NCBI GenBank assembly: GCA_964019135.1
Contig: OZ025265.1
Coordinates: forward strand, 26,077,143-26,141,142
Source of the DNA: Arenicola marina
Lineage: Eukaryota > Annelida > Polychaeta > Arenicolidae
Length of the DNA: 64,000 bases
Direction of reading: 5' to 3'
Numbering within the stretch: the first letter of the stretch is position 1; every line of letters starts with the position of its first letter. The notes under the pieces were generated by a model. It ran no database searches. It was not told the origin of the DNA and saw only the letters and a list, made by a program, of their open reading frames with translations. Made by a program: the position numbers and the translations under genes. Shown one piece after another: positions 1 to 64,000 of the stretch.

Positions 1-99
1 AACCGTCGTGCTATACATTCGCTAGGGGCGCTACATCAACCGTCGTGCAATACATTCGCTAGGGGCGCCACATCAACCGTCGTGCAATACATTCGCTAG

Positions 100-3000
100 G
101 GGCGTCACAACAACCGTCGTGCTATACATTCGCTAGGGGCGCCCCATCAACCGTCGTGCAATACATTCGCTAGGAGCGACACATCAACAGTCGTGCAATA
201 CATTCGCTAGGGGCGCTACATCAACCGTCGTGCTATACATTCGCTAGGGGCGCTACATCAACCGTCGTGCAATACATTCGCTAGGGGCGCCACATGAACC
301 GTCGTCCTATACATTCGCTAGGGGCGCCACATGAACCGTCGCCCTATACATTCGCTAGGGGCGCCACATCAACCCTCGTGCTATACATTCGCTAGGGGCG
401 CCACAACAACCGTCGTGCTATACATTCGCTAGGGGGCGCCACAACAACCGTCGTGCTATACATTCGCTAGGGGCGCCACAACAACCCTCGTGCTATACAT
501 TCGCTAAGGGGCGCCACAACAACCGTCGAGCTATACATTCGCTCAGGGGCGCTACATGAACCCTCGCGCAATACATTCGCTAGGGGCGCCACATCAACCG
601 TTGTGCTATACATTCGCTAGGGGCGCCACATCAACCGTCGTGCTATACATTCGCTAGGGGCGCCACATCAACCGTCGTGCAATACATTCGCTAGGGGCGC
701 CACATCAACCGTCGTGCAATACATTCGCTAGGGGCGCCACAACAACCGCCGGGCTATAAATTCGCTAGGGGCGCCACATGAACCGTCCTGCAATACATTC
801 GCTAGGGGGCGCCACATCAACCGTCGTGCTAGACATTCGCTAGGAGCGCCACATCAACCGTCGTACAATACATTCGCTAGGGGCGCCACAACAACCGTCG
901 TGCTATACATTTGCTAGGGGCGCCACATCAACCGTCGTGCTATACATTCGCTAGGGGCGCCACAACAACCGTCATGCTATGCACTCGCTAGGGGCGCCAC
1001 AACAACCGTCGTGCTATACATTCGCTAGGGGCGCCACATCAACCCTCGTGCTATACATTCGCTAGGGGCGCCACAACAACCGTCGTGCTATACATTCGCT
1101 AGGGGGCGCCACAACAACCGTCGTGCTATACATTCGCTAGGGGCGCCACAACAACCCTCGTGCTATACATTCGCTAAGGGGCGCCACAACAACCGTCGAG
1201 CTATACATTCGCTAAGGGGCGCTACATGAACCCTCGTGCAATACATTCGCTAGGGGCGCCACAACAACCGTCGTGCTATACATTCGCTAAGGGCGCCACA
1301 ACAACCGTCGTGCTATACATTCGCTGGGGGGTGCCACATCAACCGTCGTGCTAGACATTCGCTAGGGGCGCCACAACAACCGCCGTGCTATACATTCGTT
1401 AGAGGCGTCACAACAACGGTCGTGCTATACACTCGTTAGGGGCGCCACAACAACCGTCGTGCTATACATTCGCTAGGGGCGCCACATCAACCGTCGTGCA
1501 ATACATTCGCTAGTGGTGCCACATCAACCGTCGTGCAATACATTCGCTAGGGATGCCACAACAACCGTCGTGCTATACATTCGCTAGGGGCGCCACAACA
1601 ACCGTCGTGCTATACATTCGCTGGGGGGCGCCACATCAACCGTCGTGCTAGACATTCGCTAGGGGCGCCACAACAACCGTCGTGCTATATTTTCGATAGA
1701 GGCGCCACAACAACCATCGTGCTATACACTCGCAAGGGGCGCCACAACAACCGTCGTGCTATACATTCGCTAGGGGCGCCACATCAACCGTCGTGCAATA
1801 CATTCGCTGGGGGGCGCCACATCAACCGTCGTGCTAGACATTCGCTAGGGGCGCCACAACAACCGTCGTGCTATACATTCGCTAGGGGGCGCCACAACAA
1901 CCGTCGTGCTATACATTCGCTAGGGGCGCCACATTAACCGTCGTGCTATACATTCGCTAGGGGCGCCACAACAACCGTCGTGCAATACATTCGCTAGGGG
2001 CGCTACATCAACCGTCGTGCTATACATTCGCTAGGGGCGCTACATCAACCGTCGTGCAATACCTTCGCTAGGGGCGCCACATCAACCGTCGTGCAATACA
2101 TTCGCTAGGGGCGCCACATGAACCGTCGCGCTATACATTCGCTAGGGGCGCCACATCAACCCTCGTGCTATACATTCGCTAGGGGCGCCACAACAACCGT
2201 CGTGCTATACATTCGCTAGGGGGTGCCACAACAACCGTCGTGCTATACATTCGCTAGGGGCGCCACAACAACCCTCGTGCTATACATTCGCCCAGGGGCG
2301 CCACATCAACCGTCGTGCAATACATTCGCTAGGGGCGCCACATCAACCGTCGCGCAATACATTCGCTAGGGGCGCCACATCAACCGTTGTGCTATACATT
2401 CGCTAGGGGCGCCACATCAACCGTCGTGCTATACATTCGCTAGGGGCGCCACATCAACCGTCGTGCAATACATTCGCTAGGGGCGCCACATCAACCGTCG
2501 TGCAATACATTCGCTAGGGGCGCCACAACAACCGTCGGGCTATAAATTCGCTAGGGGCGCCACATGAACCGTCCTGCAATACATTCGCTAGGGGGCGCCA
2601 CATCAACCGTCGTGCTAGACATTCGCTAGGAGCGCCACATCAACCGTCGTACAATACATTCGCTAGGGGCGCCACAACAACCGTCGTGCTATACATTTGC
2701 TAGGGGCGCCACATCAACCGTCGTGCTATACATTCGCTAGGGGCGCCACAACAACCGTCATGCTATGCACTCGCTAGGGGCGCCACAACAACCGTCGTGC
2801 TATACATTTGCTAGGGGCGTCACAACAACCGTCGTGCTATACATTCGCTAGGGGCGCCCCATCAACCGTCGTGCAATACATTCGCTAGGAGCGACACATC
2901 AACAGTCGTGCAATACATTCGCTAGGGGCGCTACATCAACCGTCGTGCTATACATTCGCTAGGGGCGCTACATCAACCGTCGTGCAATACATTCGCTAGG

Positions 3001-5900
3001 GGCGCCACATAAACCGTCGTCCTATACATTCGCTAGGGGCGCCACATGAACCGTCGCCCTATACATTCGCTAGGGGCGCCACATCAACCCTCGTGCTATA
3101 CATTCGCTAGGGGCGCCACAACAACCGTCGTGCTATACATTCGCTAGGGGGCGCCACAACAACCGTCGTGCTATACATTCGCTAGGGGCGCCACAACAAC
3201 CCTCGTGCTATACATTCGCTAAGGGGCGCCACAACAACCGTCGAGCTATACATTCGCTAAGGGGCGCTACATGAACCCTCGTGCAATACATTCGCTAGGG
3301 GCGCCACAACAACCGTCGTGCTATACATTCGCTAGGGGCCGCCACAACAACCGTCGTGCTATACATTCGCTAGGGGCGCCACAACAACCGTCGTGCTATA
3401 CATTCGCTAGGGGCGCCACAACAACCGTCGTGCTGTACATTCGCTGGGGGGTGCCACATCAACCGTCGTGCTAGACATTCGCTAGGGGCGCCACAACAAC
3501 CGCCGTGCTATACATTCGTTAGAGGCGTCACAACAACGGTCGTGCTATACACTCGTTAGGGGCGCCACAACAACCGTCGTGCTATACATTCGCTAGGGGC
3601 GCCACATCAACCGTCGTGCAATACATTCGCTAGTGGTGCCACATCAACCGTCGTGCAATACATTGGCTAGGGATGCCACAACAACCGTCGTGCTATACAT
3701 TCGCTAGGGGCGCCACAACAACCGTCGTGCTATACATTCGCTGGGGGGCGCCACATCAACCGTCGTGCTAGACATTCGCTAGGGGCGCCACAACAACCGT
3801 CGTGCTATACATTCGCTAGGGGGCGCCACAACAACCGTCGTGCTATACATTCGCTAGGGGCGCCACATTAACCGTCGTGCTATACATTCGCTAGGGGCGC
3901 CACAACAACCGTCGTGCAATACATTCGCTAGGGGGCGCCACATCAACCGTCGTGCTAGACATTCGCTAGGAGCGCCACATAAACCGTCGTGCAATACATT
4001 CGCTAGGGTCGCCACAACAACCGTCGTGCTGTACATTTGCTAGGGGCGCCACATCAACCGTCGTGCTATACATTCGCTAGGGGCGCTACATCAACCGTCG
4101 TGCAATACATTCGCTAGGGGCGCCACATCAACCGTCGTGCAATACATTCGCTAGGGATGCCACAACAACCGTCGTGCTATACATTCGCTAGGGGCGCCAC
4201 AACAACCGTCGTGCTATACATTCGCTGGGGGGCGCCACATCAACCGTCGTGCTAGACATTCGCTAGGGGCGCCACAACAACCGTCGTGCTATATTTTCGA
4301 TAGAGGCGCCACAACAACCATCGTGCTATACACTTGCAAGGGGCGCCACAACAACCGTCGTGCTATACATTCGCTAGGGGCGCCACATCAACCGTCGTGC
4401 AATACATTCGCTGGGGGGCGCCACATCAACCGTCGTGCTAGACATTCGCTAGGGGCGCCACAACAACCGTCGTGCTATACATTCGCTAGGGGGCGCCACA
4501 ACAACCGTCGTGCTATACATTCGCTAGGGGCGCCACATTAACCGTCGTGCTATACATTCGCTAGGGGCGCCACAACAACCGTCGTGCAATACATTCGCTA
4601 GGGGGCGCCACATCAACCGTCGTGTTAGACATTCGCTAGGAGCGCCACATCAACCGTCGTGCAATACATTCGCTAGGGTCGCCACAACAACCGTCGTGCT
4701 GTACATTTGCTAGGGGCGCCACATCAACCGTCGTGCTATACATTGGCTAGGGGCGCTACATCAACCGTCGTGCAATACATTCGCTAGGGGCGCCACATCA
4801 ACCATCGTGCAATACATTCGCTAGGGGCGCCACATGAACCGTCGTCCTATACATTCGCTAGGGGCGCCACATGAACCGTCGCGCTATACATTCGCTAGGG
4901 GCGCCACATCAACCCTCGTGCTATACATTCGATAGGGGCGCCACAACAACCGTCGTGCTATACATTCGCTAGGGGCGCCACATCAACCATCGTGCAATAC
5001 ATTCGCTAGGGGCGCACATGAACCGTCGTCCTATACATTCGCTAGGGGCGCCACATGAACCGTCGTCCTATACATTCGCTAGGGGCGCCACATGAACCGT
5101 CGCGCTATACATTCGCTTGGGGCGCCACAACAACCGTCGTCCTATACATTCGCTAGGGGCCGCCACAACAACCGTCGTGCTATACATTCGCTAGGGGCGC
5201 CACAACAACCGTCGTGCTATACATTCGCTAGGGGCGCCACAACAACCGTCGTGCTATACATTCGCTGGGGGGCGCCACATCAACCATCGTGCTAGACATT
5301 CGCTAGGGGCGCCACAACAACCGTCGTGCTATATATTCGTTAGAGGCGTCACAACAACGGTCGTGCTATACACTCGTTAGGGGCGCCACAACAACCGTCG
5401 TGCTATACATTCACTAGGGGCGCCACATCAACCGTCGTGCAATACATTCGCTAGTGGCGCCACATCAACCTTCGTGCAATACATTCGCTAGGGATGCCAC
5501 AACAACCGTCGTGCTATACATTCGCTAGGGGCGCCACAACAACCGTCGTGCTATACATTCGCTGGGGGGCGCCACATCAACCGTCGTGCTAGACATTCGC
5601 TAGGGGCGCCACAACAACCGTCGTGCTATACATTCGCTAGGGGGCGCCACAACAACCGTCGTGCTATACATTCGCTAGGGGCGCCACATTAACCGTCGTG
5701 CTATACATTCGCTAGGGGCGCCACAACAACCGTCGTGCTATACATTCGCTAGGGGCGCCACATTAACCGTCGTGCTATACATTCGCTAGGGGCGCCACAT
5801 CAACCGTCGTGCTATATATTCGTTAGAGGCGTCACAACAACGGTCGTGCTATACACTCGTTAGGGGCGCCACAACAACCGTCGTGCTATACATTCGCTAG
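100..5900. repeat. Second set of higher-order blocks in the 37-bp satellite
   Basis: Marker variants recur at other fixed offsets in the left third. A GCGCCCCATC unit is near 141 and 2,856 (offset 2,715). The block at 1,719-1,937 recurs at 4,323-4,541 (2,604) and the block at 3,271-3,474 at 5,092-5,295 (1,821). The offsets differ from the 2,036 of the middle of the array, so expansion took place in separate rounds of unequal exchange rather than by one fixed higher-order unit. Confidence 0.7.
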
Positions 5901-8900
5901 GGGCGCCACATCAACCGTCGTGCAATACATTCGCTAGTGGCGCCACATCAACCGTCGTGCAATACATTCGCTAGGGATGCCACAACAACCGTCGTGCTAT
6001 ACATTCGCTAGGGGCGCCACATCAACCATCGTGCAATACATTCGCTAGGGGCGCCACATGAACCGTCGTCCTATACATTCGCTAGGGGCGCCACATGAAC
6101 CGTCGCGCTATACATTCGCTAGGGGCGCCACATCAACCCTCGTGCTATACATTCGATAGGGGCGCCACAACAACCGTCGTGCTATACATTCGCTAGGGGC
6201 GCCACATCAACCATCGTGCAATACATTCCCTAGGGGCGCACATGAACCGTCGTCCTATACATTCGCTAGGGGCGCCACATGAACCGTCGTCCTATACATT
6301 CGCTAGGGGCGCCACATGAACCGTCGCGCTATATATTCGTTAGAGGCGTCACAACAACGGTCGTGCTATACACTCGTTAGGGGCGCCACAACAACCGTCG
6401 TGCTATACATTCGCTAGGGGCGCCACATCAACCGTCGTGCAATACATTCGCTAGTGGCGCCACATCAACCGTCGTGCAATACATTCGCTAGGGATGCCAC
6501 AACAACCGTCGTGCTATACATTCGCTAGGGGCGCCACAACAACCGTCGTGCTATACATTCGCTGGGGGGCGCCACATCAACCGTCGTGCTAGACATTCGC
6601 TAGGGGCGCCACAACAACCGTCGCGCTATACTTTCGATAGAGGCGCCACAACAACCATCGTGCTACACACTCGCAAGGGGCGCCACAACAACCGTCGTGC
6701 TATACATTCGCTAGGAGCGCCACATGAACCGTCCTGCTATACATTCGCTGGGGGGCGCCACATCAACCGTCGTGCTAGACATTCGCCAGGGGCGCCACAA
6801 CAACCGTCGTGCTATACATTCGATAGAGGCACCACAACAACCATCGTGCTATACACTCGCTAGGGGCGCCACAACAACCGTCGTGCTATACATTCGCTAG
6901 GGGCGCCGCATCAACCGTCGTGCTATACATTCGCTAGGGGCGCCACAACAACCGTCATGCTATGCACTCGCAAGGGGCGCCACAACAACCGTCGTGCTAT
7001 ACATTCGCTAGGGGCGCCACATCAACCGTCGTGCTATACATTCGCTGGAGGGCGCCACATCAACCGTCGTGCTAGACATTCGCTAGGGGCGCCACAACAA
7101 CCATCGTGCTATACACTCGCTAGGGGCGCCACAACAACCGTCGTGCTATACATTCGCTAGGGGCGCCACATCAACCGTCGTGCAATACATCCGCTAGGGG
7201 CGCCACATCAACCGTCGTGCAATACATTCGCTAGGGGCGCCACATCAACCATCGTGCAACACATTAGCTAGGGGCACCACATCAACCGTCGTGCAATACA
7301 TTCGCTAGGGGCGCCACATCAACCGTTGTGCTATACATTCGCTAGGGGCGCCACATCAACCGTCGTGCTATATATTCGCTAGGGGCGCCACATCAACCGT
7401 CGTGTTATACATTCGCTAGGGGCGCCACAACAACCGTCGTGCTATACATTCGCTAGGGGCGCCATATCAACCGTCGTGCAATACATTCGCTAGGGGCGCC
7501 ACATCAACCGTCGAGCAATACATTCGCTAGGAGCGCCACAACAACCGTCGTGCTATACATTCGCTAGGGGCGCCACAACAACCATCGTGCTATACATTCG
7601 CTAGGAGCGCCACATCAACCGTCGTGCAATACATTCGCTAGGGGCGCCACATCAACCGTCGTGCTATACATTCGCTAGAGGGCGCCACAACAACCGTCGT
7701 GCTATACATTCGCTAGGGGCGCCACATGAACCGTCGTGCTATGCTTTCGCTAGGGGCGTCACATCAACCGTCGTGCAATACATTCGCTGGGGGCGCCACA
7801 ACAACCGTCGTGCTATACATTCGCTAGGGGCGCCGTATGAACCGTCGTGCTATACATTCGCTAGGGGCGCCACAACAACCGTCGTGCTATACATTCGCTA
7901 GAGACGCCACAACAACCGTCGTGCTATACATTCGCTAGGGGCGCCACATGAACCCTCGTGCCATACATTCGCTAGGGGCGCCACAACAACCGTCGTGCAA
8001 TACATTCGCTAGGGGGCGCCACATCAACCGTCGTGCTAGACATTCGCTAGGAGCGCCACATCAACCGTCGTGCAATACATTCGCTAGGGGCGCCCCAACA
8101 ACCGTCGTGCTATACATTTGCTAGGGGCGCCGCATCAACCGTCGTGCTATACATTCGCTAGGGGCGCCACAACAACCGTCATGCTATGCACTCGCTAGGG
8201 GCGCCACAACAACCGTCGTGCTATACATTTGCTAGGGGCGTCACAACAATCGTCGTGCTATACATTCGCTAGGGGCGCCACATCAACCGTCGTGCAATAC
8301 ATTCGCTAGGAGCGACACATCAACAGTCGTGCAATACATTCGCTAGGGGCGCTACATCAACCGTCGTGCATTACATTCGCTACGGGCGCTACATCAACCG
8401 TCGTGCTATACATTCGCTAGGGGCGCTACATCAACCGTCGTGCAATACATTCGCTAGGGGCGCCACATCAATCGTCGTGCAATACATTCGCTAGGGGCGC
8501 CACATGAACCGTCGCCCTATACATTCGCTAGGGGCGCCACATGAACCGTCGCGCTATACATTCGCTAGGGGCGCCACATCAACCCCCGTGCTATACATTC
8601 GCTAGGGGCGCCACAACAACCGTCGTGCTATACATTCGCCAGGGGGCGCCACAACAACCGTCGTGCTATACATTCGCTAGGGGCGCCACAACAACCCTCG
8701 TGCTATACATTCGCTGAGGGGCGCCACAGCAACCGTCGTGCTATACATTCTCTCAGGGGCGCTACTTGAACCCTCGTGCTATACATTCGCTAGGGGCGAC
8801 ACAACAACCGTCGTGCTATACATTCGCTAGGGGGCGCCCCAACAACCGTCGTGCTATACATTCGCTAGGGGTGCCTCAACAACCGTCGGGCTATACCTTC

Positions 8901-10469
8901 GCTAGGGGCGCCACAACAACCGTCGTGCTATACATTCGCTGGGGGGCGCCACATCAACCGGCGTGCTAGACATTCGCTAGGGGCGCCACATCAACCGTCG
9001 TGCTATGCATTCGTTAGAGGCGTCACAACAACCGTCGTGCTATACATTCGCTAGGGGCGCCACAACAACCGTCGTGCTATGCACTCGCTAGGGGCGCCAC
9101 AAAAACCGTCGTGCTATACACTCGTTAGGGGCGCCACAACAACCGTCGTGCTATACATTCGCTAAGGGCGCCACATCAACCGTCGTGCAATACATTCGCT
9201 AGGGGCGCCACATCAACCGTCGTGCAATACATTCACTAAGGGCGCCACATCAACCGTCGTGTTATACATTCGCTAGGGCTGCCACAACAACCGTCGTGCT
9301 ATACATTCGCTAGGGGCGCCGCAACAACCGTCGTGCTATGCATTTGCTAGGGGCGTCACATCAACCGTCGTGCTATACATTCGCTAGGGGGGCCACAACA
9401 ACCGTCGTGCTATAAATTCGCTAGGAGCGCCACATCAACCGTCGTGTTATACATTCGCTAGGGGCGCCACATCAACCGTCGTGCTAAGCATTCGCTAGAA
9501 GCGCCACATCAACCGTCGTGCAATACATTCGCTAGGGGCGACACATCAACCGTCGTGCTATACATTCGCTAGAGGGCGCCACAACAACCGTCGTGCTAGA
9601 CATTCACTAGGGGGGCCACAACAACCCTCGTGCTATACATTCGCTAGGGGCGCCACAACAACCGTCGTGCTATGCATTCGCTAGGGGCGCCACATCAACC
9701 GTCCTGCAATACATTCGCTAGGGGCGCCACATCAACCGTCGTGCTATACATTCGCTAGGGGCGCCACATCAACCGTCGTGCAATACATTCGCTAGGGGCG
9801 CCACATCGACCATCGCGCAATACATTTGCTAGGGGCGCCACAACAACCGTCGGGCTATGCATTTGCTAGGGGCGTCACATCAACCGTCGCGCTATACATT
9901 CGCTAGGGGCGCCACAACAACCGTCGTGCTATAAATTCGCTAGGAGCGCTACATCAACCGTTGTGTTATACATTCGCTAGGGGCGCCACATCAACCGTCG
10001 TGCTAAACATTCGCTAGAAGCGCCACATCAACCGTCGTGCAATACATTCGCTAGGGGCGACACATCAATCGTCGTGCTATACATTCGCTAGAGGGCGCCA
10101 CAACAACCGTCGTGCTAGACATTCACTAGGGGCGCCACAACAACCCTCGTGCTATGCATTCGCTAGGGGCGCCACAACAACCGTCGTGCTATGCATTCGC
10201 TAGGGGCGCCACATCAACCGTCGTGCAATACATTCGCTAGGGGCGCCACATCAACCGTCGTGTTATACATTCGCTAGGGGCGCCATATCAACCGTCGTGC
10301 AATACATTCGCTAGGGGCGCCACATCAACCGTCGTGCAATACATTCGCTAGGGGCGCCACATCAACCGTCGTGCTATACATTCGCTAGACGGCGCCACAA
10401 CAACCGTCGTGCTATACATTCGCTAGGGGCGCCACATGAACCGTCGTGCTATACATTCGCTAGGGGCGT

Positions 10470-13400
10470 CACATCAACCGTCGTGCTATACATTCGCTAG
10501 GGGCGCCACAACAACCGTCGTGCTGTACATTCGCTAGGGGCGCCACAACAACCGTCGTGCTATGCATTCGCTAGGGGCGCCACATCAACCGTCGTGCTAT
10601 ACATTTGCTTAGGGCGCCACAACAACCGTCGTGCTATACATCCGCTAGGGGCGCCACAACAACCGTCGTGCTATACATTCGCTAGGGGCGCCAAATCAAC
10701 CGTCGTGCAATACATTCGCTAGGGGCGCCACATGAACCGTCGTCCTATACATTCGCTAGGATCGCCACATGAACCGTCGCGCTATACATTCGCTAGGGAC
10801 GCCACAACAACCGTCGTGCTATACATTCGCTAGGGGCGCCACATGAACTCTCGTGCTATACATTCGCTAGGGGCGCCACAACAACCGTCGTGCTATACGT
10901 TCGCTAAGGGCGCCACATCAACCGTCGTGCTATACATTCGCTAGGGGCGCCACAACAACCGTCGTGCAATACATTCGCTAGGGGGCGCCACATCAACCGT
11001 CGTGCTAGACATTCGCTAGGAGCGCGACATCAACCGTCGTGCAATACATTCGCTAGGGGCGCCACAACAACCGTCGTGCTATACATTTGCTAGGGGCGCC
11101 ACATCAACCGTCGTGCTATACATTCGCTAGGGGCGCCACAACAACCGTCATGCTATGCACTCGCTAGGGGCGCCACAACAACCGTCGTGCTATACATTTG
11201 CTAGGGGCGTCACAACAATCGTCGTGCTATACATTCGCTAGGGGCGCCCCATCAACCGTCGTGCAATACATGCGCTAGGAGCGCCACATCAACAGTCGTG
11301 CAATACATTCGCTAGGGGCGCTACATCAACCGTCGTGCTATACATTCGCTAGGGGCGCCACATCAACCGTCGTGCAATACATTCGCTAGGGGCGCCACAT
11401 CAACCGTCGTGCAATACATTCGCTAGGGGCGCCACATGAACCGTCGTTCTATACATTCGCTAGGGGCGCCACATGAACCGTCGCGCTATACATTCGCTAG
11501 GGGCGCCACATCAACCGGCGTGCTATACATTCGCTAGAGGGCGCCACAACAACCGTCGTGCTATACATTCGCTTGCGGCGCCACATGAACCGTCGTGCTA
11601 TACATTCACTAGGGGCGCCACAACAACCGTCGTGCCACACATTCGCTAGGGGCGCCACATCAACCGTCGTGCTATACATTCGCTAGGGGCGCCACAACAA
11701 CCGTCGTGCAATACATTCGCTAGGGGCGCCACAACAACCGTCGCGCTATACATTCGCTAGGGGCGCCACATCAACCATCGTGCTATACATTCGCTAGGGG
11801 CGCCACATCAACCGTCGTGCAATACATTCGCTACTGGCGCCGTATCAACCGTCGTGCAATACATTCGCTAGGGGCGCCACAACAACCGTCGTGCTATACA
11901 TTCATTAGGGGCGCCACAACAACCGTCGTGCAATACATTCGCTAAAGGCGCACATCAACCGTCGTGCTATTCATTCGCTAGGGGCGCCACAACAACCGTG
12001 GTGCTATACATTCGCTAGGGGCGCCACAACAACCGTCGTGCTATACATTCGTTAGGGGCGCCATATGAACCGTCGTGCTATACATTCGCTAGGGGCGCCA
12101 CTTGAACCGTCGTGCAATACATTCGCTAGGGGCGCCGCATGAAACGTCGTCCTATACATTCGCTAGGGGCGCCACAACAACCGTCGTGCAATGCATTCGA
12201 TAGGGGCGCCACATCAACCGTCGTGCTATACATTCGCTAGGGGCGCCACATCAACCGTCGTGCAATACATTCGCTAGGGGCGCCACATCAACCGTCGTGC
12301 TATACATTCGCTAGGGGCGCCACATCAACCGTCGTGCAATACATTCGCTAGGGGCGCCACATCGACCATCGCGCAATACATTTGCTAGGGGCGCCACAAC
12401 AACCGTCGGGCTATAAATTCGATAGGGGCGCCACACCAACCGTCGTGCTATACATTCGCTAGGGGCGCCACAACAACCGTCATGCAATACATTTGCTAGG
12501 AGCGTCACATCAACCGTCGTGCTATACATTCGCTAGGGGCGCCACAACAACCGTCGTGCTGTACATTCGCTAGGGGCGCCACAACAACCGTCGTGCTATG
12601 CATTCGCTAGGGGCGCCACATCAACCGTCGTGCTATACATTTGCTTAGGGCGCCACAACAACCGTCGTGCTATACATCCGCTAGGGGCGCCACAACAACC
12701 GTCGTGCTATACATTCGCTAGGGGCGCCAAATCAACCGTCGTGCAATACATTCGCTAGGGGCGCCACATGAACCGTCGTCCTATACATTCGCTAGGATCG
12801 CCACATGAACCGTCGCGCTATACATTCGCTAGGGACGCCACAACAACCGTCGTGCTATACATTCGCTAGGGGCGCCACATGAACTCTCGTGCTATACATT
12901 CGCTAGGGGCGCCACAACAACCGTCGTGCTATACGTTCGCTAAGGGCGCCACATCAACCGTCGTGCTATACATTCGCTAGGGGCGCCACAACAACCGTCG
13001 TGCAATACATTCGCTAGGGGGCGCCACATCAACCGTCGTGCTAGACATTCGCTAGGAGCGCCACATCAACCGTCGTGCAATACATTCGCTAGGGGCGCCA
13101 CAACAACCGTCGTGCTATACATTTGCTAGGGGCGCCACATCAACCGTCGTGCTATACATTCGCTAGGGGCGCCACAACAACCGTCATGCTATGCACTCGC
13201 TAGGGGCGCCACAACAACCGTCGTGCTATACATTTGCTAGGGGCGTCACAACAATCGTCGTGCTATACATTCGCTAGGGGCGCCCCATCAACCGTCGTGC
13301 AATACATGCGCTAGGAGCGCCACATCAACAGTCGTGCAATACATTCGCTAGGGGCGCTACATCAACCGTCGTGCTATACATTCGCTAGGGGCACCACATC

Positions 13401-14541
13401 AACCGTCGTGCAATACATTCGCTAGGGGCGCCACATCAACCGTCGTGCAATACATTCGCTAGGGGCGCCACATGAACCGTCGTTCTATACATTCGCTAGG
13501 GGCGCCACATGAACCGTCGCGCTATACATTCGCTAGGGGCGCCACATCAACCGGCGTGCTATACATTCGCTAGAGGGCGCCACAACAACCGTCGTGCTAT
13601 ACATTCGCTTGCGGCGCCACATGAACCGTCGTGCTATACATTCACTAGGGGCGCCACAACAACCGTCGTGCCACACATTCGCTAGGGGCGCCACATCAAC
13701 CGTCGTGCTATACATTCGCTAGGGGCGCCACAACAACCGTCGTGCAATACATTCGCTAGGGGCGCCACAACAACCGTCGCGCTATACATTCGCTAGGGGC
13801 GCCACATCAACCATCGTGCTATACATTTGCTAGGGGCGCCACATCAACCGTCGTGCAATACATTCGCTACTGGCGCCGTATCAACCGTCGTGCAATACAT
13901 TCGCTAGGGGCGCCACAACAACCGTCGTGCTATACATTCATTAGGGGCGCCACAACAACCGTCGTGCAATACATTCGCTAAAGGCGCACATCAACCGTCG
14001 TGCTATTCATTCGCTAGGGGCGCCACAACAACCGTGGTGCTATACATTCGCTAGGGGCGCCACAACAACCGTCGTGCTATACATTCGTTAGGGGCGCCAT
14101 ATGAACCGTCGTGCTATACATTCGCTAGGGGCGCCACTTGAACCGTCGTGCTATACATTCGCTAGGGGCGCCGCATGAAACGTCGTCCTATACATTCGCT
14201 AGGGGCGCCACAACAACCGTCGTGCAATGCATTCGATAGGGGCGCCACATCAACCGTCGTGCTATACATTCGCTAGGGGCGCCACATCAACCGTCGTGCA
14301 ATACATTCGCTAGGGGCGCCACATCAACCGTCGTGCTATACATTCGCTAGGGGCGCCACATCAACCGTCGTGCAATACATTCGCTAGGGGCGCCACATCG
14401 ACCATCGCGCAATACATTTGCTAGGGGCGCCACAACAACCGTCGGGCTATAAATTCGATAGGGGCGCCACACCAACCGTCGTGCTATACATTCGCTAGGG
14501 GCGCCACAACAACCGTCATGCAATACATTTGCTAGGAGCGC
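10470..14541. repeat. Higher-order tandem duplication (2,036 bp, 2 copies) inside the 37-bp satellite
   Basis: Rare unit variants recur at a constant spacing of 2,036 bp (55 units plus 1 base). The variant TTGCTTAGGG is near 10,606 and 12,642; the 36-bp unit GCTAAAGGCG is at 11,941 and 13,977; the GTGCCACACATTC variant is near 11,635 and 13,671. The copies are about 10,470-12,505 and 12,506-14,541 and differ at only a few bases, so the duplication is young. A further partial copy follows at 14,650-16,450: 9,887 matches 14,701 and 10,601 matches 15,415 (offset 4,814), while 13,977 matches 16,161 (offset 2,184), so it carries internal length changes. Confidence 0.85.
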
Positions 14542-17500
14542 CACATCAACCGTCGTGCAATACATTCGGTAAGGGCGCCACATCAACCGTCGTCTTATAC
14601 CTTCGCTAGGGCCGCCACAACAACCGCCGTGCTATACATTCGCTAGGGGCGCCGCAACAACCGTCGTGCTATGCATTTGCTAGGGGCGTCACATCAACCG
14701 TCGCGCTATACATTCGCTAGGGGCGCCACAACAACCGTCGTGCTATAAATTCGCTAGGAGCGCTACATCAACCGTTGTGTTATACATTCGCTAGGGGCGC
14801 CACATCAACCGTCGTGCTAAACATTCGCTAGAAGCGCCACATCAACCGTCGTGCAATACATTCGCTAGGGGCGACACATCAATCGTCGTGCTATACATTC
14901 GCTAGAGGGCGCCACAACAACCGTCGTGCTAGACATTCACTAGGGGCGCCAAAACAACCCTCGTGCTATGCATTCGCTAGGGGCGCCACAACAACCGTCG
15001 TGCTACGCATTCGCTAGGGGCGCCACATCAACCGTCGTGCAATACATTCGCTAGGGGCGCCACATCAACCGTCGTGTTATACATTCGCTAGGGGCGCCAC
15101 ATCAACCGTCGTGCAATACATTCGCTAGGGGCGCCACATCAACCGTCGTGCAATACATTCGCTAGGGGCGCCACATCAACCGTCGTGCTATACATTCGCT
15201 AGACGGCGCCACAACAACCGTCGTGCTATACATTCGCTAGGGGCGCCACATGAACCGTCGTGCTATACATTCGCTAGGGGCGTCACATCAACCGTCGTGC
15301 TATACATTCGCTAGGGGCGCCACAACAACCGTCGTGCTGTACATTCGCTAGGGGCGCCACAACAACCGTCGTGCTATGCATTCGCTAGGGGCGCCACATC
15401 AACCGTCGTGCTATACATTTGCTTAGGGCGCCACAACAACCGTCGTGCTATACATCCGCTAGGGGCGCCACAACAACCGTCGTGCTATACATTCGCTAGG
15501 GGCGCCAAATCAACCGTCGTGCAATACATTCGCTAGGGGCGCCACATGAACCGTCGTCCTATACATTCGCTAGGATCGCCACATGAACCGTCGCGCTATA
15601 CATTCGCTAGGGACGCCACAACAACCGTCGTGCTATACATTCGCTAGGGGCGCTACATCAACCGTCGTGCTATACATTCGCTAGGGGCGCCGCATCAACC
15701 GTCGTGCAATACATTCGCTAGGGGCGCCACATCAACCGTCGTGCAATACATTCGCTAGGGGCGCCACATGAACCGTCGTCCTATACATTCGCTAGGGGCG
15801 CCACATGAACCGTCGCGCTATACATTCGCTAGGGGCGCCACATCAACCGGCGTGCTATACATTCGCTAGGGGCGCCACAACAACCGTCGTGCTATACATT
15901 CGCTAGGGGCGCCACAACAACCGTCGTGCTATACATTCGCTAGGGGCGCCACAACAACCGTCGTGCTATACATTCGCTAGGGGCGCCACATCAACCATCG
16001 TGCTATACATTCGCTAGGGGCGCCACATCAACCGTCGTGCAATACATTCGCTACTGGCGCCGTATCAACCGTCGTGCAATACATTCGCTAGGGGCGCCAC
16101 AACAACCGTCGTGCTATACATTCATTAGGGGCGCCACAACAACCGTCGTGCAATACATTCGCTAAAGGCGCACATCAACCGTCGTGCTATTCATTCGCTA
16201 GGGGCGCCACAACAACCGTGGTGCTATACATTCGCTAGGGGCGCCACAACAACCGTCGTGCTATACATTCGTTAGGGGCGCCATATGAACCGTCGTGCTA
16301 TACATTCGCTAGGGGCGCCACTTGAACCGTCGTGCTATACATTCGCTAGGGGCGCCACATGAAACGTCGTCCTATACATTCGCTAGGGGCGCCACAACAA
16401 CCGTCGTGCAATGCATTCGATAGGGGCGCCACATCAACCGTCGTGCTATACATTCGCTAGGGGCGCCACAACAACCGTCGTGCTATACATTCGCTAGGGG
16501 CGCCACATCAACCGTCGTGCAATACATTCGCTAGGGGCCCTACAACAACCGTCGTGCTATACATTCGCTAGGGGCGCCACATCAACCGTCGTGCTATACA
16601 TTCGCTAGGGGCGCCACATTAACCGTCGTGCAATACATTTGCTAGGGGCGCCACAACAAACGTCGTGCTATACATTCGTTAGGGGCGCCACAACAATCGT
16701 TGTGCGATGCATTCGCTAGGGGCGCCTCATCAACCGTCGTGCTATACATTTGCTAGGGGCGCCACATCAACCGTCGTGCAATACATTCGCTAGGGGCGCC
16801 ACATCAACCGTCGTGCTAAACATTCGCTAGGGGCGCCACATTAACCGTCGTGCAATACATTTGCTAGGGGCGCCACAACAACCGTCGTGCAATACATTCG
16901 CTAGGGGCGCCACATCAACCGTCGTGCTATACATTGGCTAGGGGCGCCACATTAACCGTCGTGCAATACATTCGCTAGGGGCGCCACATCAACCGTCGTG
17001 CTATACATTTGCTAGGGGCGCCACATCAACCGTCGTGAAATACATTCGCTAGGGGCGCCACATCAACCGTCGTGCAATACATTCGCTAGGGGCGCCACAT
17101 TAACCGTCGTGCAATACATTTGCTAGGGGCGCCACAACAACCGTCGTGCAATACATTCGCTAGGGGCGCCACATCAACCGTCGTGCTATTCATTCGCTAG
17201 GGGCGCCACAACAACCGTCGTGCTATACATTCGCTAGGGGCGCCACAACCACCGTCGTGCAATTCATTCGCTACTGGCGCCACATCAACCGTCGTGTAAT
17301 ACATTCGCTTGGGGCGCCACAACAACCGTCGTGCTATACATTCGTTAGGGGCGCCATATGAACCGTCGTGCTTTACATTCGCTAGGGGCGCCACATCAAC
17401 CGTCGTGCCATACATTCGCTAGGGGCGCCACATGAACCCTCATGCTATACATTCGCTAGGGGCGCCACAACAACCGTCGTGCAATGCATTCGATAGGGGC

Positions 17501-17952
17501 GCCACATCAACCGTCGTGCTATACATTCGCTAGGGGCGCCACATCAACCGTCGCGCTATACATTCGCTAGGGCCGCCACATCAACCGTCGTGCAATACAT
17601 TCGCTAGGGGCGCCACAACAACCGTCGTGCTATACATTCGCTAGGGGCGCCATATGAACCGTCGTGCTATACATTCGCTAGGGGCGCCACAACAACCGTC
17701 GTGCTATACATTCGTTAGGGGCGCCACATCAACCGTCGTGCTATACATTCGCTAGGGGCGCCACAACAACCGTCGTGCTATACATTCGTTAGGGGCGCCA
17801 CATCAACCGTCGTGCTATACATTCGCTAGGGGCGCCATATGAACCGTCGTGCAATACATTCGCTAGGGGCGCCACATCAACCGTCGTGCAATACATTCGC
17901 TAGGGGCGCCACATCAACCGTCGTGCTATACATTCGCTAGGGGCGCCACATC

Positions 17953-18224
17953 CATTACAGCAATGGGCAACTATGACAAACGCTCCCCATCCAATTAGAA
18001 AATAAGACATTCAATTTAATTGCATAAATCATAACTCATGCTACGTTGGCAAAAATACATATGTAGCCAAATATCAATGTTTCGTATGTTTTTGAGATCG
18101 CCGTATGTCATTGAACCTGCTAAACTTCACTGATTCGAAGAGTATCGACGATAATGGAGAGCATTTATTTCCTTATGCTTTCGGGTCAGATTTGACAAGG
18201 AGGTAAGAATCGACAACAGCATAC
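17953..18224. other. Unique AT-rich sequence, no feature seen
   Basis: Sequence after the satellite edge. No open frame of note, no repeat unit and no tRNA-like box. It separates the satellite from the first SINE-like element. Confidence 0.5.
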
Positions 18225-18400
18225 GGCCTTTCTGGTGCAGTAGTTAGCACACTAAACCGCAGCTGACTAGGTCTTTGATTTGCATCTGGGCACAGGCACC
18301 TTATCTGTGGTAAGTTTCTTCCATTCCCCCAGCGGTTCCTTTGCCCAGCTTAGCCCTTATGCATAGAAAACACTTCAATCCGTGTAGGTTGATTTGCGAC
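18225..18400 (+). mobile_element. tRNA-derived SINE (family 1), + strand copy
   Basis: The head has an A-box-like stretch (GTGCAGTAGTTAGCAC, near 18,235) and a decayed B-box about 50 bases on. A body follows that contains GGTTCCTTTGCCCAGC and TTAGCCCTTATGCAT. The same order of head and body motifs occurs in reverse at 22,605-22,785, where the B-box is intact. This copy looks older. It has no coding capacity and would depend on a LINE for movement. Confidence 0.6.
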
Positions 18401-18566
18401 AATGTGAAGGGTCGAGGAAACGAAGAGCCGAGCCATGTCTTCTACTGGATCTTCATCGTGCACAAATCGTGTAATTTGCGCGGGTGGGATTCGAACCATG
18501 CACAGCCCGCTTGGCTGGCCTGGCAAAGCACACTTTACAACAGGTGAAGCGCTGCCTACTAGGCCC
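18400..18566 (-). mobile_element. tRNA-derived SINE, - strand copy (second family)
   Basis: Read on the minus strand from 18,566, an A-box-like TAGTAGGCAGCGCTTC is followed by a perfect B-box GGTTCGAATCC at 18,498-18,488, then a body running toward 18,400. It lies tail to tail with the plus-strand SINE on its left, giving a double-headed composite of about 340 bp. An open frame of 186 codons on the minus strand across this composite is not a gene. Confidence 0.6.
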
Positions 18567-18599
18567 CTAATGACAATATCACCCAATGCATAGCCACCT

Positions 18600-18862
18600 G
18601 CCCCTCCCCCGACCCCCCCCCCCCACCCCATCTGGATATCAAATGGTTCAAATTTATATAATGACATCAAATACGACATCGAATAAATATGTGTCTGAAA
18701 TCTGTCTCGCTCACACCGACCGAAATCTATGGATGCGATTAGGATTATCACAGATATTAGAAGACCCGTATCTTTGGGATTACCCAACAATACCCGGTTA
18801 AAATCCCCGAGCGTCGCAGGGGATTTCTGCCCCCGCACCCCCCCCCCCCCCCCCGCCCCCCA
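18600..18862. repeat. Poly-C tracts in unique sequence
   Basis: Two runs of cytosine, near 18,607-18,620 and 18,839-18,854, flank about 200 bp of unremarkable sequence. Similar runs recur throughout the window (23,401; 24,399; 25,679; 27,033; 27,650; 39,893) and as poly-G (26,838; 55,992; 56,049). Confidence 0.7.
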
Positions 18863-18909
18863 CCCCTCACCCACAGCGAGGACAAACCTGGTGGCGGATT
18901 CCCGTAGCA

Positions 18910-19130
18910 ATACGTTTTATAGAACTCAATAGAATTTCTATGGACAAATCGATAGAAATATGATTTTCTACAGAACGTGTGTACATAATTCTATAGAACA
19001 ATTATTTTCTGTAGAACGTAAACAGATATTTCTATAGAAAGTAAACAGATATTTCTATAGAAGATGTAGGGATACTTCTATAGAGCAATTGGTTGCTATA
19101 GAACGTATATAGAGATAATATTTCGACGGA
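18910..19130. repeat. Degenerate array of TTCTATAGAA-type units
   Basis: Tandem, partly palindromic units built on TCTATAGAA with spacers such as CGTAAACAGATATT. The same motif forms a regular ~23-bp array at 37,960-38,170. The flank at 19,130-19,205 matches 37,812-37,900 in reverse complement, so both arrays are edges of one dispersed element. Confidence 0.75.
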
Positions 19131-19420
19131 GCCATTTTTCTTCCTCTCGTAGCCGGTTATGATCGGGTACGTTTGCAGGTTTGTAGAAGTACTCTTTATA
19201 GCTCGGGCAGCCTGTGCTGATTCAGGGGTCAACCCGAAACAAATCGCAATAGTAATCAAACCTATTTGTTCTCATTCCTTATGTATTTGTGAATATCATT
19301 TTCAAAATCTACCAAAATCTATTCATTGGAACTTTTACGCGGGTAGTTTACCCTACCCCCGTAACACCAGAATGGATTACGTATTTGTCCGAACACGAAG
19401 TGGCAGAGAAGCGTTGTAAT
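19130..19420. repeat. Dispersed mosaic repeat, copy X
   Basis: The left part (19,130-19,205) matches the reverse complement of 37,812-37,900 (ACGTTTGCAGGTTTGTAG here against CTACAAACCTGCAAACGT there). The right part (19,205-19,350, with AATAGTAATCAAACCT and ATCTACCAAAATCTATTC) matches the reverse complement of 21,760-21,890. The two halves therefore come from different parts of the same family, joined here. Confidence 0.65.
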
Positions 19421-19439
19421 TATTGAGACCCCAACTACG

Positions 19440-19880
19440 AATTTAGACCTGCGTACCCTTCGCCAACTATATTTAATGGGGTGTTATTTCGTCTACTAAA
19501 TACAACAAACAAAAATAAAATATCTTGACTATTAAAGTTGCTACATATTTTTTTAACGAGGGACCCGTCTCCCGGTTTTCCGACTGTCGACAGACACCGT
19601 GTTTTTTGCACAGCGCGCCGGATAGGCCTCGAGTGTGACAGTCTGTAACTTTTCAATAAATTGTCCGATTTCCACAATTTAATCGACTATGTATGTGTCT
19701 TATATTTGGGTAGATTTACCGCCATACCGGTCTATATAGGCATGGTAAATTTTTGTTTGTTAAAAAGCTATAATTGAGAGGGGATGGGGGGGGGGGGGAG
19801 CGTGGTGCCTCGATCGATCGATCATCATTTGCAGTTTCACCGTCACCAAGACCGGTTTGATTCATTTCTATCTACAACGT
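19440..19880. other. AT-rich unique sequence, no gene seen
   Basis: No splice-linked open frame and no repeat unit longer than homopolymers. A short poly-G run is near 19,786 and a small GATC repeat near 19,812. Confidence 0.5.
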
Positions 19881-19894
19881 TTAATTTTTAATAA

Positions 19895-21250
19895 GTGAAG
19901 CGTCTACCCAAATCAAGGGTGCCTCACCCTCAACATGGTGTGTTTCGCTCCCCTGACTTGGGGTACCACCCCAACTTGGGGTTTCTCCCCTCCCCTAACT
20001 AGGGAGTCTCCTCACCCCTAACTTGGGGTGTCTACCTTTCCCGTAACTTTGGGTATCACTCAAGCTTTGAGTGTAGCCCCTCCCCTAACTTGTGGTAGCC
20101 CCTCCCCTAACTTGGTGTCCCCCCGCTTCTAATTTATGGTGTCTACCCTCTTCTAACTCTCTGTGTCTCCCCTCCCCAAACTTGAGGCCTCTCCCCTCCC
20201 CAAACTTGAGGCCTCTCCCCTCCTCAAACTTTTGGTATCTTCCCAAACTTGAGGAACCACACCAACCTAGGGTGTCTTCCCTCATCTAATTCGGGGTGTT
20301 CCCCCCCATAACCCGGGGCCTTTCCCCTCTGCAAACTTGGGGTACCACCTAGACCTGGGCTATCTTCCCGCCCCTTAATTTGGGGCGTCTCCCCTCCCTT
20401 AACTTGGGGTATCTCCCCTCCCCAAACTTGAAGCACCGCCCTTACTTGGGGTGTCTCGCGACTCCTATATTGGGGTATTTCCCCTCTTCTAACTTTGAGT
20501 ATCACCCCAATTTGGGTTGCCTTCCCTTCCCTAAATTGGAGTGTCTCCCCTCCTCAAACTTGGGGTACTACCCGAACTTGGGGTTTTCCCCCCTCCCTTA
20601 ACTTCAGTTATCTCCCCTCCCCTAACTTGAGGTGTCTCCCCCATTTTGGGGCACCACCCCAACTTGGGGTGTGTTCCCTCCCCTACCCTAGGGTGTCTCC
20701 CCTCTCCTAACTTGGGAGAACTTGCCAGAACTTGGCTTGTGCACCACCCCTCCCGAACGTGTCGGCCTACGACACCCCCCCCCCTCCTAACATATGTCTT
20801 TGCAGTAGTAGGGGCAGATCTAGGAATTTGAAAACGGGGGTTGGGTGTTCATGGGACACCACCCCTAACTTATGGGGTGTCCCCGCCACTAAACTGGGGC
20901 GTCTCCCCTCCCCTATCTTGGGGTACCATCCGAATATTGAATCTCTCCCTATCCCCTAAGTTAGGCTACCACCCCAACTTTAAATGTCTTCCCTCCCCTA
21001 ATTCGAGGTGTCTAACCTTCCATAACTTGGGGTGTCTCCCGTTTCCTAGCTTGGGGTAGAGCTCCAATTTGAATTGTCTCCGCTCCCGTATCTTAGGGCA
21101 TCACCCGAATGTTGAATGTCTTCCCTCCCCGAACTTGGGGTACCGCCCCGACTTGGGGTGTCTTCCCTCCAATAACACCAGGATTACCATCCAAACTTGG
21201 AGTATCTGCCTTCCCCTAGCTTGGAGTGTGTTCCATCTACTTACTCCTTA
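19895..21250. repeat. Degenerate ~24-bp minisatellite, CTTGGGGTGTCTCCCCTCCC type
   Basis: About 50 diverged units of roughly 24 bp with variable length, the common core being ACTTGGGGTGTCTCCCCTCC. A stretch at 20,720-20,850 is interrupted by other sequence, including GGGGCAGATCTAGGAATTTG, which recurs in other dispersed repeats. Several short plus-strand open frames (P, S, L and G rich) and their antisense shadows are artefacts of the unit. The core resembles the 41-bp unit at 44,363-45,810. Confidence 0.9.
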
Positions 21251-21259
21251 AACTCCCTA

Positions 21260-21715
21260 CCACCCCCACCCCCCCACCTTCCCCCTTGGAATTTCACATT
21301 AGATAGAGATGAAATATACATTGTGGAGGAAGAAAGATTGTCATTTCTTAACCCCCCACCCCTTCCCCTTTCACATACGTATTTTATTGATGTGATCAGG
21401 ATAAAACGCGTCAATAATCGATTGAATTGTGAATATCGGACCATGTTTCGAAAAGTCTGTCAAACCGGAGGCCCATCCGGCTTGCCATGCAAATACGCTG
21501 CGTCGATCGACAGCCGGAAAGCATGAAAAGAGGTTCCTACTTTAAAATGTCCTAAAAACTTTAATATACAAGATATTTTATCTATGTTTGTTGCATTTTG
21601 TAGATTAATAACTATCCATCATACACACTGGAAATATGGGTACGCAGGTCACATTTCGTAGTGCGGGCTCAGCTGCCGCGCCTCCCTATCCTTTCGTTTA
21701 TGTAAAAATACATTG
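21260..21715. other. Unique sequence, no gene seen
   Basis: Low-complexity C-rich edges at 21,255-21,290 and 21,345-21,370, otherwise unique. A 109-codon open frame begins inside the preceding minisatellite and shows no domain, so I do not call it. Confidence 0.4.
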
Positions 21716-22030
21716 CTTCTTGTGGGGTTAGTAGGGTAAAGTAATTAAGCCATCCCCTTAAAAATATGTTCCAATAAATTGATTTTGGTAGATTTTGGAA
21801 ACACCACTACGAGATACATACGGAATAAGAAAAAACAGGTTTGATTACTATTGCAATTTGTTTTTGGGTATATGCCTAGGTTGCCCGGACTATTATGTGA
21901 AAGGATACATGAAGTTAATTCTCTCTTCCTAGATTTATTACGCGAATCATGGCATTAAGTTTATCCGACATCATTACACCCCGTGGGCAAATATCTTACA
22001 GAATTTCACTAAAAGCAATTCTAAAGGTTT
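21715..22030 (-). repeat. Dispersed mosaic repeat, copy Y
   Basis: On the minus strand this reads from the edge of the fold-back arm near 22,030 through a segment shared with 37,690-37,812 (TTCATGTATCCTTTCACATA) into a segment shared with copy X (ATAGTAATCAAACCTG, ATCTACCAAAATC). It abuts the fold-back element starting at 22,035. Confidence 0.65.
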
Positions 22031-22034
22031 ATAT

Positions 22035-23015
22035 CGATTTTTCTATTGAAATTCTAAACGTTTTCCTATAGAGTTTTTATAGAATTTCCATAGAGTTTCC
22101 ATAGAATTTTTATGGAGTTTCCATAGTCTCCATCGAGTTTGAATAGTTTCCATGCCGGTCTTACAACTGACGGCAGGCACACAACCGAACTCTGGATTTA
22201 ACACACGTAGGCTACGTTCTCTGCGACAAGCGAACGAGTGGTTTGACGAATTCTGGAATATATTGTGTAAGAAGAATCCTGCAAGCGATATATGAAGGGA
22301 TACCGACGGCACGGCACTATATAAGGTGATATTCGAAGATTTAAAACTTTGCATTTAAGAACGTCGGAAGCCTTGCTAGCATATTGACTTTCGCACGGTT
22401 GCCTGCTGCGAAGTGAGAGTAGCGGCGGAGCCAATCCTTTGAACAATAAAATTAGCAGCATGAGATGTGAAGATCTGCCCAACGGCCGTGCCCGTTCAGC
22501 CGAGACGGAGCTGATGTTGCACTCACCCAGGGCGACCTTGAACTCTGTACTATGCACTGCCGCGACGTGCGTTTTCTGTGGAAACTCTATGGAAATTCTA
22601 TGAAATGTTGGTGGTTTAGGCCACTTTTGTGCACATGAAGGCTAAATCGGGCCATGGAACCTTCGGGACGATGAAGGATGAAGGAATGAAACATGCCCCA
22701 GATTATGGGCCCGAGCCCGGATTCGAACCCAGGACCTGATCTGCGGTCGAGTACGCTAATAACTACAATAGGGAGGCCCCCGGAAGCTCTATGAAGACAA
22801 GATGGAAATTCTATGAAAACTCTGTGGAAATTCTATGGAAATTCTATAAAAACCCTATGGAAATTCTATGGAAATTCTATGAAGACTATGGAAATTCTAT
22901 GAGAACACTATGGAAATTCTATGAAGACTCTATGAAAGTTTTATGGAAATTCCATGAAAATTCTATGGAAACTCTAAAGGAAAAAAAGGAAAAGAAAAAT
23001 CGATAGAAACCTTTA
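22035..23015. mobile_element. Fold-back element 1 (long inverted arms of CTATGGAAATT-type units)
   Basis: The left arm (22,035-22,150) starts TATCGATTTTTCTATTG and is made of TTCCATAGAATTTCCATAGA-type units. The right arm (22,570-22,610 and 22,785-23,010) is made of the reverse complement, ATTCTATGGAAACTCTATGG, and ends AAAAATCGATAGAAACCTTT. The arms could pair over more than 100 bp. The loop holds about 420 bp of unique sequence and a SINE (22,605-22,785) inserted in the right arm. The same architecture with the same ends occurs at 37,182-37,690. No transposase is present, so it would be non-autonomous. Confidence 0.7.
22605..22785 (-). mobile_element. tRNA-derived SINE (family 1), - strand, within fold-back element 1
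   Basis: On the minus strand from 22,785: an A-box TAGTTATTAGCG, a perfect B-box GGTTCGAATCC at 22,729-22,719, then a body with GGTTCCATGGCCCGATTTAG and CCTTCATGTGCAC. The head-body order matches the SINE at 18,225-18,400. It splits the right arm of the fold-back element, so it inserted after that element was in place. Confidence 0.75.
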
Positions 23016-23087
23016 GAATTTGTATATGATATTTTCGTACTGGTTTCGCGAACATTGCTGGGGTTGAGGGGGTTCCGCAGCAACCTC

Positions 23088-23345
23088 CCTTGTCACCGCC
23101 AAAATCCGCTCGGTCGGGGCGTTTTATCGACAAAATCCGCTCGGAAGGAGTATTTTTTTTCGCGGCAACCCGCTCTATGAATGCACATTTTATAAGCCTC
23201 CCATCCCCCCGGTCGCAAGTTGGAAACTATCCGCTCTATAGGGGTATCTTTTTCATCACACATGTCCGCTATACAGGGGTATCTTTTTCATCACACATGT
23301 CCGCTATACAGGGGTATCTTTTTCATCATAAATATCCGCTCTTTC
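23088..23345 (+). repeat. Dispersed repeat (CGCCAAAATCCGCTCGG family) with 35-bp triplicate
   Basis: It opens with CACCGCCAAAATCCGCTCGG and includes AACCCGCTCTATG and CCCGGTCGCAAGTTGGAA. A related copy lies at 26,878-27,120. At 23,230-23,335 a 35-bp unit with GGGGTATCTTTTTCATCA is repeated three times. No coding content is supported. Confidence 0.65.
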
Positions 23346-23394
23346 CGGCATCAAGGGGCACGGCAAGGGGAACACCCGGCACCAGATTTGTATA

Positions 23395-24167
23395 ACAGCC
23401 ACCCCCCCCCCCCCCACCCTCCACCGAGGGGGAGTTTAGTTGGCAACGGAGCATAGGCGACTAAATTAACATGTAAATGATGGGCGCATGTAGACGTCTA
23501 AGGTCAGTAGCCGGATAAAATATGTAGTGAAATAGGCCACTGGTGTCGAGGAGATCACCCCGCAGTAAGAATAAACCACCGGAGACAGCGCGAGAGAGAG
23601 ACGGAGAGAGAGAGAGTGAGATTAGAGAAATACTGAAAACCCGCCATCCGTGGTTTTTACGACAGACAGGGTGCTCCCCTGGTGTGTAACGTTCTCCTTC
23701 ATGAGTAACCAGCCACCTCCCACCTCCCACGCCCTTGGCCATGTCCATACATGTCTTCGCCGGGGTAAATATGTCTGTCGCGCCTATCTCTCCTGCTTTC
23801 AGCATGCCTCCGCGCAAGAAGACAACAACCAAAAGAGGAGCACAGGCAGCCATATCCACTGAGAGAAAAATGAAGCACCCAGCGACAATAGCAGGTGTAG
23901 CGTGCCCGCTGTGCCCGGGCATGGTGGCTACCATCACCAGGCAGGTTGGTCACAGCTAGACAACCTGGCACGTCCATACGTGCATGTACCTGCCATTCGC
24001 TCCGTGCCTGACGGTGCCTCGTAAGCACCCGATCCACCCCTGGGCGCATTTCGTTGGTAGCCCGGTATATATTCCTGCGGTAACCCGAATACTCGAATTA
24101 CGCAAATCAGGTATTTACCAATGGGCCAATGGTCTTTCAGTATTCAATAAAGCATTGATGTATTACA
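23395..24167. other. Mostly unique sequence with poly-C and GA microsatellite
   Basis: A poly-C tract is at 23,401-23,417 and a GAGAGA-rich microsatellite near 23,590-23,620. Open frames of up to 158 codons on the minus strand overlap these low-complexity parts and have no recognisable domain. I see no gene. Confidence 0.45.
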
Positions 24168-24367
24168 CGGGACAATCGGGAGAAGATGGCGGCTGATTGA
24201 TAAGTGATAGAATTGGTTGGCTCCAGTGCCCTTGCATGCCCCGGGTGTGAACGGTGTGTGCATTTCCTTGGAATAGGAATATCCCTATCGGCACACCCGG
24301 AAGTGTCCTGTCACGTGTTGCGGGTACCGGGTGGGATACAGGGCGCCCGAAGAAATGCGCCCACTAT
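24168..24367 (+). repeat. Dispersed repeat pair, copy 1
   Basis: Runs from ACGGGACAATCGGGAGAA through CGGCACACCCGGAAGTGTCC and TGTCACGTGTTGCGGGTACC to GAAGAAATGCGCC. The same order with scattered changes is at 27,829-28,033. About 200 bp, no open frame, no terminal inverted repeat seen, so the class is unknown. Confidence 0.75.
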
Positions 24368-24615
24368 TTCCCACTACTACCCAGGGGTCTGTGCGCCCCC
24401 CCCCCCCCCCGGGAAAGTTGGCGCAAGTGCCCCCCAAGCAAACCCGCTTCTCGATGGGCACAACAGTGTCAATGTTAAAATCCTTAGACGTTAGTAAGGA
24501 ATTAACTGTAGGTTTTATTATAATGTGTGCGCGAACAATCATAGTGTTTACATATTCTATATACCTTGTTCCATCATCTAACGGTCTACGATCTTACCCG
24601 TCGCTACGGGGCGGC

Positions 24616-24645
24616 CGTCGCTGCGGGGCGCTCCCCGCAGCGACG
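24616..24645. other. GC-rich perfect hairpin, 13-bp stem and 4-base loop
   Basis: CGTCGCTGCGGGG at 24,616-24,628 is exactly reverse complementary to CCCCGCAGCGACG at 24,633-24,645, with a CGCT loop. No T-run follows and no gene is adjacent, so there is no reason to call it a terminator. It may be the stem of a small repeat. Confidence 0.7.
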
Positions 24646-24726
24646 CCTTAATAACACTGCCTACACTGTTAGCGGCCGTCTCGCATGCTTGGCCAGTTTA
24701 ATGTTGGCTATATTCATTATTCAGCA

Positions 24727-24933
24727 TGCGTCTGGGTGGGGAGGATGTCAGGGTGGGGAGGTGCAGGCGTCTGGGTGGGGAGGATGTCTGGGTGGGGAGG
24801 ATGTCTGGGTGGGGAGGATGCTGGGTGGGGAGGTGCATGCGTCTGGGTGGGGAGGATGTCTGGGTGGGGAGGATGTCTGGGTGGGGAGGATGTCTGGGTG
24901 AAGAGGATGTCTGGGTGAAGAGGATGCCTGGGT
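24727..24933. repeat. 17-bp minisatellite (GTCTGGGTGGGGAGGAT)
   Basis: About 12 units of 17 bp, some with GGTGCAGGC or GGTGCATGC replacing the GGAT end, the last ones with GAAG in place of GGGG. Since 17 is not a multiple of three, every frame cycles through the unit, which explains the overlapping glycine-tryptophan and proline-histidine open frames on both strands. Confidence 0.95.
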
Positions 24934-24936
24934 AAC

Positions 24937-25152
24937 ACTGAGTAACACTTCCCGAAATATCAAACTACTAAACGGGTATTGAACTGAAGAGTTGCAATCA
25001 TAATATTTTTTGATACTAACATGTTCGCCACCTTTAAATTGCAATCACTGAGTAACACTTCCCGAAATATCAAACTAGTAAACGGGTATTGAACTGAAGG
25101 AGTTGCAATCATAATATCTTTTGATACTAACATGCTCGCCACCTTCAAAGTC
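24937..25152. repeat. Tandem duplication, period 110 bp, two copies
   Basis: CTGAGTAACACTTCCCGAAA occurs at 24,938 and 25,048. Both copies continue through AACGGGTATTGAACTGAAG and GATACTAACATG to a CGCCACCTT end. They differ at a handful of bases. Confidence 0.85.
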
Positions 25153-25184
25153 CGGCGTAACTAACACCTATACGGCCACGGAAT

Positions 25185-25485
25185 TATTTGTAGGCTTGTA
25201 GACTTGTATTGTACGTATTGTTTATATGTCACTTCATTTGCTATCGGAAACACCCTTAAACTGAAAGACGCCAATATGGTAGGGGAGAAATAGTTCACAA
25301 TCCGCCAACCGCCACTTTAGAAACTGCATGGTACGTATACTAACTAATTACTTGTAATGTAGGATTGTATTGTTTCGATATCAATTTAATTTGCATTGCT
25401 ATTGGAAACACCCTAAAACGGAAAGACGCCGATATGGTCGAGGAGAAATAAGTCCGCCAACCGCCACATCAGAAACTGGTACGTA
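25185..25485. repeat. Imperfect tandem duplication, period ~145 bp, two copies
   Basis: Both copies contain a run from TTGTATTGT through GGAAACACCC, AAAGACGCC, ATATGGT and TCCGCCAACCGCCAC to AGAAACTG with GTACGTA following. They are more diverged than the 110-bp pair just to the left. Confidence 0.7.
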
Positions 25486-25787
25486 CGTAAGAAAGAAGAA
25501 ACACAGGGTAAGTCTTTAATTTATTTATTCACGATCGATTTGCCTCGACCACCGCAGCAAGTCTTTCTGTTTGTCTCGATCTCTCTGATTGGGCTAGCCA
25601 TTCGCACTCAGGCTCCCACCACAGCCCGCCGCCTCACTCTGACGCCGTCTCTCATTGGCTAACATTTGATAACATTCGCCCCCCCCCCCCCCCCCAACCC
25701 ACAGCAACCCACAGCGTCAAGGAACTAATAGTCTACAAAAGTTACACATCTCTTATTCTGCCTACTTCATAAGCCACTGATCATATA

Positions 25788-26582
25788 GGGCTGTACAGTT
25801 CTCGCGGGTTCTGTTTCCGGTTTAGGTCTTTTGGGGACCAACAAAAAAACACGTGCTCTTAGAACGAGTGCGCATCACGCTGGTGCCTTGCTGCAACTGC
25901 GTGACTCGCACTCATTGTAGTCAACGTTTTAGTGTTGGGAACCGGCCGGCTGCGCGGTTTGTGCGTGAAGAATCGAGTGGGTGTGAAACTATTTTTTGTT
26001 TGCTTTGGTCCAGGCATGGCTAACTATAAAATCACAATACAATTAAAGATAAGACATTTATCTCTCCATAATGCATGTGGTCCGTTCGATGAGACTGTTG
26101 GAAGCGTTGTATTGTGAGCCAAATCATCGATGTTTACAGTTCTACGACAAACGGAGCACCATTGTCCTCACCTGCTCAGTCCATATAAGGAGCGTTGTTA
26201 CGTAACCATAGATACCGCGCGCAGACACGCGCGTCATGATGATTATTACGTCATACGATATGGAAAACCCCGCGCAGCACGTTAGATCGTCTGACACTGA
26301 CAGTCACTCATGAGACAAACGCATTCTGGTTTATCAACTGCCTAACCGCTCATACATTACATAAATCTACTCGGATGGTTATAATTCGGATATGCACAAA
26401 ACTTCAGTGGTTATTTGTGCTTCCAAGGACAGCTTTAGCCGATCTTGTGTGTGAGACGAGTGAAGGCAAACAACCGGAAGGTAGGCAACACGTACAGGCC
26501 GTTGTTGCTAGGCATTGACGTAGAGCATAGGTATCCGTGTCTCGTGGGGTCTCGATAAGATCCCGAAGTGACTGTACAGCCC
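25788..26582. mobile_element. Non-autonomous DNA transposon with TIRs and TA flanks
   Basis: The element begins GGGCTGTACAGT (25,788-25,799) and ends ACTGTACAGCCC (26,571-26,582), exact inverted repeats. Similarity continues imperfectly to about 25 bp (20 of 25 matching). TA stands immediately outside each end (25,786-25,787 and 26,583-26,584), as expected of a TA-target element of the Tc1/mariner type. The 795-bp interior has no transposase-like frame; the longest frame is 61 codons. Internally it has GC-rich palindromic stretches such as CGCGCGCAGACACGCGCG. Confidence 0.75.
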
Positions 26583-26789
26583 TATTATTTAAAATGTGAT
26601 CGTATCGCTGATGTGTGTATATTCTAACTTACCGTTTTAAGTTTGTGCGAATTGTGGCTCTCTTCGAAGAAAACCCATGCGTTCAACTTCCATCGGATTC
26701 AAGTTCCACTCTCCGACAGAGGGCGCGCGCTAGGGCTTTGAGTGAGTTGCGCGAGCTCCCTCTGTTGGGAGTGCAGTCAATCAGCCGCC

Positions 26790-27140
26790 GGAGGCGGGGG
26801 GGGGGGGTACTTAATACATCGCTGGGTTGGGGGGTATGGGGGGGGGGGGGTCCGCGGTAAAGCCCCCCTGCCTCTTTCACCGCCAAAATCCGCTCGGAAG
26901 GGGTATTTTTTCCGTTGACCCGCTCTATGTCGCAGTTCCGTGCAGACACCCGCTCGGTTTTTTTTATCGGCAAATCCGCTCTTTGATGAGATTTTACGAA
27001 ACATTGGTGAACTGGGTTGTAATTTGCTTCAGACCCCCCCCCCCCGCCCCCAGGTCGCAATTAGGTTTCAATGGACTCCCCCCCTCCCCCCGCCTTTTCA
27101 AATTCCTGTATCCGCCCCTGCAACCCCATACTTCACAATT
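26790..27140. repeat. Dispersed repeat (CGCCAAAATCCGCTCGG family), second copy, with poly-G/poly-C tracts
   Basis: From 26,878, CACCGCCAAAATCCGCTCGG and GACCCGCTCTATG repeat the order seen at 23,088. It ends near CTGTATCCGCCCCTGCAACC, the complement of the GGGGCAGATCTAGGAATTTG-type end seen at 20,813. Poly-G runs lie at 26,798 and 26,838, poly-C at 27,033. Overlapping open frames (P and G rich) are artefacts. Confidence 0.6.
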
Positions 27141-27244
27141 TGCTGAATAAGTGTTGCAACATATATATATATTTCGTAACAAAAATTAGTTTCATGCAAG
27201 CGTAATATTCGCAAATCATTCTCGTAATTCGTTCGTAACCTAAC

Positions 27245-27610
27245 CCGGAAATCACAATGAGCGAATATTACGGGAATGTTTGTCAGGAAAATTCTGCGAA
27301 TATTACGGGAATGTTCGTCCGTAACATTCTGCGAATATTACGGGATTGTTCGTCCGGGACATTCTGCGAATATTACGGGAATGTTCGCCCGTAACATAAA
27401 ACGAAAATCACACTGAACGAATATTACGTGAATGTTCGTCCGTAACATCCTGCGAATATTATGTGATTGTTCGTCCGGAACATTCCGCGAATATTACGGG
27501 AATGTTCTTCAGTAACATAATACGGAAATAATATTCCGCGAATATTAAGGGAATGTTCGTCCGTAACATAACACAGAAATAACACTGAGCGAATATTACG
27601 CGATTGTTCC
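27245..27610. repeat. 35-bp minisatellite (GCGAATATTACGGGAATGTT)
   Basis: About ten units of 35 bp: GCGAATATTACGGGAATGTT followed by CGTCCGTAACAT plus variable bases. Some units carry an extra block with ACGGAAAT. The array is AT-balanced, unlike the GC-rich arrays around it. Confidence 0.92.
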
Positions 27611-27828
27611 GTGTTTGCTGGGTAGGCCATTTAAGGCGCGGACCTCCCCCCCCCCTCCCCCCCCCCCCCCCTGTTTTTGAGGCAGAACGCTATCTAAGGC
27701 TATCCGGTCGCCAGTTTTCAGTGGACCCCAGCCCCCCGTCAAAAAATTGGTGGATGGCCCGGTCGCAAATATGAATCCCTGAGTGCGCGCATTCAATCGG
27801 CATGCCAATTGTGTGCCGCTCAACACCA

Positions 27829-28033
27829 CACGGGACATTCGAGAGAAAATGACGGCTGACAGAAAGGTTAGAGAATAGGTTGGTTTCGGTGCCCCCACGT
27901 GCACCGGAAGTGAGCGGTGCTCGCATTTCATTGGCATAGGCATATCTCCATCGGCACACCCGGAAGCGCCCTGTCACGTGTTGCGGGTACCTGGCGGGAT
28001 ACCGATCCTGGCCCAAAGAAATGCGCCTACTGT
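27829..28033 (+). repeat. Dispersed repeat pair, copy 2
   Basis: Matches 24,168-24,367 in the same orientation: ACGGGACATTCGAGAGAA, CGGCACACCCGGAAGCGCCC, TGTCACGTGTTGCGGGTACC and AAAGAAATGCGCC are in the same order. No open frame of note. Confidence 0.75.
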
Positions 28034-28385
28034 AGATGTATTCCCCTCCTTGCTTCGGGTTGGCACTCTCGATACTTGATCAATTCACTTCCTTTTTTTT
28101 TATTTATATACTAGTCTACAAACACACATACTGGGCAGAGAATCAGTCCCAACGTTCTATGCTACGAGAAATGCACGGGTATTTATGTCTGATACTTAAA
28201 TAGTCAATTAACGACCTATGAATCAAATGCCGGTAGCGAACGTTTCCAATGTGTATCTTGAATTAGGGGACCAATTGGGATAGAATTCAAATTGGAGTAG
28301 TTTGCTACCAGCCTATGATTCGCTAGGTCGTTAATTGGCTGCATGAGAAAGTAATCAGACTTGGGGGGTGGGGGGGACTGCGCTG
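28034..28385. other. Unique sequence, no gene seen
   Basis: AT-rich, with a short poly-G run near 28,362. Nothing coding or repetitive is supported. Confidence 0.4.
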
Positions 28386-29352
28386 TCAGATGACAAGCTT
28401 TGTTTAACAGACAACAAGGCTCGGTTATCAGATAACATGGTTTGATTATCAGATAACACTGTTCAGTTATCAGGTAACACGGTTCTGTTATCAGATAATA
28501 CGCTGTGGTTATCAACTAACCTGCTTTGGTTATCAGTTATGTTCATATTCTAAAAGGTTTGGTTGTCACAATTTGTGTTCCTCATCAAACAAGGTTTTGT
28601 TATCACAAGTTGTGTTCATCATCTAACAAGGTTTGGTTATCACAAGTTGTGTTCATCATCTAACAAAGTTTGGTTACCACAAGTTGTGTTCATCATCTAA
28701 CAAGGTTTGGTTATCACAAGTTCTGTTTCTCATTAAACAAGGTTTGGTTATCACAAGCTGTGTTCCTCATCTAACAGGGTTTGGTTGTCACAAGTTGTGT
28801 AATCATCTAACATAGTTTGGTTATCACAAGCTGTGTTCCTCATCTAACAGGGTTTGGTTGTCACAAGTTGTGTTAATCATCTAACATGGTTTGGTTATCA
28901 CAAGTTACGTTCCTCATCTAACAAGGTTTGGTTATCACAAGTTGCGTTCATCATCTAACAAGTTTTGGATATCACAAGTAGAGTTCCTCATCTAACAAGG
29001 TTCGGTTATCACAAGTGGCGTTCATCATCTAACAAGGTTTGGTTATGACAAGTTGTGTTCATCATCTAACAAGGTTTGCTTATGACAAGTTGTGTTCCTC
29101 ATCTAACAAGGTTTGGTTATCACAAGTTGTGTTCCTCATCTAACATGGTTCGGTTATCACAAGTTGTGTTCCTCATCTAACAAGGTTCGGTTATCTCAAG
29201 TTGTGTTCATTCCATAACAAAGTTTGGTTATCACAAGTTGTGTTCATCATCTAACAGGGTTTGGTTAGCACAAGTAGTGTTAATCAACTAACAAGGCTTG
29301 GTTATCAAAAGTTGTGTTCCTCGTCTAATAAGGTTTTGTTATCACAATATTT
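28386..29352. repeat. 37-bp minisatellite (GGTTATCACAAGTTGTGTTC)
   Basis: About 25 units of 37 bp containing GGTTATCACAAGTTGTGTTC followed by a variable ATCATCTAACAAGGTTT. The left edge (28,386-28,520) is shorter and more diverged, with TTATCAGATAACA units. It shares only its length with the large 37-bp satellite at 1-17,952; the sequences are unrelated. Confidence 0.93.
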
Positions 29353-30133
29353 GGTTATCATTAAGTAAGGTGTTGTTATAGACAAAGTTAGTCCCTAACC
29401 AAGATGTTGAAAAGCATGTAACAAGATCGCCCAATAACCTACGTGCCCCTAAATATAGAAATAACTTGACTAAAGATATCAGTCAGAAATATGTATGTAA
29501 TTTATTTCCTTCACTTGCGTGTATTTAACAAGTGGTTCTCTGTTCTAGACATGTTTTCAGGAAAGTCGGAAAAAGTATGTCGTTAACAGATATTATTGAT
29601 AATTGAGATATAGTATTTGTGATGGTATACCTTTTGTAGCCCATAATATTCTTCGAGTGAAGTTGTTTTGTGTACGGAATTTATTATTTTGCTTGTTTGC
29701 TTTTTTTTTCGCTTTTTTTCTTTTTCTACCCTATGCACGAGCATATAAGCACTGCTTCCGCTGAGTTTAGGACGTAGACAATGTAATGTGCTAGTTTTAT
29801 ATGAAATAGACCTATTATCATAGTTATCAGATAACACATTGTACCTTAAACAGATGTCCTGACCAATGCCTTTGTTGGTAAACGTGCGCCATACCGTGTC
29901 TCTTGTACGAACACTAGCACATGGTCGATGAACACCATCGATTGCAACGTGCTCTTATAAAAAGCGATATTTATGTATTGTGATTGTGCTATGTCCAATA
30001 AAAATGATCTGCCTAAGACCGCTATGACAGTGTCATTATATTCATCGTTACGGTTTGGATGCCTTGTTGACATATCTGAGCAGTTACGTCTGTTAGCACA
30101 ACATCTAGGGAGAGGTAACGTAACAGTAGTCAT
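29353..30133. other. AT-rich unique sequence, no gene seen
   Basis: No repeat unit, apart from a T-rich stretch near 29,700. A 138-codon minus-strand frame runs into the TIR element to the right and has no domain. Confidence 0.4.
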
Positions 30134-30584
30134 TGGGTGAGTTCGGATATGCGACCGGGAAAAACGTCGCAGATATTTGGAGCATGCGCTCTCATACTTT
30201 CCGCTCATGTGCGGATCAAAATTAACCGAACGCAAAATCCGCGGTCCCCGTGAATGCTGCACTTGCTGAACTGCACAAATCGTGAAAATCGTTAAACAGT
30301 ACCATAAAATAAATCAACGGATACGTGTTGGGTTCATTATTTTATTCTAGTTGTTATAATACTATTTACAGATTTTTTGCAGGTCGAAATACTACTTTAT
30401 ATATATATTACCTATTGTTGGGCCTGGACGCAATGTTGGAAATCCTAGTGATCGCCCTCTGGCTGGGGAGTGAAGTCCGGGAGTCAAATGTACGACGAGA
30501 CCGCCCTTTCGGAACACAATTTCCGCGTTCGGTTATGCACTCCGCGGAGTCCGACAACTCCGCTCGCATACCCGAACTCACCCA
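30134..30584. mobile_element. Candidate MITE with 21-bp inverted termini
   Basis: TGGGTGAGTTCGGATATGCGA at 30,134-30,154 matches the reverse complement of 30,564-30,584 with one mismatch. Further in, GCGTTCGGTTA near 30,525 has an inverted partner near 30,220. No transposase-like frame and no obvious target-site duplication, so the ends are defined by symmetry only. Confidence 0.5.
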
Positions 30585-31095
30585 AGCTGAGACTAAAAAG
30601 CCAAGCTTTCTTTCGCTAGGTGGGGCTCCATTCATCCGGCTGACGGACGGCTCCTGTTGGCCAGGGAAAATCAGTCATAAGTTCTCTAAAAAAAATTCCA
30701 ATTTTGCGTACATCGGACGACACATTAGTAGAAAATTAGTAGTATTTTAAATATGATTTTCCTGAGTTAGGTGTTATTAGTGGTATTATTAGTAGTGTTA
30801 GTTATTTTTGTTGTACAAGAGACCGTGAGTATGCAGTGCAGAAATAAACAATTGAAGTACAGCAAATTACTTCGTTTGTTAGAACTAGCGACGACGCGCA
30901 TTTACGCCCTAGCGGGAGAGAGTTCGAAAGCATTGAGTTACTCGACCATATATATAGATATGACGCAGCCCCAAGCGGAGTCCGAGATTGGCTAAATACA
31001 CCCGTCGGGAATATCCTCTTAACACAACGTCATATATCTACTTATTTGACACATCATATATGCATCTCTCTCATGTTACATGTCTCTGTCATAAG
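30585..31095. other. Unique sequence, no gene seen
   Basis: A plus-strand frame of 141 codons (30,325-30,750) starts inside the TIR element and has no domain. A short hydrophobic frame at 30,771 is not supported by splice context. Confidence 0.4.
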
Positions 31096-31097
31096 AC

Positions 31098-31309
31098 CAG
31101 GGGGATCCAGAGCCCAGTGTCGATTTTTCAAAATTCTCGGTTTTGAATGTCGATTTGTCATGTTTCGTGTCGCTTTTTGGCTAAATTCAATGTCGTTTTC
31201 TTTCGCTTTTTCATTTTGTCAGTGTCGGAATTTGGAGGTCAGTGTCGAATGTCGATTTTTCAAATATGCCTGTGTCGCTTGTCGCTATTGACCCCTTCCA
31301 GATCCCTAT
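31098..31309 (+). repeat. Dispersed repeat (GTGTCGATTTTTCAAAAT family), + copy
   Basis: Contains CAGTGTCGATTTTTCAAA, GTGTCGCTTTTTGGCTAAAT, TTTCAAATATGCCTGTG and CCCCTTCCAGATCCC. The same motifs in the same order lie on the minus strand at 36,375-36,602. It is internally repetitive (GTCGATTTTTCA recurs) and non-coding. Confidence 0.8.
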
Positions 31310-31429
31310 TCTTGTTGACTATTACCCCGCAATTATGAGAAGCAGGCGCGGTAATACAACGAATACTTGATAACAACAACAAAACGCATCAGGTATAAGA
31401 TAACAAAATAATCCTGATAGTAGGCGGAC

Positions 31430-34400
31430 TTACGGGACACCCCTCCCTCTCCCTTACTGGACACCCCTCCCCTTCCCTTACCGGACTCCCCACCCTCTCC
31501 CTTACCGGACTCCCCACCCCCTCCCTTACCGGACAACCCACCCCCTCTCTTACTGGACTCCCCACCCTCTCTCTTACTGGACTCTCCACCACTTCTCTTA
31601 TAGGACTACCAACCCCCTCTGTTACTGGACTCCCCATCCCCTTCCTTACCGGAGACCCCACCCCCTCCCTTACCAGCTACCCCACCCCCTCCCTTACCAG
31701 ATACCCCACCCCTCCCTTACCGGACAAGCCACCCGCTCTCTTACTGGACACCCCACACCCTCCCTTAGCGGACACCCGACCCACTCCTTTACCGGACTCC
31801 CCACCTCTTCCCTTACCGGACACCCCACCCCCTCCCTTACCGGGCACCCCTCCCCTTCCCTTACCGGACAACCCACCCCTCTTACCGGACTCTCCTCCCC
31901 CTTTCTTACCGGACTCCCCTCCCCCTTCCATACCGGACACCCCTCCCCCTCCCTTACCGGAAACCCCTCCCCCTCTCTTACCGGACTCTTTTCCCCCTCC
32001 CTTACCGGACACCCCTCCACCTCCCTTACCGGACAAGCCACCCGCTCTCCTACTGGACACCCCACCCCCTCCTATACCGGATGCCCCACCCCCTCCCTTA
32101 GCGAACACCCGACCCACTCCTTTACCGGACTCCCCACCTCTTCCCTTACCGGACACCCCACCCCCTCCCTTACCGGGCACCCCTCCCCTTCCCTTACCGG
32201 ACAACCCACCCCTCTTACCGGACTCTCCTCCCCCTTTCTTACCGGACTCCCCTCCCCCTTCCATACCGGACACCCCTCCCCCTCCCTTACCGGAAACCCC
32301 TCCCCCTCTCTTACCGGACTCTTTTCCCCCTCCCTTACCGGACACCCCTCCACCTCCCTTACCGGACAAGCCACCCGCTCTCCTACTGGACACCCCACCC
32401 CCTCCTATACCGGATGCCCCACCCCCTCCCTTAGCGAACACCCGACCCCCTCCCTTACCGGACTCGCCACCCCCTCCCTTACCGGACACCCCACCCCCTC
32501 CCTTACCGGACACCCCTCCCCCTCTCTTACCGGACAACCCACCTCTCTTACCGGACTCTCCTCCCCCTTCCTTACCGAACTCTCCTCCCCCTCCCTTACC
32601 GGACACCCCTCCCCCTCCCTTACCGGACACCCCTCCCCCTCCCTTACCGGACAACCAACCTCTCTTACCGGACTCTCCTCCCCCTTCCTTACCGGACTCT
32701 CCTCCCCCTCCCTTACTGGACACCCCTCCCTCTCCCTTACCGGACACCGCTCCCCCTTTCTTAGCGGAGTCCCCACCTCCTCCCTTACTGGACTCCCCGC
32801 CACCTTCCTTACCGGACACCCCTCCCCCTCTCTTACTGGACTCCCCTCCCCCTCCCTTACCGGACGCAACTGCCCCTCTCTTACCGGACACGCCTCCCCC
32901 TCTCTTAGCGGACACCCCTCCCCTTCTCTTAGCGGACACCCATTCCCCTCTCTTAGCGGACACCCCTCCCCCTTCTTTACCGGACTCTCCTTCCCCTCCC
33001 TTACCGGACACCCTCCCCCTCCCTTACCAGACACCGCTCCCCCTTTCTTAGCGGACTCCCCACCCCTTCCCTTACCGGACACCCACCCCCTCTCTTAGCG
33101 GACAACTCACCCCCTCTCTTACCGGACTCCCCACCCCCTCTCTTACTGGACTCCCCACCCCCTTCCTTACCGGACACCCACCCCCACTCTTACTGGACTC
33201 CCCACCGCCTCTCTTACTGGATTCCCCACCCCCTCTCTTACTGGACTCCCCACCCCTTTCTTACCGGACACCCCACCCCTCCCTTACCGGGCACCCCTCC
33301 CCTTCCCTTACCGGGCAACCCACCTCTCTTATCGGACTCTCCTCCCCCTTCCTTACCGGACTCTCCTCCCCCTTCCTTACCGGACACCCCTCCCCCTCCC
33401 TTATCGGACAACCCACCTCTCTTACCGGACTCTCCTCCCCCCTTCCTTACCGAACTCTCCTCCCCCTCCTTTACCGGACACCCCTCCCCCTCCCTTACCG
33501 GACACCCCTCCCCCTCCCTTACCGGACAACCCACCTCTCTTACCGGACTCTCCTCCCCCTTCCTTACCGGGCACTCCTCCCCCTCCCTTACTGAACACCC
33601 CTCCCCCTCCCTTACCGGACACCGCTCCCCCTTTCTTAGCGGACTCTCCACCTCCTCCCTTAATGGACTCCTCGCCACCTTCCTTACCGGACACCCCTCC
33701 CCCTCTCTTACTGGACTCCCCTCCCTCTCCCTTACCGGACACAACTGCCCCTCTCTTACCGGACACGCCCCCCCCTCTCGTAGCGGACACCCCTCCTCTT
33801 CTCTTAGCGGACACCCATCCCCCTCTCTTAGCGGACACCCCAACCCCTCCCTTACTGGACTCCCCGCCCCCTTCCTTAAGGGACACCCCTCCCCCTCTCT
33901 TATTGGACTCCCCTCCCCCATACTTACAGGACACAACTGCCCCTCTCTTACCGGACAGGCCTCCCTCCTCTCTTAGCGGACACCCCTCCCCTTCTCTTAG
34001 CGGACACCCATCCAACTCTCTTAGCGGACACCTCTACCCCTCTCTTACCGGACACCCCTCCCCCTCTCTTAGCGGACACCCCTCCCCCTCTCTTACCGGA
34101 CATCCCACCCCCTCCCTTACTGGACACCCCTCCCCCTCTCGTAGCGGACACCCTTCCCCCTCTCGTACCGGACACCCCACCCCCTCCCTTACCGGACACC
34201 CCTCCCCCTCTCTTACTGGACTCCTCACCCCGTCCTTACCGGACACCCTACCCCTCCCTTACCGGACACCCCTCCCCCTCCCTTACCGGACACCCCTCCC
34301 CCTCTCTTACCGGACACCCCACCCCCTCTCTTAGCGGACAACTCACCCCCTCTCTTACCGGACTCCCCACCCCTCTCTTACTGGACTCCCCACCCCCTTC

Positions 34401-34795
34401 CTTACCGGACACCCACCCCCACTCTTACTGGACTCCCCACCGCCTCTCTTACTGGATTCCCCACCCCCTCTCTTACTGGACTCTCCACCCCTTCCTTACC
34501 GGACACCCCACCCCTCCCTTACCGGACACCCAACCCCCTCCCTTAGCGGACAACTCACCTCCTCTCTTACTGGACACCCCACCCCCTCTCTTAGCGGACA
34601 ACTCACCCCCTCTCTTACTGGACTCTCCACCCCCTCTCTTACTGGACTCTCCACCCCCTCTCTTACTGGACTCTCCACCACTTCTCTTATAGGACTACCA
34701 ATCCCCTCTCTTACTGGACTCCCCACCCCCTCTCTTACAGGACTACCCACACCCTCCCTCACCGTAATCCTTGCCCCCTCCCTTTCCAGACCCCC
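31430..34795. repeat. 24-bp minisatellite (CTTACCGGACACCCCTCCCC), ~140 copies
   Basis: Units of 24 bp, occasionally 21-23 bp, with core CTTACCGGACACCCCTCCCC. Because 24 is a multiple of three, frames stay open: a 444-codon minus-strand frame (31,677-33,011) of S-G-K-G-G-G-G-V octads, and V-R-E-G octads in another frame. A 223-codon plus-strand frame also exists. With all frames open and no start context, splice support or non-repeat sequence, I do not call a gene. A 333-bp block is duplicated at 31,733-32,065 and 32,066-32,398 almost without change. Confidence 0.92.
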
Positions 34796-34822
34796 ACCCA
34801 CTCTCTTGGCCGGTTGGTTGGC

Positions 34823-35106
34823 ATCCGTCCGTCTGCGAAAGACGATGGATTTTACGTGACACGATTTGCGTCGCGGCATTTGCGCTTATGACTGAATAAC
34901 CCTATCTGTGACCGACAGAGCTCCCCGCAGACGTCGCATCGATGACCTGTCGATACGTCTTGGTTTGTACTCACTGGGTGCCTAGATTGGCGTTTCAAGT
35001 CCAGTTTGTCAAACCAGAGCCCGTCGTGGTGAGCCATTCCCTCACGCACGACACGCGACCATTCCCTCTTTTCGAATGTTAGGTTCTCCCAGGAATCCAC
35101 TCCCAC
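34823..35106 (-). mobile_element. LINE 3' fragment: C-terminal end with CCHC-like finger
   Basis: The minus-strand frame of 84 codons reads WENLTFEKREWSRVVREGM near its start and then CDVCGELCRSQIGLFSHKR, ending shortly after. A C-x2-C-x3-C-x8-H-x3-C pattern after a charged helix is typical of the C-terminal tail following the reverse transcriptase in some non-LTR retrotransposons. The reverse transcriptase itself is absent, so this is a 5'-truncated copy. A second, more decayed copy is at 38,497-38,757. Its 3' end (GACGGATGCCAACCA) abuts the 24-bp array. Confidence 0.65.
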
Positions 35107-36370
35107 TCTCCCTTACCTTACATAAAAGGCGCTGGCATAAAAACCACGCAACAAATAATAAAAAAATCACATTATAGGTATGGATAGACTATTGATAACG
35201 AATCAATGGTACATTCACATGTACAAATGATCTTGCCCTATGTGTCAGCGGCTTTCTTCTATTTAATCTTTCTATTCATATAACATATTACTGGATCTGG
35301 ATTTAATGTGAACTGGCGGGTTGCAAGGTAGAGAAGAACAAAGACAAAACAAGGTTGTTTAGTGCAATAAACGTATTAATATTATTAGTAGTAGTATTAT
35401 TTACCAGCATTGTTTGGTCTAAACTATCTGAATATTTAGGCACAACAAGGTTGCTGCTGCCACAATTTCAACATTGATCAGTCCGTCATAACATGTCGCG
35501 TCAAAGCCAGAGCCATATTTGTACAATTTGACTCACCAGCAGTGAAATATTTCATTTATACATTAATCGAAGAATCACAGATTAGAATCGAAGACCTGTT
35601 TCCAAAAGGGGGCATCCGTATGGGGAGTATCACATTGTAGTACACGAGTAGCGCGATGTAGGTGTAACACATTAGCATATGCTACAGCAGTACCACGGAT
35701 AAAATCGTTGCTGCCCTCCCCCTCCCCAAACCCCCGCCCCCGCGTCCTCCCATCTATGCCAGCTTGACAACCCATGACGTAAGCGGGTAAACAGTGGAGT
35801 GTTTGGAGGCGTCACCCTCATGTCATTAAATTACCATAAGTTTGGCCATAAATGTGTGCTTGGCAAGACAGAGCATGAGTGGCCGTGCCGCAGGAACTCA
35901 GCGTCATGAACCAACGATCTGCATACAATAAAACATCTGAAAAGGTTCCCTAAATAATTTCCTTGACTTACTAAGCTCTTAGCGCACGTCGATTTCATGA
36001 TACTGTCGATACGAGAAGGCCCTGCCGCTGCCGCCAACGGTAAAAACCCTTACATAATAGCAGCGTCTACATAGGATGATCATTCCACTATGTTAATAAT
36101 GACTATAATTTTCAGAATATTTTACAGTATTTATGCGAAATAACTTATATGTCCACAATAAACAAAAAAACACAGTGTCAACGCACATGTCTGTGTAGAG
36201 AAATAATGTCAATGACAGTAATAAGGCAAGACGCATACATTAACGCTGTAGACAAAAGATATATGAATATTTTAAAGTGTTAAGGGTTTAATCGCAACTA
36301 AATAGTTGATTCCTTCTTCCCCAGTTTACTAAGCAAGGCTCACACACCCCAGACGACTAAACATGGCACT
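35107..36370. other. AT-rich unique sequence, no gene seen
   Basis: No repeats and no supported open frame over about 1.26 kb. Candidate short frames on the minus strand (66-68 codons) show no domain and no consistent splice partners. Confidence 0.45.
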
Positions 36371-36374
36371 TGGG

Positions 36375-36602
36375 GTCTGGAAGGGGTAAATGGCGACTAG
36401 CAGCACAGGCATATTTGAAAACTCAACATTCGACATTAACCCCCAAATTCGGATACTGAGGATCGGAAAAAGGGACATCGACACAGATTTTGAAAAAAAA
36501 CTACACTGAATTTAGCCAAAAAGCGACGCGGGACGTCGTGAAAAATCGACATCCGACACTGAGATTTTGAAAAATCGACAATGGACACTGGACCCCCTTC
36601 CA
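36375..36602 (-). repeat. Dispersed repeat (GTGTCGATTTTTCAAAAT family), - copy
   Basis: Reverse complement of 31,098-31,309 with scattered changes and small gaps: the shared motifs include AAAAAGCGAC, TTTGAAAAATCGACA and GGGGTCTGGAAGGGGT. The pair forms 5-kb-spaced inverted repeats that bracket the 24-bp array and the LINE fragment. Confidence 0.8.
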
Positions 36603-36609
36603 GACTTAA

Positions 36610-37181
36610 TATTAAGCGAGGAGGCACGAATTTACGCCGTAGCCAAAATGTATATCCAAATAATGATGTTTATTGTCCACGGATGTGCATTTCAAGTAGG
36701 CATAAACTTATATAACATGGCAAAAAGCACAAACCGCAGCGTATTTACTAACATAAAGTGTGCTTTCACAAGTAGCTCAATACAGATACACACCGACCCG
36801 CCAACCCAGAACAAACATGAAAGGGCCACAGTAGTAGGCGTTTTACCTTGTGCCGCAGAATGTATATATATATATATAAGCTGTTGGTTATTTTATTAAT
36901 ATTAATGTAATTGCTCTCTAGAATTAGTGCAGGGATGAGTTAAAGTCTATCTTATTATACCATTTACTGAACACAGTAATAGCCTCATATCTTATAGATT
37001 TGCGAAACTGATAACCTTTGGGGTACGGAGTAGCGTCGATCCTTTAGTATTATGACTGTGGATACAATACCTCGTAACAAATAAAGATGAAATCGGTCAT
37101 CGCGAATACCCCAAAATAAGGAGAGTAATATGGAATCTCCAAGATGAAGACTGCTCAGGATTGCTCAATATCGTATGGAAG
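36610..37181. other. Unique sequence, no gene seen
   Basis: AT-rich, with a short TATA microsatellite near 36,863. A 110-codon plus-strand frame starts inside the flanking dispersed repeat and is not supported. Confidence 0.4.
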
Positions 37182-37690
37182 GGTTGCTATCGATTTTTCT
37201 TTGAAAATTCTAAACGTTTTTCCATAGAATTTCCAGAGTTTCTATAGAGTTGCCATCGCATTTCCATAGAATTTCCAAAGGGTTTCATAGTATTTCCATA
37301 TAATTTTCTGTGAGTTTCCATAGAGTTTCAATAGAATTTCCCTCAATAGGAGAACGAAGAGAGAGTGAAGCCATGTACCCAGGGATAGACCCCTATGCTT
37401 GGCGAAGAAGGACATGGGTTCTTTATCCTGCGACCACACAGACATGACCACAGCGGGGCGCGTACCACAGATCCATGCGACGTTAGGCTAGAACGCACGC
37501 TGCCAGAGGTCCAACACTAAGCAAAACTCTATGGAAACTCTACGGAAACTCAATGGAAATTCTATGGCAAATCTATGGAAACTCAAGGGAAACTCTATGG
37601 AAATTCTATGGAAACTGTGGAGATTCTAGAAAACTCTATGGAGTAACGATTAAAATATCCACAGAAATAACGATAGAAGCCTTTAGAGTT
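37182..37690. mobile_element. Fold-back element 2 (same family as 22,035-23,015)
   Basis: The left arm begins TATCGATTTTTCTTTGAAAA and continues as TTCCATAGAATTTCC-type units to about 37,345. The right arm (37,515-37,690) consists of CTATGGAAACTCTATGGAAA-type units and ends in AACGATAGAAGCCTTTAGAG. The loop is a SINE copy (37,345-37,505). The ends match those of fold-back element 1, so this is a family and not a chance palindrome. Confidence 0.7.
37345..37505 (-). mobile_element. tRNA-derived SINE (family 2), - strand, in the loop of fold-back element 2
   Basis: On the minus strand it carries TAGCCTAACGTCGCATGGAT, a B-box-like GTGGTACGCGCCCCG, then GTCTGTGTGGTCGCAGGATA and AAAGAACCCATGTCCTTC. 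The same series occurs on the plus strand at 49,958-50,170. The 5' head is less complete here. Confidence 0.7.
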
Positions 37691-37960
37691 GTTTTTATGG
37701 AAATTTTGTAAAGTATTTTCCTTCGGGGTATAATGATGTCTTACGAAATTAATGCCATAATTCGAGTGATAAATCTAGGAAGGGAGAATTGCCTTCATGT
37801 ATCCTTTCACATAAAGAGTACATCTACAAACCTGCAAACGTACCTGATCATATCCGGCCACAAGAGGAAAAAACTACCATGTCGAAATATTATATGTATA
37901 TATACGTTCTATGAAAACCAATTGCTTTATTAGAGCATTTCTACAAAAATATCCATTTAC
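37690..37960 (+). repeat. Dispersed mosaic repeat, copy Z
   Basis: The left part (ATAATGATGTC, TTCATGTATCCTTTCACATA) matches copy Y on its minus strand. The right part (CTACAAACCTGCAAACGTAC, TCGAAATATTATATG) matches copy X on its minus strand. The central segment shared by X and Y is missing here. Confidence 0.65.
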
Positions 37961-38175
37961 GTTCTATAGAATTATGTACAAACGTTCTACACAATTATGT
38001 ACAAACGTTCTATAGAATTATGTCCAAACGTTCTATAGAATTATGTACAAACGTTCTATAGAATTATGTGCAAACGTTCTATAGAATTATATACAAACGT
38101 CGTATAGAATTATTTACAAGTGTTCTAAAGAATTATGTACAAACGTTCTGTAGAAAGTCATACTTGTAGTTCTAT
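37960..38175. repeat. ~23-bp minisatellite (ACGTTCTATAGAATTATGTA)
   Basis: About eight units of 22-24 bp with core ACGTTCTATAGAATTATGTA, grading at both edges into diverged TTCTATAGAA-type sequence. Same motif as 18,910-19,130. An AT microsatellite follows at 38,256-38,292. Confidence 0.85.
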
Positions 38176-38496
38176 AAAATATTTTGCTACGGGTGGGCAC
38201 TGTAAAAAACAGTCTAAGGGGGATATTGCGAATATCGAGGAATTGCTCGATAGTCACATATATATATATATATATATATCGATATATCGATATAACATAT
38301 CACCGTAAATACAGAAAGAGCCTTCGCGTTCGACCAGTAATTGTTCGCGCATCGATCCCCCAAAATTGCCAACAGCTAATCACGAATCTCCACGTCTTCC
38401 TGTGACTATGGTGCACATGGGTGCGTAAGGCTAGGATCGGGCTCCTTGCCACCACCCCGGTTTCCCGATCACGAAGAACGAATTTCTTTATTTCCG

Positions 38497-38757
38497 TGGT
38501 TGGCATCCGTCGGTCTGCGAAAGATGATGGATTTGCAGCTTTGTTTTGATTAAAGTAATACGATTTGCGTCGCGGCATTTGTGCTGATTACTAAATAAGC
38601 CTATCAGTGACCGACAGAGCTTACCGCAGTCGTCGAAGCGGCGACCTGTCGATAGGTCTTGATTTGTGCTCGCTGGTGGGCGCCTAGATTGGCGTTTCAA
38701 GTCCCGTTTCTCAAACCAGAGCCCGTCGTGGTGAGCCATTCCCTCACGCACGACACG
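38497..38757 (-). mobile_element. LINE 3' fragment, second copy
   Basis: The minus-strand frame reads MREGMAHHDGLWFEKRDLK and then FDDCGKLCRSLIGLFS, aligned with the copy at 34,823-35,106. Here the first finger cysteine is F and the histidine is displaced, so this copy is more decayed. The 3' end again is GACGGATGCCAACCA followed by unrelated sequence, which marks the true 3' terminus of the family. Confidence 0.62.
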
Positions 38758-39085
38758 TTATTTAAAAGTTCATGATTACTGAAAATCCTTGATCACGGAG
38801 GGTCGGTTAATACCCCATCCCCTATTCGAGAAGAATTATCTTTCTCGTTTCCAAGTCACGGTAAAATGAAAAGGCCCATTTCCGAGGAACGAAAATACCT
38901 AATTGCCCCCCGTCCCCTGCCCCTCTACTGTAGCACCAGATATGGAAGTCAAATATAAAATACATGGTGCTGAAACCCTGAATGCTACATGTCTTCGTAC
39001 CGTAATAATAAAGATAATCTGTATTGCCATGAAGAGTACACAACAGAACTGGTTAGCAAGAAGCAGAAGCCGCGGCTTATTCGCT

Positions 39086-39125
<40 letters not shown>

Positions 39126-40495
39126 ATCAGAAAAACAGAAACAAAATTAACATGGAAAAGTATACGACAATCTAGATAATATCGATTTGACCCAATCGTT
39201 GCGCTATAATAGTTCTTTCTTTCTATTAACTCATTAACAGATATGATTATATTGTGATAGTTACACATCAAATCAACATTAATATTAGTTAACTTCAATT
39301 ACTCGTATCAATTATATTTAACAAACTATCCTTAATATTTCTCTTAAAAAGGTGAAGCGATGATTGAAAGTTTACCTTGCCAAACCATTTATAAAAAAAA
39401 TATATCCCATTATATACATATTTTCGTCAATTGACACTTTTTCTTAGGAACATGTAATAGCTGCGACCTTCTACTGTTATACTTATGTATTTCAGCATTT
39501 TTTTATAAAGAAATCTTTTATTATATGAGGTTGCAATCCATTGTATTGCTTAAACCTAGATGATAAAACGCAAAACTCGTATAATGATGTGAGCGGGAGA
39601 ATCTTATTCGTTACGAATAACGGCGCTGAGTGGGCCCATTACCGTGCCATTACGCTGGGCACACATCCGCGTGGGAGGGCGACACCGCGTACAACGCCCC
39701 GGATATATAGGCCAATGGCGGATCCAGCGGGGGTGGGGGGCTACTACGGCCATAGCCCTCCCACCACCACCCCCTGGTCCAGCCCGCAGAAGCCTGCCCC
39801 CCGCCCCCCAAGACAGGTTTTGCCCCCGAGAATAAACAAGCCTATCCCTGTCCACGAGCAGCAACCTGATGCTGAAGAAGGGCCAGTGACCACCCCCCCC
39901 CCACCCGCCCCCACCCCCTGCTTCCGCCGCCTATGCACGGTAAGCTCGAAATTCAAGCCCCCCCCCCTTCCCCCACGCCTTAAAGTCTGGATCCGCAACT
40001 ATAAGCCTAGCAGTCGTATGTTTGAAAGCAAGACGACAGGCGGGGACCACTGAGTCAATAGCATTTGCATCATGCATGGATATTTCTAAACGGGAGACCA
40101 TAACCGTGTTTGCATCAGCGACTTTAAACTTCAAATCATCCAATCGTAATGAACAGTTGTTGCAAGGCTACCGTGCCTGCAATAGCCACACGACGCCATT
40201 TCCACATGAATTACTGGGAACCTACAGTGTTTGGGAGTCTGGTTATCACCCCCCTCCCCCCCACGCACACTCCCTCCGACCCTTCCCTCTCTCCCTCTTC
40301 CCCCTCCCAAGCCTCACCAGCCGTTCAATGCGTCACCCCTATACCCCACCCACTGGCACTGTATTTGTTAGTATGCGCCGCCCTACAGCCGTTCAGCAAA
40401 TGTGGTGGCGCTAAGGACCGAGGTGGTTACAAGCCCCATAGCGGGACAAGAACATTTCATCTCTGTATGTATCTTATCACCGGAGAAAATAGAAC
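38758..40495. other. Unique to moderately repetitive sequence, no gene seen
   Basis: A 37-base poly-A run at 39,087-39,123 may mark a retroposed 3' end, though the preceding sequence is not recognised. C-rich tracts at 39,890-39,905 and 39,958-39,973 lie in a segment with GGCGGATCCAGCGGGGGTG and GTCTGGATCCGC, ends typical of the dispersed repeats above. The 170-codon frame at 39,541-40,053 crosses these tracts and is not a gene. Confidence 0.45.
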
Positions 40496-40507
40496 GGGTG
40501 TTGGATA

Positions 40508-40616
40508 AAGAGATTAGAGCGAGATTAGAGAGGAAGAGAAGAGAAGATAGAGAAAGAGAAGATAGAGAAAGAGAAGATAGAGGAAGAGAAGATAGTAGAG
40601 AAGGAAGAGGAAAGTA
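40508..40616. repeat. 15-bp purine minisatellite (AGAAGATAGAGAAAG)
   Basis: Six to seven units on the plus strand, all purine apart from single T bases. Gives R/E/D-rich and S/L-rich open frames on the two strands, which are artefacts. Confidence 0.9.
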
Positions 40617-40865
40617 AAGTAAGTATGTGTGTTCATTGCGTATCTTCGGATACATCCCCCCAACCCGTCAACAATTATTTTCATATATACATTTATTCAT
40701 TTATTTCTGCATGTATTGATATACGTAATCGTGTATTTATTTGCTGACTAACCATTGAACAATACAGAAGAAATATATGTACTTCGGGCGTACCCTTCAG
40801 ATCCGGACAGGAAACAATGCGTAAAATACCGCGGAAATACAGAGGTTCGTCTTTTTCACGGGGCC
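40617..40865. other. Unique sequence, no gene seen
   Basis: Short AT-rich spacer between two arrays, with no feature. Confidence 0.4.
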
Positions 40866-40867
40866 GG

Positions 40868-41490
40868 TGGACGGACATTTCGGCCAAGGACGTTTCGGCC
40901 TAGGGCCTTTCGGCCTAGGGCGTTTCGGCCTAGGACGTTTCGGCCTAGGGCCTTTCGGCCTAGGGCGTTTCGGCCTAGGGCCTTTCGGCCTAGGGCGTTT
41001 CGGCCGAGGACGTTTCGGCCTAGGACGTTTCGGCCTAGGACGTTTCGGCCTAGGACGTTTCGGCCTAGGGCGTTGCGGCCAACGGACGTTTCGGCCTATG
41101 ACGTATCGGTCTAGGGTGATTCGGCCTAAGACGTTTCGGTCTAGGATGCTTCGGCCTAGGACGTTTCGGCCTAGGACGTTTCGGCCTAGGACGTTTCGGC
41201 CTAGGATGTTTCGGCCTATGACGTATCGGTCTAGGACGTTTCGGCCTAGGGCGTTGCGGCCAACGGACGTTTCGGCCTATGACGTATCGGTCTAGGGTGA
41301 TTCGGCCTAAGACGTTTCGGTCTAGGGTGATTCGGCCAACGGACTTTTCGGGCTAGGGCGTTTCGGCCTAGGACGTTTCGGCCTAGGGCGTTGCGGCCAA
41401 CGGACGTTTCGGCCTATGACGTATCGGTCTAGGGTGATTCGGCCTAAGACGCTTCGGTCTGGGATGCTTCGGCCTAGGACGTTTCGACCA
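40868..41490. repeat. 15-bp minisatellite (CGGCCTAGGACGTTT), ~41 copies
   Basis: Regular 15-bp units, so the frames stay open (R-P-R-T-F and G-L-G-R-F pentads). In the right half a compound block of several units with GCGGCCAACGGACG, GACGTATCGG and GGGTGATTCGG occurs three times (about 41,070, 41,250 and 41,390), a higher-order repeat. No gene is inferred. Confidence 0.95.
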
Positions 41491-41749
41491 GGTATTTTTG
41501 CGAGGGCGGACGTTTCTGGCGACTCAAGCTAAATGCTAAGTGTTGTGATATGACTTAAAAGCTGAAGAGCAACCTTGAAAAACCCGGCACACCCTTGGCG
41601 CTCCATGCAAAGCCTGCCACGTAAACCAAATATACTATATATGTTTTGCCTTGACCTCGGCACAATTTCTCCTCACCCTAGGAAATTACATACGCAGCGC
41701 ATTGCTGGGACTTGCGGGACAAGGGACATTGAAATCTTTGACAATTCTG

Positions 41750-43320
41750 TGACACTAATGTCATCAGTTTCAGTAATGTCATCAGTACCACTAATGACAT
41801 CAGTTTCACTAATGTCATCAGTTGAACTAATGTCATCAGCTTCACTAATGTCGTCACTTTCACCAATGTCATCAGTTAACTAATGTCATCACTTTCACTA
41901 ATGTTATCACTTTTGCTAATGTCATCAGTTTCAATAATGTCATCAGCTTCACTAATGTCATTAGTTTAACTAACTTCATCATATTCACTCATGTTATCAG
42001 CAACAGTAATGTCATCAGATTCACTAATGTCACCAGCAACAGTAATGTCATCAGCAACAGTAATGTCATCATCACTTTCACTAAAGTCATTAGTTTGACT
42101 AACGTCATCAGTTTGACTAACGTCATTAGTTTGACTTACGTCATCTTTTTGACTAAGGTCATCAGTTTCAGCAATGTCAACAGCTGAACTAATGTCATCA
42201 GTTTCAGTAATGTCATAAGTATGACTAACGTCATAAGTTTGACTAACGTCATAAGTTTGACTAACGTCATAAGTTTGACTAACGTCATCAGTTTGACTAA
42301 TGTCATCAGTTTAACTAATGTCTTAAATTTTACTAATGTCATCAGTTTGACTAATGTCATTCATTGACTAATGTCATCAGTTTCACTTATGTCATCACTT
42401 TCACTAGTGTCTTCACTTTTACTAGTGTCATCAGTTTCACCAATGTCATCATTTCACTAGTTTCATCAGTTTCACCAATGTCATCAGTTTTACTAATGTC
42501 ATCACTTTCACTAATGTCATCACTTTCACTAATGTCATCAGTTTCAGCAATGTCAACAGTTTTGCTAATGTCATCAGTTTCGCTAATGTCACTGGTTTCA
42601 CCAGTCATCAGTTTCACTAAAATCATCTGTTGTACTTATGTCAACACTTTTACTAATGTCATCAGTTTGACTAATGTCATCACTTTGACGAATATCACCA
42701 GTTTGACTAATGTCATCAGTTAGACTAATGTCATCAGTTGGACTAATGTCATCAGTTAGACTAATGTCATCAGTTTGACTAATGTCATCGGTTTGACTAA
42801 TGTCATCAGTTTGACTAATATCACCAGTTTCACTTATGTCACCAGTTTCATTAATGTCATCAGTTTGACTAATGTCATCAGTTTCACTAATGTCATCAGT
42901 TTGACTAATGTCATCAGTTTGACTAATGTCATCAGTTTGACTAATGTCATCAGTTTGACTAATGGCATCCCTTTCACTAATGGCATCCCTTTCACTAATG
43001 TCATCAATTTCACTAATGGCTCCAGTTTCACTAATGTCATCAGTTTCACTAATGTCATCAGTTTCACTAATGTCATCAGTTTCACTAATGTCATCAGTTT
43101 CTATAACGATATCAGTTTCGCTAATGTCCTCAATTTGACTACTGGCATCAGTTTGACTAATGACATCAGTTTCACGAATGTCATCACTTTCACTGATGTC
43201 ATCAGTGTCACGAATGTCATCACTTTCACTCATGTCATCAGTTCACTAACATCATCAGTTCAGTAATGTCATCAGTTTCACTAAAGTCATCAGTTCACTA
43301 ATCTCATCAGTTTCACTGAA
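41750..43320. repeat. 18-bp minisatellite (ATGTCATCAGTTTCACTA), ~85 copies
   Basis: 18-bp units with variants TTTGACTA, TTTCAGTA and TTAGACTA after ATGTCATCAG. Since 18 is a multiple of three, frames up to 211 codons are open on both strands (S-E-T-D-D-I hexads on minus). No non-repeat coding sequence flanks it. Confidence 0.95.
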
Positions 43321-43560
43321 TGAAATAAATGTCTTCATTTCCAGGAATGTAATAAATATCTGTATTTTTAGGAATGTAATAAATGTCTTCATTTTTGGAA
43401 TGTAACAAATGTCTACATTTTAGGAATGTAATAAATGTCTTAATTTTCAGGATTGTAATAAATGTCATCATTTACACGAATGTAATAAATGTCTTCATTT
43501 GAGGAACGTAATAAATCTCTTAATTTTCAGGAATTTAATAAATATTTTCATTTTCATCAA
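43321..43560. repeat. ~27-bp minisatellite (AGGAATGTAATAAATGTCTT)
   Basis: About nine diverged units containing GAATGTAATAAATGTCTTCA with a T-rich end. It follows directly on the 18-bp array and shares ATGTC and CATT motifs with it. Confidence 0.85.
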
Positions 43561-43624
43561 TTTCATAATTACCATTCAAGTTACCAATATGATCAATGCC
43601 AATAACGGCTATTTAGGCCAATAA

Positions 43625-43735
43625 TTTTTAATGAATGCAATAAGTTTCATTAATGCCATAAGTTTCATTAATGCCATCAGTTTCATTAATGTCATTAGTT
43701 TCATGAATGCCATTTGTTTCAATATTGCCATTACT
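43625..43735. repeat. 18-bp minisatellite (AGTTTCATTAATGCCATA), ~6 copies
   Basis: Units such as AATGCCATAAGTTTCATT, clearly related to the 18-bp array at 41,750-43,320 (GTTTCA and AATG in the same spacing). It ends about 75 bases upstream of the first coding exon, so any 5' UTR exon or promoter of the gene is inside or upstream of these arrays. Confidence 0.88.
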
Positions 43736-43809
43736 TTCTTTTGTTTGTTCATTTCATATTCATCGATTTGGTACAATGTTCCAGTATGGGTTTTGTTATT
43801 TTTTGTAGG

Positions 43810-43873
43810 ATGATTTTCCGCCAGGTGGCGTGTCAGGCGTTCTTGGTCGGCCTGACCCTAATCTTTCAACCAG
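43810..43873 (+). CDS. Exon 1: start codon and signal peptide
   Basis: Encodes MIFRQVACQAFLVGLTLIF, a basic start and a hydrophobic core typical of a secretory signal peptide, then QP and a split codon at donor CAG/GTAAAT (phase 1). The ATG is preceded by TTATTTTTTGTAG, a good 3' splice site at 43,808, so the ATG probably lies near the start of an exon that follows a 5' UTR exon further left. Chosen because it is the only upstream ATG with a signal peptide whose phase fits exon 2. Confidence 0.65.
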
Positions 43874-46800
43874 GTAAATAATTGACGTGGCTGTTTATTT
43901 CCCTAAAGGTTTCGGTCAGACGGAATGGGCGGGGGTCGCAGGGTGGGAGGGAGCGGGGCCAACAATTTTCATTGGAATTTTTTACCGGTTTTATTCATGT
44001 CCATTTTATGTTATCTGTCCGTACGCCTGGACTTCTACGGCTTTGATCCTCTTTGCTCTTTCTCTGATCTGAATCATTCACTCACTGCATGCCGTGGAAC
44101 AGTGTATACTCCACTTCATGCAGGTCTCAAGCTGTAGCAACCAGTTTTATCATCTGCACCGTATCACTTTAAATACGTTCCCATGCTAACGAAGGGTGCC
44201 TCCCCCCACCTTGGCGTGTCTCAATCCCCTAAATGGGGTACCGCCCTAAATTGGGTTGTCTCCCAGCCCCTGGCTTAGGTTATCTCCCCTTCCCTAACTT
44301 GGGGTGTCTCTGCTCCCATATCTTAGGATTTCTCCTCTACACTAACTTCGGGTGGCACCCCAAACTTTGGGTCTCACCCGCCATGAGGCCTCTCCCGTCA
44401 CCAAACTTGGGGTCTCACCCGCCATGAGGCCTCTCCCGTCACCAAACTTGGGGACTCACGTGCCATGAGGCCTCTCCCGTCACCAAACTTGGGGTCTCAC
44501 CCGCCATGAGGCCTCTCCCGTCACCAAACTTGGGGTCTCACCCGCCATGAGGCTTCTCCCGTCACCAAACTAGGGGTCTCACCCGCCATGAGGCCTCTCC
44601 CGTCACCAAACTTGGGGTCTCACTCGCCATGAGGCCTCTCCCATCACCAAACTTGGGGTCTCACGCGCCATGAGGCCTTTCCCGTCACCAAACTTGGGGT
44701 CTCACTCGCCATGTGGCCTCTCCCGTCACCAAACTTGGGGTCTCACCCGCCATAAGGCCTCTCCCGTCACCAAACTTGGGGTCTCACTCGCCATGAGGCC
44801 TCTCCCGTCACCAAACTTGGGGTCTCACCCGCCATGAGGCCTCTCCCGTCACCAAACTTGGAGTCTCACCCGCCATGAGGCCTCTCCCGTCACCAAACTT
44901 GGGGTCTCACCCGCCATGAGGCCTCTCCCGTCACCAAACTTGGAGTCTCACCCGCCATAAGGCCTCTCCCGTCACCAAAACTTGGGGTCTCACCCGCCAT
45001 GAGGCCTCTCCCGTCACCAAACTTGGGGTCTCATCGGCCATGAGGCCTCTCCCGTCACCAAACTTGGAGTCTCACCCGCCATGAGGCCTCTCCCGTCACC
45101 AAACTTGGGGTCTCAACCGCCATGAGGCCTCTCCCGTCCCGAAACTTGCGGTCTCACCCGCCATGAGGCCTCTTCCGTCACCAAACTTGGGGTCTCACCC
45201 GCCATGAGGCCTCTCCCGTCACCAAACTTGGGGTCTCACCCGCCAGAGGCCTCTCCCGTCACCAAACTTGGGGTCTCATCGGCCATGAGGCCTCTCCCGT
45301 CACCAAATTTGGAGTCTCACCCGCCATGAGGCCTCTCCCGTCACCAAACTTGGGGTCTCAACCGCCATGAGGCCTCTCCCGTCCCGAAACTTGCGGTCTC
45401 ACCCGCCATGAGGCCTCTTCCGTCACCAAACTTGGGGTCTCACCCGCCATGAGGCCTCTCCCGTCACCAAACTTGGGGTCTCACCCGCCATGAGGCCTCT
45501 CCCGTCACCAAACTTGGGGTCTCACCCGCCATGAGGCCCCTCCCGTCACCAAACTTGGGGTCTCACTCGCCATGAGGCCTCTCCCGTCACCAAACTTGGG
45601 GTCCCACCCGCCATGAGGTCTCTCCCGTCACCAAACTTGTGGTCTCAACCGCCATGAGGCCTCTCCCGTCACCAAACTTAGGGTCCCACCCGCCATGAGG
45701 CCTCTCCCATCACCAAACTTGTGGTCGCACCCGCCATGAGGCCTCTACCGTCATCAAACTTGGGGTCTCAACCGCCATGAGGCCTCTCCCGTCACCAAAC
45801 TTAGGGTACCACCCCTAATTTCTGGTCTCTGTCTGTGGAAACGTAACACATATTTATTTGTTAAGATATTTTTGAATAAATATCATTGAACATTTTCTCT
45901 TACAATGAAAATTTCGATGTTCGAAGAGTTTCTGTAAAGACTATAATCTTCAATAGATTGTGTCTTATGTCTTTCCACTGGTTCTCCAGCTCAGCAGTGT
46001 AGCAATGGCAAGTGCACATACACTTTATGATAATGTCGAGAATCTACCATTCACAAATATGTTTCCTAACCTTTCAGATGGGTCTGATGAGGCTTCCTCG
46101 AGTTCTGAGTACACGTGCACTGATCACAGCACCGAAGCCGGATATAAGTGCGATCGAAGTTAGTGTCCTTATTACCAGTGTTGTCTATTTAGTAGAGCAT
46201 AAGATAAAAGTAAAAGTAAAAAAACTCGCCTTTGATTACTAAAGATGTTCGAAATCACAATAATTACAGTTTTCCGGCGCAGAAAGAGTGCCGCGTGTGA
46301 TCACCTGATATATGAGACCCACTACATGTATCACTACGCGTTGACAGTATTACATATAGTACAGCTCGTTTGTCTATGTATGTTAAAAGCATGTGACGTG
46401 CCCGAGCGTCAAGTTTCACCAGTTAGCGTGTTGGCTATAGGCGTATCAACCAACCTGCCATACATACCCAATGTCAGCTTTTGTACGAGAAGTATATGCG
46501 GCATTCTCGCCCACCACCGGATGGTTGACTTGTTGTTTTGTTTGCAAATGAACATAGAGTATTGAGTCTCTAATTAATAACGCATTATTCCATTACTTCC
46601 TGTCCAGAGCTGGACGCGCCGTGGATTCCGGTATTCAAAGGCCGCGCTGGAGTCGGGGAGGACATGTTCCGCGCCCTCAGCGAGGGCCCCGTGACGTCAT
46701 ATCCGGGAGGCAGTGTCCCGGTGGTGGGCTTGAAGAAGACGGGGCCAAACTGCACGGGGCATCTTAAGACGACCTTGGCCGCCCACTGGGGGAGTCTCGG

Positions 46801-49800
46801 CGTCGATAAGGTGGGTAACTGCACATCAAGGGTGATGGGATCCAAACCTGATCAAAGTCGAATGAAAAGTGTTTTATTCTTCCTAATCTGTGAACAAGAT
46901 GGAAACTTTGTGGAGTTCTTAAGTGTTTTCAAACGACATCTCTCCTCCACGAAAGCCCGTTGTTGCCAAGGGATCACATTTCTTTATTTACAGCTTTGCC
47001 GGCGTCCGTCAGATAAACTGTAATTAAAGAAATGTCATCCCTTGGCACCAGCGGGCTTCCGTACTTTTCGACGGCTTTGTTGTTTGATTATAAAATCCTT
47101 GATTTCAGCCGTGTTATCGTACCTTACATACACAGATGTAGATGTATAAATGTATAAGATGTAGAGAAGGCTTTGGTTCCCTATATTATTACTACGAAGC
47201 ATAAACATACTTTCAGCGCGCAGTATTTGCCCGTTTGTAGTTGCGAAGTCGACAGGATTAAAACGTTTCCTCTTTCACAGTTATTCGAGCTTGAAGGCGG
47301 AGAAGGTTCAATAAATTCCGAAAACCGTCGAACAGTAGCACAAGAAAAATCGACTGCAAATTACATATGGTCAAAATGCTTGATTTGCAGGTCATGGTTT
47401 CCGTGTACAAGAATCAAACCGAAGTGAGTTGGCTGATTTTTGACGGAGACGAGAAAAATGTATCCGCTTCCTCCTGGTTCACGAAGGACAACCTGGCTGG
47501 TTTTTCGTTGAGAAATGTCGGCACCGCACAAAATTTTATGGGCCTGTAAGTGTTACTTCTGCTTCATACATCAGAGACGAGAAGTATATGGGGATCGGCA
47601 TAATAACGACTTGCAATCCACATGGTACGAAAATATCGAGGCTCAGGAATGTTGAGTGGTTCTCTACTATAAGTAAATGGATCTGCTACGGCTAAGAAGG
47701 TGCGTATGTTAGAAGGTCACAAATGAGCGTATGTTAGAGTATAACAAAGATAGATGTTAGCGGGGTAAAAAATTGGGTGTGTCAGCGGGTTAAGAAGGTG
47801 GATGTGTTAATGGATTAAGAAGGTGGGTGTGTTAATGGGTTAGGAAGGTGGGTGTGTTAATGGGTTAAGAAGGTGGGTGTGTAAGCGGGTTAAAAAATTG
47901 GGTGTGTTAGCGGGTTACGAAGGTGGATGTGTTAATGGATTAAGAAGGTGGGTGTGTTAATGGGTTAAGAAGGTGGGTGTGTTAGCGGGTTAAGAAGGTG
48001 GGTGTGTTAGCGGGTTAAGAAGGTGGATGTGTTAGAGGGTTAAGAAGGTGGATGTGCCAGCGGGTTAAGAAGGTGGGTGTGTTAATGGTTTAAGAAGGTG
48101 GGTGTGTTAATGGGTTAGGAAGGTGGGTGTGTTAATGGGTTAAGAAGGTGGGTGTGCAAGCGGGTTAAGAAGGTGGGTGTGTTAGCGGGTTAAGAAGGTG
48201 GGTGTGTTAATGGGTTAGGAAGGTGGGTGTGTTAATGGGTTAGGAAGGTGGGTGTGTTAATGGGTTAAGAAGGTGGGTGTGTAAGCGGGTTAAGAAGGTG
48301 GGTGTGTTAGCGGGTTAAGAAGGTGGGTGTGTTAATGGGTTAGGAAGGTGGGTGTGTTAATGGGTTAAGAAGGTGGGTGTGTAAGCGGGTTAAGAAGGTG
48401 GGTTTGTTAGCGGGTTAAGAAGGTGGGTGTGTTAATGGGTTAGGAAGGTGGGTGTGTTAATGGATTAAGAAGGTGGGTGTGTTAGCGGGTTAAGAAGGTG
48501 GGCGTGTTAGCGGGTTAAGAAGGTGGATGTGTTAGAGGGTTAAGAAGGTGGATGTGCCAGCGGGTTAAGAAGGTGGGTGTGTTAATGGTTTAAGAAGGTG
48601 CGTGTGTAAGCAGGTTAAGTAGATGGATGTGTTAGCGGGTTAAGCAGGTGAATGAGTTAGCGGGTTAAGAAGGTGGGTGTGTTAAAGGTTTAAGAATGTG
48701 GGTGTCTTAATGGGGTAAGAAGGTGGATGTGTTAGCGGGTCAAGATGGTGGGTGTGTTAGATGTTTAAGAACAAGGTAATACGTGTGTTAACATATCGGA
48801 TGTGTTAGAGGGTTAGGACGGAGAATTAATGCATTACATGATGAAAGTTGCTATTTCAACCAATAATCCAAGTAGTCTGGGAATCACAGATGACAATCGA
48901 TGATTTGTTTTCATTAATTGACAACCGTGGGGATAATTATAATTTATAGAGAAAAGACATTTTAAATGCACGAAAAGGCATTGCTCCCATCAGGACTTAA
49001 ACGCACAATCCTACAAAGAAAAGGACATAGTAACTTTAAGTTGTCGCGTTTCTTCTATTTTGTGGTCGCCCTGTATTTAAAACCGCAGGAGATGGTATTC
49101 CGTCTGTTATTTTAGCATACAGGTCACCCTACCGATGAGAATATGTCACATGACTAGAGAAAATGATGCTTTTGTGCCTAGCATTTATTCTAGAATCCAA
49201 CTGCGGGACATTTTTGACATCATCGTTTTGCAAATATAATCCTGATGCAGACCCCAGGTATCCAGGCTACTTGGTGGCAGAAGGCGAAGAGAAAAATGTT
49301 AGTTGTTCCTTTCAGGCTTACCGGGGAGAATGTGCGGCGTTCGTTTTACTTGAACAACCATTCGGGGTGTGAGGGTGATCGTGGTTGGCTGATGGTCTTG
49401 GAACCCGGATCTAGTGCTTGTTACTGGGACGACCTGTTCGGCCGCGAGTACCTCAAGCCGGCCATATTGTTCTCACCCAGCGGCGAAGGCAATCAGGAGT
49501 GGCAGACAGGTGAGGATGTTTGAATTAACCGATCTCGCATGGAAATCATCAAGCTAAAGTTGCTATTGTAACAAATTTGGAAGGTTTGCAGAGGCAGTCG
49601 AATGCCTAGGTCACCGATCACGACTAAACCCGGGCTAGCTCAGTCGGTAGAGCATCGGACAGTTGATCGTAGTTGATGGTCCGTTCAATGCTCGAACATT
49701 ATTTGTTCACGTTTACAGATGCCAATAGGTATTTTCTCTGAAAATGTAGTCTTCCCGACTGATCGGCAGATCAGTGTACATATGCGGCCCATTGGCATGT

Positions 49801-52800
49801 TGACATTTGTTAGTAACATCATCTTTAAGCGTCTGATCAAAATCAAAAAAGTCGAAATCTGTACCGCTGATGACGTACAGGTGGCCAATGACAGACATGA
49901 CATGACGAAGTTACCAAGGCCAATTACCGTCAAGAGCCGGACAATTAAAACGGCAACCCGTTGCGCGGGGCCGCCCCCGATGGGTTAGAGCGCTCTCTCT
50001 TGCCACCTGAGAGCCTAACGGCGCTTGGATCCGTGGTTCGCGCCCCGCTGTAATCCTGTCTGTGTGGTCGCAGGATAAAGATCCCATGTCCTTCGTTGCG
50101 ACCATACGACCATATGACCATAAGTGGTTAAAGCGTCCTGAATATACAACCAACCAACCCTTTGGGCTTATGGTGGCGCCGGCGGGGGTGGGGGGGATGC
50201 AAATGATTGCGGTCGGACTAAGATAGCGCCTTTTCATTTTGTGAAAGCACCCATGTCTTAGCGCTGCTCTTTGCGGAACTATTCGCTACTTAAAGTTACC
50301 AACGGCCATTGTAACAGACAAATATTTATATCATGCCTCAACAGCGAATAAGTTTAATGTGTGACTAACGACAATGCTTGTATGTCTTATCAGAACTTTG
50401 CAAGCCTGGCCTGTGGTCAACAATTCTCGGCTACGGCGACAAAATTTCCTGTTGTAAGCATGTGGACACGATTCCTTCGGCCAGCGTCGACGATTGCGCC
50501 CAAAGTGCCTGTAGAAAGGGTTACCACGTGATTAACTACAGTGGACCAGAGAAAAGGTGTTTCCTCAAGAACTGCACCACAGAGGACTACAATATATCAA
50601 CTTACCCGTCCGGTCTACACAGGGTAGAGGCACTTACTAGTAAGTAGATCATGCCTACAGTAACAATAGCTCACTAGGCCAGTCCTTGCCGGTTAGTAGA
50701 TCCGCACAGCCGTACGTTGTACCAGTGCTCATTGGTTGGTGGATCCACACAGCCGTACATTGTAGCAGTGATCACTGGTTAGTGGATCCGCATAGTCGTA
50801 CATTGTACCACTGATCGCTGGTTAGTAGGTCCGCACAGTCGTACGTTGTACCAGTGCTCACCGAATAGTGGATCTTCACAGCCGTACTTTGTACCAGAGC
50901 TCACTGATTAGTGGATCCGCATAGTCGTACATTGTACCAGTGCTCACTGGTTGGTGGATCCGCAAAACCGTACATTGTATCAGTGCTCACTGCTTAGTTG
51001 ATCCGCACAGCCGTACATTGTACCAGGGCGCATTGGTTAATGGATCCGCACAGCCGTACATTGTATCAGTGCTCACTGGTTAGTGGATCCGCACAGCCGT
51101 ACATTGTACCACTGATCACTGGTCGGTTTGATCCGCACAATCGTACATTGTAGCAGTGCTCACTGGTTGGTGGATTTGTACAGCCGTACATTGTACCAGT
51201 GCTCACTGATTGGTGGACCCGCACAGCCGTACATTGTACAGTGTTCACTTGTCAGTGGATCTGCTCAGCCGTATATTGTACCAGTGATCACTGGTTAGTG
51301 GATCTGCACAGCCGTACATTGTATCAAAGCTCACTGGTTAGTGGATCCGTTCAGCCGTACATTGTACCAGTGATCACTGGTTAGTGGATCCGCACAGTCG
51401 TACATTGTACCAGTGCTCATTGGTTGGTGGATCGGCACAGCCGTACATTGTACCAGTGATCACTGATTAGTGGCTCTGCACAGCCGTATATTGTACCAAT
51501 AATCACTGCTTAGTGGATCTGCACAGCCGTACATGGTACCAAAGCTTACTGGTTAGTGGATCCGCTCAGCCGTACATTGTACCAGTGATCACTGGTTAGT
51601 GGATCCGCTCAGCCGTACACTGTACCAGTGCTCATTGTTTGGTTTTATCCGCACAGCCGTACATTGTACCAGTGATCATTGGTTAGTGGATCCGCACAGC
51701 CGTACATTGTACCAGTGTTCACTTGTTGGTGGAACCGCACTATCGTACATTTTACCAGTGCTCATTGATTGGTGGATCCGAACAGCCGCACATTGTACCA
51801 GTGCTCACTACATAGTGGATCAGCACAGCCGTTCATTATACTAGTGCGCACTTGTTGTCCGTCCGCAACATACGGAAAAAAACATGTTGTCTGTATCTAC
51901 GTACCTAGCAGGGGATTTCCGTTGACTTTCTGCCTTGTAATGCGCAATCAACGAGATAGTGTGAAGATTTTTCCGGGTGCCAACAAAATTTTGATGTTTC
52001 TTGCTGAAGTAGCAAAATGGCGGACGGACAACAAGTGCGCGTGGGTCATGTGACGCCGCGTGACTCATCGCCCACGTGACCTAAATCCCGGGGGCTCACC
52101 ATGGGGGGACGGGAGGACCCGGGGCTCCAGGTGGGGGGGAATATACTTAGGAGAGGCCCCCTGCGAGTAGGGGGTAATAACTTCTATCGTTGCTGCACAA
52201 CAAAAGAAATTATGGCACATAATTTCATATATCTAAGCTTTCTTTACAGGGGACCACATGATGGCAGATTTCCTTACAGTGTCCATCCTGGTGAAGCAAC
52301 AACGTAAATATCACTTATTTCTTCATGACTTTTCTATCGAATTGTATATCGAAAACGATCGATTTATTTGTCGTTATTTGGCGGCATATTACTTATAATT
52401 ATTTACAATGCTTCAGGAGAAATTAAAGTAGCTTCCAGTAAGAATATGGCTGCCGGATGTGACGTCGCAATTTGGGGAACACTCCCTCCCCGTGCGCCTG
52501 CACTGACAGACGGCACGTCTTTGGTCACGTGGGACTCGTCACTCTGTGTTCAACTGAATGATACCGCTGGCGGGTTGATAGTTGTGGACCTGAAAGAATG
52601 GAGAGCGGTAGGACATGTCAGTCTCAACATTGTGGGTGAGTGCTGGATAAAGACCCGGTAATGGACTCCAATGGGAAGGAGAGCTGTAGGACTTGTCAGT
52701 CTCAACATTGTGGGTGAGTGCTGGATAAAGACACGGTAATGGACTCCAATGGGGAGGAGAGCTGTAGGACTTGTCAGTCTCAACATTGTGGGTGAGTGCT

Positions 52801-55800
52801 GGATAAAGACCCGGTAATGGACTCCAATGGGGAGGAGAGCTGTAGGACTTGTCAGTCTCAACATTGTGGGTGAGTGCAGGATAAAGACACGGTAATGGAC
52901 TCCAATGGGGAGGAGAGCTGTAGGACTTGTCAGTCTCAACATTGTGGGTGAGTGCTGGATAAAGACACGGTAATGGACTCCAATGGGGAGGAGAGCTGTA
53001 GGACATGCCAGTCTCAACATTGTGGGTGAGTGCTGGATAAAGACACGGTAATGGACTCCAATGGGGAGGAGAGCTGTAGGACATGCCAGTCTCAACATTG
53101 TGGGTCAGTGCTGGATAAAGACACGGTAATGGGCGATCTCCCGACAGACCGCGCTCCGCTTGCGCTATTGCCCCTCTGCCTAAGTAAACTGGGCCGTATG
53201 TAACCGTCGGGATTACCGTACGCAAAACTTGAATTCAATTGGAGATATATCCGAAGTTTTGCATCCAATGCATCATTAAGAGGACAATTCGGCCACCACT
53301 GGCTTTTTTGGCGTTTTTAAGTATGACGCCATATATATTTCGTACAGTTGATATTGACGCAGTCAGATAATCAGTCAGTCCAAGACAAGTCTCCAAAGGA
53401 TTCTGAAGCTGATAATGTAGGTGGAAAATCGTTGAATGATCCGCTTTAAGTGAATCACCGATCACGCCCACTAGTTGTCACCATAATCTTAAATGGTCTG
53501 TCGTGAAAAGTCCTCATGGCTCAACACCCATGTGATGACCCCATGGAATGGAATATTCGGGGAAATGACAGGCCTGAGTCATACGTGGGCTATGTTGAAA
53601 CCGGCAAAACATGCAAGAGTCAGGTCTAGTAGGTGTAAGAACTATACATCTAGGAATCATGTTCGTTATCAAAATAGCGCACTGTTTCGTGTGTCACTGT
53701 TTAAATGACGCACGTTTGTGTTAATAATAATGCCCGACTATGTGTAAAGTACAACAACAAAAATGTTTCCTGATGCTATATGTGCAGGAGTCTGATACGG
53801 GTATCTACACGCCTGTCTCATTGCAGACGACCACCAGCTGTACAACGTGGCGACAGCAGCCTACATTGCGAGGTGTGAGGCTTCTAGTGAATACAACGAC
53901 GTATACAAGTGTGACAACATCTATGATGGTGGCATTGGTGACGGGGGTGGTGAATCGTGGGCATCCAGGAAACAGGGCGTCGGTGCCTGGGTCCTAGTTG
54001 AGTTCTATGTTGATGTCATAGTTCATGAAGTCCACATCCTTCAGCGCTGCGGTACTTTGGATATGACCCAGATCATAGAACTCCGGTTTACGGACGGCAC
54101 CCACCGACAAGTAAGTTGTATCATTGTCATGTTAAGTCGTACCAGTGACGTCATCCTATACTGTTTGTAACACACGCGTATGTGCGTATATGTGTGGTTC
54201 TGCCTTGCTGAAATCCCTCTGTCTCTGCCAGACGTGAGCGTCCAGTGCGTATGTGTGGTTCTGCCTTGTAGACATCCCTCTGTCTATGCCAGACGTGAGC
54301 GTCCAGTACGTATGTGTGGTTCTGCCTTGTAGACACCCCTCTGTCTACGCCAGACGTGAGCGTCCAGTACGTATGTGTGGTTCTGCCTTGTAGACACCCC
54401 TCTGTCTACGCCAGACGTGAGCGTCCAGTACGTATGTGTGGTTCTGCCTTGTAGACATCCATCTGTCTATCCCAGACGTGACCGTCCAGTACGTATGTGT
54501 GGTTCTGCGTTGTAGACACCCATCTGTCTCTGCCAGACGTGAGCGTCCAGTACGTATGTGTGGTTCTGCCTTGTAGACATCCATCTGTCTATCCCAGACG
54601 TGACCGTCCAGTACGTATGTGTGGTTCTGCGTTGTAGACACCCATCTGTCTCTGCCAGACGTGAGCGTCCAGTATGTGTAGTTCTGCCTTGTCGACACCC
54701 CTCTGTCTACGCCAGACGTGAGCGTCCAGTACGTATGTGTGGTTCTGCCTTGTAGACATCGTTTTGTCTATGCCAGACGTGAGCGTCCAGTACGTATGTG
54801 TGGTTCTGCCTTGTAGACATCCTTTTGTCTATGCCAGACGTAAGCTTCCGGTACGTATGTGTGGTTCTGCCTTGTAGATATCCCTCTGCCTATGCCAGAC
54901 GTGAGCGTCCGGTATGTGTGGTTCTGCCTTGTAGACATCCCTCTGCCTATGCCAGACGTGAGCCCTAATTAAGCCCTTGACTTGTTTTATGAATATAGAT
55001 ATGTATTTAAAATTATGTTGTGTTCTCAGGTACACCTGGCGTACTATCCTGACGTTATGTTCGCGGACTGTTCCGGCCAGGACTGGCAGGTGTTCCCTAT
55101 CTCCCCGGTCGTCACAGGATCCATCAACTTTACCAATAAAGCTGTCTACAACTCTACTAACAATGGCCTTCGAGAGATCAAGGTTATTGGTCGAGGTGAG
55201 TGCAACCCATGTCTTTGTCTTGTTTGTGTATTGTTTGGATATATTGGCATTATCAATGCTCACGATATAGAAGTCTAGTTTTTTTAATGAAGATGTTTAA
55301 ACATTTAAATGAAATCACGCTGCAGTATCTATATTTTGCGGGAATTAGGCAACTGACAAGCCGTACCGCTAACAAAGATACTTGTCTTCCACAGTGGCTT
55401 CAAGCAACAACTTTACAGTCGCCATTTTGGATGACAACACGCTTACCGCGGCCAGCGACTTCATCAACATCCCGGATGAATACAAGTGTGGCTCTGTTCA
55501 GGTGTCAAACACGGAACTGTTGCACGACGACGACGCCACTGTATTCATCCACTGCGACAAAGTAGTGCGCGGTCGTTTCGCCGTCATTCTCTACCATGGT
55601 GTCGGGCTAGGAATGTGCGAGATCAAAGCATTCACAGGTTGGTTGTTTGCCCCATTGTTCTAGTGTTTTCCACGGAATGGTTGATCTATAACCAAACATT
55701 GTATGTGAAATTAACTGTTACCTCTGCTATAGACATCGTGCGTAGTTACGTAACAACTATCGCCATCTTTAATGCTCACAATGACAGTTCTCAGTTAATA

Positions 55801-58800
55801 AAAATTATTTATTCTTATCATATACATACTGAACCTTTCATGACCTCCTGGCAGTCATTCAGTTTTTGATAAATGTCGCCATGGTGGGTCGCGCCATTCT
55901 GGGTCAAATCTCATCGACCGCCCGTCTTCTTTTCAATCGCTTGTATACCCATGTCCGGTAATAGATAATGGCCTACTTTGCTGAATACTAAGGGGGGGGG
56001 GGGCGGGGTAAAGTTTCGGGGGGTAGGCAGGTAGATGATGGTTGACGAGGGGGGGGGGGGGGGGTGGCGTATCGGTTTGGGCCAGAAATGTGCAAGAACC
56101 TGTACAATGAACCTCGTTGACTGGTTTTAGGTATGGATTCTGACGTACATCATATCGCGACAAGGGGCGGGTCAGAAAAATCTGCACATGCCTACACGGT
56201 AGTGAAAGGGGGGAGAATGATGGGTCCAGTACACGAAGAATGTCCGTCCACATGGCGCGCAGTTCGCATTGTAAACGGACATCCACCACCGCCACCCCCC
56301 ATCACCCCCCACTCACTCTTCCTGGATGCGCCAATGTCGACGTCATTATGCAACTCGTTAGCGGCCCATCAGCGGAGTGCTTGATGTTCACTAGTATTGT
56401 GTCTCTTAATTCACAGGATCGAGTGAGTTCTACATCGGACAACTGACATTCGAGGGCGAAACTTCAGGCGATACTTCAGGCTCAGGACCGGACAGAATCG
56501 TGATACCTTCTACCAGCCAGATTGCAGCAGCGACAGGCAACGGAACAGTGGTGGGATGGCGGTATGTACGACGATCTCAGACTTGCTTGGATAGTAATGA
56601 GCTAGTAACCAGGGTTTATAGCTTCCCATGTTGATCTGCTGGTAGCGGTGAAAGAAACAGGATGTCTGACAGCCCTCCTCTCCTTCCTTCTCCTGCGTCG
56701 TCAGTCCATAGTCTTCAGCGTGGCGCCACATAGTGTCACTCCATTGTACTAAGACAGGATGTTATAGTTATTTCCGGTAGTAAGAAGTCCTCTCCTGTGT
56801 AACTTCGCGTCTTCTTCAATGGCAAACTCCACAAATTCCAGATATAGCGCCGCGCACGCCGGGACAGCTATTCTCCACATATGGCGACCCGCCTCGCAGA
56901 GTGAATTCCAGCTGGTTGGCCAGACAAACGTTACCGTGACAACGCCCGGCGCATCACTTCTCAACCTGGCGCGCGCGGAACGTTTTGAAGTACAAAAAGG
57001 AGATGTGTACGGTAAATATGTACAGATAAATCAACGTATTACAAAAGCATAAAATATTAAATGTGTATGCACTGAGGAAGTATTAGGGAACGACATTGGG
57101 AGAGAGAAAAGTGGAAAAGTTGTTCTAAATTGACTGGGATACCACACAGTTTGGCCTGCCGACTACCATATTAATTGGCATACCGACTACCATATCGACT
57201 TACATACCGACTGCCATATTGAACGGCATACGGACTACCATTTTGACTTGCATACGGACTACCATATTGACTGGATACCGACTACCATATTGACTGGCAT
57301 ACCGACTACCATATTGACTTGCATACCGACTACCATATTGACTTGCATACCGACTACCATATTGACTGGATACCGACTACCATATTGACTGGCATACCGA
57401 CTACCATATTGACTTGCATACCGACCACCATATTGACTGGCATACCGACTGCCATATTGACTTGCATACCGACTGCTATATTATCTGCCATACCGACTAC
57501 CATATTGAATGGCATACCGACTATTATATTGACTGGCATACCGACTGCATTATTAACTGGCATACCCGCTACTATATTGACTGACATACCGGCAACCATA
57601 TTGACTGGCATAGCGCCTACCATATTAACTTACATACCAAGTACAATATTGACCGGCGTACCGACTACCATATTGACTGGCATGCCGCCTACCATATTGA
57701 AAGGCACACCGACTACCATATTAAATGGCGTACCGAGTACCATATCGACAATTGACCACATTGTATTTATACCTGTTTAATCTCGTCACCCATGCTATAG
57801 CGAAATAGTGACAGGCGAATGTGATACAGCAAATAGGATTGGCTTGCTATGGGTAAAATTGTCTATCTGCTTTGACAATCAACGTACCAACCAAGCAATT
57901 AGGCTTGACAATAACTGCGTGACAATAAGAGTTAACCTTCGCCATTTGCTCCTACGGTAGGAATCGATCAGGAACCATCCACAGGGGGTGAGCCTGTCAT
58001 ACCCTTCACGGACTGTGAAGGACTCCCAGACTCCACACTGGCGCTCACCGTCACGACACCGCCGCTAGTCGGCGACACTGTCGCAGCCACCGCCCTGACC
58101 ACGTGCCGCCGCTACATGTTCCATGCCGTCGTCCAACCTAAGGAGGAAGGTACGGTTTGCTGGGTTTTGTAAGCTTAAACTTTAATCTACATGCATTACT
58201 CTTCGTTTTGGATGGCCATTGTTTATTACGAAGTATCTACGCACGTTCGCAACAGTTGGTGACACTCATAAACTCTGTGGTTGTCTCAGTCACCTTGACT
58301 TCATGTCATCTTCGCCATACAACAATGACCCTTGCTCGTACTGTCACTATGTGTTTGTGTCTGCTAACCTACCGGTTCTGTGCATGCCCGGCACAAGGGC
58401 TGCGAGAAATGTGTGTCCTCTAACCCAACCCTAATCTAACATTATGTGTATAAAAACAAACTTCACCTAACTTTATGCCTTTCTTATTAACCAGTGCAAT
58501 GAAGGACGTGTATGTTTTATATTAGGTTTCCTTTCTCTGTTTCTCTCTACGTGTTCAATCTTCCCATTATCGCTTACATCTCTCTCGTTCATGATGACGC
58601 ATATTTCCCCAGGTGCTTCCATTCCTCCCATATTAGGATTTTGCTTCATCAGCGAACGTTTCGTTGCAATACAATACACCTCTTCGGCAACAATGGCAGT
58701 GGATTTCTTTCTTCTTACTGGTCTTTGCACTTAAACTTTTACTTTTACGCAGCAAGCGACATTTTATGGCCCAACCATCATCTTACAAGATAGTCTGGCG

Positions 58801-61800
58801 GGCTTCTAATGTAACACATCGACAGATATGTGTTACCACAACCCCACCTGTCTTCTCGCAAAATACCGTATTCTCTTGAAAAGACGTGTCTCTTCGCTGT
58901 AACGACCTTCAAAGCTTCAAAGCTCATATGTTACATATAACACAAGCGAAAAATGATTTATTTCGTTAATGTCGGGCATGCCAATTGCATATTTTATTTT
59001 ATTTTAGTCGTGCTTTCCTCATTCAAAATCCATAAGTGAAGCGCATGTTCTGCTTTGCTTTTGACAAGACGGCCTTGGAAAATACAAATATGAACTTTGC
59101 GCGCAAGTCATGTATTGCATTTGCAGTAGGATGTTTATCTTACGTTACGTTATTTATCTCCAATAAGTATATGTATTTAAATGAAATTAAACACACTTGC
59201 ATGCACGCAAACACGCGATTAACCGCCATGCTCTGGCTGAACGTTCATAAAGACAGTCCATAGAGAGAGCGTTAATACATTGGCTTCCCTATTCTCTATA
59301 TTGTATGCTATGCTCTGGATTATTTGCACACAGATACACCGTGGTCTACACTGAAACCATATGGACGTACATCGTGCTTACTGGGAAATGACTCCGATCT
59401 CGTTCGGTTCACCAATGATGATGAATCCGTCCAGTGTGGTTACGACGGTACATTCACACAGCCTCAATTGGTACGTTGCCTTGGCTCTGGTGAGACACGG
59501 TAATAGTCTTTGAACTGATTAATGCAAACACTATTAGTCCTTATCGCTAAAATGTATTGCCTGGAGCCTGCTCAGCATCCATAAAACGATGCAATAAATC
59601 AGTAAACTACACGCAAATCTGTGTCGTATTTCACATAGCTTCTAACTTACGGTTAGCTATCAAGAACCAAATACCTTCCCTACCAGGTTTACCATTACAT
59701 TTTGAAGCCATTGTTACAGTTTGTTGTTCAATATGAATGTCGGTCTTTTATGTCTGCTGACTAAATGTAATATGCAGATTGCTTTCTTTGGCGGGAACAA
59801 CTGTTCGAATAGCTTTAACATGTGTCACAAGGAATCTCTTACTTTCGTGATAGTTTCAAGCAATTTATGTGTCTGAGTATTAGTACAGTACAGGTATAAG
59901 TTTAAAGTCCATGAACTTGCAATGTGTCGTATCTAGCTTTTAAGTTATCAACAATATCGGTCCCATACTGATATCAACACTACGTTGACATCTCAGCGTT
60001 GGCGTCTGACGTGGGAAGGTCATTTGATGAATGAGAAGCCACTGCTCTGTCTGGATTACGACCTTGACCTTAAAGATTGTCGTCTGCTCAAGGCCGGCGT
60101 CTGGGATTTCGTCGGCGGTCAACAGGAACCAATACGAATTAGAAACAAATTCCTGAATCTGTGCCTGACATATAAACTTGAAGACTCCTATGGACAAAAG
60201 CCAGACTATCCATTGTACATTGATAGCTGCAATAGCTCGCTGAAGCAGCAGCAGCAATGGGAAGTCAATGCCGACATGTATCAGTGTAAGTATATTGGCT
60301 TCATCATACACGTCTTCGTCTTTTTTCATGGATTATAATTTCCACTAAACTATTCATAACAATATGTAACTTTCTAATTATAAATCTCTACACAGTTAAG
60401 TGCACGGTCCGCAGATAGACAATAGACTCATAATATTCACTTTGCCGCTGCATCGTTTACGTAGATTCAAACCAATTTTTTGTCATTAAAAATTTAAGGT
60501 TGAATTGGCAAGTTTCTGTCTTTCATTCGCTTTTAGCGGGTTGGATTTACGGTTGCTACCAAGATGACCCTGACCTTCGCGACGCACAGCCACCGGCGGT
60601 TACATTGGATCCTTCACTAACCCAGCGTGACGTCACTCGCATGTGTCTGCGCAACTGCTCCAACTTCCGGTTTGCCAGGGTCAGTCATAAAGGCACCGCT
60701 GTACTCTGTCATTGTGACGACCTTGTAGGGCGCTACGGGGCCACAGATAACTGCTACTCTGGAGGAGGAAGGTGCGAGGACGGCATATGGGGTGACAGAT
60801 ATTACGTCTTTGGGACAAGTAAGTACGACCTGTCTAACAGAACTGTTTAACAGAACTAACAGCTAGCCATAAAAATCAACACACATTATGAATCATTTTA
60901 TTTTGTGGCCTGAAATTGCCGATATATCTATTCCAAGCCGGGATCCTCGCTGGAAGAGAAGTGAATCAGCAACGCACGTGTCAAATCTTATGATTCGTGA
61001 AGTATCTATTTCAACCCATTATTGCAAGAAATGTAGGAACTTCAAACTGCTGTAAGTTACAGAACGACGATGCCTGATACAGCATGTATGCATGTGATAT
61101 ATACACCCATGCCATAGAAGGTATATTCAAATCTGGTTATGTTTGTTCAGGTGACTTCTGTCCTCCTCCGGAGCCACGTGGAAACGACACCTACGGCCCG
61201 GAATACTGCTCGCTAGGTGGCGTGCCGCCCGGTGGCACGTGCACTTTGACATGTGCCGAAGCGACGCATGAACCCCGTTTGGCCGATGGAAGCAGGAACG
61301 GGACAATCAGCTGTAATGATACATTGTGGGACACATCTGTCGCCTGTCGAGGTAGCTATACACTATCGACTATGCCTATATGCGTGCTCAACTAAGCCGG
61401 GTATACATTTGTGACAGGTGACATTGGAAGTTCCAACTCAGGCTGCCAATGAGTATGAGCACGTGGCCAATGCAGCTTTGTTGCAATGTCCATTATAAAT
61501 TTAAAGACTACAAGTTATTGGAATTAAAGACGAGCACCCGGATATGTTTTTAGTCTTCTCTCACTGTTGGTAGTTCGCTACATTGTTTGGTAAGTCAGTG
61601 CATCTGACTATCAGGCACTTTAATTCCCAATGTGATATCTCTGCCTTCTTTTTCGCCTCCCGGTAGAGATGACCTGTGACCCGCCGGAAGGTGGGAACCA
61701 CAGTGAGACTGTATCCCAGCGGCCTGAGTACAATCTGACCGAGACGGTTACGTTCCGGTGTCCTTTCGGATATAATGAAACACTCGGTGACGTGACCAGA

Positions 61801-63593
61801 ACGTGTGAGGTGAACAACACATGGACGGGTTCTCCATTACACTGCAAACGTAAGTCCTTGTTCCGGCCGTTCTCATTTGACTTACGAATGGTTCTGATTT
61901 TCTCTGAAAAATGGGAACAATTGTCCGGTTAGCATATCAACATTTGGTTTTAATAGCATCTTTTTTAAAACTTGATCAGAAATTGAACACGTTTTATTTA
62001 AGCGCAGGTAAGGAACATGCACAGGCTGGTTTACGAATTATTTATAAATATCTATTTGTCATTCCGGTGAAAATTCAAGCGTGTCAGATGGATTCTAATC
62101 TGAATGCTCAGGGTGTGACTCCAGTGTGTACATATGAGGCTCCGGTGTGTACGGCGAGGCTCTAGTGTGTACAGGTGAGGCTCCGGTGTGTACAGGTGAG
62201 ACTCCGGTGTGTACAGGTGAGGCTCCGGTGTGTACAGGTGAGGCTCCGGTGTGTACGGCGAGGCTCTAGTGTGTACAGGTGAGGCTCCGGTGTGTACAAG
62301 TGAGGTTCCAGTTTGTACAGGTGAGGTTCCAGAGTGTACAAATGAGACAACAGTGTGTACAGGTGATGCTCCGGTGTGTACAGGTGAGGCTCTGGTGTGT
62401 ACAGGCCAGGCTCCAGTATGTGCAGGTGAGGCTCCGGTGTGAACCGGTGAGGCTCCAGTGTGAAGCGGTGAGGCCGTTCGGTGCAGAAGCGAATCGTATG
62501 CGGGAACAGGTGAGGCTGCAGCAGCCAACGATGACACCATTGTACATAAAGCTGGCATTACGTTACTGGTGATATCCCGACTGGTGAAGCCCACCGCCGT
62601 GAATGACATCTCTTTCGCCTTTCTGTCACGACGAACAGAGCTCCAGTGTGCCGCACCTGTTCCGGTGGATGGCGGAGTAACTGAAACGACGAACAGCAAT
62701 GGGACGTATCCAGTAGGAACGGTGGCACGTGACCGATGTATGCCAGGCTATTGGCCCATGAACGTCACTTTAGAACGAATCTGCAACGCGAAGACGGAAT
62801 GGTCTGGCGATCTTCTACGCTGCGAGGGTGAGTTTCCCTTATTAAAAACACTCAATGTATGCTTATTACATTTACATAATGTTTAATAGCTTTTTAAAAT
62901 ATAGGTTTCAATATGTAAATACGGCTATATCTATAAGTTGTCTCATTCGCAGTCATGACGTGCGGAAAGCCAGCCAACGGAACCGGAGTAAAGCAGAACT
63001 GGACGAGTGACCTATATGGGTCAGAGGTCAACTACACGTGTCTTCCTGGCATGAGGCATGTCTCGGGAAATCTCACACGCACGTGTCTAGAGTCTCGGAA
63101 ATGGAGCGGTCGGACGCCATCTTGTCAATGTGAGATCCACTGATGTATTTCGGTTGCATTTTATTTCTATCGATCATTGGAATTATCGTATGTCGGTTGC
63201 ATGCAATAAAAGCTTGCAAACAAACAGATCACTCGGAAGTTGGGATCACACAAAGCGAAAGGTTCACATATTTAAATATTACAGTTTTAAGCGAAGTTTT
63301 CAAATGATCCTCGTAACAATGATTGATATTATGTTATTACTTCCTTATTATTTATGTCTGGTATATCCATGTCCTCACACATTTATTCCCGTTCGCATTC
63401 TCGATAGATATCCTCTGCGACCTTCCACCAGAGGTCCCTGACACAGACCTTAATGTCCGCAGTCTTCGCGTTGGCTCCTTGGCAAGGTACCGATGTCTGC
63501 CGGGATACAAGAGCCCATCCACGGGTGACGTCATCAAAACATGTGTGGACAACGGAACTTGGGTGCCGGAGGACATCAATATTGATTGTCAAG
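43810..63593 (+). CDS. Large secreted mosaic protein (21 exons, 3' incomplete): fucolectin/F5-8C-like, PAN-like, ricin-like, WSC, sushi x5
   Basis: Join of 21 exons listed separately; all junctions are GT-AG and the frame stays open throughout for 4,003 nt (about 1,334 residues), continuing past the window. Order: signal peptide (~1-21), linker (22-48), N-terminal module (49-232), PAN-like (233-314), fucolectin-like split in two (315-387 and 538-618) around a discoidin-like module (388-537), beta-sandwich-like module (619-786), ricin-B-like (787-928), WSC (929-1,022), sushi 1-5 (1,023-1,334). About 25 N-x-S/T sequons and many paired cysteines point to an extracellular, glycosylated product. 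Lectin-like folds suggest carbohydrate binding or adhesion, possibly immune, matrix or gamete related; no enzyme signature is seen. No transmembrane segment appears before the edge. I do not recognise a named orthologue. Confidence 0.82.
43874..44190 (+). other. Start of intron 1, unique part
   Basis: Unique sequence between the exon 1 donor and the array in intron 1. Short frames only. Confidence 0.5.
44195..45815. repeat. 41-bp minisatellite in intron 1 (CATGAGGCCTCTCCCGTCAC), ~36 regular copies
   Basis: From about 44,363 the unit is a very regular 41 bp: CATGAGGCCTCTCCCGTCAC preceded by AACTTGGGGTCTCACCCGC. The left edge (44,195-44,360) has short, diverged ACTTGGGGTGTCTCC units that look like the array at 19,895-21,250, suggesting the 41-bp unit grew out of that older type. 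A block of several units near 45,010-45,180 recurs at 45,270-45,420. Confidence 0.95.
46078..46158 (+). CDS. Exon 2: acidic/serine-rich linker
   Basis: Acceptor CCTTTCAG. Encodes D-GSDEASSSSEYTCTDHST, then EAGYKCDR, a short Ser/Glu/Asp-rich linker with two cysteines. The donor is taken as CGAA/GTTAGT, not a strong site; it was chosen because it leaves phase 1, which fits exon 3, and because an in-frame stop follows. This is the weakest exon of the model. Confidence 0.5.
46608..46810 (+). CDS. Exon 3: N-terminal module, part 1
   Basis: Acceptor TTCCTGTCCAG, donor GATAAG/GTGGGT, phase 1 to 0. Encodes LDAPWIPVFKGRAGVG, then FRALSEGPV and a GPNCTGHLK stretch. The W-x-x-V-F-K-G-x-A-G start resembles the opening of an uncharacterised module I associate with large secreted proteins of cnidarians, molluscs and lancelets; exons 4 and 5 supply its other conserved parts. 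Confidence 0.8.
47391..47545 (+). CDS. Exon 4: N-terminal module, part 2
   Basis: Acceptor TTGATTTGCAG, donor GGCCT/GTAAGT, phase 0 to 2. Encodes VMVSVYKNQTEVSWLIFDG, then SSWFTKDNLAG. The pattern of a strand with V-x-V-Y-x-N followed by an F-D-G turn and W-F-(S/T)-x-x-x-L fits the middle of the same module. Two N-glycosylation sequons (NQT, NVS). Confidence 0.8.
47690..48760. repeat. 25-bp minisatellite in intron 4 (GGGTTAAGAAGGTGGGTGTG), ~42 copies
   Basis: 25-bp units made of GGGTTAAGAAGGTGGGTGTG followed by TTAGC, TTAAT or TAAGC. A multi-unit block including GGATGTGCCAGCGGG is repeated at about 48,030 and 48,530, twenty units apart, so amplification took place in blocks. Every unit contains AAG/GTGGGT, a loose 5' splice-site match. 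Confidence 0.96.
48765..49315 (+). other. Rest of intron 4
   Basis: AT-rich unique sequence ending in the exon 5 acceptor AGTTGTTCCTTTCAG. No further feature. Confidence 0.5.
49316..49509 (+). CDS. Exon 5: N-terminal module, part 3
   Basis: Acceptor TTCCTTTCAG, donor CAGACAG/GTGAGG, phase 2 to 1. Encodes RRSFYLNNHSGCEGDRGWL, then SSACYWDD and KPAILFSPSGEGNQEW. The G-C-x-x-D-x-G-W-L and C-x-W motifs with a final tryptophan close the module begun in exon 3. The whole module is residues ~49-232. Confidence 0.82.
49627..49705 (+). mobile_element. tRNA-Lys-like pseudogene or SINE head in intron 5
   Basis: GGGCTAGCTCAGTCGGTAGA is close to the 5' half of an animal lysine tRNA, with an intact A-box. 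The anticodon arm does not pair well and the T-arm is degenerate (GTTCAATGCTC), so this is not a working tRNA gene. Confidence 0.6.
49958..50170 (+). mobile_element. tRNA-derived SINE (family 2) in intron 5
   Basis: The head has an A-box-like GATGGGTTAGAGCGC and a B-box GTGGTTCGCGCCCCG, followed by GTCTGTGTGGTCGCAGGATA, CCCATGTCCTTCG and a tail with repeated AACC. The minus-strand copy at 37,345-37,505 shares all these motifs. It lies in the sense orientation of the host gene. Confidence 0.75.
50394..50639 (+). CDS. Exon 6: PAN/apple-like module
   Basis: Acceptor TATGTCTTATCAG, donor CTTACTA/GTAAGT, phase 1-1, so a complete shuffled module (82 residues). Encodes ELCKPGLWSTILGYGDK, then PSASVDDCAQSACRKGYHV and KRCFLKNC. 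The S-V-x-x-C-x-x-x-C, x-Y-x-x, C-x-L pattern is that of PAN domains, which bind proteins or carbohydrates. The call rests on pattern only; the family is divergent. Confidence 0.75.
50680..51855. repeat. 43-bp minisatellite in intron 6 (CAGCCGTACATTGTACCAGT), ~27 copies
   Basis: 43-bp units with CAGCCGTACATTGTACCAGT followed by GCTCACTGGTTAGTGGATCC. The unit resembles the exon 6/intron 6 junction: ACTAGTAAGTAGATC at 50,635 aligns with ACTGGTTAGTGGATC in the unit, and ATAGCTCACTAGG at 50,667 with GTGCTCACTGG. The array may have been seeded at the donor site. Confidence 0.95.
51856..52416 (+). other. Rest of intron 6
   Basis: Unique sequence with a G-rich stretch at 52,090-52,175, ending in the exon 7 acceptor ACAATGCTTCAG. 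No gene or transposon recognised. Confidence 0.5.
52417..52635 (+). CDS. Exon 7: fucolectin/F5-8C-like domain, first half
   Basis: Phase 1-1, 73 residues. Encodes EIKVASSKNMAAGCDVAIW, then PALTDGTSLVTWDSSLCVQL and VVDLKEWRAVGHVSL. The A-S-S-x-N-x-A-x-G start, the L-x-D-G-T loop and the V-V-D-L strand are those of fucolectin-like galactose-binding domains, but the domain stops after the V-D-L/V-x-x-V strands. The missing half appears in exon 10. The donor GTGG/GTGAGT is repeated in the array that follows. Confidence 0.8.
52603..53130 (+). repeat. 78-bp tandem array copying the end of exon 7 and its splice donor
   Basis: Seven units of 78 bp. The first unit begins in exon 7 itself (AGAGCGGTAGGACATGTCAG) and each unit carries the exon end plus GTGAGTGCTGG. 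Copies of the donor are at 52,636 (used), 52,714, 52,792, 52,870, 52,948 and 53,026. The last (53,104) reads GTCAGT. Using a distal donor would add GECWIKTR and then a stop. Because 78 is a multiple of 3, a 228-codon minus-strand frame is open across the array; it is an artefact. Confidence 0.93.
53131..53826 (+). other. Rest of intron 7
   Basis: Unique sequence ending in the exon 8 acceptor CTGTCTCATTGCAG. No repeats or supported open frames. Confidence 0.5.
53827..54110 (+). CDS. Exon 8: discoidin-like module, part 1
   Basis: Phase 1 to 0. Encodes LYNVATAAYIARCEASSEYN, then DNIYDGGIGD, GESWASRKQGVGAWVLVEF and VHILQRCG. N-V-A-T-A, S-S-E-Y-N, I-Y-D-G and E-S-W-A-S...G-A-W-V-x-V-x-F are the successive hallmarks of F5/8-type C or discoidin-like galactose-binding domains. 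Ends at CGACAA/GTAAGT. It is completed by exon 9. Confidence 0.83.
54180..54965. repeat. 61-bp minisatellite in intron 8 (TGTGTGGTTCTGCCTTGTAG), ~13 copies
   Basis: 61-bp units with TGTGTGGTTCTGCCTTGTAG followed by ACATCCCTCTGTCTATGCCA and GACGTGAGCGTCC. Each unit has a pyrimidine-rich run ending in TAG, a plausible 3' splice-site look-alike, about 100-850 bp upstream of the real exon 9 acceptor. Minus-strand frames of up to 144 codons are artefacts. Confidence 0.95.
55030..55195 (+). CDS. Exon 9: discoidin-like module, part 2
   Basis: Acceptor TGTGTTCTCAG, donor CGAG/GTGAGT, phase 0 to 1. Encodes VHLAYYPDVMFADCSGQDW and ends NGLREIKVIGRG. This supplies the last strands of the domain begun in exon 8. 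Exons 8 and 9 together are 450 nt, a phase 1-1 unit of 150 codons that could be skipped without changing frame. Confidence 0.83.
55395..55637 (+). CDS. Exon 10: fucolectin/F5-8C-like domain, second half
   Basis: Acceptor TTGTCTTCCACAG, donor TTCACAG/GTTGGT, phase 1-1 (81 residues). Encodes VASSNNFTVAILDDNTL, EYKCGSVQV, FIHCDKVVRGRFAVILYHG and MCEIKAF. The order C-x-x-V, then H-C, G-R-F-x-V-I-L, and L-x-x-C-E-I-K-A-F is the second half of a fucolectin-like domain. It continues exon 7's truncated strand pattern directly. Confidence 0.82.
55638..56416 (+). other. Intron 10
   Basis: Unique sequence with two poly-G tracts (55,992-56,002 and 56,049-56,063). No gene. Ends in acceptor TCTTAATTCACAG. 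Confidence 0.6.
56417..56561 (+). CDS. Exon 11: linker and start of beta-sandwich-like module
   Basis: Phase 1 to 2. Encodes GSSEFYIGQLTFEG, a Ser/Gly/Thr-rich stretch, then RIVIPSTSQIAAATGNGTVV. The last part, with G-x-G-T-V-x-G-W, starts the module continued in exon 12. Donor TGGCG/GTATGT. Confidence 0.75.
56842..57011 (+). CDS. Exon 12: beta-sandwich-like module
   Basis: Acceptor CACAAATTCCAG, donor GTACG/GTAAAT, phase 2 to 1. Encodes AAHAGTAILHIWRPASQSE, then FQLVGQTNVTVTTPGA and RFEVQKGDVYG. The alternating strand pattern with I-x-R-P and a G-D-V-(I/Y)-G turn occurs in uncharacterised beta-sandwich modules of large secreted invertebrate proteins, as I recall them; I cannot name the family. 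Confidence 0.75.
57150..57765. repeat. 24-bp minisatellite in intron 12 (CATACCGACTACCATATTGA), ~25 copies
   Basis: 24-bp units made of CATACCGACTACCATATTGA plus CTGG or CTTG. A multiple of three, so both strands show open frames (T-T-I-L-T-G-I-P octads on plus, 153 codons). Not a cryptic exon: no splice-flanked non-repeat coding sequence. Confidence 0.96.
57961..58149 (+). CDS. Exon 13: end of beta-sandwich-like module or linker
   Basis: Acceptor GCTCCTACGGTAG, donor GAGGAAG/GTACGG, phase 1-1 (63 residues). Encodes IDQEPSTGGEPVIPFTDCEG, a TVTTPPLVGDTV stretch and CRRYMFHAVV. Two cysteines and Thr/Pro-rich strands; no family recognised. Confidence 0.75.
58150..59333 (+). other. Intron 13
   Basis: About 1.2 kb of AT-rich unique sequence. 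This is one of the few long introns of the gene without a minisatellite. Short open frames have no domain. Confidence 0.55.
59334..59470 (+). CDS. Exon 14: ricin-like module, part 1
   Basis: Acceptor ATTATTTGCACACAG, donor CAATTG/GTACGT, phase 1 to 0. Encodes WSTLKPYGRTSCLLG, then VRFTNDDESVQCGYDG. With exon 15 it forms one disulfide-rich module; the first subdomain has a C-L-L-G strand. Confidence 0.75.
59997..60285 (+). CDS. Exon 15: ricin-B-like module, part 2
   Basis: Acceptor TTGACATCTCAG, donor CAGT/GTAAGT, phase 0 to 1. Encodes RWRLTWEGHLMNEKPLLCLD, KAGVWDFVGG, RIRNKFLNLCLTYKL, YPLYIDSC and QQQQWEV. The repeat of (L/R)-N-x-x-L-C-L, the D-S-C strand and the final Q-Q-W-E resemble the Q-x-W beta-trefoil repeats of ricin-B-type lectins. 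Only part of a trefoil is obvious, so the fold is tentative. Confidence 0.75.
60537..60818 (+). CDS. Exon 16: WSC domain
   Basis: Phase 1-1, 94 residues, a complete module. Encodes GWIYGCYQDDPDLRDAQPP, then MCLRNCSNFRFARV, LCHCDDLVGRYG and DRYYVFG. G-C-Y-x-D at the start, C-x-x-x-C with F-A-x-V, a C-x-C pair, another C-x(6)-C and Y-Y-V-F/Y at the end are the WSC pattern, a carbohydrate-binding fold of yeast stress sensors, xylosyltransferase-associated and kremen-type animal proteins. Donor GACAA/GTAAGT. Confidence 0.88.
61151..61351 (+). CDS. Exon 17: sushi (CCP) domain 1
   Basis: Acceptor TATGTTTGTTCAG, donor CGAG/GTAGCT, phase 1-1 (67 residues). Encodes FCPPPEPRGNDTYG, EYCSLGGVPPGGTC, and ends ISCNDTLWDTSVACRG. 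The W-x(4)-C end is sushi-like, but it has six cysteines rather than four, as in some CCP variants with an extra disulfide. Confidence 0.82.
61667..61849 (+). CDS. Exon 18: sushi (CCP) domain 2
   Basis: Acceptor TTTTTCGCCTCCCGGTAG, donor AAAC/GTAAGT, phase 1-1 (61 residues). Encodes MTCDPPEGGNHSET, TFRCPFGYNETLG and RTCEVNNTWTGSPLHCKR. Four cysteines and the conserved tryptophan are in register with the sushi consensus. Several sequons. Confidence 0.92.
62110..62475 (+). repeat. 21-bp minisatellite in intron 18 carrying CAG/GTGAG donor-like motifs, ~17 copies
   Basis: Units of about 21 bp (some 20) made of TGTACAGGTGAGGCTCCGG. At least eight units contain CAGGTGAG exactly, a perfect match to the animal 5' splice-site consensus. 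Another CAGGTGAG follows at about 62,511. The unit is a multiple of three, which gives a C-T-G-E-A-P-V heptad frame on plus and S-P-V-H-T-G-A frames on minus, artefacts in my view. Confidence 0.93.
62639..62827 (+). CDS. Exon 19: sushi (CCP) domain 3
   Basis: Acceptor ACGACGAACAG, preceded by the pyrimidine run CTCTTTCGCCTTTCTGTC; donor GCGAGG/GTGAGT; phase 1-1 (63 residues). Encodes LQCAAPVPVDGG, DRCMPGYWPMNVT and RICNAKTEWSGDLLRCEG. All four cysteines and the W-S-G motif are present. Confidence 0.9.
62953..63129 (+). CDS. Exon 20: sushi (CCP) domain 4
   Basis: Acceptor GTCTCATTCGCAG, donor CAAT/GTGAGA, phase 1-1 (59 residues). Encodes MTCGKPANGTGVK, NYTCLPGMRHVSG and RTCLESRKWSGRTPSCQ. A canonical four-cysteine sushi domain with four sequons. 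Confidence 0.92.
63408..63593 (+). CDS. Exon 21: sushi (CCP) domain 5 (last exon in window)
   Basis: Acceptor TTCGCATTCTCGATAG, donor TGTCAAG/GTAACT, phase 1-1 (62 residues). Encodes ILCDLPPEVPDTD, YRCLPGYKSPSTG and TCVDNGTWVPEDINIDCQ. No stop codon: the gene continues to the right of the window. Confidence 0.9.
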
Positions 63594-64000
63594 GTAACTC
63601 TTACTGATTCCGAATTGATGGGACGTGGTTAAAGTCGACAAAACCCCGAGCCGCGGCGGGCGTGAGTGCGGCACCAATACTTACTGTATCTCGCACCAAT
63701 CAAAACGCGAAGAGTTGAGATTCAATGCAGCATTTTATGTTCATCTTAATTATTTCTCTAGGTGGCGTTGTGAAATATGTATATACCGGGGTCGTTTGCT
63801 GCATAATGTACGTAAGTGCAAAATGGAATCGGAACGCAGCCGAGACTCGATCCTTGTATCGCCAATAGAGGGGACCATCTCAAGATGATCACTCCCTGTC
63901 CCACAAGTGTTCTCGTTTGTCGTAGACCGTCGGCCTGGCTACTATATGGATTGCATAATTGTGCATTTGACATTTTTAATCATGACAAACCGTACAGACG
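63594..64000 (+). other. Intron 21, truncated by the window edge
   Basis: Unique sequence with no acceptor-linked open frame before 64,000. No feature recognised. Confidence 0.5.

Follow-up and report, generated by a model that had tools for sequence, protein, structure and literature searches.

The plus strand of the 64,000-nucleotide stretch of Arenicola marina DNA analysed here (the window) carries, across about 46–64 kb, the exons of a secreted-type gene (or genes). Exon limits and phases were read by eye from the sequence, and the phases are mutually consistent across five coding exons, designated exons 5 to 9. Exon 5 (positions 50394–50639, phase 1/1) ends in ACTTACTA, which is followed by GTAAGT, and exon 6 (52250–52303, phase 1/1) comprises 54 nt. 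Exon 7 (52417–52635, phase 1/1) comprises 219 nt with 72 full codons, and its end forms the first unit of a tandem repeat. Exon 8 (53827–54110, phase 1 to 0) matches the Pfam family PF24135 (DUF7402) with an E value of 2.8e-8, and is joined in frame to exon 9 (55030–55195), which has homologues in other copies of the gene. The stretches of the 46–64 kb region that were scanned against Pfam yielded Ricin_B_lectin, Sushi and DUF7402 matches and a sub-threshold WSC match; these stretches, which cover part of the exons, contain no fucolectin or F5/8 match, and for exon 7 no Pfam family matches at E values up to 10.

The end of exon 7 is directly adjoined by a 78-bp minisatellite of seven units (52603–53132, plus strand), which Tandem Repeats Finder (TRF) places at 52600–53132 with a period of 78, 6.8 copies and 97% matches. 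The unit starts within exon 7, takes in the last ~33 coding bases and the donor, and thereby holds a copy of the authentic 5′ splice site. The first GTGAGT donor (52636–52641) is in frame; further GTGAGT donors begin at 52714, 52792, 52870, 52948 and 53026, and the seventh unit has GTCAGT at 53104. This arrangement had been described in the first-pass annotation, as a unit reaching back into the exon and six donors at exact 78-bp spacing, and both the unit limits and the donor positions agree with the sequence and with TRF. GTGAGT occurs 15 times on the plus strand of the window, six of them in the array, and the only 78-bp steps between neighbouring occurrences are the five inside it. The array is cut off by the start of a dispersed repeat (53133–53300, plus strand), delimited from DNA search hits and the junction sequence, and the three most similar copies of the gene have the same junction. 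Tandem arrays account for 52% of the window (and for about 25% of its 46–64 kb region), a density that would by itself make arrays at exon edges no rarity here, and one that includes an exon edge need not be regarded as special.

Reading through the first donor of the window copy adds the residues GECWIKTR and then a stop codon. All distal donors of this copy would thus append eight residues and a stop, as the annotation had also stated. The donor in use is most likely the first, at which splicing would preserve the frame to exon 8. Splicing at distal donors would yield at most premature-stop or frame-shifted transcripts, and we infer that such misspliced mRNA decays.

A search of the genome (867 Mb in 762 contigs) with the exon-7 peptide scored nine candidates and identified seven matching loci. 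The mitochondrial COX1 of this genome reads with the invertebrate code, and the mitochondrial ORFs, named by eye, stand in an order that looks like that of annelids. A DNA search returned at least 44 hits, 25 at the seven exon-7 loci and 19 solely to the dispersed repeat that follows the array, both being lower bounds. The seven copies were divided into group A (the window, C20:26.216 and C9:12.01), group B (C20:14.20, C20:32.378 and C20:32.316) and group C (C20:3.12). The exon-end array is clear in six of them, and C20:32.316 retains a decayed remnant of three units. Counted as matches to the exon-end core, there are 7 units in the window, 18 at C20:26.216, 67 at C9:12.01, 6 at C20:14.20, 5 at C20:32.378, 3 at C20:32.316 and 19 at C20:3.12; copy number among the six clear arrays thus ranges from 5 to 67. 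GTGAGT is intact in 115 of the 125 units and GT in 124. TRF detects six of the seven arrays, that of C20:3.12 as a 155-bp double unit; at C20:32.316, where the two units after the first are decayed, it makes no call. Because the same exon-end array occupies the same place in five other copies, with a remnant in the sixth, the array in the window is not a chance occurrence.

The arrays carry locus-specific variants, and variants of the exon unit recur inside them. The array at C9:12.01 is nearly uniform, with 9 unit types among its 67 units, and its unit string contains a 19-unit block twice, both of which are signs of recent expansion. The array probably arose by tandem duplication of a segment spanning the boundary of exon 7 and intron 7. 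This would have preceded either the divergence of the gene copies or the passage of the segment between them, after which unequal exchange or slippage would have lengthened or shortened the array at each locus.

An origin of these loci as assembly artefacts or pseudogene debris is very improbable. At C20:26.216 the end of exon 8 has been lost through fusion to a 61-bp array, as such an origin would allow; however, exon 7 is open and followed by a GTGAGT donor at all seven loci, exon 8 is open over its full match in the six copies other than C20:26.216, exon 9 is found in six of the seven copies (in one only up to the end of the stretch examined), and the locus-specific variants of the arrays likewise argue against it. 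Matches to exon 6, some of them weak, are present in all six other copies. Homologues of exon 5 were detected with tblastn in five of the six, and none was found at C20:3.12 within the stretch examined.

The consequences of reading through the first donor differ among the copies. The stop follows 8 residues at C20:26.216 and C9:12.01, as in the window, 9 at C20:3.12, 17 at C20:14.20 and C20:32.316, and 26 at C20:32.378, where the second donor is still open, yet shifts the frame. The 78-bp register is broken in four of the seven copies, whose unit steps include 71, 76, 77, 79 or 89 bp. Changes were compared between the six donor columns and the remainder of the 78 by counting each change once per locus over 115 units, setting aside every first unit and, in the three group A arrays, the truncated last one. 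The donor hexamer holds 7 of 158 distinct changes against 12.2 expected (p = 0.14), and 5 of 111 when C20:32.316 is removed (p = 0.28). Raw variation per column, taken over 45 distinct units with C20:32.316 excluded, averages 1.0 in the donor, 2.17 in the columns derived from the exon and 3.4 in the remaining ones. Selection for or against the distal donors was considered from these two counts and not adopted, since the number of distinct changes per column does not depart significantly from expectation; raw variation, lowest in the donor, leaves room for weak constraint.

As an alternative to obligatory choice of the first donor, the first-pass annotation had further suggested that the array acts as a switch yielding a truncated fucolectin-containing protein, with a ratio tuned by copy number; the stretches scanned against Pfam do not confirm the fucolectin label. 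In such a rheostat, distal donors would compete with the first, and array length would set the share of premature-stop transcripts or of exon 8 skipping, thereby tuning the level of the lectin-like protein. The donors pair well with U1 (computed energies of −9.9 kcal/mol for TGGGTGAGT versus −11.6 kcal/mol for CAGGTAAGT), and the near-universal retention of GT and the low raw variation of the donor columns are consistent with this proposal. A precedent makes it possible: the available text on the human ABCA7 gene describes a variable number tandem repeat (VNTR) in intron 18 whose 25-bp unit includes the exon 18 donor, in which retention of one unit leads to a premature stop and array length correlates with skipping of exon 19 (PMC5954066). 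In the same text, however, one-unit retention is unchanged with array length (PMC5954066). The spread of the paralogous arrays, from a decayed 3 units to 67, and the variation of stop position and register among copies also speak against a rheostat. With the deficit of donor changes not significant, a maintained copy-number switch lacks clear support, as does the maintenance of a bank of donors. What stands of the earlier interpretation is the make-up of the unit and the stop behind each distal donor of the window copy; such splicing is possible, its maintained tuning is not supported, and we consider the rheostat unlikely.

The comparison of paralog groups reveals a patch of low silent divergence in exon 7, covering its last 45 codons (52500–52635, plus strand). 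Between groups A and B, the two most divergent, about 50–80% of four-fold sites differ in the surrounding exons versus 10–24% in the patch (2–5 of 21–22 sites). In the other parts scored, namely exon 5, the 5′ part of exon 7, exon 8 and, where found, exon 9, 25–34 of 36–51 sites differ, and in exons 5 and 8 the figure is 9–14 of 11–20. The difference between the patch and these parts is significant in all nine A–B pairs (Fisher p from 2.3e-6 to 1.6e-3), which share lineages and are not independent. Exon 6, with 3 of 6 sites differing in each A–B pair, was left out of the Fisher comparison. The 5′ end of the patch is approximate, as the A–B pairs have only 4–5 four-fold sites upstream of it within exon 7. 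The array units are similarly close, those of group A differing from those of C20:14.20 or C20:32.378 by 6–13% on average and by 2.6–5.1% at best. The units of C20:32.316 differ from others by 18–47%, and because this remnant is decayed, homogenisation is not universal. From these comparisons, the array and the adjoining coding end have probably been homogenised between loci, and ectopic gene conversion starting within the array or close to it is the most likely cause.

Alternatively, sequence constraint, imposed by a splicing enhancer or another RNA or DNA element, could keep the array and the exon end slow. In its favour, 25 consecutive exon-end nucleotides are identical in all seven copies, and the patch is somewhat low against group C too, with 6–9 of 21–23 sites differing versus 14–26 of 24–42 outside (p = 0.045–0.27 over six pairs). 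Within group B, however, the patch does change: of the four-fold sites compared between C20:14.20 and C20:32.378, 6 of 25 differ in the patch and 0 of 32 in exon 5, although 11 of 30 do so in exon 8, and for this reason constraint alone fits less well. The decay of the array at C20:32.316 also argues against constraint.

The changes were also divided among three lineages only (A represented by the window or C9:12.01, each group B copy, and C). Lineage C holds 4–5 of the 7–9 variable four-fold sites in the patch versus 3–6 of 19–27 in the flanks, and changes unique to this lineage are equally frequent in patch and flanks, contrary to what constraint would lead one to expect. The excess of lineage C in the patch has p values of 0.014–0.39 at four-fold sites (below 0.05 in two of six comparisons) and of 0.076–0.44 when the count takes in every codon with one amino acid (below 0.05 in none of six); its direction is the one expected if A and B, once separated, exchanged sequence. 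We infer that conversion rather than constraint underlies the patch, and regard the latter as improbable.

The reading that we favour, and consider fairly likely, is that of a donor-bearing exon-edge minisatellite that is nearly passive in splicing and that, together with the adjoining exon, has been converted between paralogs; ectopic gene conversion would have made the array and about 135 nt of coding exon alike between paralog groups. Exchange between paralogs appears better supported by the sequence than a splicing switch. Minisatellites are known as hot spots of recombination and gene conversion, the known cases concerning alleles of one locus. The locus described here resembles them in having a tandem array beside an unusually similar patch, and differs in that paralogs are compared and the patch consists of coding sequence. 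A bolder form of this reading, which we advance only as a doubtful proposal, holds that the array is a standing exchange point for seven paralogs on two chromosomes, where conversion starting within the array repeatedly overwrites the ~45 terminal codons of exon 7, and that the length of the array also governs how frequently splicing fails at this exon. Were this true, a non-coding repeat would shape what proteins a lectin-like gene family encodes as well as its output.

To our knowledge, the known donor-bearing minisatellites all lie in single human genes. One was reportedly described in 1995 by Turri, Cuin and Porter, with multiple donors in the transcript of IFI6 (6-16/G1P3). According to the available text of a paper citing that work, two downstream repeat units act as donors and give rise to three mRNA species (PMC4526556). 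IFI6 and the gene described here have in common a minisatellite that carries several splice donors; as far as that text goes, however, the alternative donors of IFI6 produce isoforms, whereas the distal donors described here would lead to a stop or a frameshift. The ABCA7 VNTR is likewise a tandem array that begins at an exon donor and includes the donor in its unit, but its unit, as portrayed in the available text, starts at the GT, and it belongs to a single gene and is polymorphic in people. A donor-bearing minisatellite is thus, from what these sources describe of ABCA7 and IFI6, already a known kind. What differs here is that the array is common to seven paralogs, that its 78-bp unit reaches ~33 nt into coding sequence, and that the adjoining coding patch of low divergence is unusually similar across loci. 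Among the matches listed, no report described a donor-bearing array common to a paralog family, which is weak evidence of absence because the gene conversion and concerted evolution terms covered one open-access library. One genome offers a natural series of a single exon, with donors in tandem numbering from 5 to 67 alongside one decayed remnant, in which ordinary RNA-seq could directly test how the number of donors affects splicing. If due to conversion, the patch would be a case in which a minisatellite has homogenised the coding sequences of different gene copies.

Neighbouring arrays were compared with donor junctions in the same gene; the comparison covered the 43-, 61- and 25-bp arrays of a region that also holds arrays of 24 and 21 bp. 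The 61-bp array lies in the intron after exon 8 (54189–54963, plus strand; TRF) and has at least 86.7 copies at C9:12.01, where it reaches the end of the stretch examined. It does not match the exon-8 donor junction, and as the junction comparison gave no match for the 25-bp array either, neither was retained as donor-derived. The 43-bp array (50691–51856, plus strand; TRF) has 27 copies of the unit CACTG followed by GTTAGTGGATC, with 17 copies at C20:26.216 and 3.2 at C9:12.01 (TRF). Aligned with the exon-5 donor junction, its unit agrees at 15 of 24 positions (p = 0.0046 relative to shuffled units), and at 10 of 18 outside the donor (p = 0.012). This resemblance weakly suggests derivation from the exon-5 donor, in which case a second array of donor origin, and an older one, may be present in the gene.

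The identity of the window to C20:26.216 rises abruptly at about 52231, past the 43-bp array but before exon 6. The best blastn pieces from 44.0 to 51.8 kb are 84–91% identical, apart from one 72-bp piece at 78%, and beyond about 52231 identity is 96–98% as far as at least 56.25 kb, except for the 61-bp array at 89–90%. This step marks a separate, younger boundary, which the proposal of exchange at the exon 7 array does not require.

Tandem arrays make up 52% of the window, and its first 18 kb consist of a single array of 37-bp units (positions 1–17952; 484 copies). A further array, with 27 copies of a 43-bp unit, lies at 50691–51856, after exon 5 (50394–50639). Its unit shows a weak match to the donor junction at the end of this exon directly upstream (15/24, p = 0.0046 against shuffled units, with three neighbouring arrays tested), and it is possibly a second donor-derived array within the same gene as the 78-bp array (52603–53132). 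The 78-bp array is cut short, at an identical point in three copies, by a dispersed repeat (53133–53300) with at least 19 other genomic matches of 68–88%.

A near-copy of the gene is present on the minus strand at C20:26213500–26221000. Identity between the window and this copy is approximately 87%, is followed by an unalignable stretch, and rises abruptly to 98% from position 52231, immediately upstream of exon 6 (52250–52303). Exon 8 of the C20 copy is truncated, and what is left of it is fused with the 61-bp array, an arrangement resembling the result of an array-mediated deletion.

The 61-bp array, located after exon 8 (window 54189–54963), comprises 12.8 copies in the window and 6.4 in the C20 copy, compared with at least 86.7 in the paralogue at C9:12019712–12025000, where it reaches the end of the sequence examined. 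On these repeat counts, the copy-number history is separate for each array in the gene.
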